Below, one piece after another: positions 1-64,000 of a stretch of 64,000 nucleotides of DNA. The notes beneath the pieces were generated by a model, which did not search any database, was not told the origin of the DNA, and saw nothing but the letters and a program-made list of their open reading frames with translations. The translations under genes and the position numbers were made by a program. Source of the stretch: Rhizophagus irregularis (taxonomy: Eukaryota; Glomeromycota; Glomeromycetes; Glomerales; Glomeraceae); the NCBI RefSeq assembly GCF_026210795.1, contig NC_089433.1, positions 4,613,001-4,677,000 on the forward strand, read 5' to 3'. Every line of letters starts with the position of its first letter. Positions within the stretch are counted from its first letter, which is position 1.

Positions 1-171
1 GTAGCGCAAAACCTGGTTACTATTGGCCAAATCATTAATCAAGCAAAAAAGAAAGTGAAGCTTCACATTGAAATTAATTGTGCTGCGAGGTTATTTGTTA
101 TTTTAAATGAGCGCTCAAAAGTTATTTTTAATGATCGTATATTTCATGACTCAATTATATTTGGGAATTAA
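1..171 (+). CDS. 3' end of an open frame, product unknown
   Basis: The first reading frame is open from the left edge to a TAA at 169-171, giving 56 residues with no internal stop. It is rich in Lys, Ile, Asn and Val and has no recognisable motif. It may be the C-terminus of a gene to the left or a chance open frame. A 295-bp MITE begins 110 bp downstream. The RRM-like unit near 34.6 kb has the same kind of MITE just past its stop, which mildly favours a real 3' end here. Confidence 0.3.
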   Translation, partial: VAQNLVTIGQIINQAKKKVKLHIEINCAARLFVILNERSKVIFNDRIFHDSIIFGN

Positions 172-281
172 TGATGAAATGTTAAAGAAATGAAATATTT
201 GGGAGGAAGTAAAGGTATTACAAAGCAAATGAATCGATCGAGTAAAGAAGATCTTACTTTGATTCTGTCATCTCGAATTAG

Positions 282-576
282 CCCTATAAAAAAAGAAAAT
301 TCGGAATTTGTCCTGAAAAGTATGGAAAATGTCCAGAAATTTTCCGTGCGTCCGGAAAACATTTGGAAACGGTCACGTTTTGGAACACTTTCCGGACGCA
401 CAAATTCCAGACATTTTCTTGACACTCCAGAATTTGTCCAGAATTTGTCCAGAATCAAGCGTCCGGAAAATGTTCCAAAACATGACCGTTTCCGAATGTT
501 TTCCGGACGCACGGAAAGTTTCTGGACATTTTCCATACTTTTCAGGACAAATTCCGAATTTTCTTTTTTTATAGGG
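282..576. mobile_element. 295-bp foldback MITE, copy 1
   Basis: The element starts CCCTATAAAAAAAG and ends with the exact reverse complement. The two arms pair with few mismatches for about 120 bp each, so the whole element is a near-perfect hairpin with a short centre. GTCCGGA-type motifs recur, and the centre carries a tandem CAGAATTTGTC unit. It is bounded by TAG on both sides (279-281 and 577-579), a likely 3-bp target duplication. It encodes no protein; long open frames across it are translations of the inverted repeat. A second copy of identical length is at 34679-34973. The superfamily is uncertain: a 3-bp duplication fits CACTA or PIF/Harbinger, while reading the duplication as TA would fit Tc1/mariner. 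Confidence 0.85.
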
Positions 577-579
577 TAG

Positions 580-1550
580 TCAACAACGATGGTTAGAATA
601 TAGTGAGGATCGGAATGAACGTATGAATTAGGGTATTTAGAGAAGCTAATTACTCTAGAAATTTTTCTTTATTTGATTTGTAGTCTAGTTAAATAGGTTA
701 TTTTAATAGATGGGTTACTTTATTGATTATTAGTATTGTAAGAAATTTGATACAAATCTAATTAATACTGTACAATATAGACGTAAAACATCTAAAGATA
801 ATTTTTTCGCCTAATAACTCCTTTAAGTTTTATTTATTATTTATTCACATGATTTTGTTATTTAATATTCATTTAGGATAGGAAGGGTTTGGGGCTTTTG
901 GCGTTGGTAGGTCATGACGGTGATAACTTTTCATTTTGCTGGAGCTGAATCAGTGAATGTTATTCTTTGTACTTCGAAATTATTTACTTATAAACTGAGG
1001 TTTTACGAAAAAAAAATATGCCGAGACTGATGACGTCTTATAACTTTCTTGAATAATTATGTATGAAATTAATTTCAGAATTATTTCCATATATGAATTG
1101 GCTATGATGGCTTTTTTAGCTCAAAATTTGTACAATTTGGTTGTTTCTTACAATATAATATCTCCATATTTCATCTATTATACAAAACTTATGTTACATA
1201 AAATCAATTAATCACAATAAGATGGAATTTTCGTTTAGTAAAGTTTAACCGTACAAATTTGGGATAGTTTTACTATCAACTGTAACCATGTTAAGGATGA
1301 ATTAATAAGCCGAGCCAGAAAAATAAGGATTGTATGCATAACATGCTATTAAATAAGCGATTAGCATAAAAATTAATTTATTTTTGAGTTCTTATTGCAT
1401 CATCGAGGAATATGTGCCAAAAAAAAATATTACAGTAATGTGAAAAATAAATACAAAAAAGTTTGGAGTACGATTATCATATGACACAGTATGATATACA
1501 TATGATGTCGACTACAACCCAAAAAAAAGAACTACCCCAAGAGCACTCCA
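580..1550. other. AT-rich intergenic DNA
   Basis: No sustained open frame, RNA gene or clear repeat is visible between the MITE and the next inverted-repeat element. The stretch is homopolymer-rich and AT-rich. Confidence 0.5.
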
Positions 1551-2386
1551 AAAAATTCTGCGTAAATCATGTGATCATCACATATCACATGATTGAGATT
1601 AAAGAATTATGTAATTTATACAAAAAAAATTCTGATATTCAAAAAAATTAAAGTATTTTATTATGAAACTTTTAAAGAAAAACTTTATTACTCTATTACT
1701 TTTAAAAAAGAAAATATTTCATAAATTTATTAATTTACTGCCTATCTACAAAATAAATCACTTCTGTTTATTATGATCTTTCCAAGTGCGTGGATTTGTA
1801 ATCTGTCTTTCATACTTATTATTAATTTCTTTTTTTGCAAATTATTCCATTCCCTTTTAAATCTTTTCACCATGAAAGTTTTTCCCAACCACATAAATAT
1901 TTATTATATTGTTGTTGATGATGTGGAATTAAACGAGTAAGAAGAATATAAATTACCAAATCAAGACATGGTCGAATAAATTTTTGAAACATTGCAATTA
2001 AAATCTACTCTACTAGTTAAATCATTTTCTAAATATTCATTAGTGTTGATTTCTAAAATTCTTTCAAATAGTTGTTTTGACATTTCTTCTAGAGTTAAAA
2101 GTTCTACCTCTGTGTTAGATTGATTAGATTGTTTATATTGCAAAGTAGCTTTATGATGACATATATTACAAGTTTTAATTTGCTGAGTATTTTCATTAAT
2201 GAAAGCTTCTAGAGGTATTTTTTTTTTGACATTTTTTACATTTTTGTAAATTACCAGTAGTTACAATATCCATATTGAAAGTGGAAAAGCGAAACTTTAA
2301 TTAATTATTATTTATGTAAATTACGTAACTCTTTAATCTCAATCATGTGATATGTGATGATCACATGATTTACGCAGAATTTTTGA
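1551..2386. mobile_element. DNA element with ~70-bp terminal inverted repeats
   Basis: About 70 bp at 1551-1621 recur in inverted orientation at 2315-2386 with only a few mismatches. Both arms share the core TTCTGCGTAAATCATGTGAT. Each arm also holds its own small palindrome (AATCATGTGAT facing ATCACATGATT), so the ends are nested palindromes. The roughly 690 bp between the arms contain a frameshifted minus-strand zinc-finger relic. The arrangement fits a decayed class II transposon or a captured gene fragment. No target-site duplication could be identified, so the outer limits are approximate. Confidence 0.6.
1758..2273 (-). pseudogene. Frameshifted zinc-finger protein relic inside the TIR element
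   Basis: From an ATG at 2273 the minus strand reads a Cys-rich opening (KCKKCQKK) and then, after a shift in a ten-adenine run, PLEAF and TCNICHHKA. This makes a CxxC/CxxC zinc-ribbon-like pair about 25 residues apart. The second half continues open as 1961-2143 (rich in Glu, Leu, Asn), then breaks again. Coding-like text returns in other frames (CGWEK, and TWKDHNKQK before a stop near 1758). At least two frame breaks make it a pseudogene. The zinc-finger call rests on cysteine spacing only, and the parent protein is unknown. Confidence 0.4.
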
Positions 2387-2890
2387 GGTGGTTATTAAAA
2401 AAAAGTGGCAGACACGTGACTGCATTTTATTCATCACAACCGTCACACCCACCGTGTTTCCACTTTTTATATGAGGGACTTTGTTTTCGAGTAAGTAAAA
2501 CTTATTCGTCACACCTTATTCATCACAGTCTATTTTCACGTGTTAGTGCATAACTCCGTAATGCGGGCCAAAAGTCACGTATCTGTCACTTTTTTTTTGC
2601 CATGGCTAGGGTACCTTATAAAGTCCTATTCTTCGCTCGCAACGGAAAAAAAATAAATTGCTCTTCTGAGTTTCTTCATTCTGTAATCGTAAAAAATAAA
2701 AAAAAATCAAACTTATATAATAGCAATCATAGTATGCAGTATGTTCCGCTTTTTTTAAAAAATAATTTATGATTATATATGCTTAAATTCTCTCTTGCTT
2801 CCATTGTATACAGTAAAAAGACAAGGAATTGAAAAAACGAAAATACTGTTAATAGTTTACCTTTGGTCAGTCAAACTAACATAAATAGAG
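2387..2890. promoter_or_regulatory. Promoter-like segment with CACGTG boxes and TATAAAG
   Basis: CACGTG occurs at 2413-2418 and 2537-2542. TTATTCATCACA-like repeats lie between, and TATAAAG is at 2617-2623 followed by a pyrimidine-rich stretch. The arrangement resembles a plus-strand promoter, but no convincing gene follows. A 56-codon frame from the ATG at 2602 lacks any protein signature. It may be the promoter of a lost gene. Confidence 0.25.
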
Positions 2891-3018
2891 TTATCTAGTA
2901 TATACAAGAAATCCCGTTCTACGTCCTCATGTAATCCCTTTCCTCAAATATTACTCTAAACAATTAAAATTCAAGGACGTGAGGTGACATGACGGGATTT
3001 ATTGTATATATTAGATAA
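2891..3018. repeat. Short palindromic element (~130 bp)
   Basis: TTATCTAGTATATACAAGAA and the adjoining ATCCCGT at 2891-2917 face an inverted partner at 2992-3018 with two or three mismatches. The interior also pairs partly (ACGTCCTCATG against a GACGTGAGG-type block). It looks like a small foldback MITE. No target duplication was identified. Confidence 0.5.
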
Positions 3019-6000
3019 TTTCTTTGATTAAATCAAAAAAAAGGTAAATATTATTGATTTTACGATAAATTATTAAATTTTATTGATATCTTTTTTATAA
3101 ATTAGATATTAGATAGTAAAGAAATGATGATTAACAGCATTTGCGGTATATACGATTCTTATCACAAGGTATTTTTTATTAATCTCAGTTTATTATATAT
3201 AAAATTCTTTTGTTAAATCTAGATATCGATTATAGTGGTATCCGTCAAAGTACGAACTACTGGTGAATCATTTCGTTCTTTTTTTTCTTTTACGAAGTAT
3301 GAACCAATTTGTAATTTTTTTTTGTTAATTTTATAATTTGTAATAAAATTATATTCATTGTTAGTATTTTTTTTTTCGAAATAATACGCGCGTTCGAAGA
3401 TTTGCATCGATTTTCGAGGAAATAAAATCAACATTTGACCCGAATTATATTTTTAAATTCATTATTCATTTGTATACATGTTTAGTTATCTTTGGCAAAA
3501 CTTTCAAAACTTAAAATGCCAGTCAAAATCTTATTTAAACAAGGAAAAAATATTATATATATTTATTTTTAAGAAATAAAAGAAATAAAGAATTTATTAC
3601 AGGCAGAAAAAGCATCTTGCACTCGATTTAATATTATAAAGTGGTATAGTTAAAGTAGCAAAAAGTAGACGAATATTTAATATAAATGATAAGAAAAGAC
3701 GAAAAATGAATAAAAGCGAAAGAAACTTTTCGAAGATATTACAAAGATATCACACGCGCGAAAAAATTAAATAAATTAAGATTAAACGAACAATTATCCA
3801 AAAGTAATAAAAAGATAAAAAAATTCGTTAACCTATTAAAACTATTATTCCAAGTTGCAAAAAAAATATGGCAAATTTCAAAAACCTTAATTTTTTTTTT
3901 TTATAAAAAAAGAAATAAACCTTAATTGGCGGAGGCCGGGATTTCCACCACCGAGGAAAGTGGCGCACAGACCATGTTGTTAACTGAAAATGGCTATGCC
4001 TCAATTACCTCGATGGTTCCATAGAATATTATTTGATTTATGTATGGCAAGATAATCATGAACACGGGTTGTAATATACGATAATGGATAATACGCGAAG
4101 TTTATAATACACGATAAATATTAGTGGCGGTTGTGGCGGTTATATCGGTTTTGTCGATTGTGATAATTTAAAGATGATGATTTTGATAATTTAAGGGAGT
4201 ATTTAAGGGAAGTTAAAAATGCCGATAATATTTGTGGGTGAAAAATTATAAAAAATAATAAATATAATAGGCACAAATATTATCGACATAAAAGGAAAAG
4301 ATAATTGAAGGAATGTCATTTTTCGAATTGAATGATTATTTTAACCAATAATTTCATTAGTTATTTTTTTTTTTTTTTGTATTTTGGAATTTTGGAAATT
4401 AATAAAAATTGAGCATCTTTTTATAACAATTCTTTCTTACGAGTACGTAATACAACATATCACGCCATAAATAGTATTTTTGGGGTAAAGAAAAAAAAAT
4501 TATAAATCTTTTTTATGAAAATTGATATTAGATATCTATAACTTCATACTACAACTTCATATCACGCCAAATGTCCAAATTTAAATTGATAAGAATCAGT
4601 ACTTTTTTTAGGTTGAGTATTTTGTAATTGATTCAACAAATAAGTTGAAATTTTTTCTTGTTTTTTTTTTGTTTTAAGGAAATAATTTTTAATTATTTTA
4701 CAAATAAAAATAATAAAAATAAGAATTTAACGTGAACTTTACTTCGATATCGAGAAAATGAAAATAATTGACGATTAATTTTTATAAACAAAACCAATTT
4801 AAGCAATTGATTTACAAATACTTGTAATGAATATCAAATTTGATTTTCCCATTTGGAGTTTAAAAAGGTATATTTTAGACTGATTTAGACATTCCTTTCC
4901 GTTATTCCGAAAAAGCCCATATTTTTTGATTGATAAAATAAATGTTCTTAACCAAAATTATTCAACGGATGTATTCCCGCGATATAAACGGTATTTTTAA
5001 AGTTTAATATATATTTTTTAAGGAATAATTAATTTGTACGTTTTTATTTTTCATGAACTGATTCGAATTGAATGAAATATAAATTTGGTACTTTTCTTCC
5101 GTATATCCCGTTTCCGGTGGGAAAAAATTTCCGAAAGGTACGTAATAAGAGGGTTTAAATGAGATTTCTTTTTTTAAGAATCAGGTTCAATTTATTTATA
5201 GTTGAGTAACTATTTTGGTCATGCTAAAAAAAAAAATTGATGAATCAAATGGGTAGTCATCTTTTATATATAAATATATATTTTTTTAATAACAAATTAT
5301 TAAGAATACATATTAACAAATTTGAATTCATTATGTGGCGAAGTTTAATAATTAAGCAGTCTAAACCGCGTTTTCCATTGTGAAATAATATCATTTTTAA
5401 AATACTTTTTAATTAAAAAACTTTGCCATATTTCTTTTGAATTATCGATTAATCCCAATAGTAAGTACACTTAATTGAAAAATTCATTTGGTGATCATGA
5501 CTCCTGACAATTGGAGTAACACGAGTGCACGTGCTAATCTGATTATTAATTTCATGGGGGAGTTTGGTTTTTTTCTCCAGGGGAAAAAAACCCTAATGTT
5601 TCCCCTTCCCATGAAATAAATGGTAATCCCTTGGAGTGTGTCACTCATTAAATATTAACTAAAATAAGTAAACGAAGATGGTCATTTATAAACTCAGCAA
5701 TTTTTAAAAATTAGTATGAAGGTGATCATGAGTGACACTTAGTGCGACAGGGGATTATGCGTTTTTATATCCATCACGATTTTATGTATTTGACGCTTTT
5801 TTTTAAGTTAATTGGTTTTCTATTAGGTGCGAAATTAAACAGAACTAACTGGAACAGAACGCCAAAAAGAATCTTGATTTTAAGAGAATTATTGTAGTGT
5901 AGTAATATTATAAAACAAATGTTTCTTGAAACTTTCAAATCACCACAATATAATATTTTTAATTTTAATAACAATTTATGTGGCAACAAATTTATGTATA

Positions 6001-6100
6001 GTATGATACCTGAATCTAATAATACAATTGTACAATTGGTTCAGCTACTGGACAAATAATTGAAATAACAATTTAATCTTCGAACGAATTAGAGATAAAG
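3019..6100. other. AT-rich intergenic DNA with small inverted repeats
   Basis: No gene is seen. Near 3925-4020 there is a GC-richer island (GGCGGAGGCCGGGATTTCCA and following) of unknown origin. GCCGATAATATTTGTG near 4220 faces its inverted copy near 4272. ATTTCATGGGGGAG (about 5550) faces CCCATGAAAT (about 5608), and GTGTCACTCAT (about 5638) faces ATGAGTGACAC (about 5727). These are probably remnants of small foldback elements. Confidence 0.4.
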
Positions 6101-6271
6101 TTCAACAGAAAAAAAAATTCGGGTTGGAACAAAGGAATATCAAAACAATATAAACAATATTCAGATTCATCACCGACAGATTAAAGACAATACTACTTTG
6201 TGAACAGGATGAATAGATCAAAATAATGAAATTATTTGACCTGACAGTGCTTATACATAGAAAATAATATA

Positions 6272-6472
6272 TTGGTTTTATATGACACGTCAACGAGGAG
6301 TATTGATTCAATTTCGATTGTTATTCAATCAACCGCAAAAAATCAAGAAGGAACTCCTACGACTTCTTCTTCGATATACGTTATTCCCTACGATCACGAA
6401 ACAAAAAGAGATCAGGAACGGGCAAATGTTCTAGTCGTTGGAAGCCATGAGTCGTTGAACTATAATAAGTAG
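6272..6472 (+). CDS. Possible exon or small ORF, function unknown
   Basis: This is a 66-codon frame whose second half has base composition and codon choice more like coding DNA than its surroundings (TTSSSIYVIPYDHETKRDQER, then a stop). The first half is less convincing. No domain, signal peptide or membrane segment is visible. It may be the last exon of a decayed gene. Confidence 0.2.
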   Translation: MVLYDTSTRSIDSISIVIQSTAKNQEGTPTTSSSIYVIPYDHETKRDQERANVLVVGSHESLNYNK

Positions 6473-7499
6473 ATTGGGCACTCACCTGATTATTTATGAG
6501 TATTATCGTAATCATGTTGATATGCGCCAGAGTTTCAGAGATTTTGGCATATTCTTTGTCCGTGATTCTTAAAGATCAAATGGAGATTGATATGGATTAA
6601 TCCCTTATTTATTTCAATAATTTTGTTTATAGTTTCGGTATGTATGCATTTTTTTTTTTTTGCTTCTTTTTCATATAAAATTTTATAGTAAAAATCCGAT
6701 ATTTTTCCGTGAATTTTATAGTTGAAATATACACACATATGTATTTTATCTTAAACGCGAATGGGTACGAAATTTTCTTTGTTTAAATTGTAAAGTTGAT
6801 TTTATTTAAATAAACTTTGATTAAATAATTTAAAAAATTTAAGAAAAAAAATATTATTCTACTGATGGAGAAGCAAAAAGGTCAAATAAAATTTGAATAT
6901 TTTATTTTATTTGTTTATTTATTTTATTTCAAAATCCAACAATTTTTTAAAATTACTCACTCTCAAAAGATTCAAAAAATAAAGAAATAATTCTTCAAGT
7001 TTTAATATCAAGGAGTATTAATGATATTTTAAGATATTCCGATTTTCTTTTTTATTAATCTGAATCGCTATAAAATCTAAAAAATATATATCAACACATG
7101 TTATACCTTTTTTTTTTCAAAAAAAAAATCTAAAAAATATGTATCATCGCATGCTATTGCGTAGAAACTACTACAGAATTAAAGATACCAAAATTTTTTT
7201 CCAAATAAAACCTCTCGAACAATGCTTAGCGCCAATATTGTTTATAGACTAGATCTCGCATTCATGGGAAATCACTCAAAAGATAGTTTGTTAAATATGC
7301 TCTATATGTCGAATAGATTACTACGATTTTTGCATTGAGATTTAGAATCTTGATCTAGGAGAATTAGAATCTAATAAGTGTAAAATGTAATCGCTCATTC
7401 CATCGACAAAAATAGCAATTTTGTCGTGTAGCAATAAATGACCAAAATCTGATGGAAAAATGTAATCCAGGATTCAGGTAATGATACATGCAAATTTCG

Positions 7500-8510
7500 T
7501 AATTTTTGACCTCTTATCGACGGCAATATGATGCATTTGATCTTCCGTGAGATTCCACCATCTTTGGGAACGGAGATGAAACTTTAGAATACCCGAAATA
7601 ACGTTGCAGTGTGCGCGATCTTGTAATTAAGGAGTGACTTTTACATCCATCAGAAAGTGGTTTCGTAAGTACAAAGCCGTGACTTATCCCCAATAAATAA
7701 TTCAATATATATTTATTGACCTTATTCACAACGATATGTGTTCTTTTGACTCTCCATGAGATTCCATCATTTTTGAAACTATTAAAGAATACCCGAATAA
7801 TGCCTATTTGTTGCAGAGTTCGCGATCTGTAATTAAGAAGTCGACAAATAGGTCATAAGGACAAAGCCGGGACTCATCCTGATATCGGCCAATAAATATT
7901 GGCTAGAAACATACAACTAAAGTGTATACATAGTTATGTTGGTGATTCTGTGGTTCATAACATCAAATTTGGATGACGACTTGCTGTAACCAAGCCATAT
8001 GAAAGTAATATTCTGGAATAGATCTTTAACAGACATAAAGTATCATCTCCTAGATTAACATTATTATATAGTAAAGGATTTATATCAATAGTATTCGAAT
8101 TTCTAGAATCACCTTTTAATAACAATTATAGTAGTGATATTATACAGATTTTCATACGTCAATTCTTTCCAATATGATGACCATCCACTGTATAATGAAT
8201 TTCTAACCTCAAAGGTTTCCTCTGCAAACAGATCATATTTAAATAGGGGATCGACTTCATTCGAAGTACACCAATCTTGCCACATCCTTTAGTTTGGTAC
8301 CTAGTCCGGAAATATTGCAAATTGAATGCAAAGGGATGTACTGAACAAGGTGCTCCTGCATTTGGACTGAATTAGAATCGGAAGAGGAAGACATGGACTC
8401 AAATTGTCCCTTTTAACGAAACTCCCAATCATAGGTGGAATGCGGCTCGCTGCCACTACCTTTGAAAGAGCGTGTAAATATCTAAAAAAAAAAGCATAAT
8501 ACATTAAAAA
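7500..8510 (-). pseudogene. Decayed minus-strand gene of unknown family
   Basis: Reading the minus strand from about 8510 downward gives coding-like blocks in shifting frames. In order these are a Ser-rich block, then WQDWCTSNEVDPLFKYDLFA with EETFEVRNSLYSGWSSYWKE, then NTIDINPLLYNN, LLKIYSRILLSYGLVTASRH and a stop. Further down, two diverged blocks contain RLCPYDLFVDFLITDRELC and MESHG. Frame changes and stops separate the blocks, so no intact product is expected. I do not recognise the family. The consistent strand over a kilobase argues for one former gene, possibly with some breaks being introns. Confidence 0.4.
7510..7905. repeat. Two diverged tandem copies of a ~200-bp unit
   Basis: About 7510-7715 and 7730-7905 are imperfect direct copies. 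They share GAGATTCCA(C/T)CAT, GAATACCCGAA(A)TAA, GTTGCAG(T/A)G followed by TCGCGATC, TGTAATTAAG(G)AG, and ACAAAGCCG(T/G)GACT. Both lie at the 3' end of the decayed minus-strand gene and encode variants of the same peptide block, so they probably arose by local duplication of an exon. Confidence 0.5.
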
Positions 8511-10452
8511 TTAAAATTCGAAAAAATTTAAATGTAAAACATTTTCGATTAAAATAAAATAGTCTCTGATTTAAACGCCACAAATTCAAATAATAGATTT
8601 ACCATAATTTTCTTCAAGTCCTAGAAAAGGGCATAACACCTACATGTGTTCATTGTATAACTCAATTATGAATTGAATGGATAACAGCATTTTTGAATAG
8701 ATGGATCTCAAAAGGCCAGTTATGCACAAACCCATAAAGCAAAACGATATATGCCAAGGAAAATTGTTTGGACTTGTTATGATAATTTGTCATCAAGACG
8801 CGATAAGAAATCATCAACTCCACCTAAATAAAATCAATATATAAAAGTTATTAAAATTCATGCTTAGAAATTAGATAAAGTGTAAAAAATAAACAAGTAT
8901 GATCAACGTACCAATAAAGATTCAACAAGAAAATGTTCTTTTAGAAACTGTACACTAGTAATGTCGATACACAACAAATACGAAGTTTGAAATTGCATCA
9001 AGATTCACCTATATAAACTTTTTTAAAAAAAATCCAAAGTAGGTTACCTACCAATATAAAAAAATAAATAAATCCATAAAAAAACGACTAAAATAAATAA
9101 GTTTGATAAAAAGAAATGCCGAATTACCGAATATTAACCCCTACTCATTCTTTGATGAATAAAGAAAAAGAAGCCGCGAAGAAAAATGATAATACTCTTA
9201 TCATTTGCTATAATTATTTATTCGCTTAATCATTATTGATCTCGTTATCTACATCAGCTTGTCTAATCGTTCTTTCAAAGAAATATGACAATATCTTCAG
9301 AAATTATGCGTCTGCCGAGACTCGAAATATGGATTTGAAGCTGTTAAAGTTAATAGGTTATTAAAATTCTTCAAATATTATGCAATGTTTCAAATCTTTA
9401 CGATTGATAAGAAAAGGCATTTAAATATAAGACTATGCAGCATAGCGACACTAACTTTATTATACTATACGCTCTCGTTGATAATTAAAGCTCTTACTTT
9501 GTTAACTGTTCATTTTCTGGAAGAAAAATTTTCGACAGTGATGAGGATGAGGATGAGGCGACGATCGTCGATCGTTTATAATAAAACTGGAATTAAAATA
9601 TTTACACGTGTTTTTTCCTTTTTAAAAAATGCATTATTTTTTTCCGAAGAAAAATTTCTGGATATTTACCGTAGTGCTGAAAATAGAAATCGGCCAAGGA
9701 AGATTGAAGAAAATATTTTACCGGACTTTTCCGGATGTAAAATTTTATTTAGCAAATGCAAAATTACACCACATGTACATAAAATAAAAATAAGTAAATA
9801 AAACAAATGCTAAATTATTTCTTTTATTAAAAAGTGCCAACAGTTGCAAGGTGGACAAAATTTTTTTTTTTTTTGATGTACAATAAATTTGATATCATTT
9901 CTGTAACTCGCCATTTATCATTGCCATAAAAAGTTCCAAAAGAAATTCATTTGTTTTAAAAGAGTTCCTTTTGTAGGGGTGGTAACAGAGCCATTTTCTT
10001 GATGTAAAATTGATGTTTCGTTCTAGTAATGCAATAAACAAAGTCAATTTACTGTAAATCGGTCGAATCATTGATATAAAGATTGAATTATGTTACTTTA
10101 ACTTTCTATACCGTATATACATTGCTTCCAGAGGTAAAATACTAATTGTTATTCCATCAGGAAAGGTTAATCCTTGCCCTCGAACACGTTGGTACATAGA
10201 AAATTATTGTGCATTTCCATACGAATAATCTAGAGTCTTGAGGACGTGAGATACATCTACTGAAAATTTGGTTGAAATGACATCTTCTATTTCTTGACTG
10301 CTTTTGCCGGTTAATTGGACTCCTACGAACACAGAATTACTTAGAGAGTAACAAGGATGTTTAGTTATTTTTCGCTTCTTGAGACCTAAATTTAGGACAA
10401 AAAAAAAATGTAAAGTGTAAGAAATATAATCATGTCGCAAAAATGTAAAGAG
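8511..10452. other. Intergenic DNA, scattered coding-like scraps
   Basis: No sound gene. A plus-strand scrap at about 8700-8830 (QKASYAQTHKAKRYMPRKIV, then a stop) has no start and is preceded by stops. A 138-codon frame at 9385-9801 is Lys/Ile/Phe-rich, has no motif and is not counted as a gene. Confidence 0.35.
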
Positions 10453-10874
10453 TGGGCATGAGCGTGAGCTGAGCGCGAGCTTGAGCATGAGCTGAGCGTG
10501 AGCTGAGCATGAGCTTGAGCATGAACTTGAGCATGAGCTGAGCATGACTTGAGCATGAGCTTAGCGTGAGCTGAGCATGAGCTTGAGCATGAGCTTGAGC
10601 GTGAGCTGAGCATGAGCTTGAGCATGAGCTGAGCGCGAGCTGAGCATGAGCTTGAGCGTGAGCGAGCTAGGCGTGAGCTAAAGCGTGAGCTGAGCGTGGG
10701 CTAGGCGTGAGCTAAAGCGTGAGCTGAGCGTGAGCTAAGCGTGAGCTAAAGTGTGAGCTGGGCGTGAGCTAAGCGTGAGCTAAAGTTTGAGCTGAGCGTG
10801 AGCTAAGCGTGAGCTAAAGCGTGAGCTGAGCGTAGGCTAGGCGTGAGCTAAAGCGTGGGCTGAGCATGAGCACT
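10453..10874. repeat. GC-rich minisatellite with a 34-bp higher-order repeat
   Basis: The basic unit is 11 or 12 bp, GC(A/G)TGAGCT(T)GA. The first half (10453-10670) is an irregular mix of 11- and 12-bp units. From 10671 the array switches to a regular 34-bp unit made of 12+11+11 bp (GCGTGAGCTAAA, GCGTGAGCTGA, GCGTGAGCTAA), repeated six times at starts 10671, 10705, 10739, 10773, 10807 and 10841. The array is far more GC-rich than its surroundings. The minus strand is open across it (Ser-Cys-Ser-Ala-His-Ala-Gln repeats), but this is most simply a by-product of the unit. Confidence 0.95.
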
Positions 10875-12975
10875 CTCAAGAATCCATTTCTATGTTGAAA
10901 ACAGATTCCTCCTCCAGATTCAGAACATAAAGACATTTCTTCACTTACTTCCTTCCATAATTATATTTTGGAACTTGAGAGATACGTGTAAAAATATTTA
11001 TGTGTAAGGAAAGTATCATTCTTATAAATATCAAGTGTTAAAAGTCTGAAAGTTTTTTTTTACGTGAACGGTGCCCTCAATAAATATCGTACGCGAGTCG
11101 TACGCGTATCACAATTGACATATACATGATGTACATGATGACGTTTTTACTCGTACGACTGCGGCGGAGTGCGGACCATTATACATTTATACATGAGTGA
11201 TGAATGATAATCTTTTGATCTTTTACATTTTCCCCACTTTTATTCATATTACTTATTATAGATTTTATTTAATAAATTCTAATAAATACATTAAATGGTA
11301 AGTAGCTTTAAAAATGAAGATTTAAAAAAATATACAATTTATTTTCCTAGAAAAGTGAACAAAGAGAGAGTTTTCTTTTAATTTGTTATTAATATATTTT
11401 TTTTTGATAGACTACTTACTTATCTCTTTATGTGATTTTAAAAAAGCATACAGATTCATAGACGTATATTCAAAGTCTTCAAACCCTTCGCCTACTACAC
11501 ATCAAAGGAAACAGTTTGTTTATTTTTATTTTATGTGTAATGGTTGTGTGTGTGAAATTTTACTATCACGGATAGAAGGAAAGGATACAAAATTTTTAAT
11601 TATTATTAGGAAGGAGTGAGTGACATAATTATTGATAATTTATCATTAAAAAGGAGTTGGAAACATAGGATACGAAATTTCTTTGATATTTTATTATCGA
11701 GAAGATATAGGAAACATATGATAAGAATTTTCTTTGATATTCTATTATTGGGAAGGTGTGATGAAGACAAATATAGTATCATTATTTATTTACCTTGGGG
11801 AGGGTTTAATAAAGCAGTATCCGATGCATACCTTGCGTAGAATTATGTTACACTTCGGTGAAATTTTTAGATATGGGTATAGATATGAATTTTTTTTTTT
11901 GATATTAAATGGAATTTCAAAGATCAATGAGTATAATTAGAACAAATTTCAAACGAAAATCAATAATCATCTTAAATTAACATACTACTATATAACTCAT
12001 TTTTATTTAAAGATTGAACGCGAATTATAACATAAATAAAGCTAAAAAAAAAATGGAAATATTTTTATACAGTATCAAAATAGAATTTAATATTATTTTA
12101 TGTAGTACATTTTCTTTGAGATCCGATCATAAAAACGACACCGGCGACACCGCCACCTCTGTACAGCAACATCATCACCTCATGATTCTGGAACATCACC
12201 ACTTCACGATCCTCGCACTTCCACTTATGATTCTGGTTCATGATCTGAGATAACATCCATCATTATTTCGTAATTCTGAAAGAACATCTCAAGCCCAGAG
12301 AAATAAAATACAGAAAATATATTGTCTATAAATCCATCACAAAATCATAATGCAGCAATCTGGAAATAAGAATATATTACATTAGCAACAAATTTATTTT
12401 TCTTAGTAAAACATTACAGAGTATAAAACGATTATCTGTCAATAAACCTGACAAAATTGAAGAGATATGAGATATGAAGACTGTATGCAAGGGAAATTCT
12501 CTTCATTAAGGAATTTTCATAATCCTGACCGGCACGGACAACTAATGCGTATTTTAAATATACATAATTAAAGGATGTGGCAACAATTAAAAATAAAATT
12601 GACCTTTATTACAACACAACATTTGCAATTAATACATAAGGTTAATTTCTTCTAATATATTAAAAAATGTTATATAACGTTGTAACATACGTGACATTGC
12701 GCAGAATTCAATAAATACAACTCAACTCTAGATTCCTTGTAATTAAAATGACAAATTAATTAATTCACTATTATTTCGCTACGGACTTTAAATTTTTTTT
12801 TTTTAAAAAAAAATATTGAATCTCGAATAATTTAACAAATTACGAACTTTACAGTATAATCATCGATCGATTCGATTTTACCAATGATATATGTACTTTA
12901 TATTTCTATCTTCGTTCCAGTTAAAAAATCGGTACAAACTCTAAGCTTCGGAAGAAGTTTGGTTTTATGAGGAAA
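10875..12975. other. Intergenic DNA
   Basis: No supported gene. Two imperfect ~51-bp direct repeats at about 11657-11758 share GGAAACATA(G/T)GATA and TTTCTTTGATAT, and account for the short open frames there. A small GC-richer His/Thr-coding stretch lies at 12130-12250 without protein features. Confidence 0.4.
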
Positions 12976-13310
12976 GAAGGGATGGTCGTAACAAAACGAG
13001 ACAAGCTAGCAATAAAAAATTTGAACATCCATATTTTTTTAAGTGCAAGACCGATAAATAATCGTCAACTAATATAAAATTAATTTTTATAAATCGTTGA
13101 ATAAATAATACATATATTATATATTACATCTAGGATCCGAACCGACACAATTGAGAAAACGAGTCAAACCGAATAACCGGTTCGGTACCATAATCGGTTT
13201 TTGTCATTTCGGTCCAGATCTGAGTAAGTTTATATCAAAACTTATTTATGTACCAAACCTAATGAAACGAACCGACTCAAGTCGCTAAACCGAACTTTTT
13301 CCATCCCTAA
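12976..13310. mobile_element. Possible non-autonomous hAT-like element
   Basis: The right end reads CCATCCCTA at about 13301-13309 and the left carries AGGGATGG at about 12978, matching the short AGGGATGG-type ends common in hAT elements. Between 13138 and 13300, CCGAAC/GTTCGG-like motifs recur in both orientations (AACCGA, GGTTCGGT, CCGAAC), as in hAT subterminal repeats. I could not match an 8-bp target duplication, so the left boundary is doubtful. Confidence 0.3.
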
Positions 13311-13931
13311 AAACCTATGAACCAACCCTTTCTATATTTTATAGAATGTATATCAAATGTTCAGAAAAACAAAATCGTTTTTGTAAGTAAATCAGCCTTC
13401 TGATTGTGGTAAGTTACACATATTTCATATTATTTCAACATCCCTGATTCCAATGGGGACGATATAATAAATAAAACAATGAAAAAGCCCTTGTTCTCCT
13501 AAACGATATATAAATATGCATATTATCAAATGATTTATTATGGTAACAATTATTTCATCTCGCAAATCATAGCTACTAGACTTTATTAGAATGTGATGGA
13601 AAAAATGATGATGCAATTGATGCATGCAAGGAAACCGAAGAGATCAAAATCAGAAAAACAATGGACAAAAGATTTGATATATAAGGAATAGGATTTTTTT
13701 TTATTGTTCATTATTGTATTTCAATATCTAATCATTATTTTTTATAATATGCTTTTTTAAAAAACTTCTCATAAGATAAAACTGTACATTATTTTTTATT
13801 TTTCTTTTTATTTCCTTTTCTACTTTTATAACTTTTTAAAAAAAAAAATCCGCCGAGAACTGAATCTTTCTTATAACCCTTATAACCTAAATTTTACCAA
13901 ATAACAAAAATATATACTTATATATACAAAT

Positions 13932-14876
13932 ATGAAAATTTTATACGAAATTAAAATTGTAATTTTTAAATACGTTGAAAATCCAATTTCACTTGCTCTC
14001 GCTAACCGTGCTTGGTATACTATTTTCCATGATCCGCACGCGAGATCTGAATGGCTCCTTAATAAGTATGGGAGAGCACATGCATTATTTCATGCAGTTA
14101 GGCTTGGACGCAATTTCCTCACGTTAGATGTTATAAAATGCTTAATGGCTAAAAAAGCAATTTTATCACGTTACTTTGTTCAAAGACTTATGTTACAATG
14201 TGGAGGTTGTGATGGGAGATTGTTGGAACTTAGAAATACTCTTAACGTAAGCCAAGAAGATTTCAAAAGATTAAATTCTTCCCAAAAGCACCATTGGGGC
14301 TATGACCTATCTGTAGATGTTTTCATATATATTTTGGAAGAAGCAATCAAGTTATATGAATCAGATGTATATATAAAAGGGAATGACTTTGATCTCCTTC
14401 ATTTACTAACAGCCAGTTCTTCCATGATAAGCCTCTCATCTGAAAGAATACAAGTTGACATTGAACAAATAAAGGATTTAATATTAAACAAAAAATTAAT
14501 ACCATTCCCTCCATCAACAAGAGAACATGGTTATGAAAACGTACATCAATTAAATATCCTAGCTCGTGCCATCGTGTTATATCCTGATCTCGTAAATTTA
14601 TGGAAACAAATCGGTTATCATGAAATATGTAAAGATACGAATAGCCTTGTGATTCGGGGCGTATATTTGCTTTTATTTCCATCTAATACCGATCAGCGCA
14701 ACTGGGTGTGCCCAGATGAGAATGTAATATTTAAAAAATTAAAAATATTTATTGATCTTGGATTTAAACTTGACAACCAAAGCATAAGGGCGGTGATTTA
14801 CCTATTTAGAGATAGGATATCAGAAATAGGTGAAGTTATTTTAAAATCTTTTTATTTAATCTGTAAAGATAAATAA
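13932..14876 (+). CDS. F-box-like repeat-family protein, intronless
   Basis: An intact 314-residue protein with no introns. Residues about 9-35 (IVIFKYVENPISLALANRAW) resemble the later part of an F-box: hydrophobic-Phe, then Pro, Leu-x-Leu and Arg-x-Trp. The text after it (DPHARSEWLL, YGRAHALFHAVRLG, ALFHAV) is typical of a large dispersed family I associate with Rhizophagus genomes, in which the rest of the protein is helical repeats. If so, it would recruit substrates to an SCF ubiquitin ligase, which is inferred. The start is the first ATG after stops, and the N-terminus is short for an F-box, so a few residues may be missing or an upstream exon may exist. A TATATA-rich stretch lies just upstream, with AT minisatellite DNA downstream. 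Confidence 0.75.
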   Translation: MKILYEIKIVIFKYVENPISLALANRAWYTIFHDPHARSEWLLNKYGRAHALFHAVRLGRNFLTLDVIKCLMAKKAILSRYFVQRLMLQCGGCDGRLLELRNTLNVSQEDFKRLNSSQKHHWGYDLSVDVFIYILEEAIKLYESDVYIKGNDFDLLHLLTASSSMISLSSERIQVDIEQIKDLILNKKLIPFPPSTREHGYENVHQLNILARAIVLYPDLVNLWKQIGYHEICKDTNSLVIRGVYLLLFPSNTDQRNWVCPDENVIFKKLKIFIDLGFKLDNQSIRAVIYLFRDRISEIGEVILKSFYLICKDK

Positions 14877-14899
14877 TAATATGTTGTATATAATTTTTA

Positions 14900-15045
14900 T
14901 TTTAAATGGCTTATTATAGTTTTAAATTTATATTTAAGTTTTATAGTTTAAAATTTTTATTTTAAAGTTTTATATAATTTTAAATTTTATTTTAAAGTTT
15001 TATAGTTTTAAATTTTTATTTTATTTCTAAGTTTTATAAATGTTT
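14900..15045. repeat. AT-rich minisatellite
   Basis: About four imperfect copies of a ~30-bp unit (AGTTTTATAGTTTTAAATTT followed by a TTATTTTA tail) directly follow the F-box-like gene and probably include its 3' untranslated region. Confidence 0.55.
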
Positions 15046-16274
15046 TAGGATTTTGTTATCTAAATAAAAATTATAAATATCGGATCATTTTTTAAATGAT
15101 AAATTTTATATTTTTATTAATCAAGTCCTTGGTATATAGAAATGTGCGTAAATTTAGAATTTAGCATTATCGCGCGTTCAAAAAAATAAAAATTAAGTAT
15201 AGAACCTTATACTAGCCAAAACCTTTTTTCACTCCACGTGACTTATTGTCTTGAGTGTTTATTTAAACCACGTTGACGGCTCCGCAAATGATCATCTCAT
15301 CTTTTTACTGCTAACTCTCCATAAATGCACCCTCTAAACTATAAACTCACTCCTTTATTGAACCCAACCCTAAGAAGAGAGTTGCTAATTCAAGAACACT
15401 AATTTGTGTAAAGGTTAGCTTCGCTGTGTTTCATGAAATATTCAATTTTAGACTAAAACGTTCCTAATTGTTGTTTAAAGAAATATGCGATAACTTTGGA
15501 AATTACGTCCACTATAAATTCAGAAGTTAGGAACATGGGGTTTAAATCTATTTGGGTTTCTTTACAGTTGTATTCTATAAAGATCATAAAGGTTTGAATT
15601 ATTATAGTATTTGAAAAAATTTTATTCACAAGTTTAACGCATTAATATTTTATTTTAGGTTGCAAAATATTAAATCAAAGTAATCAATTGCGTCGATATA
15701 GGTTTGGTTTATAAATTTTTTTTTTTTAAAAAAAAAGAAAAGACTTTTAATGTAACTATCATTTCAGTACGTAGTGCCGGTTATTTTCCTTATGATTAGA
15801 TAAGGAAGAAAACATAAGTCAAAATTTCACAATCTCCTATGCATTTTGTACTTGAATTAGAATTTTCTATTACTATATTTGAATCTCACATACGTTTCAT
15901 TTTGTTTTTTTTATAATGTTATATTTTTTATTTATTTATTTTGATTTTGATTTTATCAAAATCTGGCTTACGCATTTAGTTGCTATTCGACTTCTGGGTC
16001 GTTCTGGGTCGTTCTGGTTCGCAAGAATGGAACATTCATCTTATTTGTAAAAACAAGCAAGAGGTAAGTCCGATATTTAACTGCATTTTTCAATAACATA
16101 AAATTATGAAATTAATCAATATTTGCTATTCTTTAGCAAAGTCTTGATTTAATAACAATATTTTATACCAATAAGAGTTAGGATAAACCGTTTATTCCTC
16201 CTCTTTGCTAATAATGGCGCAACTTGTCAGAGAGACGTTCTCTATTATTTTCACCAAATTATGTGAACTCGTAT
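15046..16274. other. Intergenic DNA
   Basis: No gene seen. A short direct repeat, TTCTGGGTCG TTCTGGGTCG TTCTGG, lies at about 15990-16018, and a GC-richer segment lies at 15220-15300. Confidence 0.4.
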
Positions 16275-17105
16275 ATTTTGTAAAAGAATCCGGTGTTGTA
16301 TAGATGCAGTATGAAGTACCTTTCATATGATTACAATGATCCTTTTGATCACAAGTGAGAAAGCATCAAGAGTACCGAGAGCAGCAGCATCAGTAGCAGC
16401 AACACCGAGATAAGGTTAAACTTTTTAATCAAAACTCATGACTCTTCGATCTTAAAAGCATCTGATCCATTAGCAATACCACCGCAACCGAAAGCTAAAA
16501 GAATTGATATTAATAATGTAGTGACTAATGAAGGTGATTTACTGGATATGAACAATGCAGTAAGAACAATATAATAACAGCATTTACTATTGTTGCGATG
16601 CTTATAATATTTTTGGATGTTATGAAGGTAGAGTTATATTAGGATTAAATAATATATTGTTTCATTGAAATTAATTAAATTTATTTTAATGCAGGTCGTG
16701 CAAATTTGGTTGGGCTGATATTAGATACCTCAATATTTTATATCGTAAGTTAAATTATGTTTGGATAAGTTATTTTAATTTCAAATTAATCGTAATTTTT
16801 TTTATTGCTTTAATATTAGGTTGATTGGTGCCTCGCGTTGTAAGTCATTTGAACGTAACGAGAAATTTTGAATCGATGCTTTAATTGTCTGTTAAGATGA
16901 TTTTTAACTGGAACAGTTATTTGAGATCTGAGTGGCCTGTGTTATTAGATGAAATTCATTAAGTAAAGATTTTTGCGAAGTTTGCCAGAAATTAATATTA
17001 ATTTACATTATATATTAAATTTATAGGAAGGATTACTGTCGATTACAGCAATTCATTGCACAAAATGAAGTTATGAAGGTGCTTTTGATACTAAAATTAT
17101 AGATA
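16275..17105 (+). pseudogene. Candidate spliced small gene or relic, unknown product
   Basis: Several coding-like pieces occur in order on the plus strand, separated by intron-like sequence. A Ser-rich segment runs to DPLAIPPQPKAK and NNVVTNEGDLLDMNNA (about 16380-16560). Next is SIYYCCDAYNIFGCYE followed by a GTAGAG donor (about 16585-16625), then GRANLVGLILDTSIFYI between a TGCAG acceptor and GTAAGT (about 16695-16745). VDWCLAL sits before another GTAAGT (about 16820), and KDYCRLQQFIAQNEVMK follows a TATAG (about 17028-17077). The exon-intron punctuation is better than chance, but one junction would need an intron of only about 20 nt and the start is unclear. No known family. Confidence 0.3.
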
Positions 17106-17329
17106 GAAATTGTGGTTGGCTCCTATAGACAATAGGATATATATAATTTATATAATATTCAATAAAATATTTGATAAAAATATATATTTAAAAAAATATG
17201 ACACACTTAAACCATTAAGAGCGTTATTTTTTATTATTTGTAAAGGAGATAATAATTAATCATTATCTGAGTTGATAAATAAACTCAAAATGCTGTAAAT
17301 ATATTTCCATCTAATTATCAAAATTATTT

Positions 17330-18060
17330 GTCTTTTTTAAAAAAACACAACCGGTCAAAATATGTGCATCAACATTATTGGTCTTTAACAAATGACTAAA
17401 ATACTTAGCAGCTTCAGCGACAATTAACAACTCATTTCATAAATACGTTAAAGAAAATCATTGTGAACGAAAATATACTGTAACATAGAATTCAAAACTT
17501 TTAAACATTAAAACATCAAATATAAAATTCACAAGCTTTCTTAGTATCAAATGCTTTGATCTTCCCTGTTTGAGTAACATAAGACCATACATCAATTAAT
17601 CGGATAATTCGTGCCGAATAGTCTTACTTTAATGATGGACCAATACAAAAATGATAACCATAATTATGTTTCATTGAGATTTCACTTTCACGTTAGGTCG
17701 AATAAAATGCTATTAACTTGATCCAAAAGTAAAATTAATAAATAAAATATAAAGAATTAACACGTTAAACCAATTAAAAAAGAGTAAACCTTAACAATTG
17801 CAGAATGGTCATACAAGGACTTAGAAAGTTTTCGCCAATGTCCAAAGAAGTAGTTCCCCATGCTGTTGCCTTTAATTTTGATCAGGAAAAGTTATAGTAA
17901 AGGAATACGCAATTCCTCTACGCAAATATTTTTTCATGAATATATAAGCTCAAATAACATCATTATACCAATGATATCTCTTTCTCTCAATTTCTTTATT
18001 CCATTCTTCAAATAATTTAATTCGGTGAAAGATATATCCAGGGAGAAGGCTAACGAAAAA
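17330..18060 (-). pseudogene. Minus-strand pseudogene, unknown family
   Basis: From about 18050 downward the minus strand reads LFEEWNKEIERKRYHWYNDV, an in-frame TGA, then MKKYLRRGIAYSFTITFPDQ and a stop. After a frame change comes GNYFFGHWRKLSKSLYDHSA, then ARIIRLIDVWSYVTQTGKIK with FDTKKACEFY, and finally LLIVAEAAKYFSHLLKTNNV with DAHILTGC. The blocks are clearly protein-like but are interrupted by stops, shifts and intron-like gaps. The family is not recognised. Confidence 0.4.
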
Positions 18061-20227
18061 AGTTTAGCTATTTAACCATAAATTATTCTCTCAAAATAAA
18101 ACAAATAGAATATTCATTATAAGAAATTTTCTTTTGAACTTAGTTTTTTTTATGCGTGTGATTTATATGTTAACAAGCTGCGGATTAAAGGATTTTGTAG
18201 CAATCTTACAAAATATATGTGTATATGTCAGACTGTATTATAATTGATCATTTTGATGTAACGTTCCTATACATTATCCATTAAAAAACGGATATCTGGA
18301 TATCCGGATGAACGAATACAAACTACTTTTTACATTTCAAAAAATACAAAAACAAGGATTCTCATATTCTTGTATTTTCATGTATTCACTTATTGTATTT
18401 AATTTCTTTTTTAACAAAATTTGTGTAATAATATGACATCTTTAACCTTAAATTTTCCATTATCATTCATCCATTGCAATTAATTGCGCCAATAATTCTC
18501 AACTCTTTTTGTTATCATTTTTATTATCTCTATCGAAATTGTAAACTTATTCTTAGTCTTTGTTTTGGTTCAATCTTTTGAAAATTTCTTACCCAAAAAA
18601 TTTACTTGCGTCTTTTCTTTTTTCATTTTAAAAGAATGTGATGGAAAAAATAAAACACGTTATTTCAATTTCAGATTAAAAATCTGACTAAGAGAAATAC
18701 ACAGTTTGTTAGTAACTTTAATTAACGCCTAGCACTTTTATATTTGTTAGTTTTTCACGTTCTTACTATATTTTAAAGTTAATATTATGATATGCTACGA
18801 TTTCTGCAATATGCTAAATATGCTACAAACAAATCTTCGAACAAAAAAGATGGAAATTCCCTAAAACAACGAATAACTTGTTTAAACAAGTTTATTGTCC
18901 AATAAAAAATAATTACATTATTTCTCGAACAAATTAACGTAAAAAATTTTTTATTACAGTTCAATTATTTTTAGATAAAAATATGATTTTTGAGTTTGTA
19001 TATTTTGGTTAAATTCAAGCTTTTTTTTAAAAAAAAATTGAATAATTCTTTCCTCCAACCTTTCAAACATTGGATCATTCTGATATTTTTTTTTCTGTTA
19101 TAGATTATTCACAGTTTTGGCAATTATCATCAGTATTTTATTGCCACGTATTATTTTTCAAAACAAAAAGTTACCTGTAACTAACATTGTATAAACAAAA
19201 CATTCAGTAATATTTCGTCATAAAAATTTTAAAGGATTCAAATTGAGGCGCACTGACACCTTCACATGCTCGTATTACTGTGCCTTTTCTATTAAAAAAA
19301 TGTAATAATTATTAATATAAATTAAACCAAAGATGCTTTTGTATAAAAAAAGTCTGTCTAGATTCTTGATTGTGGTTTATTTTGCAGTTGAGGCTTTAGT
19401 GCATTCAGGCTGACATACATCAGCCATTAATTAACTAAGCGCGAAGTTCGCTAAACGCGTGATATTCTCCTTTATATAGAATTCTGATGTTAAAAGCACA
19501 AATATTTGAATTGCGCATTTTTCTTTTCTATTTAAGCAATTAAGACTTTCGGGCCGACAAAACAATCAGCCATTAATTAAATAATGACTCGCGTCAGATG
19601 ACGGTCTTAGTCATCCGAGGTGCGTCAACTGACACGATCTACAGCAAAAATTTGAAAGAAAATCGCCGGATATTGGCTTAGTGATCACTGCGTAATGCGC
19701 AGGTTGAAGTTTTCCGTAAATACAAACAAATATTTATGTGTACCACTTTTTTTTCAAATTCCACTGTTTTTTATAAATTCTCCCCTAAGACTTCCTTGAG
19801 ACTCCTCTTGAAACTCTTTCACAAATTCTTTTTCACACCATATTTTAATACTTTCAAAGATATTGATAACTGATAAATATGGTTTAACATATTCATATCT
19901 AATTCATCATTATTAAATATTACAAAAAAGTTTTAATGTTTAGAAAGTAGAAGAACAAAGAGGAATTACATAAAAAGAAAATTTCCCACTTCTTGAAAGA
20001 ACAAACAATTGGCAAAATTATGCCTAATTAAGATAAATTTTTATTAATTTTTTTATTTAATAAATAAAATGAATGAAAGTTCGTAAATAATAAATAACTT
20101 TTGTTCTGTCAATGTATAACATTTTTTTATTAAAAAAAAGTTATAGTATTTTTATTATAGAGAATTTTGTGTTAGCTGAAGAGATTAGCTTTTATTATAT
20201 AGAGTATTTTACATTTGGACATGTTGA
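18061..20227. other. Intergenic DNA with a duplicated motif
   Basis: No gene. At about 19410 and 19553 two related blocks occur, GGCTGACATACATCAGCC and GGGCCGACAAAACAATCAGC, each followed by CATTAATTAA(C/A)TAA. They may be the ends of a degenerate element. AAGCGCGAAGTTCGCTAAACG near 19440 is a small imperfect palindrome. Confidence 0.3.
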
Positions 20228-20413
20228 CAATTTACTGTAGGACTTCATGCATCTTCTCCTGTTGAAAGCATTAATGTTTGGATTAAAAGCTATAATTTTA
20301 ATTCCAATATTTCCTTATGTGAGTTTAGTGATGTAATATATAAAAGGCAAAGACAAAATATTCGTTTAGTTTACGTAAAAGACGAATATGAAGATAAAAT
20401 TAGCAAATGTTAA
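20228..20413 (+). pseudogene. MULE-like transposase fragment
   Basis: An open frame without a start encodes GLHASSPVESINVWIKSY, then SNISLCEFSDVIYKRQRQN and a stop. The pattern (S-x-x-x-V/R-E-S-x-N then L-C-E-F/L) resembles the segment after the catalytic core of MULE/FAR1-type transposases, where a Ser/Thr...Glu-Ser-x-Asn motif precedes a Leu-x-Glu helix. The rest of the transposase is not readable nearby, so this is a relic. Confidence 0.45.
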
Positions 20414-21321
20414 TATTATTGAATTAAAATCTGATAAAATCATTAATATTGTCCTATTACTTTAAAACGGATGAATCAGAGTTATATTATATTTCAACGA
20501 GTTGGTATCTTTTTTTTTACACCATTATGAAGGATACATCTTTTTTAGAAATCTTGAAAAAAAAAAGATTTTATGGACATGTATGTGAATGTAAATCCAG
20601 GCGGAGCAAGTCATATTCAGCCAAACGATAAAGTCACATTCTATAAACTAAATATACAGGAGAAGCCTCGGAGTGAAATTACAAATTCCTTTTGGAATGA
20701 GGTATAAGACTACTGTTATCTGATAATATACTATTCTCAAGATAATGTACTCATATTTAATTACTGGATAAATGATTATAACTAAAACAAAATACCAGAT
20801 TTTGATTTTTACTATTTTTACTCTAAAGCAGCATTACCAACAGCAGCAAATGTCACTAAGGATATAATTCAAAGTTTAGAAAATTAAATTTTAAAATAAT
20901 TATTTTTTCTATATTTAGATCTTTTATTATTTAGATAAAAATGCACATTTCCTTAAATTTTTTATTATTCTTTAAATAATAATGTCTTAATTAATTGAAC
21001 AATTCATAACCTACACAGCTTAAGCTTATTTTATGCTTTATGATTTAATATTGTAAAAACTTATATTCCACTTTCAAAATGACTTGCCGACGTTCTAATA
21101 CTTCTCGCCAAAAATCTAAGGTTCGCAAACTCGATCGAAGGTGTATAGATAATTTAAATCTCTGAGGATTACTATGAGAAACTTATGGTTTTTAACTCAT
21201 TGTAATACTTAATAATGATGAATTAGATGACTTTACAACTACTACAGGATACAGTTTATACTTTAAATTGATGGTTAATTAGTAGAAAAAATTAGAATGT
21301 GTTAATAGAAGACCATTATAG

Positions 21322-21462
21322 CAGAAGCTTTGGAAGGCTCAAAAAAAAAATAAACTTAAAGTCTTATTGCTGTCAGACATGTGTGCTTATTGCGCTGAAA
21401 AAGGACATTGGGTCGAAGTCTGTCCCCATCTTCTTGATAGTCAGCAAAAATCTATGTTTTAA
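21322..21462 (+). pseudogene. Retrotransposon gag zinc-knuckle relic
   Basis: In one plus frame between a TAG and a TAA, 21382-21423 encodes CAYCAEKGHWVEVC, an exact C-x2-C-x4-H-x4-C zinc knuckle typical of retroelement Gag proteins that bind RNA. PHLL follows, as is common after such knuckles. No Gag start or long frame remains. With the RNase H fragment 320 bp downstream on the same strand, it marks a heavily decayed LTR retrotransposon. Confidence 0.55.
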
Positions 21463-21783
21463 TCGCTGGAGTACAGATGAAATCCAAGAAATAGATATAT
21501 AATTATTAAGATTTGCAATTAAAATAAGATATTCAAAACTTCATATTACATTATTTTGTTTATACCAATTACTGACCAAAAAATGTTTAGCTGTAGTATG
21601 GCTGGATACTAAAGTTAAAATGTCTAAGATTAATACCGCTTCTGGTTTATAATTTCGTATATACCCTTTTATTATTATATTCTAATTTCTTGTATACATC
21701 TGAAGAGTCTGATCTTGAACATCTGATCTCAAGGATGAGAAAGAAACTAAATCTGAAGCGGATGGGTGATCAAACATTTTCAA

Positions 21784-21846
21784 CATTATTTAGAACTTAA
21801 GCCATTTATAGTTGTTACTGACAATGCCACTTTAAAATGGCTGATA
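21784..21846 (+). pseudogene. Ty3/gypsy RNase H fragment
   Basis: The plus strand encodes HYLELKPFIVVTDNATLKWL before a stop. This matches the Ty3/gypsy RNase H region, where a Thr-Asp-x-x-x-Leu-Lys-Trp-Leu motif supplies one catalytic aspartate. It is only about 21 residues long. The order gag knuckle then RNase H on one strand is right, but the distance is much too short for a full element, so internal deletions are inferred. Confidence 0.5.
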
Positions 21847-21849
21847 TGA

Positions 21850-24800
21850 TGTGAAGGCCATTTGTCTCTTCATCTGAATTCCAACATATAAATGGGACCT
21901 GGATAGAAATTAAGGGATTGATGCCATAAGGTTTTTTAATTGTTAATATATTTTGGAAGAAGAATACCGTAATTATACATATTATAGAATAATAGTTAAA
22001 CATTTTCAAAATAATATAAAAAAAGAATACTAAATTACTAAAAAATGAACTAATATTGGATTATCATAAGTAAAAGTAAAACATAGAATGGCTTGAGGAT
22101 ATTATGACTTATTGGCAAAATATTATCACTAAAAATTGCTTTCATTATTATTTATTCACTATTTATGAAAATCTAGTTAAATCTCACTCTCAGTCTCTCA
22201 CTCACTCCTGTTAATATTATTGATTTTTAACATATCTAATTCACCACTATTAAATATTATAATAACTTCACATTTAAGGTTAATTAGTAAAAAAGCATTA
22301 CTTTTTTTATTATAATATCTGAGATAAATTCTTATAATTACTATATTCTTCTTCCAAAGTATATTATTAAATAATTGTAAGATTATTTCGAAATAGTATA
22401 TTACATTAATTCAATTAACAGAATGGGATTGAGAAATCTACAAAATTGCTTCTATAGAAAGTAATATCCTGGTGTATTTGAAATTTGGATCACTGATGAG
22501 CAAATGGGTTAACAAAAACTTTGATGGATTTAAGAGAGCTTATAGATTTTGGAAAAGAAGATAAAAAAATGAAAGACTTTTTTTATTAAACTTTCTTTAT
22601 AATTTACTTGGTTTTTAATGAACTATTTAATTTACAATTAACAAGCTCAAACAAAAATTAGCAATAGATAAATAGGGTTTTATGATTAGAATGGTTTTTT
22701 ATAATGCAACTTAAAATTCCTTATTGCATTATTTTTATTTATACCAAAAAAGTGTATAATAGTCATAATTGTTTCTAAAAGGACTATTCTTTCTCTGTTA
22801 ATAACATCCAATATTTTTACTATTTCCATTATTATTAATATGGTTGCTTGTCACTCTCACATTTCTAAAAAAATCAAAGGACTGCATTAAGAACAATGAA
22901 TGATGACTGTAAAATTTCTAAAAAGTAGTTAGGTTCATGGAAGTATTTCTTTAAAATATTAAAAAATCTTTATGGAGTTTTAAATTTTATAAAGTATTTA
23001 AAGACTAAAAAGAACAGAAATTTAATGAAAAATATTCCTTTATTTTATATTAAAGGCGAAGATCCTATTAATAATAAAAATGAGGATGAAGAAGGCAAAT
23101 ATCAATCTATCAAAATTCAAACAATTGGATAATGGTTTTATTGAATTAAATAGTCATAAATATGGCTAATGTCAGCTAAATTTCTTAATTTTATAAGACT
23201 TTTCACAGACTTATTTAGGAAATTTTGACTGAATAAAGACATTTGTACTCAGTTTAAAAAGTGAATAGGAAATGGTGCATTTATATTTTGTTAGAAATAA
23301 TAATTCAGTCATTAATTTGACAAAACTTACTGTGGTAGTCTGGTAGTAGATTCATTAACCAGAGAATTCAAAGGAAAAAGTTATAGTCACCAAATTGGAG
23401 CTTTTCAAATTTTATGAATTTAAATTCTATTTATTAGTTTTTTAATTGATTTCAAAAATCAAAACTGCTTTTAATTATTGATATTTTAATTTTCTTACAT
23501 CACATTTTTATGGAGTAACTAAACGTATAAGCCTGCCTTTCTTGAAGTAAAACTAAATAAAATAGATATTGTTAAAGCTTACAAGTTAAAATACATTAAA
23601 AGAAATTTGAAACAGAACTTTAGAATCAATAATAAAAGAAAATAGTTGATGCATTCAGATGCATCATATATCCATTATAAGTATCTTGTGCAATCATTTT
23701 ATAAAACACGTTGTTATAGAGCACAAATTCCTTTAAAAAGAAAAGACATGGATGACTAGTTTTTTAGATTTCTTATTTACCATTTATGAAATAGTTAATT
23801 TTTTGAATTAAAATTTTAATTAAAAAATAATTTTTATATATTATAGATTTGCATTTCTGAAAATATCAAAAAATAGATAAATTAATTAACAAACTTTCAA
23901 AAAAAAAGCAAGATTCTGCTTGAGCACAGCAGAAAGACAGAGCATAGCGAGTAAGGTTTGGAGTTATTGGAGAACGAATGGGAAAGAAGCCTGACATCAT
24001 GGGAATGATGAAGCAAGAGGAAAAGGTTGGTGACTTAAATATACATATTCTTTTTTTTTTTAGTATTAACTCAAAAAATATTTTTTTTCTTAAAGGGCTC
24101 AAATAATCAACATTGAAGATAAATAATTTAACAACTTCAGATTTAAGTTCTATTTTTTAAAAAAATTTTGTATTTTTTTTGAATATTTTTTATTTTTTAA
24201 ATAGTGCATTTATATTTTGTCAGAAATGATGATTCAGTTATTAATTTAACAAAACTTACTGTAGTGGATTCATGCCTCATGATTATAAAATATATTTAAA
24301 TGGAAAATTAATATTCAAAATATTTATTAAGAAACATATTGAGGATTTAGATATGTTGGTTTTAAAGGATAATTATAATTTTACATTTTTGTTAAAAATG
24401 TCTGATTTGTTTTGGGTTAGTTAAATTATTTAAAACATATAAAATAGTTAATATAGTTACAATACAGAACTTATTAATGAATTAATTAGGAAGTTATTAT
24501 TAGGCTTTAAGATATTAATATGGGAGCCTAGAAATGAATTACAAATAAGAAAAGAGAAAAAGCATAATATCAGTAACAAAGATAAAATAAAGAAGTCAAG
24601 TGGAATAAAATCGTACATAGAAAATGCTGAGGCACTTCATAGTAGAGAAGCCTGAGAAGGTGAATGGAATAAATGGAATGATATTTCTTTCCATTGTGGT
24701 GGGCATTGGTCAAACTTTTAGGCGGATCTTGACGGTCACCTAGAAATTTTGGTTGCATCAATTATTGATAATGATACAGCCATGATATAGGTGATAGATC

Positions 24801-27432
24801 AACTTTTTCTTTGGAGGAGTAGTCTTGTCTCATATGAAATAAGAAAAAAACAAACTTTTATAAGATCTAAAAATAAGCATATTATTGGTTGAATGTATGT
24901 AAGTTAGCAATGTTATAATATGACAAGGCCACATCTATAAAAATAAATAAAAAAAAAATATTCAAAATATTTAATTAAAAACAGTAGCTGTGGCAAAGTA
25001 AAAATTCTCATTACTAAAGCTTTCATACACTACTTGGTCTTTTAGTATTAATTCAAAAAAATATTTTTTTTCCAAATAATCAACACTAAAGATAAATAAT
25101 TCAGAAAATTCAAATTTATGTATATTTTTATATTTTTATAATTTTTTATATTTTTATTTTTTTTTATATTTTTATATTTTTTATATTTTTTAAGAGTTTA
25201 TTCATTACCTCATTATATGATTATTATTTTAGTTAAAATTTGAAAACTTTTTTTGTAAATACTTTGTAAATCTTTTAAAAATATTTTATTTACATAATGA
25301 AAATAATAAATATCAGGAAATTTTTATTTGAAAATACAATATTATAAATACAATTATGGGAACAGAAAAGTCTCACAAAATTTTTATGGATTTTAACATT
25401 ATAAGAATTTTAGCATTAAGTAATAAGTTAATCAAGAATGCTAAAGGAAATAATGTGTTATAGGATTGTTTTGAAAAACATGAGATACATTAGAAACTTC
25501 TTTATAGGCTTTTCATCTTCTCAGTGTAAAAAGATTAGCACTGTATTAGAAGATATCTTGCAACTCGTATTGACAAAGCTGAAGTAGACAGAGTAGTGGG
25601 TGTTACTAATTTCACATTTTCTGTTACACTCCCACAGCCCATAGCAGATAGCTTTTTATTATTTTTATTATTTTCTTTTTAGTTTTCCACATAACTATTT
25701 TTTGTTTGGTATAATTTCCCACCTTACCTCCCCTATTCCTACTAACTTTTTTCTTTATCTTTAGTTTACTATATCAGATATTAGATACCGTATGACTAGA
25801 GAATGGTGCCAAGTTATAATAGATTTAGACAATGTATAAACGATAGATAGTTTTATTATTAGTTTAAAGATGGCAATTTTATAGTGTAATTTAAGCAATA
25901 CTGGCCAGAAATTGGAAATAATCAGACAATAAATTTTATTATTGAAAAAAGTTTCTGGAAATTATTATTATTTTTTGCAATAAATTTACTGTGCATGCAT
26001 ATACTTGCTAGCTAGTTCACAGCATAGTTTTAACACTTTAGTTAATCAGGCAGCAATAAATGCTGTGAATTGAAAAAACTAAGAAGTTATATACCAAATC
26101 CAGAATTTGTAAAATTTTCTTATAACAAATTTTAAAGAAATATTTAAAATTTAGAATGCCTAAGAAATTTCTTCCAAATATTAATAACTTATTATTATAT
26201 GGATAAAGTTTAATCACTACATATCTTCAGTAGAAATGAAAACATATTGAAAGAAAACTAACAGTCAAAAACTAATCATGGCATTCGAAGCAAAACTAAT
26301 CGATGCTTTGAAATAATAAAATAATAAAAATGTTGATATAAAAATATAATTATTAGGGACTTAGGGTATTAATTTACATGATCGGCAGTAATAGTAATAT
26401 AGTATTACAGATGACACAAATTTCGAAAAAAAAAAAATTTTTTTTTTTACTTGTTTCGACTTGAGAGATCTCTTTCGTTATAGACAAAGATAAGCAAAAA
26501 TTTTTACTTCATACAATAAAATAAAATAAATAATTGTTAAAATACAAATTATCGATCTATACCGATATAAAGGAGTGACATTGTTTATTGTGTTCCAAAG
26601 TACATTTCGAGCTCTATAATGTGGTACTGATTGCTTTTATAAAAGTTTAATTTATTTAAGTAAAATCTCTTGACTTCACTTAATCAAAATAAAATCAGCT
26701 TATCTGAAATCCGCAATAACCATCTCATTAAATAATGCCACCATAAAAAATAACGATTAAAAATAAATAAAATAAATTCAATTTTGAGGATATTTACAAA
26801 TTCTTTAACTTAAAATACTGTTTCTTATAAAATGTACAATTTAAATATTTTAGCATTTGAAATTTTAAAGTATTATACTTTATAACTTATGAGTATCATT
26901 AATATTTTTAAAGCCTTAATATATATCATTTTTAATAAATTATAAACTAATCTTTGCACATTTTTTACAATACAACGTACATTAGAGATAACGTATTCGC
27001 CAAAATTTACAAATAAAAGAAATTGGCACCCATACATTTCCTCATCTATTATTTTAATGAACGTATTGACTAAATTATAATCAATGAAGACACCAAATTA
27101 AGCAAATAAAACGTTTATACAAGAAATTAAAGACCGTGAAAGTTAGAAAGCATCACTTTAGACTAAAGGCCTTGAGATAGTTGCAATAGTTATGGCTTGT
27201 GAAATTTAATAGAACAGAAATAATTCATCTAAAAAAGTGAAGTGTAAGATAATTAAAACTAATATTGTTGAATATATAGAGAAAAATCCATTAAAATGCT
27301 TTCTATATATCTGAATTATTCTTCAACTCTACAAATAGTTACTGGAAGAATGTAATATAAAATAATATAAACGACTTAAGAAACTTATATTTGTATATTT
27401 TCGATTTTTTATAATTACATGTAAAATTAATT
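21850..27432. other. Decayed repeat-rich DNA without intact genes
   Basis: The stretch is very AT-rich, with many short frames, none supported. SEESDLEHLISRMRKKLNLK (21700-21765, just outside) and some scraps at 22430-22560 look like further retroelement debris. ATTTATATTTTGT(T/C)AGAAAT plus a following AATTCAGT(C/T)A block occurs at about 23280 and again at about 24207, so a short segment is duplicated. Simple TTTTTATATTT repeats lie at 25110-25195. Confidence 0.35.
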
Positions 27433-28982
27433 TTATTCTCTCTCTTTAATTTGAAATACTTCATAGTCTTCTATTGAAAATTCATTTCCGGTATCTCTGA
27501 TCTTTTTTTCATAAAAGAACTTTTGATACCGAATATTATAATTTACAAACTCACCAGTAGCTCTTATAATAATGTCTGTGCCAAAACATGGACCACGTTT
27601 AGCGCCATAATTCAATGCATGTTCTGTATCTTTAATATTACTAATAATTGCACTTTTAATATCCTTTTCTTTAAAAGAAAAAACAAAACTATGTTTTGTT
27701 TTTCCCCAATTATCTGAAGAGCTCCACATTATCGGATTATAACCACCAATAATTTCTTCTGTTCCTTCTACTTTAATAAAGGTAATGGTATTATACTTAT
27801 CATCACATAATTCATGAAATTTTTTAGGTGTAAATCCATCTCGGCTTCCTCTTAATAATAATTGAAATTTATACGGTAAATATAATTCTCTTAAATGATC
27901 AAATCTGCTATTGTTAATAACTGTTTTATCAATCCATTTCAAAATAGTTGAGGCAATTTCTAAAGTAACAATTTTTGTATCAATAATGCTCTCAATTCTA
28001 ATATTTCTAGGAAATAAAATGCTGTCATTTGGTTCACTTTTAGGATCCAAATGAGATTTTAATAAATCTTCATAAAGTTGATGATTTAAGAGTCTTTTAT
28101 AGGGACGAACTTTTTCTAAAAAATCTTTGGATGATAAACTAAAAAATCTAATTAATGATAAACAATGTTGTAAAACATTTTTCATTGCTTTGAAATCATC
28201 ATTCGACCAAGTATTAGGATCTGGAATAAGTGTATGATTTTGTGCGAGACCCCATTTTAATACATGTTCCCAAACCTCAATTTCTTTCATTTGTAAATCA
28301 TCTCTTTTAATAAGTTGAACTAAAGATTTTTCAGGAAGAGAGGTGAAATCAAGTGATTTAAATATTTTCTCTGGAGATTTTACCATAAAATCCGTACAAA
28401 ATTGTTGAAGTTCTAATAAAGAATTTGATTGAAAGCTTGTTCTATGAATAAGTTCAAAATGTTGTTCCATCCATTCGGTTTTATTTTCAATTAAATATTT
28501 TTGTAAATAATCAACTAATTCTTGAAGTAGAAGCTCATCCGCAGCTAATAATAGATTGAGAATCTCCGAAGTGTCTTGTCCATTCAATGAAATAATACCA
28601 CCATAAATATACCTATACAAAAAATTTGAATTTCGAATTTGAAAAATTTGAAATAATTTGAATATTTAAAAATTTGGGATTATGTTATTACATATAAATT
28701 TATTGTATACAAAGTTACAAACTCTTACTTTAAAATAATCTGAAAGATTTCAGGCGATATGTTTGATAATTTAATATGAGCCAAAGAATTATCCCTATTT
28801 TTTTTATTAGAAGCCAAAGTTCGTCGTAAATATGGAGAACGGTAACACAAAATATTCATATGAGCACGAAAGATTTTTACATTAGGATCCTCTCCAACTT
28901 CAATTGTTATATCGTAATATTCATCATCATCTAATAATTCAATATAGTTTTTACTTAATTTTGAAAAAAATTGGGTAGACAT
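27433..28982 (-). CDS. BTB/BACK/TLDc protein, two exons
   Basis: Exon 1 is 28982-28729, the intron 28728-28613 (GTAAGA...TATAG, 116 bp) and exon 2 28612-27433, giving 477 residues. The split codon (AA|G) joins IILK to YIYGG. Residues about 20-120 form a BTB/POZ fold (YYDITIEVG, FRAHMNILCYRSPYLRRTL, SPEIFQIILKYIYGG), which dimerises and often binds Cullin-3. Residues about 125-220 are a BACK helical region (EVWEHVLKWGLAQN). A C-terminal TLDc domain (about 300-473) shows GSRDGFTPKKFHELCD, IGGYNPIMWSS, SFVFSF, a GPCFG motif and the closing FSIEDYEVFQI. Family members are proposed substrate adaptors or oxidation-resistance-like proteins; the specific role is unknown. The frame is intact. It lies head to head with a paralogue at 36987. 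Confidence 0.92.
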
Positions 28983-30539
28983 TTTGTCTTTTTTTTTTTT
29001 AAAAAAAAGCGGTTCAATTTAAATGTTGTACTCCGTACCTCGTTTCACAATGAGATTTAAATTTATTGCGTCATTGATGATCATCTCTTAAGAATCTACA
29101 TTTTTTATCATACATTACCAAGTACTGTTAGAAAGTCTGAAGAATTTGGTTAACTGATTTGAGCTCTGATGGAAATATCTTATTCTTAACCGTTGATAAT
29201 CAATAGTATTGTAGAGCTTGTGCCCGTCATAAAGACGTTTGCCACCACAAGCTACAAAATAAACCTTTATTTAATTTGATAAAAATTATAACAGTTCCCG
29301 AGTTTCAAAATAAAAATAAGAGTTAATAATAAAATGAAAAATTCAAGAAAGAAAATTAATTCTCAATAACTTCAAAACAAAAATTCTAAATTCTATTTTT
29401 ATAATCAGATCGCATTAATAAATAAACAATTTCTAAATTCTAAAGTTTAATCACGAGCCTGTAGAGGGTAAACAAATTTATCACAATAAAATATAAATAA
29501 CCAATAAAAACCCAGAATAGTTTTACGTCATTACGGACGCAGTACATTTAAAACTGTCTGTTTTTTACTCTAAAATATAATACTACGCCCCAAAATTAAT
29601 AATTTCACAATATAATAATATTTCGACCGATTATTGAGCTCAAATTTAATTATTTAATTTTTTAAAAATTAAAAAATTTAATATCACTATTAATAATAAC
29701 TAATCATATTACCAAAAAAAATAATAATAAGCATTTACATGAACATAAATTAATCTTGAAGATTGCGAGTCATATTTTTCGATTTCATTTAGTTGGTGAA
29801 ACCTTAATACAAAATATACAATAAATATATTCAGTATCGATAAAAGTCCTATTTTAAACCTTGCATCTTTTTGCAAGGCAAAGATTATTTTTAAATATTT
29901 ACAAATACAGTAACAGAAGAAATATACTTTTATTACAAATTTCTTAATCTTTATTTAAATCGATAAATAAAAATTTATACGTGGTAAAAGACCGTTAAAG
30001 TTAGGAATCATTAAACTTCCCCTGTGTTAAATCCCGAAATTTAGCCGGCATTATGACGTTATAAGGAATTAACCATTGTGGATTGTACACCGAAAAATCA
30101 GTATAGTAAAATAATATGGAGAAATATTATTTCAGAAGCAATCATTTATTTCTTATGAAATTTAATTATTGAAATGATTATAAGGTATTCAAAATAAAAA
30201 AATGCAAAGGTTAATTCAAGTCAATACTACTAAGAAAAAATATGGAAACAATAATATTTAAGATTATTTTATGAAAAAATATAATAAATATAAAATAATT
30301 TTGTACAATTCTTTTTAAATACGCTCTAAATTGTTGATATGTTGCATTAATTTAATACAATTTAATAATAAAGTATTGCACCCAAGAAATTATAACCATG
30401 TACACATTTGCATTTTTTTTTTGCAAAATAATTTGTCATTTTCGAACAAAATCCAATATCAAATTATTTCAATTTTCAATATATAGATACTACACTCATT
30501 TCCTTGTGATTTGATGTACTTTATAATCCAGACTCACTA
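28983..30539. other. Upstream region of the minus-strand BTB-TLDc gene
   Basis: No other gene is seen. A T-run faced by an A-run (about 28991-29005) lies in the probable 5' leader. CTTGCATCTTTTTGCAAG near 29861 is a small perfect hairpin. No TATA box is obvious within 100 bp of the start. Confidence 0.4.
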
Positions 30540-30726
30540 CTAGCACTTATTAATGATAATGTCATCGCCAAAATATGGACCATATCTATGGCAATAATAC
30601 ACAGCGTAAAATGTATTTCTTATATTACTAACAATTGCATTTTCAACATTATTATCTTTAAAAGAAAAAATAAAGCTGTCTTTAGTTATTCCCCACGAAT
30701 TAGAAGAATTCCATATAATCGGAATT
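30540..30726 (-). pseudogene. TLDc fragment, third BTB-TLDc copy
   Basis: The minus strand encodes PIIWNSSNSWGITKDSFIFS followed by FKDNNVENAIVSNIRN, then CHRYGPYFGDDIIINKC and a TAG at 30542-30540. This aligns with the middle of the TLDc domain of both neighbouring genes (IMWSSSDNWG, SFVFSFKEKD, GPCFGTDIII). The BTB, BACK and early TLDc parts and the last ~30 residues are absent, so it is a truncated relic. It lies 1.5 kb upstream of the intact minus-strand gene in the same orientation, consistent with an old tandem duplication. Confidence 0.8.
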
Positions 30727-31972
30727 TTTTTTTGTTAATGTAAACTGTTAATGTTTGTTAAGGTTACGAAAAGTAAGTCGGTTTATAAATCAACCAATTT
30801 AGGAAAATTTGAATAAGGCTTTTCTTGGCTTGTGTCATTTGTGTAATATAGATTTAAATGTGAGCTATACAGTCTATACACGTAAAGCATTGTATTCTTT
30901 ATTCGTGATATGATTGTTAATATCACAAAGTTTTTTTTTCAAAAAAAAAAAAGTTTTTTTTTTCATACGCCAACGAAAAAAATACAAATACTTATATTCT
31001 TTATATATAACATTTTACTAATCAAATTTTATTATTATTGTTATTTTTATTGTAATATTGTATAATAATTTAATTTTAAACAATTTTATTAATTGTCTTA
31101 CTAAGATGTATCTAATGATAGTAATTCCATATCTCTATGATTGAAAGGCATAAAGAAAATTAGCCAAATATCAACAAGATGAAAAAAAAAAATTAGCCGT
31201 CTAATCTTTTTTCCGTTTAGAAACTCTTTCTTCATCTCATTGGTGTTCCAAAATTGGTACTCGTTACAATTAAATGTAATACAAACAAAGATCTTTTATC
31301 TCGATTATTCTCAACAAATCAAAAAAATATATATATAATAGCGGGTGCAGTTTTTGTATAAGAATAAATGTCCCTATATATTTCAGGTTTACCATTTTTT
31401 TCAATAATATTTTTCTAGAAATTTCTTTCAATTAATACTAAATATTACAATGCGGTTAACATACAGTAAATATGCAAGATTAGCCAAATTTAGGCAACGG
31501 AACGTGTTAAATTAACACGTTTCGCTTTTATAGGGATTGATGACCTAACTATGGATGAAAAATTCTTAGATTATACGCAAATCAAAACTTTACTCTGTCT
31601 AATTTCACTATGATGGCGACGCATCTGTGTACCCTACCCCTATATATATATATTTCTGAGTCCTGTGCTTATAATGATAAAAAAATAATATTATAATATT
31701 TATAAAGTCATTTGTTATATAATATTTCGGTTATATGAACCGTCATTCTGTCGGCAAAACATTTGTCGGCGACAGGGAAATTTTATGAGTAGAAAATCTA
31801 ATATGCGAACATCTGAAATCATATGGAAATTCTGTTTCGCATTCGATTTAATAACGAAACCCTTTCCTTTAATAATGAAAGAACACGCATGCACCGTTTA
31901 TTTCTTTACACGTCATGCCCGATATGGCAAAAGTATGAATCTTGATAAGACAAGTGGTAGTAAAGAGCATAA
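30727..31972. other. Intergenic DNA upstream of the small secreted-peptide locus
   Basis: No supported gene. AACGTGTTAA, one A, then TTAACACGTT at 31501-31521 is a perfect 10-bp-arm palindrome. Long T and A runs lie near 30930-30962. A 67-codon frame at 31785-31988 overlaps the putative promoter and is not counted. Confidence 0.35.
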
Positions 31973-31980
31973 TATAAATA
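31973..31980 (+). promoter_or_regulatory. TATA box of the secreted-peptide locus
   Basis: TATAAATA stands 105 bp before the ATG at 32085 on the same strand, with an A-rich leader between. The spacing suits a TATA promoter with a leader of about 70-80 nt. Confidence 0.4.
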
Positions 31981-32084
31981 CACGTTAAGTTACGGCACTT
32001 TTTTCAAAAAAAAAAAAATTTTATTCAAAAAAAACAAAGAAATTTCTCTATAAAAAAAGAAGTGAAAACTATTAAAAAGGCAAA

Positions 32085-32790
32085 ATGAAGTTCAATATCT
32101 TCCTTCTCTTTTTGGTTATCTTCTCTGTTACCGCTTTAGCTGTACCAGTTGAATTGAATCATTATTGTAAGTATTTCCATTGTGGTTACTAAAATAATTA
32201 AATGTTAATTTTTTATTTCATTTTAATTAATAAATAGGTGATTATTGTAAGTATTACTCCTGTTCATTTCCGGTTGGTACAAGCTAAATCGAATCAACCA
32301 ACCGGACTGGAAATGAACCGGCCTATTATATTACACTCGATGTTATTATTAACTGAAAATATTAAACTTTAATTTTCCATTTACTTAATTTTAATTAAAT
32401 AATGTATAGACTGTAAGTATTCATCATTGTTGTTATTATTTTATGGTACCTATTTTTGAAAATACTAACTAATAAATTAATAAATAGGCTGTAAGTATCG
32501 GCTTTATATATAATAGTTATTACTGTATTATGTTTTTAAAATATTTAAAATTTAAAATATTTTACCTTTAAAATATATATATATATATACACATTAAATA
32601 CTAGGCTGGGGTAAGTTATTATATTTGATGTTTATTGTTTTAAAACAAATATTAACTTTTTTATCTTTCCTTTTATTTTTAAATAATAGAATGTAAGTGT
32701 TAACATTATTATTACACACAATGTTATTGTTCTTACAAAAATATTAATAAATGCCAATTTTTCTTTTATCACTTAAATAACAAATAGTTT
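32085..32790 (+). CDS. Small secreted peptide gene with a micro-exon array
   Basis: Exon 1 (32085-32166) encodes a textbook signal peptide (MKFNIFLLFLVIFSVTALA) and then VPVELNHY, ending in phase 1 at T|GTAAGT. Six further acceptor/donor pairs follow, each TAG then a few bases then GTAAG: 32238-32246 (9 nt), 32410-32412 (3), 32488-32490 (3), 32605-32610 (6), 32690-32692 (3) and 32788-32790 (3). All lengths are multiples of three, so phase is kept. Introns are 71, 163, 75, 114, 79 and 95 bp. Joined, they add C-D-Y-Y-C-C-W-E-F after NHY. No final exon was found: the last donor at 32791 has no clear acceptor before the ORF at 32867. Retention of intron 1 would instead stop after YCKYFHCGY. The product is presumably an extracellular peptide of unknown function. 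The alternatives are recursive splice sites or a decaying tandem intron array. Confidence 0.55.
32262..32318. repeat. Strong hairpin inside intron 2 of the secreted-peptide locus
   Basis: GTTCATTTCCGGTTGGT (32262-32278) pairs with ACCAACC and GGAAATGAAC (32297-32318), leaving a 5-nt bulge and an 18-nt loop. It explains why this intron is about twice as long as most of the others. If the intron is retained, the left arm encodes the peptide tail CSFPVGTS before a stop. Confidence 0.75.
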
Positions 32791-32866
32791 GTAAGTATCT
32801 TCATTACCATTAGTATTACAAAAATATAAAAATTTTTTATTTTTTCTTATTAAAACACTAATAAAT

Positions 32867-33793
32867 ATGGAGTCATACCGAGGGCAAGAGGAGTTCGAGG
32901 AACATCTCTTAAAAGAAGTCAAGTCTTTTGTGGGCAAAAATTTTACAAAAGCCAACTCTAGGCATAAAGACGAGTTAGAGGATATTTTCGACAAAATATT
33001 TTTCAGGACGCTAAAAACACATAGGCTACTAGTGGAAATAAGTAATATTACTGGCATAAAAGGTGAAACCATAGAAATAATAGCCAGGAGTATACTGAGG
33101 TTCGCATATAGAGAACATGATAATGATGTCAAAAGAATTGGAAACCAGAATATTCGCCTTCGTTCATGGCTGCGGCAGGCGCAGCAAAAACCTTCAACAC
33201 ATGATACACATCTAGATAAAGAAATAGAATGCGAGTTAAAAACACCAATCAAAAACGTCTCGAAACAAAGAAAAACGCCAAAAAATAAAAAACGTGAAAA
33301 AAAATTAGTTAAGGAAATTGTGCTCCCAACAAAAGTCGATCAGTTATCGATCCAAAAAAATTCTGGGGCTCAAAGTACAACATCACGTGACATATTATTT
33401 TACGACATACCATCAAGATATAGTGAGGAAGAGGTGGTCAATGCCATAAAACAGTTAGGCGAGGTACATAGAATTAGGATCAAAAAACATTACAAATACC
33501 AATCAGTAAGAGCGGACATATCATTATTGGAAGACTATGAGAACTCCTTCTTGAAAGGAGCGTGGAAGGAGAAAGTTTTAATAGGAAGCAACGAAAAAAA
33601 TAAAAAAATCATTGACATTCGTTGGTTCAAAGGAGACAGGACAGTTAAAGATATAAAAGAAAAATGCAAATGGAAAGCTTACAAAGTAATTCGGATGAAT
33701 TACTACCAAGATATAGCGAGAAAAAATTATACTTTTGAGTATGGAAAAATAGCTCGTTTTGGAAATAAAGACAGTTTTCTTGGCATACTTTAA
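32867..33793 (+). CDS. RRM-like nucleic-acid-binding protein, first ORF
   Basis: A 308-residue intact frame. Residues 1-110 are helical and charged (KNFTKANSRHKDELEDIFDK), and 115-160 are Lys-rich and probably disordered or nuclear-targeting. Residues about 175-255 resemble an RNA recognition motif: ILFYDIPSRY as an RNP2-like first strand, EEEVVNAIKQLGEV as helix 1, and a YQSVRADISL strand in the RNP1 place. Base composition is more balanced than in the surroundings. Proteins of this style are highly repeated in Rhizophagus-type genomes and may be ORF1 of a non-LTR retrotransposon or a derived gene. That is inference, since no reverse transcriptase is present here. The final 35 bp overlap the next frame. 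The start lies where an eighth TAATAAATAG-type acceptor would be expected. Confidence 0.6.
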   Translation: MESYRGQEEFEEHLLKEVKSFVGKNFTKANSRHKDELEDIFDKIFFRTLKTHRLLVEISNITGIKGETIEIIARSILRFAYREHDNDVKRIGNQNIRLRSWLRQAQQKPSTHDTHLDKEIECELKTPIKNVSKQRKTPKNKKREKKLVKEIVLPTKVDQLSIQKNSGAQSTTSRDILFYDIPSRYSEEEVVNAIKQLGEVHRIRIKKHYKYQSVRADISLLEDYENSFLKGAWKEKVLIGSNEKNKKIIDIRWFKGDRTVKDIKEKCKWKAYKVIRMNYYQDIARKNYTFEYGKIARFGNKDSFLGIL

Positions 33794-34664
33794 AAATGAA
33801 GATCAGTCGAATAGTGCAATCACTCTGGACGGTGGAATCACAGATCAAGCCTGGATTATTCACGGAAAGCGTCAAGATGGTGTGCCAAAGAAGTCTTCAA
33901 AAGAGGATCTTCCAAAGGCCCTTATCAGTACGGTTCCGAATAATAAAAAAGAAGAGCAGATGACAACAATCATTATGCCAACAACTATTAAAGATATAAC
34001 CACGGAAGAGGTAGTTGATACCGTTAATAAATATAGGAAAAACCTGCTAAATGAAAAGCAAGTTAAAATGATATCGCCTCCACTAAAAGATTACACTTCT
34101 ATGGATAATGTGGTTAGAATCATAGAAGAGTATAGAGAAGAGATAATGGTTGAACATGGAAAGGTGGCATTCAATAATACAATAATGATTGAATCATCAA
34201 AAGAAGATAGTGCTGCTGAGAATATAAGAGTCGGAGACACGAAAAATAATAATAAAGCTAAGGGTGCTTTAACTAAAAACGTTGTCAACGACAAAAAAGA
34301 TAAGTCAGTGTGCACCAAACATGGCGAAAAGATAGTTACCCCAGTGGAATTACATGAATACACCAAAGTCAACGCTGATTGTACTAAAAGACTACCAAAG
34401 AAAAGTGAGTATCCATTTACTCTTTCAAATCGTAATCCATTTGATATAGGTAAAGGTAGTGATTTTACATCATCATCGGATGATGAAGAACACATAAAAG
34501 AAGTCAAGAAGCGTATAAAGAAAAAACAAGGAACGCGCAGTGACGTGGAATACGAAGAGTCGGAAGACGGTTTCAGAGAAGTTAAAAAAGAAAGAAGACC
34601 TTGGGCCGGGAAGCCTGGAAGCAGGATGGGCCGAAAAAAGAAAAAGGGTCAAAACAAAAAGTAG
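33759..34664 (+). CDS. Lys/Glu-rich continuation of the RRM-like unit, second ORF
   Basis: A 301-residue frame, shifted by one base relative to the first ORF and overlapping its end. The text reads on naturally (first frame ...GNKDSF, second frame LAYFKNEDQ), so a single-base indel beside the TTTTC run at about 33775 would join both into one protein of about 600 residues. The remainder is low-complexity and charged, with repeats of the type TTEEVVDTVNKYRKN / SMDNVVRIIEEYREE, an acidic SSSDDEEH stretch and a basic tail ending GRKKKKGQNKK. It is probably unstructured and nucleic-acid or chromatin associated. The break could be a mutation, a sequencing error or a programmed shift. Confidence 0.5.
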   Translation: MEIKTVFLAYFKNEDQSNSAITLDGGITDQAWIIHGKRQDGVPKKSSKEDLPKALISTVPNNKKEEQMTTIIMPTTIKDITTEEVVDTVNKYRKNLLNEKQVKMISPPLKDYTSMDNVVRIIEEYREEIMVEHGKVAFNNTIMIESSKEDSAAENIRVGDTKNNNKAKGALTKNVVNDKKDKSVCTKHGEKIVTPVELHEYTKVNADCTKRLPKKSEYPFTLSNRNPFDIGKGSDFTSSSDDEEHIKEVKKRIKKKQGTRSDVEYEESEDGFREVKKERRPWAGKPGSRMGRKKKKGQNKK

Positions 34665-34678
34665 ACTAGGTTTGTTAG

Positions 34679-34973
34679 CCCTATAAAAAAAGAAAATTCG
34701 GAATTTGTCCTGAAAAGTATGGAAAATGTCCGGAAATTTTCCATGCATCCGGAAAACATTCAGAAACGGTCACGTTTTGGAACACTTTCTGGACGCACAA
34801 ATTCCAGACATTTTCTTGACACTTCAGAATTTGTCCAGAATTTGTCCAGAATCGAGCGTCCGGAAAATGTTCCAAAACGTGACCATTTCCGAATGTTTTC
34901 TGGACGCACGGAAAATTTCCAGACATTTTCCATACTTTTCAAGACAAATTTTGAATTTTCTTTTTTTATAGGG
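34679..34973. mobile_element. 295-bp foldback MITE, copy 2
   Basis: It has the same length, ends and internal structure as the element at 282-576, differing by scattered substitutions, many of them transitions. It is bounded by TAG on both sides (34676-34678 and 34974-34976). It sits 14 bp after the stop codon of the second RRM-like ORF, so it probably lies in that gene's 3' untranslated region and would form a long hairpin in the transcript. Confidence 0.88.
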
Positions 34974-34976
34974 TAG

Positions 34977-35216
34977 TGTAGAATAATGAGATATACCCAT
35001 GTATGTAAATATTTTTAGATAGGTTGGTGTAGGGGTTAAAGGTGTTGATCGGGGACGGTAGTTGCCTTGACATGGAGAGAATGAGTAGTTTTTAGATTGC
35101 TCATTTTCAATGGGTATATTGAGGTTATTCTACTGCTTATGTTTGTACTAGTACGCGAAATACTAACATAGGTTTTTTTAATCAATAAATATGCATTTGT
35201 CATTGGAAAAAAAAAA
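34977..35216 (+). other. Probable 3' untranslated region with A-tail
   Basis: After the MITE, a GC-richer segment (GGTTGGTGTAGGGGTTAAAG and following) leads to AATAAAT at 35184-35190 and, 17 bp on, a run of ten A at 35207-35216. A poly(A) signal followed at the right distance by an A-run suggests either the cleavage site of the RRM-like gene or the fixed tail of a retroposed copy. Confidence 0.4.
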
Positions 35217-35604
35217 GAATAACGAATATTACAGAGCGCCGAGTGAGGCAGTAATATGGTCGATTCCTTTTCAATTCTTAATAATTGTTAATAAAGACAC
35301 ACAGTTTCTTGCTGATTCCTAACTATACATTTTATTATTTATTGTTTATTATTTTTTTAGTTATATACACTTTATTTATTTTCGAGTTTATTAGTTTATT
35401 GATATACTGATCAATACTTTGTCGATCATTTGTCGATCACACACCATAAACTTATATTTATTTCATATACCCTTATCGAATATTATCCTACAATTATTAT
35501 CGATTTCTCATTGATATATTATTACATTACGTTAATAATTGATATTTTATTTCTGTTACTACCTGACGAATCGTATAAAATCAGTAGTGACACTAGCATC
35601 GTTA

Positions 35605-35897
35605 GATCACGTGATAATTGCCAAAACGTCCAAATTTTCTTAAATTAAAAATCCCGACTGGAACACATTTGTGACATTATCTCGCCATCTAGGATCGATG
35701 GATGCGGAGATGTATTTAAAAACAAGTTTTGGACATTTTGGCAATTACCTCGTGATCTATTGGGGCTAGAAGTGCGTGCTGACCACCATTAGATTTCTCT
35801 TGATGAAACGAATCCAATGAGTCTTTATTCATCAAATTTAAGTCACTGGATGACGAGATAATCACAAGTGTCCGGATAATTTTGGCTACCCTCTGTA
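35605..35897. mobile_element. Tc1/mariner-like element end or MITE
   Basis: The right end, read inward, is TACAGAGGGTAGCCAAAATT followed by ATCCGGACAC, a TA-plus-CAGAGGGT-type terminus. GATCACGTGATAATTGCCAA with AACGTCCAAA at 35605-35633 is the inverse of 35729-35757. A second related block (ACA(C/T)TTGTGA...TTATCTCG(C/T)CATC) is present in both halves. No transposase frame remains. The left terminus is uncertain and is probably deleted. Confidence 0.45.
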
Positions 35898-36919
35898 TTA
35901 AAGCTAAAACAATATCAGAATTTTTACAATTTGTACAAATACATTTTTAAGATTCAGTGAGATTGAATTGGATTAATTTGGGGTTAACTGTTAATGATTA
36001 TGATTATTATCTAGTATTGCTTTTATAATGTTATTTTTAATATTATTACTATACTTATTATAATAAATTAATCGAAATAACTTCATTAGAATACACCACT
36101 GGTGCTCAACAACATAGTATGTGTTTTCACAAAAATTATGGCCTAAATCAAAGAAGTTTTTCTAATTAAAATTGCTTAACACCCTCAAAAATGGCCAGAA
36201 AAAGGTTTAATTAGTACTATTATTATTATTTTTTTTATGTTACAAATATTGCAAAATAAAAAAAAAATTTTGAAAAACTTAGGAAAATATAAACAAAGTA
36301 TATGCTTGTAGCTAAGGTTGGCTTCTCAACTGTTTTTTAAATAGTTGCAAAATTACAACTATATATAATACTTGTTGTGAATTATGGATTGTGATTAGTA
36401 AGGCCTAGTTGCGGTCACATCTCTAGCTGAAACATTAAGTACTATAATGTGAAATATAATTATTACATTAATAGTATCAGTTTAACCACATTATTAATAA
36501 TATAGATTAAAAAGTTAGGGCAACAAATAAAAAAAAATGCATATATCATATAACTATGGTATTTAACACCATGTTGTGAAATATAATTTTGATTTGAAAT
36601 TTCAATAATTACAGTTTTAAAGTTGTTGTTTGGATGTATTTTTAAGTAAAAATAGTTTAAAATAATTCATAATATTGTTGGCATGAATATCTTTATTATA
36701 GTATTAAGTCCGAAGTGGTGGTTAGGTTCAGTTTCTAAGATGAGGAATATCATCAAGCGTAGAATTATATAGGTCTTCGTTACATTTCAGACTAAAAAGT
36801 AAAAGAAGAATGGATTTTCATAAAATGCTGCGCATTTCATGACTTGCATCACGTACACAGTTGTACAGTCGTACAGTACATTAAATAAATTTCAATGTTG
36901 TACAGGATGCAGTAACCAT
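35898..36919. other. Intergenic DNA
   Basis: No gene or clear repeat is visible between the Tc1-like end and the promoter of the plus-strand BTB-TLDc gene. The stretch contains ATT trinucleotide runs. Confidence 0.4.
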
Positions 36920-36926
36920 TATATAA
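36920..36926 (+). promoter_or_regulatory. TATA box of the plus-strand BTB-TLDc gene
   Basis: TATATAA followed by GG stands about 65 bp before the ATG at 36987. A pyrimidine-rich stretch (CCTTTTTATTTTCTTTTC) lies between, as is usual near fungal transcription starts. Confidence 0.45.
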
Positions 36927-36986
36927 GGTTTAAATTTTACAAATTTGGGTTAATTCCTTTTTATTTTCTTTTCGTAAATTATAAAA

Positions 36987-38481
36987 ATGAATGATAATAA
37001 ATTTTTACCAAAATTATCACAAAATTTACTTGAAATATTAAATGATGAAAAATATTATGATATTACTATTGAAGTTGGTAATGACCCTTATGTAAAGATT
37101 TTTCGTGCGCACATGGTCATTTTACATTATCGTTCAACTTATTTGCAAAGAATTTTGTCAACTAGTAATATGGAAAATGATGGAACTTTAACACATATTA
37201 AATTACCGAACATATCACCTGAAATATTTCAAATAATTTTAAGGTAAATAATTTTATAAAACAGATTATATTCATGATAATTCTTTTTATTCATAATATA
37301 ATATTTTTTTATATTTTAGGTATATTTATGGTGGAAAACTTTCTTTAGAAGAATATGATACTCTGGATATAATTAAAATCTTGGTTTCTTCTAACGAACT
37401 TAATCTTCAAGAATTAACCACGTATTTACAATTTTATTTGATTGAAAATAAAACAGATTGGATGGAAGAAAATTTTAGTTTAATATATCAAACAAGTTTT
37501 GAAAATGATTCTTTCTTGGAACTTCGCAAATATTGTATTGATTTAATTTCTAAAGAACCAAATAAGATATTTAATTCCATAAATTTTTCTTCAATTTCAG
37601 AAAATCTTTTGTTTACAATTATTCAAAGTGATAACCTTCAAATGAGTGAAATTCAAATTTGGGAAAATGTTCTTAGGTGGGGAATCGCTCAAAATCTGGA
37701 TCTTCCTTCTGATTTTACAGACTATTCTCAAAATGATTTTAATAATTTAAAGAATACCTTACAACGGTTTATTCCATTTATTAAATTCTACAATTTAACT
37801 TCTAAAGAATTTTTAGAAAAAGTATTCCCCTATGAAAAAATATTTCCAGAAGATTTATATAGAGATTTATTAAGAGTTTATTTAAGTCTTTCAGATCCTA
37901 ATAGCAAACCAAGTAATAATACAAAACTTGGTATAACTAAAGAAAGTAAAAGAACAGTGGACTCAAAAATTATAACTTATCAACATGTTGAATTAATTTC
38001 AAAATGGATCGATAGATTAGAAATTACTGACAAGTTAATTTCTTCATATGAATTCAGATTATTGTATCGTGCATCTCGTGGTGGATATTCACATAAAAGA
38101 TTTCATGAAATTTGTGACAATCAACCTCGCACTGTAACACTTGTTAAAGTAAAGGATAGTAACGAAATTCTCGGAGGATATAATCCACTTGAATGGAAAT
38201 CGGATGAAGGTTTCAGCACTACTAAAGATAGTTTTATATTTTCCTTTAGCAATGAAGAAATTGAAAATTATATTTTAAGTCGTGTAATTATTGAAAAGAG
38301 TGCTATCTACAATAGTCCTAATACGGGACTATCATTTGGTGAAAGTGATCTTAAGTGGAAAATATGGCTTGGACTATGGCTTGGTAATTGTAAAAAATCT
38401 ACTTATGAAAACCCGATTAGAAAAATCGAGGGAAAATTTGCTGCAGAAGAATTTGAAGTATTTCAGATTGTACTTGATTGA
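36987..38481 (+). CDS. BTB/BACK/TLDc protein, two exons
   Basis: Exon 1 is 36987-37243, the intron 37244-37319 (GTAAAT...TTTTAG, 76 bp) and exon 2 37320-38481, giving 472 residues. The intron splits the Arg codon AG|G between IIL and YIYGG, exactly where the paralogue at 27433-28982 is split. The BTB core is at about 20-120 (YYDITIEVGND, FRAHMVILHYRSTYL, SPEIFQIILRYIYGG). BACK follows (IQIWENVLRWGIAQN, about 220). TLDc covers about 300-470 with SRGGYSHKRFHEICD, LGGYNPLEW, DSFIFSF, GLSFGESDL and FAAEEFEVFQI. The likely role is an adaptor or stress-related TLDc protein, inferred from family. The two paralogues differ throughout, so the duplication is not recent. The frame is intact. Confidence 0.92.
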
Positions 38482-39314
38482 TGATTTAATTAAAATTTTT
38501 AGTAATCTATTTCAAAATAAAGTATTTATACGTATACAGTAGTTTTTAATTAGTTTTAGGTAGTATTATATGATTACTTTCAACAATTTTACTATACTCA
38601 TTTTTTACGAAACTATTTGGGAATCTAAAGATTGAGAAAGGCAATAAAAAGTAAAGTTCGTCCAGTCTAGTAAAAAATGATTATTTTTAAAAACAAATTA
38701 TTAACATACTATCTCGGTAGAACGTATTGAAAATTTAATTTTTTACGCTCAAATTTCTGTAAACTGAAACAATCTTTTCATAACAAAAGATGGGTTTTCA
38801 ATACAAATTAATACTTCGAAATATATATATCGGGAGAAATTAAAATTTTTTACTAATAGCTCTATGCAGGGTTATTAATAAGGTCATTTAATTATATCTT
38901 TTTGACCAAAATAACTAACCTGTTTTTCATTTCCTAATGGCTTCAATATATTTTTTTCGACTGATACACTATTTTACATAATTATACTTTTTAAATTACT
39001 AGAACAAAATTTTATTTTCAAAATTTTTTTCATTAAATTGTTATGTTATAAAAAAAATTATTATATTTAATATACATAAATATCATTGATTGGTCAAATA
39101 ATATTTGAACGTTAAAACTTTCTTAGAAAATTAATGTGATAAACTAATTAATTTTTGAAAGCTTACTTTTATTGGTGGATTTTCATAATAGTTATCAGTA
39201 CCTTTATGTATAATGATTTTTTTTATAAAGAAATTATATTTAATTCGTTAACTGTTTTTATCGTACATTTATTCCGCTCTCTTATATTTACAAAAAAAAA
39301 AGAATTTAAACAAC

Positions 39315-39346
<32 letters not shown>

Positions 39347-39389
39347 ATTAATTACAAAATAAAAAATAAACTAATATAAAATTATTATA
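38482..39389. other. Intergenic DNA
   Basis: Only AT-rich sequence between two convergent 3' ends (the plus-strand BTB-TLDc gene and the minus-strand HMG gene). AATAAA at 38516-38521, 35 bp past the stop, is the likely poly(A) signal of the BTB-TLDc gene. An AATAA-type microsatellite lies at 39330-39350. Confidence 0.45.
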
Positions 39390-39824
39390 TTAATTTAATA
39401 AAAAGAATATTTTGCTCCTATTTAAATCCTTTTTAGGATTTGTTGCAGATAAAGGATGTGGAGAAGGTTCTTTCGGAAAGGGAATTTTTAATTTAAATTT
39501 AAATGTACAACTTCTCAGTAAGTAAATTTCATGAACGCGATCGGCTATCTCTTTATATACATTTTTTTCTTCAAGAGAAGCACTGTTCCATAATATACCG
39601 GCGGCCTTGCTTATCACACGCATATTATGATTTCCTTTACGATTCGATTCTTTATATACATTTCTTCTGCATATCATGAATGAATTAAAGGGCTTTTTTT
39701 TTGAATCAACAGGATGGACAAATGATTCTGGATTATTGAATAATGGTGGGAAAATATTTCTTCTATTCAATATGTTTATTAATGAAATGGCCAAATTTTC
39801 CATCGGAATTTTACCTTCTGACAT
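39390..39824 (-). CDS. HMG-box (MATA-HMG-like) DNA-binding protein
   Basis: A 144-residue intronless protein starting MSEGK. Further upstream codons are in frame but encode only a Lys/Phe/Ile run from A/T homopolymers, so the ATG at 39824 is preferred. Residues about 43-105 form an HMG box: KPFNSFMICRRNVY at helix 1, then MRVISKAAGILWNSASLEEK (the Trp in helix 2) and YKEIADRVHEIY in helix 3. The box binds the DNA minor groove and bends it. The sequence style, with an acidic/hydrophobic N-terminus and Pro-Ser tail (PKEPSPHPLSA), fits the MATA-HMG family known to be greatly expanded in arbuscular mycorrhizal fungi. Whether this copy has any mating-type role cannot be told. A TATATATATA stretch lies about 135 bp upstream. 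Confidence 0.85.
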   Translation of the reverse strand: MSEGKIPMENLAISLINILNRRNIFPPLFNNPESFVHPVDSKKKPFNSFMICRRNVYKESNRKGNHNMRVISKAAGILWNSASLEEKNVYKEIADRVHEIYLLRSCTFKFKLKIPFPKEPSPHPLSATNPKKDLNRSKIFFLLN

Positions 39825-42612
39825 GTTTATTAAAATTTTAATTAAAATTTTAAAAGGATTTTTTTTTTTTAAAAAAAAAGAGGAAATGTTTTTTTTTATA
39901 AAAAAAGGAGGAAATATTCTTTTTTTTTTGCAAAACAAGAAATAAATTTTAAGCGCTTATATATATATTTTTTAAATTAACCGCTTACGCATATTCTAGA
40001 TGAAAAATTGCATCATAATAAACTTTATACAGTAACCAAAAATGGTTATTCATTCCAAAAACAAAAAAATCTTTTGTTGTCGATCCAATGATGATGATCC
40101 TAAAGAAATATAGAAAATATTTTTAAAAGTTACAATCTTAGGTAGTTGTTGCTATTGCATAATGCATTTGTAAAAATGTCCTCATTTGTGAATATTGAAT
40201 CCTCTCATAAAATTACTTTATAACGTTAGATTAATGAGATACCTTTATACTTTTTCCTAACTGTTGATATACATTCAAATTTCAAAAACAATTGATAAGC
40301 TCTGCAGATCCTGCGTAACATGATCCTTAATTGGGACAATCACTTGACATTTCCTTTTAACAACCGATGGAAAAAAGGTTCCATACAATGAAATGCAGTG
40401 AAACAATATAACTATTGAGGGCGTATTTAATGTTATTATTTTTTTTTTGTTATTGTTGTTATTGTTTGTTATTGTTAAAAATATGTTATTAAATTAAATG
40501 AATAGATGTGTTACTTGATCTCTAAAAAAATTTTACAACGAATTTTAAGAGTAAGGTTTCATAACAAAGTCTTTAGTTAGATTAATATATTTTACTTGAT
40601 TTTAACAGGTTTCAAATAACGAAAAATAATGATTTATTAAAAAAATATTTCATTTTAATGCATGTTGACGTTTCAGAATTGGTTATTTGTTATCTTTTAT
40701 TTAAATAAAAAAGAATATTAAAATAAAATAAAAAAAAAGAGATATTTTATCAAAAGAAAATAAAAGGTCAATATTAACAAATTTAGATAGATTATTACTT
40801 TTATTTCCTTAAAAAAATTAAAATAAAAAAAATCCTTTTTTTTTAAAAAAAAATTAGAAAGTTGTGAAGTAGTATCACACAATTTTAAATTTTTTTTTTA
40901 CTTTATTATAGTTAAAATACTGTAAAAACTTCGAGCAGATCGTTAATGATAACGAAATCGGGCCGAAGTTATGGCGATTATAAAAAATATGATTTAAATA
41001 AAATTTATTACAATTATATCTCGTATGAAATTTGTATTTATTTTGTATTTTGAAAGTTATCAATTATACGATTTTTCTAATATACAGTATATATATAACT
41101 GCTAATCGTAATATCGTAATATAAATAATATGTGATCCATATAATCTATCAAATTACGGATTTTTGTATATCGAGTTCAAAAAATCAAAAAAATTTTTTT
41201 TTTTTTTGGGCATCATAAATTCATAATTCCAACCTTCTTTTTAAGACCTTTAAACAAATAGTTAGTAGATAATGGTCACGTGATAAGTATCGATGCTTTT
41301 CGCTTAAAAGACTATTTATTAAATGCTAATATGTGCATGTTTAAAAAATATCCAAAATTATTATTATACTTATTAATTTGTAATTATGAAATTAATTTAT
41401 ATTTAAATTTTTTCATAGCTAGAAAATCGATTTTTTTTATGTTATAGATTATTCATAATATATTGAAAGTTGAAACTTTATTTATTATAATCTTTAATCA
41501 CTAGTTGTTAATCATAATAAAAAAAATAATATACTGTAAAATTAGGAGTTATATTAATATATTAATCATGGGCAATTACAAAAATTAATCATCTTTTTCA
41601 TTACTATTTTCGTTAATTAATGTATTGTATAAATAAAAATAATAATTATGTTCACCGTTCACGTATAAAATTTTTCAAAATGTTATTTTCTTCATATTGC
41701 ATCATTTGATTCCTTTCTCTTTTTTTTTTAATTAAATTTATTAATATGGCATTTAAAATTAATTTTTATTTTTACGCTCACATTTTTTTATGAGTAATCA
41801 TAATTGATTGAAAAGGTTAACTAATCCCTTATACTATAGTTAAGATTAATGCATTAACCTATAACCAGGTTGTCCTATTAAAAATGAGCTTACGATCAGC
41901 GTGTTTTCAATACTTTTAAATTTTAGAGATGACGTTCAAAATTTTTGCTGCGTAGAAAATCACCACACTTAATTCTTTATGATATAAAATTCCAAAAATT
42001 TTGTGATATGATTCAAAAAAAAATTTGAAAAAAATATAAATAAATTTGTCTTATTGATTAATTTTTCTTTATAAGATACTTCATTTAGATAAGTCTTTTT
42101 ATTCTTAAAAAAGTGATTTATTTAAACAGATGACCAATTCCGAAACACCAACATGCGTCATAGTTTCCAGAAATACAACTTTTCTTTAAACTATATTAGT
42201 TTATTATTAGTTTAAATGTCCATTTGGAACCCTCTGGAATCAAGTAAAATGAATTATTAAAGGGTATGAAAGTTTCTATGATGTCTTTTGTGCTTAGTAA
42301 TTCTTTGTAAAATTTCATAAAAATCATGAAATACGTTTATTGGCTTGTTTCACATATATTTACGCCATTGAAGTTAATTATTTGATAATTTGATTTAAAA
42401 AAATTTACAGTAAATAAACAACATATTTTTATTATAAAGAAACAAAAATAGGCTATTGTTAATCCCATTTTACAGAATTTCATTACCCGTATAAACTAGC
42501 GATTTGATTATCCTATTGTTTCTTTGTATTCTTTGTGTAATCCCTTTAAGAGTCTGGAACAAATCTATCGAACCTCTTTACCATACCTTGTTCTAGAACG
42601 AAAGAAATCAAA
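39825..42612. other. AT-rich intergenic DNA
   Basis: No gene. TTATTGTTGTTATTGTTTGT near 40450 and long T-runs are simple repeats. Nothing else is structured. Confidence 0.4.
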
Positions 42613-42928
42613 TGTCACGGGTTTTGGCCAGAATTATGAAATTATGAAATTGTGTCACGGGTTTGGCCAGAATTATAAAAATTAATAAAATCATGTCATG
42701 GGTTTTAGCTCAACCATTGTAATTATTAAGGATTTTATCTCCTCATACATTAACCGTTCGAATTTACGGGAGATAAATTTTCCATAATAAACAAAATCAT
42801 ATAACCACATCCTTTTCCTCTAATGATAATATGATTTATTTTATTATTTTGATTAATGTATATAAATATCAGACAATAAAGATAACAGATAAGAATAGTT
42901 AGTATAAATTTATTGAACTAATGTAACA
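42613..42928 (+). mobile_element. Candidate LTR of an LTR retrotransposon
   Basis: The segment opens TGTCACGGGTTTTGGCCAGA and closes ...TGTAACA, the usual TG...CA borders. The opening motif is repeated at 42653 and 42694, giving three units of about 40 bp. Inside are TATATAAATA (about 42860) and AATAAAG (about 42878), spaced as promoter and poly(A) signal. No 5-bp target duplication and no partner LTR were found, so it may be a 5' LTR of a decayed element or a truncated solo LTR. Confidence 0.35.
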
Positions 42929-45344
42929 AGAATTTAAGAATAAATGGATTCTAAAGAAAATATATAATTTAGAATTTGTGAAACATGCCAAGAAATGTAT
43001 CTAATTGATTTTACAAATTATTTTTACGTACTGTATATCTTATTTTGTTCCAGCAGGTTCTAAATGATAGTTATTAATAATTTTTAAATTTTTTTTTGTC
43101 TTTTGTTCTATAAAAAGTTAGTAGTAGTATTTTTATAACATGCTAAATTTTGCATGCAATAAAAATTTCTTTTATTATAGTAATTTGCAAAATTAATTTG
43201 TTGTGGATTTTAGAAATTAGTGATTCTTGCTGCACAAAGTCTCCTGCAATACATAGTCGTATTGTTGAACATTTTAATCTTGTAATAAGTGATAAAATAA
43301 AAATAAACCAATAATAATATAATCATTTTTATCATATATATCTTTGTATAATAAATATGTTAGTTAATAAATATTTTATATTTAGAAAGTTTCAATTTTA
43401 CTATTTTTAATTAAAAGATTTGTTTAATTTTATTATGAAGAAAAAAGAGGAAATAATAATGAAATTTAATTTTTGATTATTAACCATAAAATATTAATAA
43501 TATATTATATTATTATAGATTTCAAAAGTAGATATTATATAGCTTATTATAAGTTGTTGATCCTTATTGTATATTTAGATAGTAAAACAAAAGAAATTCA
43601 AAAATATAAAACTATTATAAGAAATTATTTATAAAATATTCTAGTATAATAGACTTTTATCAATTTTTTTTACTTAATATTATACAATGTAAATTTAAAA
43701 TATAAAATAAGTTTAAAATTGTTTCAATTATCAAACAAAACTTTCTTTTTTATTTTAGATTCTTCATATTAATAATTTATTTTGTGTTTTATTAAATTTC
43801 TTACCAAAATCAAAAATATCCATTCTCTATCAAAGCTTTGAAAATTAATAATCCCACTTCCGTCATTAAAGATAATTCAACAACAAACTATGGAGAGTTG
43901 AATAATATTTTGTGGAACTTTAGAAGTTTTCCAGAGTTCCATCCAACATGATTTATTACAAAAGAATTCCTCATAAATGATAATCAAGAATGGGCCAAAA
44001 ATATTTATTAACATACCCTATAATACAAACAAATTTGCAATTAATAACCATTAATTAGATAATGTATATTTCTTTGCTGAACAATTGTTAAAAAAGCTTT
44101 TGGTGGTATACAGTACATGATCAGTCACATTACAAAAAGAATTCTCAATACTTAAATCTAAAAAAATGTTACACATTATTATAATTAAATTACAACTTTT
44201 GGATATTTTATTATTTTTTTGACAATATAGTAAAATTATCACATATACTATGTATATATATTATAAAAATTACATTAATGAATAATAATCTGTTACATTG
44301 TATCTGGTAATATAATTAAAAAGATTACTCATGATTATGCTTATTTTGGGATTGTATTTAAATTAATGAGAAATAATAATGAAGGTATAGATGAGAACCT
44401 TAAATGCATTTCCAAAATATATAAAGTCAAACAACAGACCCACAATCATTACTTATGATAATATTATTAGTCAATAACATAGGAAAGATTTTAATGGAAA
44501 AAGTCATTCAGATGCAGATTTGTTTATGTTGTATCAATTTATAAAACATTAAATCTGAAACATGATACATTTTTAAGAGCATCTATAAATTAAAAATTTT
44601 TTATAGTTATATCACAGATAAGGCCCTTTGAGTAGGCAAAAATTTACATAATGCAAAAAGTACACATTTATTATTATGCAAAAATCATGTGTACATTAGA
44701 AAAATTATACAAAAAAAGAATTCAAATATATATTATTATTATATAATACATATTATAAACAAGCATAATTTATACATAATAATCAATAATAATTATAAAT
44801 ATACATAATATACTTATATATTTCACCAATATTCTATTTAACTTAAATTTATTACTGACAAGTCAAGATTTTAGAATGGGAAACAATAAGTTGAAAGCTC
44901 AATGAAAACTTAATTTGAATTCTATATTTAGCTTATTAGCAATTAAAAAAAAAATCATTTTAATTGTCTATATAATGGAACCAATAATAGAATATTTTAA
45001 TTCAGGAAAGAAGGTAATAGCAAAACATAGTTTTGTCTAGAAAAAAGCCAAAAGTAATATAAACAAATCAAGTAAATTATTTAAGAATAAATTAAAGTTA
45101 TTTTATCCAAACAGGTAAAACCAAAGTGATATAACACAGGAAGAATTTATATTAAAATTAACTTACAATTATAGACTATTATTTTAGTAGTTAACTATAA
45201 CTTAAATAATATATTTCAACTATTTTATATTACAAAAAACACAGATAATGAACTCATAATACTAGATGAGAAAAAAAAGAAACTTGAATTTATAATACTT
45301 TATACTGAGGCTTATATTATTTTTATTAAATGGAAAGATAGATC
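42929..45344. other. Decayed DNA with coding scraps
   Basis: No intact gene. Plus-strand scraps include FRICETCQEMYLIDFTNYF at about 42970-43027 (a CxxC), NPTSVIKDNSTTNYGELNNI with LWNFRSFPEFHPT (43850-43951), and a block ending NNRPTIITYDN (about 44435-44470), which resembles a motif of KDZ-type transposases. All are short and broken. Confidence 0.3.
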
Positions 45345-45515
45345 AGCGTACCTTGCGTCTATTTCGTCTTTAAATGGTCCAGGGAGCTTTTCCTAAAAAA
45401 AGTATTAAAGAACATTAGTAAAACATTCTTAACAAAAAAAATTGAATAAAATAAATATATTACCAGCGTATATTGCACCCCTTGCACCCATTTCGTCTTG
45501 AATGGTCCAAGATGC
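45345..45515 (-). pseudogene. Tandemly duplicated exon of an unknown gene
   Basis: Two homologous exon-like blocks lie on the minus strand. Exon A (45515-45464) encodes ASWTIQDEMGARGAIYAG and ends at a GTAATA donor. A 71-bp intron with a TACTAAT branch-like site and a TTTTTTTAG acceptor follows, and exon B (from 45392) repeats the sequence (GCTCCCTGGACCATT then AAGACGAAAT). B carries one extra A, which puts a stop after the shared WTI if spliced in phase. The neighbouring exons were not found, so the gene is probably dead, but the exon-intron duplication itself is clear. Confidence 0.4.
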
Positions 45516-48500
45516 CTTATTATCATTGATTTTGCTTATTAATATATTCAAATTGTAAATTTATTTTTTATACCACACACAAAGAAATTATATTTAAAAA
45601 TATTATTTAAGTAGTAATGGCAGTTATGATTGTTAGGAGAAAATTCTTATAAAAGTTATTAAATGTAATGAAAATAAATAAACATCATTATGTCATCATC
45701 AAACAATTATATAAAATATTTTTAATTTATAAAAATTTCATAAGCTTAAATCTTACAATCGTATTATATAAAATTATATATAGTTGCAGAAATTCGTTTA
45801 TCAGAAATTTTAATTTATAATATAATATATTTTATTACAACATATATACCATAAATAAAAATAGTATTAGAATGAATTATTACTATAAATAAATATAAAT
45901 AAATAAATTATTATGCTTGTCATATAGTTGTATTTAAGACATTACATAGGCAAATATTTCCTATTGTAATTAAAATTAAATTCTAATATTATATTATTGG
46001 AATAAATTTCTAGTTTTAGTAAATTTAAAGAATCACTAAATCTATAACAATGAATAATCACTTCAGGCTAGACAAAGGTTGTAGAATTTCTTAGATGGCA
46101 TGATCAGATCCCAATGTTTTCTAGGAGTTTCTGGGGATCCTAGTGACCCAGGTGTTGATAAATGTGCACACTGATAGAAAAAAATTGATTAAAGAAGGCG
46201 TTTTCGCCCTAAACAAGCAGGCCAAACTTTTTTTTCAAAGATTACATATAAACTTAGTGATTATATGGAGAAAAGGATTTTCTAATATCAGAAAATATTA
46301 TTTAATTAGCTGTGCAAAGGATCAATTATGTCATACAGTCATATTATATCATATTATCACGAGGCTATTTTTATTACAACAGCATGTGAGAGAGTACAAG
46401 TACATTCATTTTATAAATTTGTAAACTCGTAGATTTATCAAAATTGATATTTACACTCACTACGCATTAGCTCAATAATATTTTTGATATTTCAATTTAT
46501 ACTATATTTAGTATACATTTAGAAAGTAAAAAAAATAATTACCATATCTATTCTTAATAAGTTATTTCTTATATATGAAGTTGGTTTAATATATGAAGTT
46601 ACTTTTTTTAAGTAAATTCTTTTTATCACATATAATATTCTTATACAAGCAACAATTGTAGCGGTTAGAGATAGGTTTTAGTATGCTAAATTTTATTAGA
46701 TCTAAATATAATTTGTACTACTCGTAGAATCATACATTGAGGAAAATTATTTTATTTAGTATTACTAAGTTTTATTCCACTTATTATTGGACACCTTATT
46801 TATCTTACCGTTAGAAATGGAGTCATCCATTGGTATATATAAAACACATTAAGATAGAGTTTGTAATAAATATAATATTTATGATTTAAACATCTTTATT
46901 TGTTTGCTAAATAATAAATATCAATGTCCAATTGCAGGGCCTGGTGAATGATTTATTAGAAAAGCTGATTGACAATTGTGAAGAAATAGGTTCGATTTAC
47001 TCCTCAGCACAATTCAAATTATATAAACACGTCGGAGTTTATAAGAAAATTAATCTACTTAATATATAAAAGTTTCTTTAAATATTTGTAGTATCATAAT
47101 TGAAAACTCATATAGTTACATTCATATTATTTATTATTTAAAATTCAATTTTACTGATTTTACTCAAAAAACATATACTTTAAAAATTAATTACTTATAG
47201 TGATAATTACTAAACAAAATATGAAATATTTTTCACAAAAAATTAAATTATACAATTTACTAATCTAAACTAAATATCATTAATTATTATTTGACCAAAT
47301 ACAATAATTTCAACACAAATGTATACAGTATATAATCAGTGATGCTGGCCATTATTATTATAATAAGTAATGTTACCCTGCATTATGTTAGAGAAAAAAC
47401 CAATCCGTCCATACTATAGATTTCTTTTAAGGGCCAGAAATTCTTTAAATTATTCTATTTAAATTTAAACTTCAAATTTTTACTAATATAATTAATTTTT
47501 TATAATAAAAATATTATTATAATTAAGTCTTTTGTAAAATTTTGTGTTTTGCAAACTTTCAATAAAATTAATGCCTTTGATGTATATTAACGAGTAGCTT
47601 AAAGTATTGAATATATATAATTAATTAAGCAGTTTTACATATATTGTCATCCTTTCCATCAAAGAAAAGGTTGTGTCATTCATCGAAGCAACCCTTACAA
47701 ATACATACTAATTTCTTCCAGTCGGTAATTTCTTTGTCATGCTGGAAGAGTAATCACGAGGCTTCAGTAAGAATGAGTTTACTTTCCACCATATCAAGCT
47801 TTAGCAAAGCCTGCACCATTTATAAGTATGCTTTTTAAAGATTGACTATTTAAGAATTTTTTTTTTCTATCATAAAATTGATATGGCATTAATTATTATA
47901 TTAATATATGAATATATACATATAATGAATAAATATTATAAATAACTATATCTAAATATTATTAATTGGAGACTTAGTTCCTCACTAGAACTGGCTTTCA
48001 GTTTGTAAGTCTAACATTTGCAGATGATCTGTTATCACCTTTGTTAAAGCCTAACCTTCTAATTCCAATGCTGATTAAATATTGTGGCTACTCCTGTTGG
48101 TGTGATCATGAGTCTTACCAAATTCTTCGTCAAAATAGGTTTTATTACCGATTTTGTAATCTGTATATGTGAATTCTGCAGGGTAAATAATATTTTGTAA
48201 ATGCTGATTGCGAATGCAATCTGAATATTTGATAAATGTTTTTTCCTTTTAGGAGTGTTTCCAGATCTAGAGCACTGTTATCACCAATGTGTGAAATCAT
48301 TCTCATATTTCCCTAATGAGATAAGATTTCCAGAAAAGGGAAAGGGACATGTTACTCATATTTCTTCATTTCAATATAGATATTAACTTTTTCTATAACT
48401 TCTTATCATTATATTAAAATCTGTCTCATATTAAAACTATATATTACTTTTTATAAAATCAATCAATTAATAAGGTTGAAATTTCTGCATATAGAAAATA

Positions 48501-51280
48501 TAAGTTTTAAAAACTTATTAATTCCTTATTATCATATTATCACAAATTTCTAATAATTTTGATGCAAATTCTTTGAATAAAATAAATAGAAATCAAGGGA
48601 TTATTACTTATATAAAGTGAATTTTCAGCTCTGTCAGTAAATATAATTCCTGTACCCAAAGGAAGTAACTATAATCAACTTATGAATAAAAACTAAAGAG
48701 AGGGTTGATGTAATTCCAAAATATATATAACTTTAATTTTCATGTCAACTATAGTAAAGTTTTGATTCTTGCTTTTTCATGAGTGATTGAAAAAAAGCTT
48801 GTCTGATATAATTATATTGTAGTATAGGTAAATAATAATAAATGGACTTGTAGACTTATTTGTTGTATATAAAGTCTTTTTGTATAGGAGATATCTGAAA
48901 GATAGAAATTATCCTGCTACATCCAAATTTTTGAAATATCCTTTTCTAAAGTAATGTTATAAATTTTGAGCAGTAGTAACTAATTCATTCTATTATAAAA
49001 ATAATTAACTAAGATATAAATAATATTGAAATATCGAATCTCCTTGATATAGATTCATATTGTTTACTATCCAAAGTAGATCTGAAATCCTTCTGTCCAT
49101 TTCAAAAAAAAGCAATGTAAAGACTAAATGGAAAAAATGGAATATTTATATTATCTTTCATCATTCTAAAAATTTATTACCATATATCATGCATGCATAG
49201 GTTATTAATTACTATATAAGATTACTTTATTAATATGATCTGCTTTTAAATTTTCCATAATCCAAATTATGATAATTCTTATTTTATATTTTAAGCAGAT
49301 GTGTTCTTCTTATTTAAGAAACTATAATAGGAAAATTTTTTTTGGGTTATCAAGTCTTCAGTTCCCATCGTATAATAATTGGGTTGGTGATAAACTCTAT
49401 GAAATGAGTCTTTGATTTCCTTTGAGATGTGGCTGAATGCTTGCAGAATGATTCAAGTCTTATTTGCATCATCATTCAATAATTCCCTACTTCTAGTGCA
49501 AAATAAGAAAATTTCAAAAAAAAGTCTATTTGGCCTTCTCACCAAATAAAGAAAATTAAAAAAATATTACTGGTAGGGGGAATTTAAAACCAAATATATA
49601 TATATATAAGCCACTTGGCTAGATATCAAATAAAAATTATATTCTAATAAAACTAAAAAAAAATTAGATATTTTTTAATATTAAAAAGTAAAGTTAAGGA
49701 TCATGTTTATTTTAATAGATTCCATTTGATTAGATGGTAAATGAATGTAATATGAATATCCATTCCAGCAATTTTTGAATCATATTTTTGAAAATTACTG
49801 TAGGTAATAATTATTTTAATATACAGCACCTGTGTTTGTAACATGTTTGGATGTAATAATCCACTCATAATCTTTCAAGCACTTTAGTGTATAATTACAT
49901 ATTGTTCCTTAATCAAAGTCTTTTTCATGCCTTGAGTAACTAGCTGAAGTTTTTTATAGTATCATGTATATTCTTCATATTCTTCAAGGAATTGAAAGTG
50001 TCATCTTTTAACCCATGAAATTTTAAGTCTTTAAGAATATGGTTTTTTGGAATGCAGATTTAACTGTAAACATATTCTCTAGTGTTCTAAATATGTCAGA
50101 AGTAGTTTTTGTTTGCTCCTGTGTAATATTAATTAATTGATTAATCATAGGGACTTTATTTATGTAAAAGGATTCAGTAACTTGGTGTATTTTAATTGCT
50201 TATATGGTATTTCAGCTTGAATAAACTATATGCATTATAGATTCTTTTGAAATTAATCTCTCTATTATGTGGTATTGCCATTTTCATATATTTTTAACTT
50301 AATTGGAGTGTATTAATGGTTAAATTGAAAATATATAATTGCTTAAGATTTATGTTTAATTTTTGATAATAATAATTTTCTTTTAATATTTTTCTATTGA
50401 TATTTGTGAAATATAGTTAATATACCTATTTAATTTTTTAGGCAAATTTTGAGTTCAGAATCCTGCATAGGTTGTATGTTTACTGTTTATAATTAAATGT
50501 AATAAAATTGTAATTCAAATAATCATAAACACAATCCTGTTCTGAACTCTTTGGTAATGCCGTTTGTTTAAACTTGATATAACACCTCTACAAGATTCTG
50601 AACAGTTTTCTGACAAAACGTGTTTCATACATCACTATCAGTAATAATCTTGCCAAATGTTCATCTTCCATTCCTCCAGATAGTTTGGTCATTAATAGTA
50701 TGGCTATATTGTCCACCACCTTGAGAACTGGTTGGTTATATTTTTTCCAGAAAGTAATTCTGATACTTTTAGCAAGATTTGAGTTTTATGTTTCCGAACT
50801 GGAGAAAGCCATTTTTTCATTTGAAAATTGACAATCCGATCAGCTTAGAAAAATTTTCTTCTGTGTGATTTGCTAATAAGTATTTAAAAATAGATTACAC
50901 CACTTTCATTTCTTAAACTTTCACTTTCCTCACATAAATTAAAGAGTGTTCTGTTAAAAAAGGCATCACTGAACAAATCCCTATACAAAGAAGTATCTCT
51001 GTTTCACCTGAAGATAAACCATAGCTCTTGAGAAATTCTAAAAACTTTACTATGTGCCACTTTTCATTTTGTAAAAGTACAATAGCTGTCTTTCCACTTG
51101 TTTTATCATTAATATCATGAATAAGAAAAGTAAAATTGATGTGCTTTTTTAAAACACCATAACTTAATTTATAAAGTAATGCATATTCATCACAATATTT
51201 GCTCCAGTATTTAATGTATTACAATAGATTGTTGAGAATCTTTCTTAGAAGTTCTCTGGCAATACTGATTTATTTAAGGT
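45516..51280. other. Decayed, mostly minus-strand mobile DNA
   Basis: No intact gene. Minus-strand scraps such as VQALLKLDMVESKLILTEAS with HDKEITDWKKLVCICKGC (about 47680-47820) and AILLMTKLSGGMEDEHLARL with LIVMYETRFVRKLF (about 50595-50710) read as protein but are broken by stops. A plus-strand scrap, LIDNCEEIGSIYSSAQFKLY, lies near 46960-47040. The orientation matches the hAT and gypsy relics further right, so one or more nested elements are likely. Confidence 0.35.
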
Positions 51281-51724
51281 TTAATATTTAAACAATACCT
51301 GTAAGATGTTAGGAATGTGTCGTATAAATTTATTGAAATTTTGTTCATCTCTGAAAGGCTCTTCAAGTACATCCATAACTATGGTATTCTTATCTTTCTG
51401 AATTGTATTATATAATATAATTCGTGAAATTCCATAATTTTCTTCAATCTTTAAATCAAAAATTTTCGATAAATTTAATTTATGATCTAATATATCATCA
51501 AGAGATGATTTGGGATAATTCTGTGATTCATCATTAGACAATAATGATCTTATTTCATTATAAAGTAATAACTGATCAAGGAATTTTGCTTTATTGTGGT
51601 AAATATAATTCATGTGGTTAATATTATATTGGTTGATGAGAAAGATTTGGTTTTTGATATTGATTGATTTAAGTATATTTAATACTGAATTCTTCATCGT
51701 AATTTGTTTTCTTTTTCTGTACAT
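51281..51724 (-). CDS. Hypothetical ORF, possibly a relic exon
   Basis: A 147-codon uninterrupted minus-strand frame in a region otherwise full of stops. The first 60 residues are Asn/Ile/Lys-rich. The second part (SLDDILDHKLNLSKIFDLKI, then VMDVLEEPFRDEQNFNKFIR) looks more protein-like. There is no signal peptide, membrane span or known motif. It lies 0.2-0.5 kb downstream of the hAT relic on the same strand and may belong to the same or a nested element. No family recognised. Confidence 0.3.
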   Translation of the reverse strand: MYRKRKQITMKNSVLNILKSINIKNQIFLINQYNINHMNYIYHNKAKFLDQLLLYNEIRSLLSNDESQNYPKSSLDDILDHKLNLSKIFDLKIEENYGISRIILYNTIQKDKNTIVMDVLEEPFRDEQNFNKFIRHIPNILQVLFKY

Positions 51725-51949
51725 CTTATTTGATATATGATATTATATCTTTAGTTGATCATGTATTTAAAATCTATTGACCAAGGTATTAATATTTTTC
51801 AAGTACTTTTGTAGTATCATTTTTATGTTTATCATTTGTTATCATATAAAATCTGAATTTTTTCCACTACCTTGTCGTTGGAAAATGTTTATGTAAATTA
51901 AACATTGTAAATAAATACTGTGTATTTCTAACATTCAGGTCCTACCAGT

Positions 51950-52250
51950 TTTTTTGAGTGATTAACCAAGTTTCTTCACTTTCTTTTGACTTGTTGCACC
52001 ATGTATCTAATATTAAATCTTTTCTGAATTCTTTGGGCTGCACCTTCCCAGAATTCAGTGCAATTTCTTTCGGGCATATTATGGAAATAATCATTCCTCC
52101 TTCTTTTATCAGAAAATAATGTAAGGACTAAGGAGCATCTTGAGCAGCCAGATTAATAATATGAGCAAAACAACGTACATGTTGATTTTCAGTATCAAAT
52201 ATAATATTGCAAATTACAGTCTCAAATCTTGGATCTCTGATACTTGTATA
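51950..52250 (-). pseudogene. hAT transposase relic
   Basis: The minus strand encodes HVRCFAHIINLAAQDAP, the highly characteristic Cys-Phe-Ala-His-x-x-Asn-Leu segment of hAT (zf-BED, ricesleeper-like) transposases, then a stop. Some 35 codons later in the same frame comes PKEFRKDLILDTW, matching the following Leu-x-Leu-Asp-x-x-x-Arg-Trp-Asn-Ser region with the RWNS part lost. No complete catalytic frame remains. Confidence 0.7.
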
Positions 52251-52976
52251 GATTTCATATATATTTAGCTCAATTAAATTATTTCCCATGATTTATCTTT
52301 ATCTAATATTGCTTGGCCTCCTTCTTAAAAGCTGAATATTCTACTGTATTAGCAGTTTGAATATGTGGATTCAAAAGCATTAACTATTAGATGTATAATG
52401 TAATTACAAATTAACTATTTTTTTTAATTACAATTTTACTAATTTAATAAACTTGCTTTCTAGGTAATTTCAAATTTAATACAATTTCATCATCTGGAAA
52501 AGCCATTTCCCTTTTCAAATAAGATGATCCTTCAGGATCACTGGGTAAATCATATTTATATTTGACATATATAGATTTTGTGTCATTTACATTTACATCT
52601 ACACAGAGATCTTTAATAAATATTAATATAAATAAACTAATATTATTTTCCTAATTTTTGGTGTATTGTTTTCCTAATATATATTTGTCATATTATATTC
52701 TGGATTTTACTCTTGATCTTTAGTATATATTGATTCTTAAGCAATTATAATACAATGTCATCGAAAATTTTATAAATATATTCTTGTTAATCAATAGCAA
52801 TAAATTTCTTCTAAGTTGCGTGATAAATATATCATGTGATACTAGTTATAAAACAGATGATCATATTAATACTACCTATCATTTGCTTCAAAAATGTTAT
52901 AAGCTGGTTGTAATGATGGTTGTGATAGTAGTTGTTGTCAAATTGTGTTAGCTTTATTTTTCTTCTAAAGCTGCTT

Positions 52977-53243
52977 TTACAATTTTACCCCAAAGGTTTC
53001 CAATGCTTCATCATAAGCAAAAAAATGTCCAGGACTTGTTAAATTAGCAGATGGTGCGATTGATAATATAATATATTCATTATAATTTTTATAGCATAAT
53101 TGCCAAAATACCAGAACTTGAATGGTGGGATAATATTCCCTTCTTTGTCTACTGGAAGGAGACACTTGTTCATTTTGTTGTATATCTGCCAATGCATTTG
53201 TAACATTTTCTTGGTATTGCTGTGGCCTATCAATGTCACCCAA
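52977..53243 (-). pseudogene. Broken minus-strand coding fragment, unknown family
   Basis: Two overlapping frames each carry protein-like text: SPGHFFAYDEALETFGVK in one and KEGNIIPPFKFWYFGNYAIK in another. Just after the first frame's stop, a one-base shift restores VKAALEEK before a TAA. The pattern is that of a gene decaying by small indels. The family is not recognised. Confidence 0.35.
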
Positions 53244-54784
53244 AATGATACATTTATAATCTCTGTCACTTGGACTTCCACATCTTTACTTTTGGGTATT
53301 CAAGATATGGCGTTCCAATTCTTCATCCTTAATTTCATTCTCTATTTATTTCAAATATATTCATAATAATATCTCACTAATTTGAATTTTCTATTATGTT
53401 GTCCAATATTATATTAGTAATAAAATTATTATAAAATTTTTTCATAATTCATTGTTATTAATCATTAATTTGTTAATATTCTCATAATCAGTATTGATAT
53501 AAGATAATTAATATTCAAGGTAAAAATACCAAGTTGGCTTGGTATTATGCTCGCATCATTCATCAGAACAATTAGATGCATGATAATACCAGAAACATGA
53601 ATCCTGATAATTCCAAATTGATTGCTGACTGGCCTGTATGCAATCATATTTATAAAGCTTGCTCCATCTAAAGTTTTCCTTTATCAACTTAGGAATGCAT
53701 TGATTAACTTTTAGGTCAGATATTAATCATTGCTATACAACACATTTTTAGACTATCAAAAAAATTACCAAAAGATTTTTATGAACACTATGTATTAAAA
53801 ATTTAATGTAATGATTTTAGGAGATGTTTGCACAGATTTTGGTATTAATTATAGTAATAATGGTATTTAATTAATGTTGTGTTGGATGGTTAACTATGAA
53901 TTCTAATGAGTTGTAGGAACAGGCCAAAGTTTCCCATAACAGCAATTCAAAATCCAGTCAGCATAATATAAGGCATCCATTATGAAGTACAGCAGCACCC
54001 TTGAAAGCTTAGACTGCACACTGCAATTAATTCATGAAATTTGGAGGTAACATGCCTAGTTCAAAGCAGCATGAGCTGAAATATTTTGTGATATTATTGA
54101 ATACTAAATTATAGCTGAAATTATTCAATTATAAATCTGCTTTATAGTCATAGTAGTATTCAATTAATGATTTATTAGTATTATAACAGAAATTATTAAA
54201 ATTGTAAAGTTAATTGGAAGTTGATAATATTACTTCAAATATTCATTTCCAAATACTAAAAGGGCTGGACTTTATATTATATTGTAGTGTTTTGTTTGAT
54301 TTGAAATATTTTTTAATAGCACATTAATGCATGGATGTTGACATTCAATTGTTGCCATTCTTGATGATATCCTTTTAAGTTTATGTCAAAAATTAAGACA
54401 ATTGAATAAAAATATGTTTAATATGTCATGTGGACTTTAATAAGTCGAATTAATCATATCAAACCATTTCCTGATATTAGATTTTTACTAAATTTCTTAT
54501 TTTATCAATGTTATTATTGATAATAATCGGGAATATTGATGAATAAAGAATAAATCATTCTATATTAATCTAATGGAATTGGTATGTTGATATATAAAGA
54601 ATAAATTGTTCTGTATTAATTTAATGGAATGAATTGCTGGTATATATGTAAATTAAAATCTTTATAAGTGTGGGAAACTTGATTAAATAGTAATTTTGTA
54701 ATGTGATATATAGAAGTGATAAAAATGGCCAAATTATTAATCTAAAGAAGGTCCTGTCAATATGGCTTGAGATACTTATAATAA
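53244..54784. other. Decayed DNA
   Basis: No gene is supported. A minus-strand frame at 53465-53647 (AYRPVSNQFGIIRIHVS) is short and unrecognised. GAATAAA(T/A)T(C/T)(A/G)TTCT(A/G)TATTAA with TAATGGAAT is repeated at about 54547 and 54599. Confidence 0.3.
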
Positions 54785-55231
54785 TATGAATATCGATTAA
54801 TCATATTCTAGTACTAGAAGTGGAAGAGTATTTGATAGGTATCTAAATTTTGTGATACCCTTACTTCTAGCCATTTTGTCATAGCGAAAAAAAAGGCAAT
54901 GATCCTTTCACTGGTATTGGTATTAATTTTTCTCGTCAATTTGAAGGTCCTCTTCTCTAATAATATGTACATCAATATGGTGAGATTGATCATATTCTAG
55001 TACTGGAAGTGGAAGAGTATTTGACAGGTATCTAAGTTTTGTGATACCCTGCTTTTAGCTATTTTGTCATGGCGAAAAAACTTTAATATTGATTCCTATT
55101 CTATGAAATAGTCCTTTTACTGGTATTAATATTGATATTTTTCGTCAATTTGAAAGTCCTCTTCTCTGGCAAATATCACAGGTTTCTATATATTCCTTAA
55201 CATCATATCCCATTTGTGGCCAATAATAACA
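54785..55231 (-). pseudogene. Ty3/gypsy integrase relic with internal tandem duplication
   Basis: At 55231-55145 the minus strand encodes YYWPQMGYDVKEYIETCDIC with QRRG, the zinc-binding start of a Ty3/gypsy integrase (tyrosine-tryptophan-proline, then Cys-x2-Cys). Near 54886-54857 it encodes MTKWLEVRV, the Thr-Lys-Trp-x-Glu-(A/V)-Arg stretch of the integrase core. About 180-200 bp are duplicated in tandem (copies near 54800-54960 and 54985-55175, sharing CATATTCTAGTACT(A/G)GAAGT and GGAAGAGTATTTGA). Stops follow both motifs, so the element is dead. Confidence 0.7.
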
Positions 55232-56900
55232 AACCAGATCATTTAGAGAATTGAGTTAGAGTTTAAACCAGATATGTTAATTGTAGTAATATTTAAATGT
55301 ATTCTCAGTTTCCATAATACTATATGTTGTTTATGATGGCATAATAATATTTTAGCATGCTATCATTATATATTAAATATAATAAAAATTTGATTTATTT
55401 AGATTTGGGTATACATTTCAAATTTGAATGATTTGTTACAATTTACTGTCAAATGTAAATTGATATTTCTGATATTTATAAAAAATATTTTTCTGCAAAG
55501 TATATTTATAATAAACTAAGTTGCACAACTAAAAATAACAACTAAAACATGTTTATTAAACAATTTCTTTGTTATTATGAGAATAATATGAATTTTTAAG
55601 ATAATTGTTGTTTAAACAATAAGCCCTAAGCCACAATTTCAAAGCCATTATTAGATTTTATTGATTTTATCACTTAAGCCATTTTCATCAGACTAAACTA
55701 AGCCATTCATATAAGCCTCTCATTATCTTGTAATTCACATGATTTCAATTTTGAATGATACGATTGATACGTTAAAAAGATAGTTATGTTTTATAAAGAA
55801 AGTATAAAAAAAAATGAATAGTGTCAATATATCAAAATTAATAAATTGTACTATGCTAGCTCAAATATTAAAATAAAAAAGCTTTTAATGATATAATATT
55901 ATATTGAAATACAAGTAAATCTTTTTTATGAGTGAAGAGTTCTGAATTCTGATTCAATTTGTGGAAATAATATAAATGTTCTAACTTGGAATGGATAGAT
56001 CTGCAATTTCATCATATTGGCGTTTTTAAAATTTATTTAATTGGAATTGAATATAAATCAATTACGTATAAAATGTATAATGAAGGACTATTAAAAGAAC
56101 GTAATAAAATTAATCCTATCAATAATATATAGTAAGTAAAATGGAAGAATTTATTTTTATTTACTTTATTTTTATTTAGCAGTATGGATTAATCGATATC
56201 AGCGTATACAAATAAACACATTTTAACGCTAAGTTAAGCTTAACACCAAAGATGCCATGGAATAATCAAATTTTTAAAAATATTCCAAGAAACTTTCCAT
56301 ATCAATTAATCACGTGCATTTTGACCCAATGATCGATCAAATTAATGCCGGAATGAAACCATCATCAAATCACATAATATTTATCGTTGACGATCACGAA
56401 TATTGACAGTTGAGAGCAATTTAAATATACAATTTATAATAATTATTACAAATATTGGACCATCAGCAAATTAAATGTACGGATAATTTAATACTTATAT
56501 TAAAATTCAATTACAATTTACTATTTCATTATTTATCATAATGAAATAACAAAATATGAAAATTAATTAAACACATTTTCTATAATATGATTTGTTCCTT
56601 CTATTTGATTTCACCTTATTTTCCTTGATTTCTGCATGTGTTGTTTAATCTCTTACTATGATAATTTGAAGTTCATGAGATATCCTTTCCTGAACGTGAT
56701 TTTAATTTAAACTTTTTTGTTGATTATACAACACTTCACATTGATAATCATGTGTTAATTTAACGTTAATGTTTACGTAAGAAAAGAAAGTTAATACAAA
56801 AATAGAAACACTATATTCGATTATTTAACTAAACCCCTAAGTATTTTTTTTTTTTTTGTTTCCAACTCATCTGATAAATTAAAAATTTTATTAAAAAAAA
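55232..56900. other. Intergenic DNA upstream of the nucleotidyltransferase-like gene
   Basis: No further gypsy domain is legible. No TATA box is obvious. A T-run at 56848-56859 and an A-run at 56892-56899 flank the leader before the ATG at 56901. Confidence 0.4.
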
Positions 56901-59111
56901 ATGATTAAACCTCAAACCCTCGCTTATAATTCTAAGAAAATATTATCAATTCTAAATAATATCTCCAAAATTGATGGAGGCTGCACTTCTCTTATAAAAT
57001 ATCCTGTGCTTATTGGTTCTCGTGCTGCAAAATGGCACGTGCCTTTCTTCCGTGAACCTAATGATTGGGATTTAGTTGCAACCCCTTCACAATCAACTTT
57101 ATTTATTAATAAAGCTAAAAGTTCTAATGTAACTTTTAAAAATATAAAATTAATTCATTATCCAGGGGGTGGATTAAAACTTGTTGGAGGGTGTATTGAC
57201 CCATTTACAAATGGAAAATCTATCAACTTTGATATTGAACTTGTCTCTGATAAAATGGATCTTAGAACTATGAAGTCAAATGTTATTCTGAATGAAGAAG
57301 AAAGTGATGAGAATGATAATAATAATGAAGATGACAACTATATTGAGGACAACATAAACTTAATTGAAAGTAAAATTGAATTTGAAATGTTTAATGATAT
57401 TCAACCAAAAATAAGTGCTCTGATGATTTGTGATTTGTGTCGCAATATTGAAGATAAAATGTTGTTTCCATTATTATCAAGTTTTCCATGTATTGTTGCT
57501 CCATTAAAAATTCTTGAAGCTTTGAAAACATCTCACATTTATTGGCCAGCTGATTTTCAAAAGAATATTGCAGACTTGCATTTGTTAAGAATTTTATTGG
57601 GATATAATAAAGTATCAATGACTCAACCATTATGCAGTCCACAACGTGATAAGCCAATTGAACTTATGTTAAAGACTCGTATCAAGGAAACTGAAATAAT
57701 ACGAGGTAAACCAGGCGCACACATCAAATTAAATATGACCAATGAAGAATTCTTGGATCACGAAGACATTCTATTTGTACAAAAGCATGTTCCCCATGAT
57801 TACTTACATGAACTCGTTAAATATGGTGATCAACCAATTTATAAAAGTTTAAAAGATGATCAGGTATAAAAATTTAATTATTATAAGTCATTATTTGTAT
57901 AAAACCTAAATACTAACATAAAAAAAAATGCAAAATAGTCTAAAGCATGGACAAAAAAATCTCTTTTTGAAAACCTTGACTATAAAACAAAACTTAATTG
58001 CGTTAAAGAAGAAGCAATGGTAATTGCACTTGAAAGATATCTTATTCCAAAGATTTCCAAAAATCAAGAAACTTCTTACAGTTTAGCACTTTCTAGGATT
58101 TGCACTACATTGACTAGAGGATGGTTTCGCCAATTTGCAATTGATAATTATTCTAGACTTTCAAATCTTGATAAAGATTTATTACCAATAGCTTATGACA
58201 TAATTCAAAAATTTCCTATTAAACAAAAAAAATCAGATGCATTAGTACATGACCCAGAAACTCAAGCTATTTTTGAATCTATTCGTCCCTATACTGAGCC
58301 AATTTCATCATTTGAGTGCTTTCGTAATATTTATAACATTAGTGTTAATAGAACTGGAATCAAGATTACTTCTCCAGTAAATAGTAACATATCCATTACA
58401 GCTATCATTACAACTATGTTTCTACCCCATTATGATTGTACCGTAAGTGCTATTTGGACAGCTTCTGTTGTAATCTTACCTAGTGAAGATCTGGAAATCA
58501 TAAAGTATATGTCAACTTTTCTGTATTTATTTATACTTATGTGTTTATTTATTAACATTATTTAATTTTAAGTAACGAAAAAAAAAATGGTCATGCCAAA
58601 AACATGTAAGTGTTTTAATGTGTCAAAATAATTATTTTTCATCATAAGAAATCTCAAATTTAACTTAAAAATTTATTTTAGAGATCCACTTGAACAATAT
58701 GATTATGGAGATCCATTGAATCTTCACCCTTATTATTATTATGATGATAGAACACTTTCAGAATTAACTTCTAAGCATGTTTTTGTATTTGGAGCTAGTG
58801 TAGATAATAATGACGACGGAAGTTGGCGTGTGAACAGTCCAATAGCAGATTTTTGGGCTCCAATATGTATTAAAGCCAAATCAGCTGATTATATTGCAAG
58901 TGTACTTAAAATCCCTGTTCTTACTGGTGATTTATTATTTAAATATGTGCTTGATTGTTTACAACCAACTATACAAAATAATGGAGAGACACCACTTAAA
59001 TATTGGATTAATGGATTAAAAAGTAAAGGAGATATTCCAATTGAACCAAAGCAACATCTTTGGTATCATGCTTGGAATCATGCATTAAATGATGGAAAAT
59101 TTATTTATTAA
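56901..59111 (+). CDS. Nucleotidyltransferase-like protein, four exons
   Basis: Exons are 56901-57863, 57939-58504, 58573-58605 (33 nt) and 58682-59111, giving 663 residues in one frame. Introns are 75, 68 and 76 bp with GTATAA, GTATAT and GTAAGT donors; intron 1 has a TACTAAC branch site. Phases 0, 2 and 2 match at every join. Residues 38-57 read IGSRAAKWH...PNDWDL, resembling the Gly-Ser...Asp-x-Asp signature of nucleotidyltransferase folds. Residues about 214-245 (KILEALKTSHIYWP, ADLHLLRILLG) look like the helical partner region found with such domains in phage and large-DNA-virus proteins. An acidic linker (EEESDENDNNNEDD) lies at about 132-150. Substrate and pathway are unknown. The C-terminal half shows no known domain. 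The gene model is firm, the function tentative. Confidence 0.78.
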
Positions 59112-62100
59112 TTACTATGAATTAGTGATTATCATATTTAAATTTTCTTACAAATAAATCAAATAAATAAAGCTAAACTAGCAAATTAAGTTTTTTCAGA
59201 TGGTTTTCTTAGCGAGGGATTTTGTCCCCAAGAATAGTATTTAATATTATTAGAATTATGATATTTATTGTTCTCCCTTAAAAATTTAAAGTTATTTTTC
59301 GACAATCATAATTTAAAAAACGAGAAAAATTCTTAAAAACTTAAATTAATTTAAAGCTTTTTTTTTAGTGTTTTCAATTTACCCTGGTCAACCCAAATTT
59401 TTTAAGAATATTTTTTTTTATTCAGTTACTAAAATATGTATCTTGTGAGGATTTCATGTACCAAGCACAATATTTTGTATTATATTTAAGAAATATGGCT
59501 AATAACATCAAATTTTACATTTAAAGGATCATATTCTTCAAGCATTGAATATTCTACAATGAAAGAAGGAAGCCTTTTTCTTAATATCCTGTTATTTACA
59601 ATAATTAATGAACTTTTTTTTTTTATCAAAAAAGTAAAAACAAAGCATTTTTTGAGAAAACATAAAAGAGAATAAAATATTTCATTTCGTTCGGTATACA
59701 CATTATTATAGCATGGTTAATTTAACTATTATTCAAGTTACGAGAACCCATTTTTAATTACGAGCTAAAATATTAGTAGTTAAATAAAATTTTTAATATT
59801 GTAGTTTGTCTAATATTCCTTCAGAGTTCAGATTCCTTCGTTACAACTTGAATTAACTAGTCAATAATTTGAGAATAATTGTAAATTGTATTAAATATTC
59901 ATACTATAATTAATATATGCTTTTTTATCACTTTGAGTTGTTATTACATAATCTCTTCTAAAAAGACAGCGTATATATATTAATTACTTCATTTTTTGTG
60001 TGATTCTCTAAAAATTACATGAACTTTTAGAAAATTCTGTAAAAAGTATTTAAGTACAATGTAACATTAAAAAATTTTGTTTTAACATATTTCATTTTTA
60101 AAATAGAAATTATAAACTTCATTTCTATTGAGTAATAATTAAATATTAAATATTTCGCAAAAATTAATGATTATATTTCAAAAATTATATTTTTATTAAT
60201 AATTAATAATTTTAATTATCATACTTTGCAAAATTTAATGATATTATTGGTTAGAAAAAATAAATTTAGTTTTTGGGATAATGAGTGTCAGGATTTTGAA
60301 TTTTTGGGATTATGATTTTTCACCCCAATTTTTTTTATGAAAACTTGAGATTTTGATTATTATTATTATTATTTCTAACTTTTTTTATTGAAACTATAAC
60401 CCAAAAATAATAATTTGTTCTTTAGTTAATATATTGTAAATAACCAATAGATGTCATACGGACTATTTCGTTGATTTTGATAATACTTTTTATTTAAAAT
60501 TAAAGCAAAATTTTTTTAATGTTATATTATATTTAAATACTTTCCATTAAAATCTTGATTTATTTGTAGATGCAATTCAACTCATTTACAGGTTAGATAT
60601 GAGGAATTAAAACATACATTAGACGAAGTGTATCGCAAAACTAAATAATATACATCAAGAAATGTTTTTCTGACCATACTAATGCTAAAAATATGGGCAT
60701 CATATTGAAGTTAATTTTTTTTTTTTGTACTTTCATATAGAGAATAATTACACCACTATTGATACTCTTATGAGTTATAACTTTATAATACTATTAATAT
60801 AAATTCTAATATAGTTTACGCGGTATGACTACAATTATAATTATACTCCTCACTAACCCTAATTTGACTAGTCTAACTATTGTCTTCCATTTAAGCCCTA
60901 TAAAAAATTCTATCCGTTATTTCTGTAAAAACTCCGTAAAAATGAGCCTTTCACGGATCCATTCACGGAAAATATAAATAATTCGATAAATTCCGTGATA
61001 TAAAGTTATTAATTCCGGAAATATGAGCCTTTTAAAGAAAAAAGATGGAATAAAAAAAAGGATTGACTTTTTTACAAGGTAAGTTGCACATATAACTATA
61101 AGGTCTTTATGTATCAAAATTTTAATATCAATTTAAAGAGAAGGTATGACTACTCGATGAGTTCAAATCATCACTAAAAATGAAAAAAGATATTTTAGGT
61201 AATAAGTAAAGTAGTACTGTACTTTGATGCAAGTATAGACGTACGCACTCATATTTTGATAGTACTTGCGTTTACAAAACATAATAAAAGTTATACTAAT
61301 ACGTACGAAAATTTATACAACTTTAAATTTCGTACAACTTGAATTTTATGGGCTGATTTACAGAACCGGATAGCGGTTAAGGAACTTTTCGAGTTAAGTA
61401 TGATAACGGAAAAATAATTACTGCCCAGGGAAATGAAAATAACTAAAAGACTTAGAAAAAAGGGAATCATCTCTTTTATTGAAAAATAATAGCTAAAAAA
61501 ATGATGACTGATTATTTTTTTATCGCCAAAATAAAGTGAGTAAAATTAAATCAAATAATACGTAATTGTAACATACATACTTGTTATTCCATGGGTATCA
61601 ATGAATGACTGAAATATTCATCGATGCCTTCGGTGTATATTTATATTTATATTTATTTTTATTTTTATTTTAAAAATGTAATATAACTGGGAATTATAAC
61701 AGTCCTTTGACTGATTAAGCGAACACTTGACCGACCGAACAGCCATTAAACTGACCACTTTTTAACAATTGCTCAATGATGATTGATGATTGTTCATAAA
61801 ATTTATTAATTCAAAAAAGTCAAAAATGAGACATAACTTATATCATAGAATTTGGTAACATTTTTAAATACTTTATTAATTTATATAATTAAAAAAAAAT
61901 CGAACATAAAAAATAAATATAATAAATATAATAAACTGAATAAAAATTACCAATCCCTATTTTCCCGACTATTTCCTGATGTCTGTTGCATGTAACAGGT
62001 TATTACACATGGTCAGTTATGGTCGGGTTTATTGCCATCCCTAAATATAACAAACAACAAACCTCGTTAATTATATGAATATCATAAAAGATAATTATTG

Positions 62101-62733
62101 GTTTATTACTTACTATTGCTATTATTAAATTTGCTAAGATCAATATTACTATAAATACTGATCAAACTCAGATTCTTTTGTTAAACGGTCTAAAAATCAA
62201 ATGATAAATTTTTATTAATTGCAATATTGACAAAATAGATCCTTTCATAATTAATCTATGGTTAGGAAAAAGATTCTATAATTAAAAAATGATATAATCC
62301 AAAACTAATAAATACCAAATTCAAATTCTTCGTCTAAAAAATATTGCATAAATTAATTAAATACTGCATATATAGTACATTAAATCTTGAATAAAAATAT
62401 ATATATATATTTACCATCATCATCATCAATTTCGGTTAATTTAATTTTTTTATTTGTTCTTTCTGAATTTTTTTTTAAAAAAAAAAAATTAAAAAAATAT
62501 ATATATAATCAATGGCGCAATAGATTATAAAAACATCTGACATCACCTTCAATCAGATTAATATCAAGTTCTCTTTTATCTTTTTAAAAAATATGAAATA
62601 TTATCAGTAATAATACATAGACGCTAGACTCAGATAGTTAAGAAGCTAATAAAATAATATAATAATTACCATTAAAAAATTCATCACTACTTTGGTACGG
62701 GTCTAAATAAATAAATTTGTGAAATTATTTTAC
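59112..62733. other. Intergenic DNA
   Basis: A minus-strand frame at 59486-59701 (NNRILRKRLPSFIVEYSMLE) may be a relic exon. At 61985-62043 the sequence ends ATTGCCATCCCTA, a hAT-type terminus, preceded by GACCG(A/G) and TGGTCAGTTATGGTCGGG motifs, suggesting the right end of a non-autonomous hAT element whose left end I could not place. TATATT/TTTATT microsatellite sequence is at 61635-61675. Nothing else is supported. Confidence 0.35.
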
Positions 62734-64000
62734 TTAAAAGAGGTAATAACTAATATAAAGATGTCTTGACCATTTACCAAGTTTTGTAAAAATTTCCGTA
62801 GATTCAACAGAATTGATCATTGTACTCAAAGATCTACTTTTATAAATAAAATCTGGATTATTTATCGTTATTGGTCCAATATCTGGTGACTTTATAATTT
62901 TAGTAGGATTATTGTCACGACAATTATCAGATTCCATTAACAAAATATTTCGAATTTTTGATTCTATATCAAAAGCTGTTGGTCTTTTCTTTGGATCATG
63001 ATGCCAACATTCTTGCATTAATTCAATATAGCCTTCAGGTGCATTTGTAACAATTGGAGGACGAAGTCCATCACATATTTGAATAATAAGTTCTGTATTA
63101 TGGTATCGATCCCAAAAAGGCCTTCTACCTGTCATCAATTCCCACATGATCATACCAAAACTATATACATCTGAAGCTTTAGTATATTTCTTTCCCTGAA
63201 TAATCTCTGGATCCATGTAAGGAATAATTCCATAAATCTCATTATAATCAGAATCTAATGATTCACTTACGATTTTTGCCTCCGCTAAATCACCTATAAT
63301 CGCAAAATTTCTTTCAAGTAAAATATTTCCACTATGAATATCCCCATGAACTATATTTGCATTATGCATATTTTTAAGTCCAAGTATAATGTAATTCAAT
63401 ATATTTAACTTATCTATCCAATTATGTTTTAAAAAATCATCGATTAAATAATGCGCTAGATCTCCTGATTCATAATATTTAATGACTATCGCAAAATTCT
63501 GAGTAGTAGGATCTAGAGTGATTCCATAATATTTATTAATATATGGATAATAACCGTCATTATCACATGGATCATAACTAGCCATTGAAAGTATGAATTT
63601 ATAAAACATCTTAATCTAAAGTTAATGTAAGTATTGTTATTATATTATATGATAAATTAAATTAATATTCAATAATCAAAAATACCGTACCTCATTTAAA
63701 CCTCCAGAATTGATGTATTTAGAACTACTAAGTTTCTTAAGTACAACGTTCATTTCACCATAACTATCATACTTCTGTTTTTTATGATTCCAATAAGAAA
63801 TTGGTCCATCAATCCAAGTGGCCTTATAAATTTTACTAAATCCTCCTACGGCAATAAATTCTATATCTTTAAATCTATCATAAGGAATAAATTCCATTTT
63901 ACCCGCTTTTTCATTACGATTGGTCAAAGTATATTTTATAAAATCATCAACAACTCTATTTCCGCTTGGTATAAATGCTGTCATCGGTTTGTAACATGAT
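62734..64000 (-). CDS. TKL-like protein kinase, 5' end beyond the window
   Basis: Exon 63691-64000 (open to the edge) is joined in phase 0 over an intron 63690-63616 (GTACGG...TTTAG, 75 bp) to 63615-62734. Counting from the Met at 63984, visible motifs are a Gly-rich loop (AVGGFSKIYKA, 45-55), the ATP-anchoring Lys in VVLK (83), HGDIHSGN (188-195) as catalytic loop, GDLAEAK (206-212) in place of DFG, MDPE (232-235), SDVYSFGMIMWELMTGRRPF (246-265) and DPKKRP. This is the style of the large tyrosine-kinase-like family in Rhizophagus. Those proteins usually begin with a Cys-rich stretch, and the frame upstream of 63984 reads SCYKP, so that Met is probably internal. HRD is HGD and DFG is DLA, but both Asp residues and the Asn remain, so activity is possible. 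The C-terminus may be spliced differently. Confidence 0.88.

Follow-up and report, generated by a model that had tools for sequence, protein, structure and literature searches.

The closest known kind of gene to the one considered here, judged by architecture alone, would be the micro-exon genes (MEGs) of schistosomes, in which a signal peptide is followed by many tiny, mostly in-frame exons and which encode variable secreted proteins (PMC10526429). That source describes 35 such genes with 10–20 exons per gene and introns of 0.1–5 kb; their exon size is given as 3–81 bp in the abstract and as 6–81 bp in the text, most being of 15 bp. The likeness to the Rhizophagus irregularis family described below lies in the signal peptide and the many tiny in-frame exons that follow it, whereas the R. 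irregularis exons are mostly 3 nt, the introns mostly about 70–120 nt, and up to 139 such exons occur per locus. Many R. irregularis arrays also belong to kinase genes, and we claim no homology. What sets the arrays apart from MEGs is thus their uniform 3-nt exons, their length, their linkage to kinases and their scale.

Aphid bicycle genes are another group of micro-exon-rich secreted effector genes; they belong to an insect, have longer exons and encode different peptides than the R. irregularis arrays. The common origin of these effectors emerged from their exon–intron structure, and the SP7-like effectors of arbuscular mycorrhizal fungi were recognized as a family by an intron conserved ahead of the first repeat (PMC11333574, available sections). 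SP7-like effectors are secreted and belong to the same fungus as the arrays, but a micro-exon array is not described for them in those sections. Lone ultra-short exons have been reported in Fusarium CYP621A (1 nt), in plant APC11 and VPS55 (1 nt) and in Drosophila homothorax (3 bp) (PMC12940212, PMC8831610 and PMC7392893, each available in part). These cases indicate that spliceosomes can include exons of 1–3 nt, in fungi too, but they are isolated, lie in ordinary genes and form no arrays. The Fusarium exon is backed by read-archive data according to the accessible text (PMC12940212), and 1–3-nt fungal exons are therefore not impossible in principle. None of the matches listed from the open-licence PMC literature describes arrays of this kind in arbuscular mycorrhizal fungi, and the words microexon, micro-exon and short exon are all absent from the main text of the assembly paper (PMC10234402), whose annotation drew on Illumina and Nanopore RNA-seq of this strain.

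The window, that is, the whole 64,000-nt stretch of R. irregularis DNA analysed here, lies at G000:C5:4613001-4677000. It contains 26 GTAAGT motifs on the plus strand and 8 on the minus strand, and carries a gene in which a signal-peptide exon (judged by eye) is followed by exons of 9, 3, 3, 6, 3 and 3 nt, in phase 1 throughout. Its features and those of its paralogue L007 compare as follows.

Exon 1, 32085–32166, plus strand: 82 nt, signal peptide MKFNIFLLFLVIFSVTALAVPVELNHY, phase 1 at its end, with GTAAGT next.
Intron 1, 32167–32237, plus strand: 71 nt, likewise 71 nt in L007.
Exon 2, 32238–32246, plus strand: 9 nt, GTGATTATT; GTGATT in L007.
Intron 2, 32247–32409, plus strand: 163 nt, 101 nt in L007; an imperfect palindrome spans 32252–32328.
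Exon 3, 32410–32412, plus strand: 3 nt, ACT, the same in L007.
Exon 4, 32488–32490, plus strand: 3 nt, GCT, the same in L007.
Exon 5, 32605–32610, plus strand: 6 nt, GCTGGG; GCGCGG in L007.
Exon 6, 32690–32692, plus strand: 3 nt, AAT; AAG in L007.
Exon 7, 32788–32790, plus strand: 3 nt, TTT; TAT in L007; the final recognizable micro-exon of the window.
Dispersed element, 32815–34664, plus strand: 5′ boundary approximate (32814–32820); 34664 is only the end of its second ORF, and the right end is unmapped.

All six internal exons are preceded by TAG and followed by GTAAGT, and all six are multiples of three in one phase. The first-pass annotation of this DNA had proposed precisely a signal-peptide exon with six in-phase modules of 9/3/3/6/3/3 nt, and both this module plan and phase 1 were confirmed; its intron size of about 75–95 bp was too narrow, the measured introns being 71, 163, 75, 114, 79 and 95 nt in order. 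The arms of the palindrome in intron 2 lie at 32252–32274 and 32306–32328. The joined product reads MKFNIFLLFLVIFSVTALAVPVELNHYCDYYCCWEF, with the tail CDYYCCWEF. Genes with BACK/TLDc domains flank the locus at 27433–28620 (minus strand) and 37381–38481 (plus strand).

The plan of the window gene is common to five paralogues (L007, L008, L009, L040 and L041), and all six genes meet, by eye, the micro-exon gene criterion of many micro-exons after a signal-peptide exon. Six other places were returned with the predicted peptide as query. Those on C14, C6 and C29 have a like first exon followed by micro-exon arrays, and the remaining three do not; among the latter is L011 (C4), where no recognizable array was found despite a first exon resembling that of the window. 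A splice-context pattern led to two further genes, on C21 and C32. An exon like window exon 1 is present in L007, L008 and L009. Gene models built by hand gave the peptides ...EKDCDYCCAEVCVCCS (L007), ...ERDCPVKCCWVGGYCVCCE (L008), ...SRGCCFCVGGRSCLAICCDQKVEQ followed by a stop (L009), ...RFWCDGCLGCKGNCAICC followed by a stop (L040) and ...DGCCWCVGFVTCRYDL... (L041). Exactly six cysteines follow exon 1 in four of the five models, and L041 has four, besides an odd ending. Phase 1 is held until an 8-nt exon in L007 and a 5-nt exon in L008, both near the 3′ end, shift the frame to phase 0. Donors other than GTAAGT in these models comprise GTAACT, GTACGT, GTATCT, GTATGT, GTAAAT and GTAAGG; L009 and L040 each have a single acceptor that reads AAG. 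At about 1518–1700 of L009, two candidate terminal exons are each preceded by a TCY exon, which suggests alternative 3′ ends of the secreted peptide.

The window copy itself is a 3′-truncated member of this family. Past its counterpart of exon 7, L007 has three extra exons (GTG, TTT and GCTGCAGC) that supply its last three cysteines; no counterparts of the paralogues’ last cysteine exons were matched in the window, and comparison with L007 revealed no additional paralogue exons past 32851. The gene had earlier been taken to end at 32866, which cannot be kept: homology to L007 stops at 32818 and a dispersed repeat starts at about 32814–32820, so that the copy has been cut short. If the last window intron is retained, the frame stays open for seven codons after exon 7 and then meets a TAG at 32811–32813. 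The dispersed element was found at 11 other genome places, starting at query base 26 (three), 25 (one), 31 (five) or further in (two), and its ORFs (32867–33793 and 33759–34664) had no Pfam match at E 0.01.

Across the genome (146,748,485 bases in 32 contigs, both strands searched), TAG-N3-GTAAGT occurs 6,435 times versus 1,477 for the reversed-pattern control. The same pattern with other spacers gave 1,055 (N2), 881 (N4) and 878 (N6) occurrences, which leaves an excess of about 5,400 exact-consensus 3-nt modules over these counts; N1, N5 and N9 were outside the comparison. With N6 at only 878, 6-nt exons are not enriched genome-wide, though the window has one. Among the matches listed for N3, 100 places that are all on contig 1, most are clustered, many of them about 80–110 nt apart. 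An adjacent acceptor and donor, with short, regular introns around them, also look like what recursive splicing would use, the modules then being ratchet points inside one long intron whose 3 nt are removed later or never kept. However, the criterion for ratchet sites, an enrichment of zero-length exons, is unmet: TAG directly followed by GTAAGT, a shorter pattern, was unenriched (1,620 versus 4,667 for its reversed control), and three inspected tandem clusters of such sites resemble 25–26-nt exons ending in TAG. Neither the recurrent cysteines of the paralogues nor the avoidance of stops in one frame described below would be needed if the 3 nt were discarded. We thus disfavour recursive splicing and regard it as highly improbable.

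The earlier description of this locus was correct in its structure and too small in its scope, as the window gene represents a small secreted family beside a far larger set of arrays that lie mostly in kinase genes. Arrays were seen at L001, L002, L004, L005 and L013–L025, with L014 and L018 holding three 3-nt modules or fewer, and the pattern TAGTGGGTAAGT gave arrays in 8 of 14 fetched loci (L026–L030 and L034–L036). Of the 31 pattern places, five fell within loci already sampled, and C14:3083303 and C23:3384647 were left out. No useful array was found in L003 (two 3-nt modules), in L006 (one), in three of six fetched loci (L010–L012), in the other six of the 14 (L031–L033 and L037–L039) or in three of five (L042–L044). 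The 24 loci pooled for analysis are a sample of arrays and not the full set. Counts of 3-nt exons in chains per locus, flanks included, reach 139 in C11, 78 in C7, 74 in C13 and 68 in C24.

The majority of the 24 pooled array loci lie upstream of protein-kinase domains. A motif scan for kinase exons took in 23 loci (L028 and L034 were left out) and placed the first kinase exon downstream of the array in 18, directly after a 1-nt exon (for example, RFGKSGNTIIDEFILEKKLKWIPYNKFKNVEYLNEGGFSTIYKAIW in L019). Only the second kinase exon was found in L018, and the scan detected none in the fetched sequence of C11 (21 kb), C13, C23 and L020. All eight downstream ORFs submitted matched the Pfam kinase models PF00069/PF07714; the first-kinase-exon fragment of L001 alone was below the Pfam cut-off, and the second exons were clear. 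The 1-nt exon (A, or G in C7) is present in 20 of the 23 scanned loci. Thirteen of these loci had been fetched with a pattern containing that exon, which is present in 7 of the 10 others; genome-wide, the 1-nt-exon pattern occurs 49 times versus 5 for reversed controls. A leader of the form [L/F]-[S/N/E]-[D/N]-W-[F/Y] recurs (LSDWF, LNDWY and FNDWF, for example), and a plausible start exon in L004 and L005 (MGQSNGK and MAHSNDK) also leads, by eye, to phase 1. In L004, where the gene is on the minus strand, an insertion at about 880–1320 with short direct repeats at its flanks interrupts the kinase exon. Some arrays are gapped, with spacings of about 170–440 nt and a recognizable splice site missing where a unit is expected, and hence some may be decayed or their models incomplete.

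The reading frame served as a test of whether the arrays are coding. A phase-1 codon consists of the final base of one exon and two bases of the next. Chains for the frame test were made of 3-nt exons only and broken where modules lay <60 or >130 nt apart; L018 was left out, having no chain, and L014 gave one chain of two. The 24 pooled loci provided 918 3-nt exons and 839 junctions with a single phase-1 stop (ATT-AGA in L028), versus a mean of 36.0 and a minimum of 21 in 5,000 within-locus shuffles and 133 stops in the alternative split frame, phase 2. Fisher’s p for this avoidance was 4e-25, and 1.7e-9 on 385 globally distinct exon pairs. The first sampled set had no stop in 407 junctions (mean 14.1 in 2,000 shuffles), and the second, separately sampled set of 8 loci had one in 313 (15.2 expected). 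Seven exons of the pooled set are themselves stop triplets, which is relevant solely to phase 0. One stop in 839 junctions, versus 36 by shuffling and 133 in the other split frame, argues that the arrays are very probably coding, in the absence of RNA evidence. The initial reading of coding micro-exons gains strong support from both the paralogues and the frame statistics, with inclusion in RNA remaining an inference. A branch-like motif (CTAAY/TTAAC) occurs in 682 of the 839 introns versus 322 after one mononucleotide shuffle, CTAAY lying most often 40–46 nt from the intron 3′ end; this support is weak because the introns duplicate one another and are not independent.

The frame statistics also bear on whether the arrays are merely decaying or non-functional tandem intron satellites, expanded by slippage with the modules as a by-product. 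Tandem duplication of units is evident in C11 (36 diagonal runs, which overlap and are each at least 4 units long), several loci are gapped or poor in modules (L003, L005, L014 and L020), and the window copy has lost its 3′ part, all of which such satellites would accommodate. Plain satellite DNA or a non-functional intron array does not, however, explain the conservation of frame, as the stop avoidance is frame-specific in both separately sampled sets and in the pooled one; nor does it account for a recurring leader and kinase exon or for an exon length fixed at 3 nt without an N2 or N4 excess. We disfavour it accordingly and give it very little credence. Genuine coding micro-exon arrays remain the full account that we hold with high confidence, from the genome sequence of one isolate assembly alone, with splicing, secretion and function inferred.

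Exons and introns of the arrays differ in their extent of change. Each unit was paired with the unit of the same locus that it most resembled in the 40-nt flanks alone. In the 201 pairs with no more than 2 mismatches per flank, the mismatch was 0.192 in exons versus 0.013 in the flanks, and exons exceeded flanks in 15 of 17 loci; with at most 8 (316 pairs), the values were 0.233 and 0.041, exons exceeded flanks in 22 of 22 loci, and the most variable 3-nt flank window reached 0.094. At a limit of 4 mismatches, 108 of 254 exon pairs differed versus 6.4% of flank 3-mers. Among similar units within one array, the per-site exon difference is thus about 5–15 times that of the flanking intron. Conservation of splice sites among units is not evidence, since the units were found by those sites. 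Nor do we claim diversifying selection on amino acids: the raw third-position counts (4 synonymous, 36 nonsynonymous, with both directions counted) are inflated by repeats, and de-duplicated contrasts were synonymous in 2 of 9 (p 0.098). The exon/intron contrast fits diversifying selection, but also older exon differences with later homogenization or spread of introns.

Introners are a source of intron bursts, and an introner-like spread would have inserted near-identical introns between the old codons of an ordinary exon, the exon differences being old. It is compatible with coding arrays and opposes only the fast evolution of exons, so our estimate for it is not additive with those for the other alternatives. 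Introns within an array are indeed far more alike than exons, as such a spread would predict; to insert introns at 3-nt intervals, always in one phase, over tens to >100 codons would, however, be hard to achieve, and in C11 the interior exons of multi-unit blocks duplicated in register still differ more than the introns (93 of 474 exon nt versus 3.4%, from the 36 runs, which are not independent). The same comparison had too few runs to be informative in C13 (0 of 9 exon nt differing) and in L017 (2 of 21). On this evidence, introner-like spread seems unlikely to us, without being negligible.

Under the coding reading, exons of 3 nt (or 6 or 9 nt) would lie in phase 1 between ordinary GT–AG introns, mostly about 70–120 nt long, and a codon would be completed only through splicing, from the last base of one exon and the first two of the next. 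Splicing would probably proceed by intron definition, one short intron per step, which is inferred. The predicted product of the window family is a signal peptide with a short peptide bearing six cysteines in the fuller models, whose codons are often split over a junction as T/GC or T/GT. In the kinase set, the putative order is a leader, a variable part to which an exon contributes one residue, a phase-resetting 1-nt exon and the protein kinase domain. Because all units are in frame, duplication or loss of a unit adds or removes residues without a frameshift, and this, together with exons differing more than introns, makes the arrays probably fast-evolving recognition or regulatory segments, a function that is inferred; a role in recognition, signalling or symbiosis is likewise an inference. 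The broadest form of this idea is a genome-wide system of one-codon cassettes, in which 3-nt exons number in the thousands, form arrays of tens to >100 and diversify several-fold faster than their introns. Each array would then serve a kinase as a mutable N-terminal segment for recognition, or make up a secreted peptide, and single residues could be gained, lost, swapped or alternatively skipped in frame. For this broadest form, we consider the case evenly balanced.

If transcripts confirm the arrays, they would have the shortest exons of any gene arrays known to us, with about 5,400 exact-consensus 3-nt exons, in a fungus that lives in symbiosis with most land plants. Many kinase genes may then be annotated without their variable part, and the arrays would constitute a large-scale test of the lower limit of exon recognition and a case of residue-by-residue protein evolution without the risk of frameshift. 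Arrays of >100 one-codon exons, once confirmed by RNA, would deserve a class of their own beyond a variant of micro-exon genes.

Several further observations concern the composition of these sequences. Of 915 3-nt exons in the pooled array loci, 774 have T or G as their middle base. The predicted array peptide of G000:C11:881276-895336 has a roughly four-residue hydrophobic period, with pieces such as IEKEIEKGIEWKKME, and is possibly helical. In the L036 and C24 arrays, the 6-nt exons CAGGTG and CAGCAA occur, in which a second in-frame acceptor CAG could yield a 3-nt exon. Tandem apparent exons of 25–26 nt, GGAATCGGTATAACGAATCCCATAG-like, are found at three places on contig 1 (L054–L056; C1:2810600-2811500, 2916500-2917800 and 129000-130000); they mostly end in TAG before GTAAGT, with a spacing of 94–99 nt in 5 of 9 gaps. 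Within the window, a repeat at 34675–34977 is 94% alike to 278–580 and is also 85.5% self-complementary.
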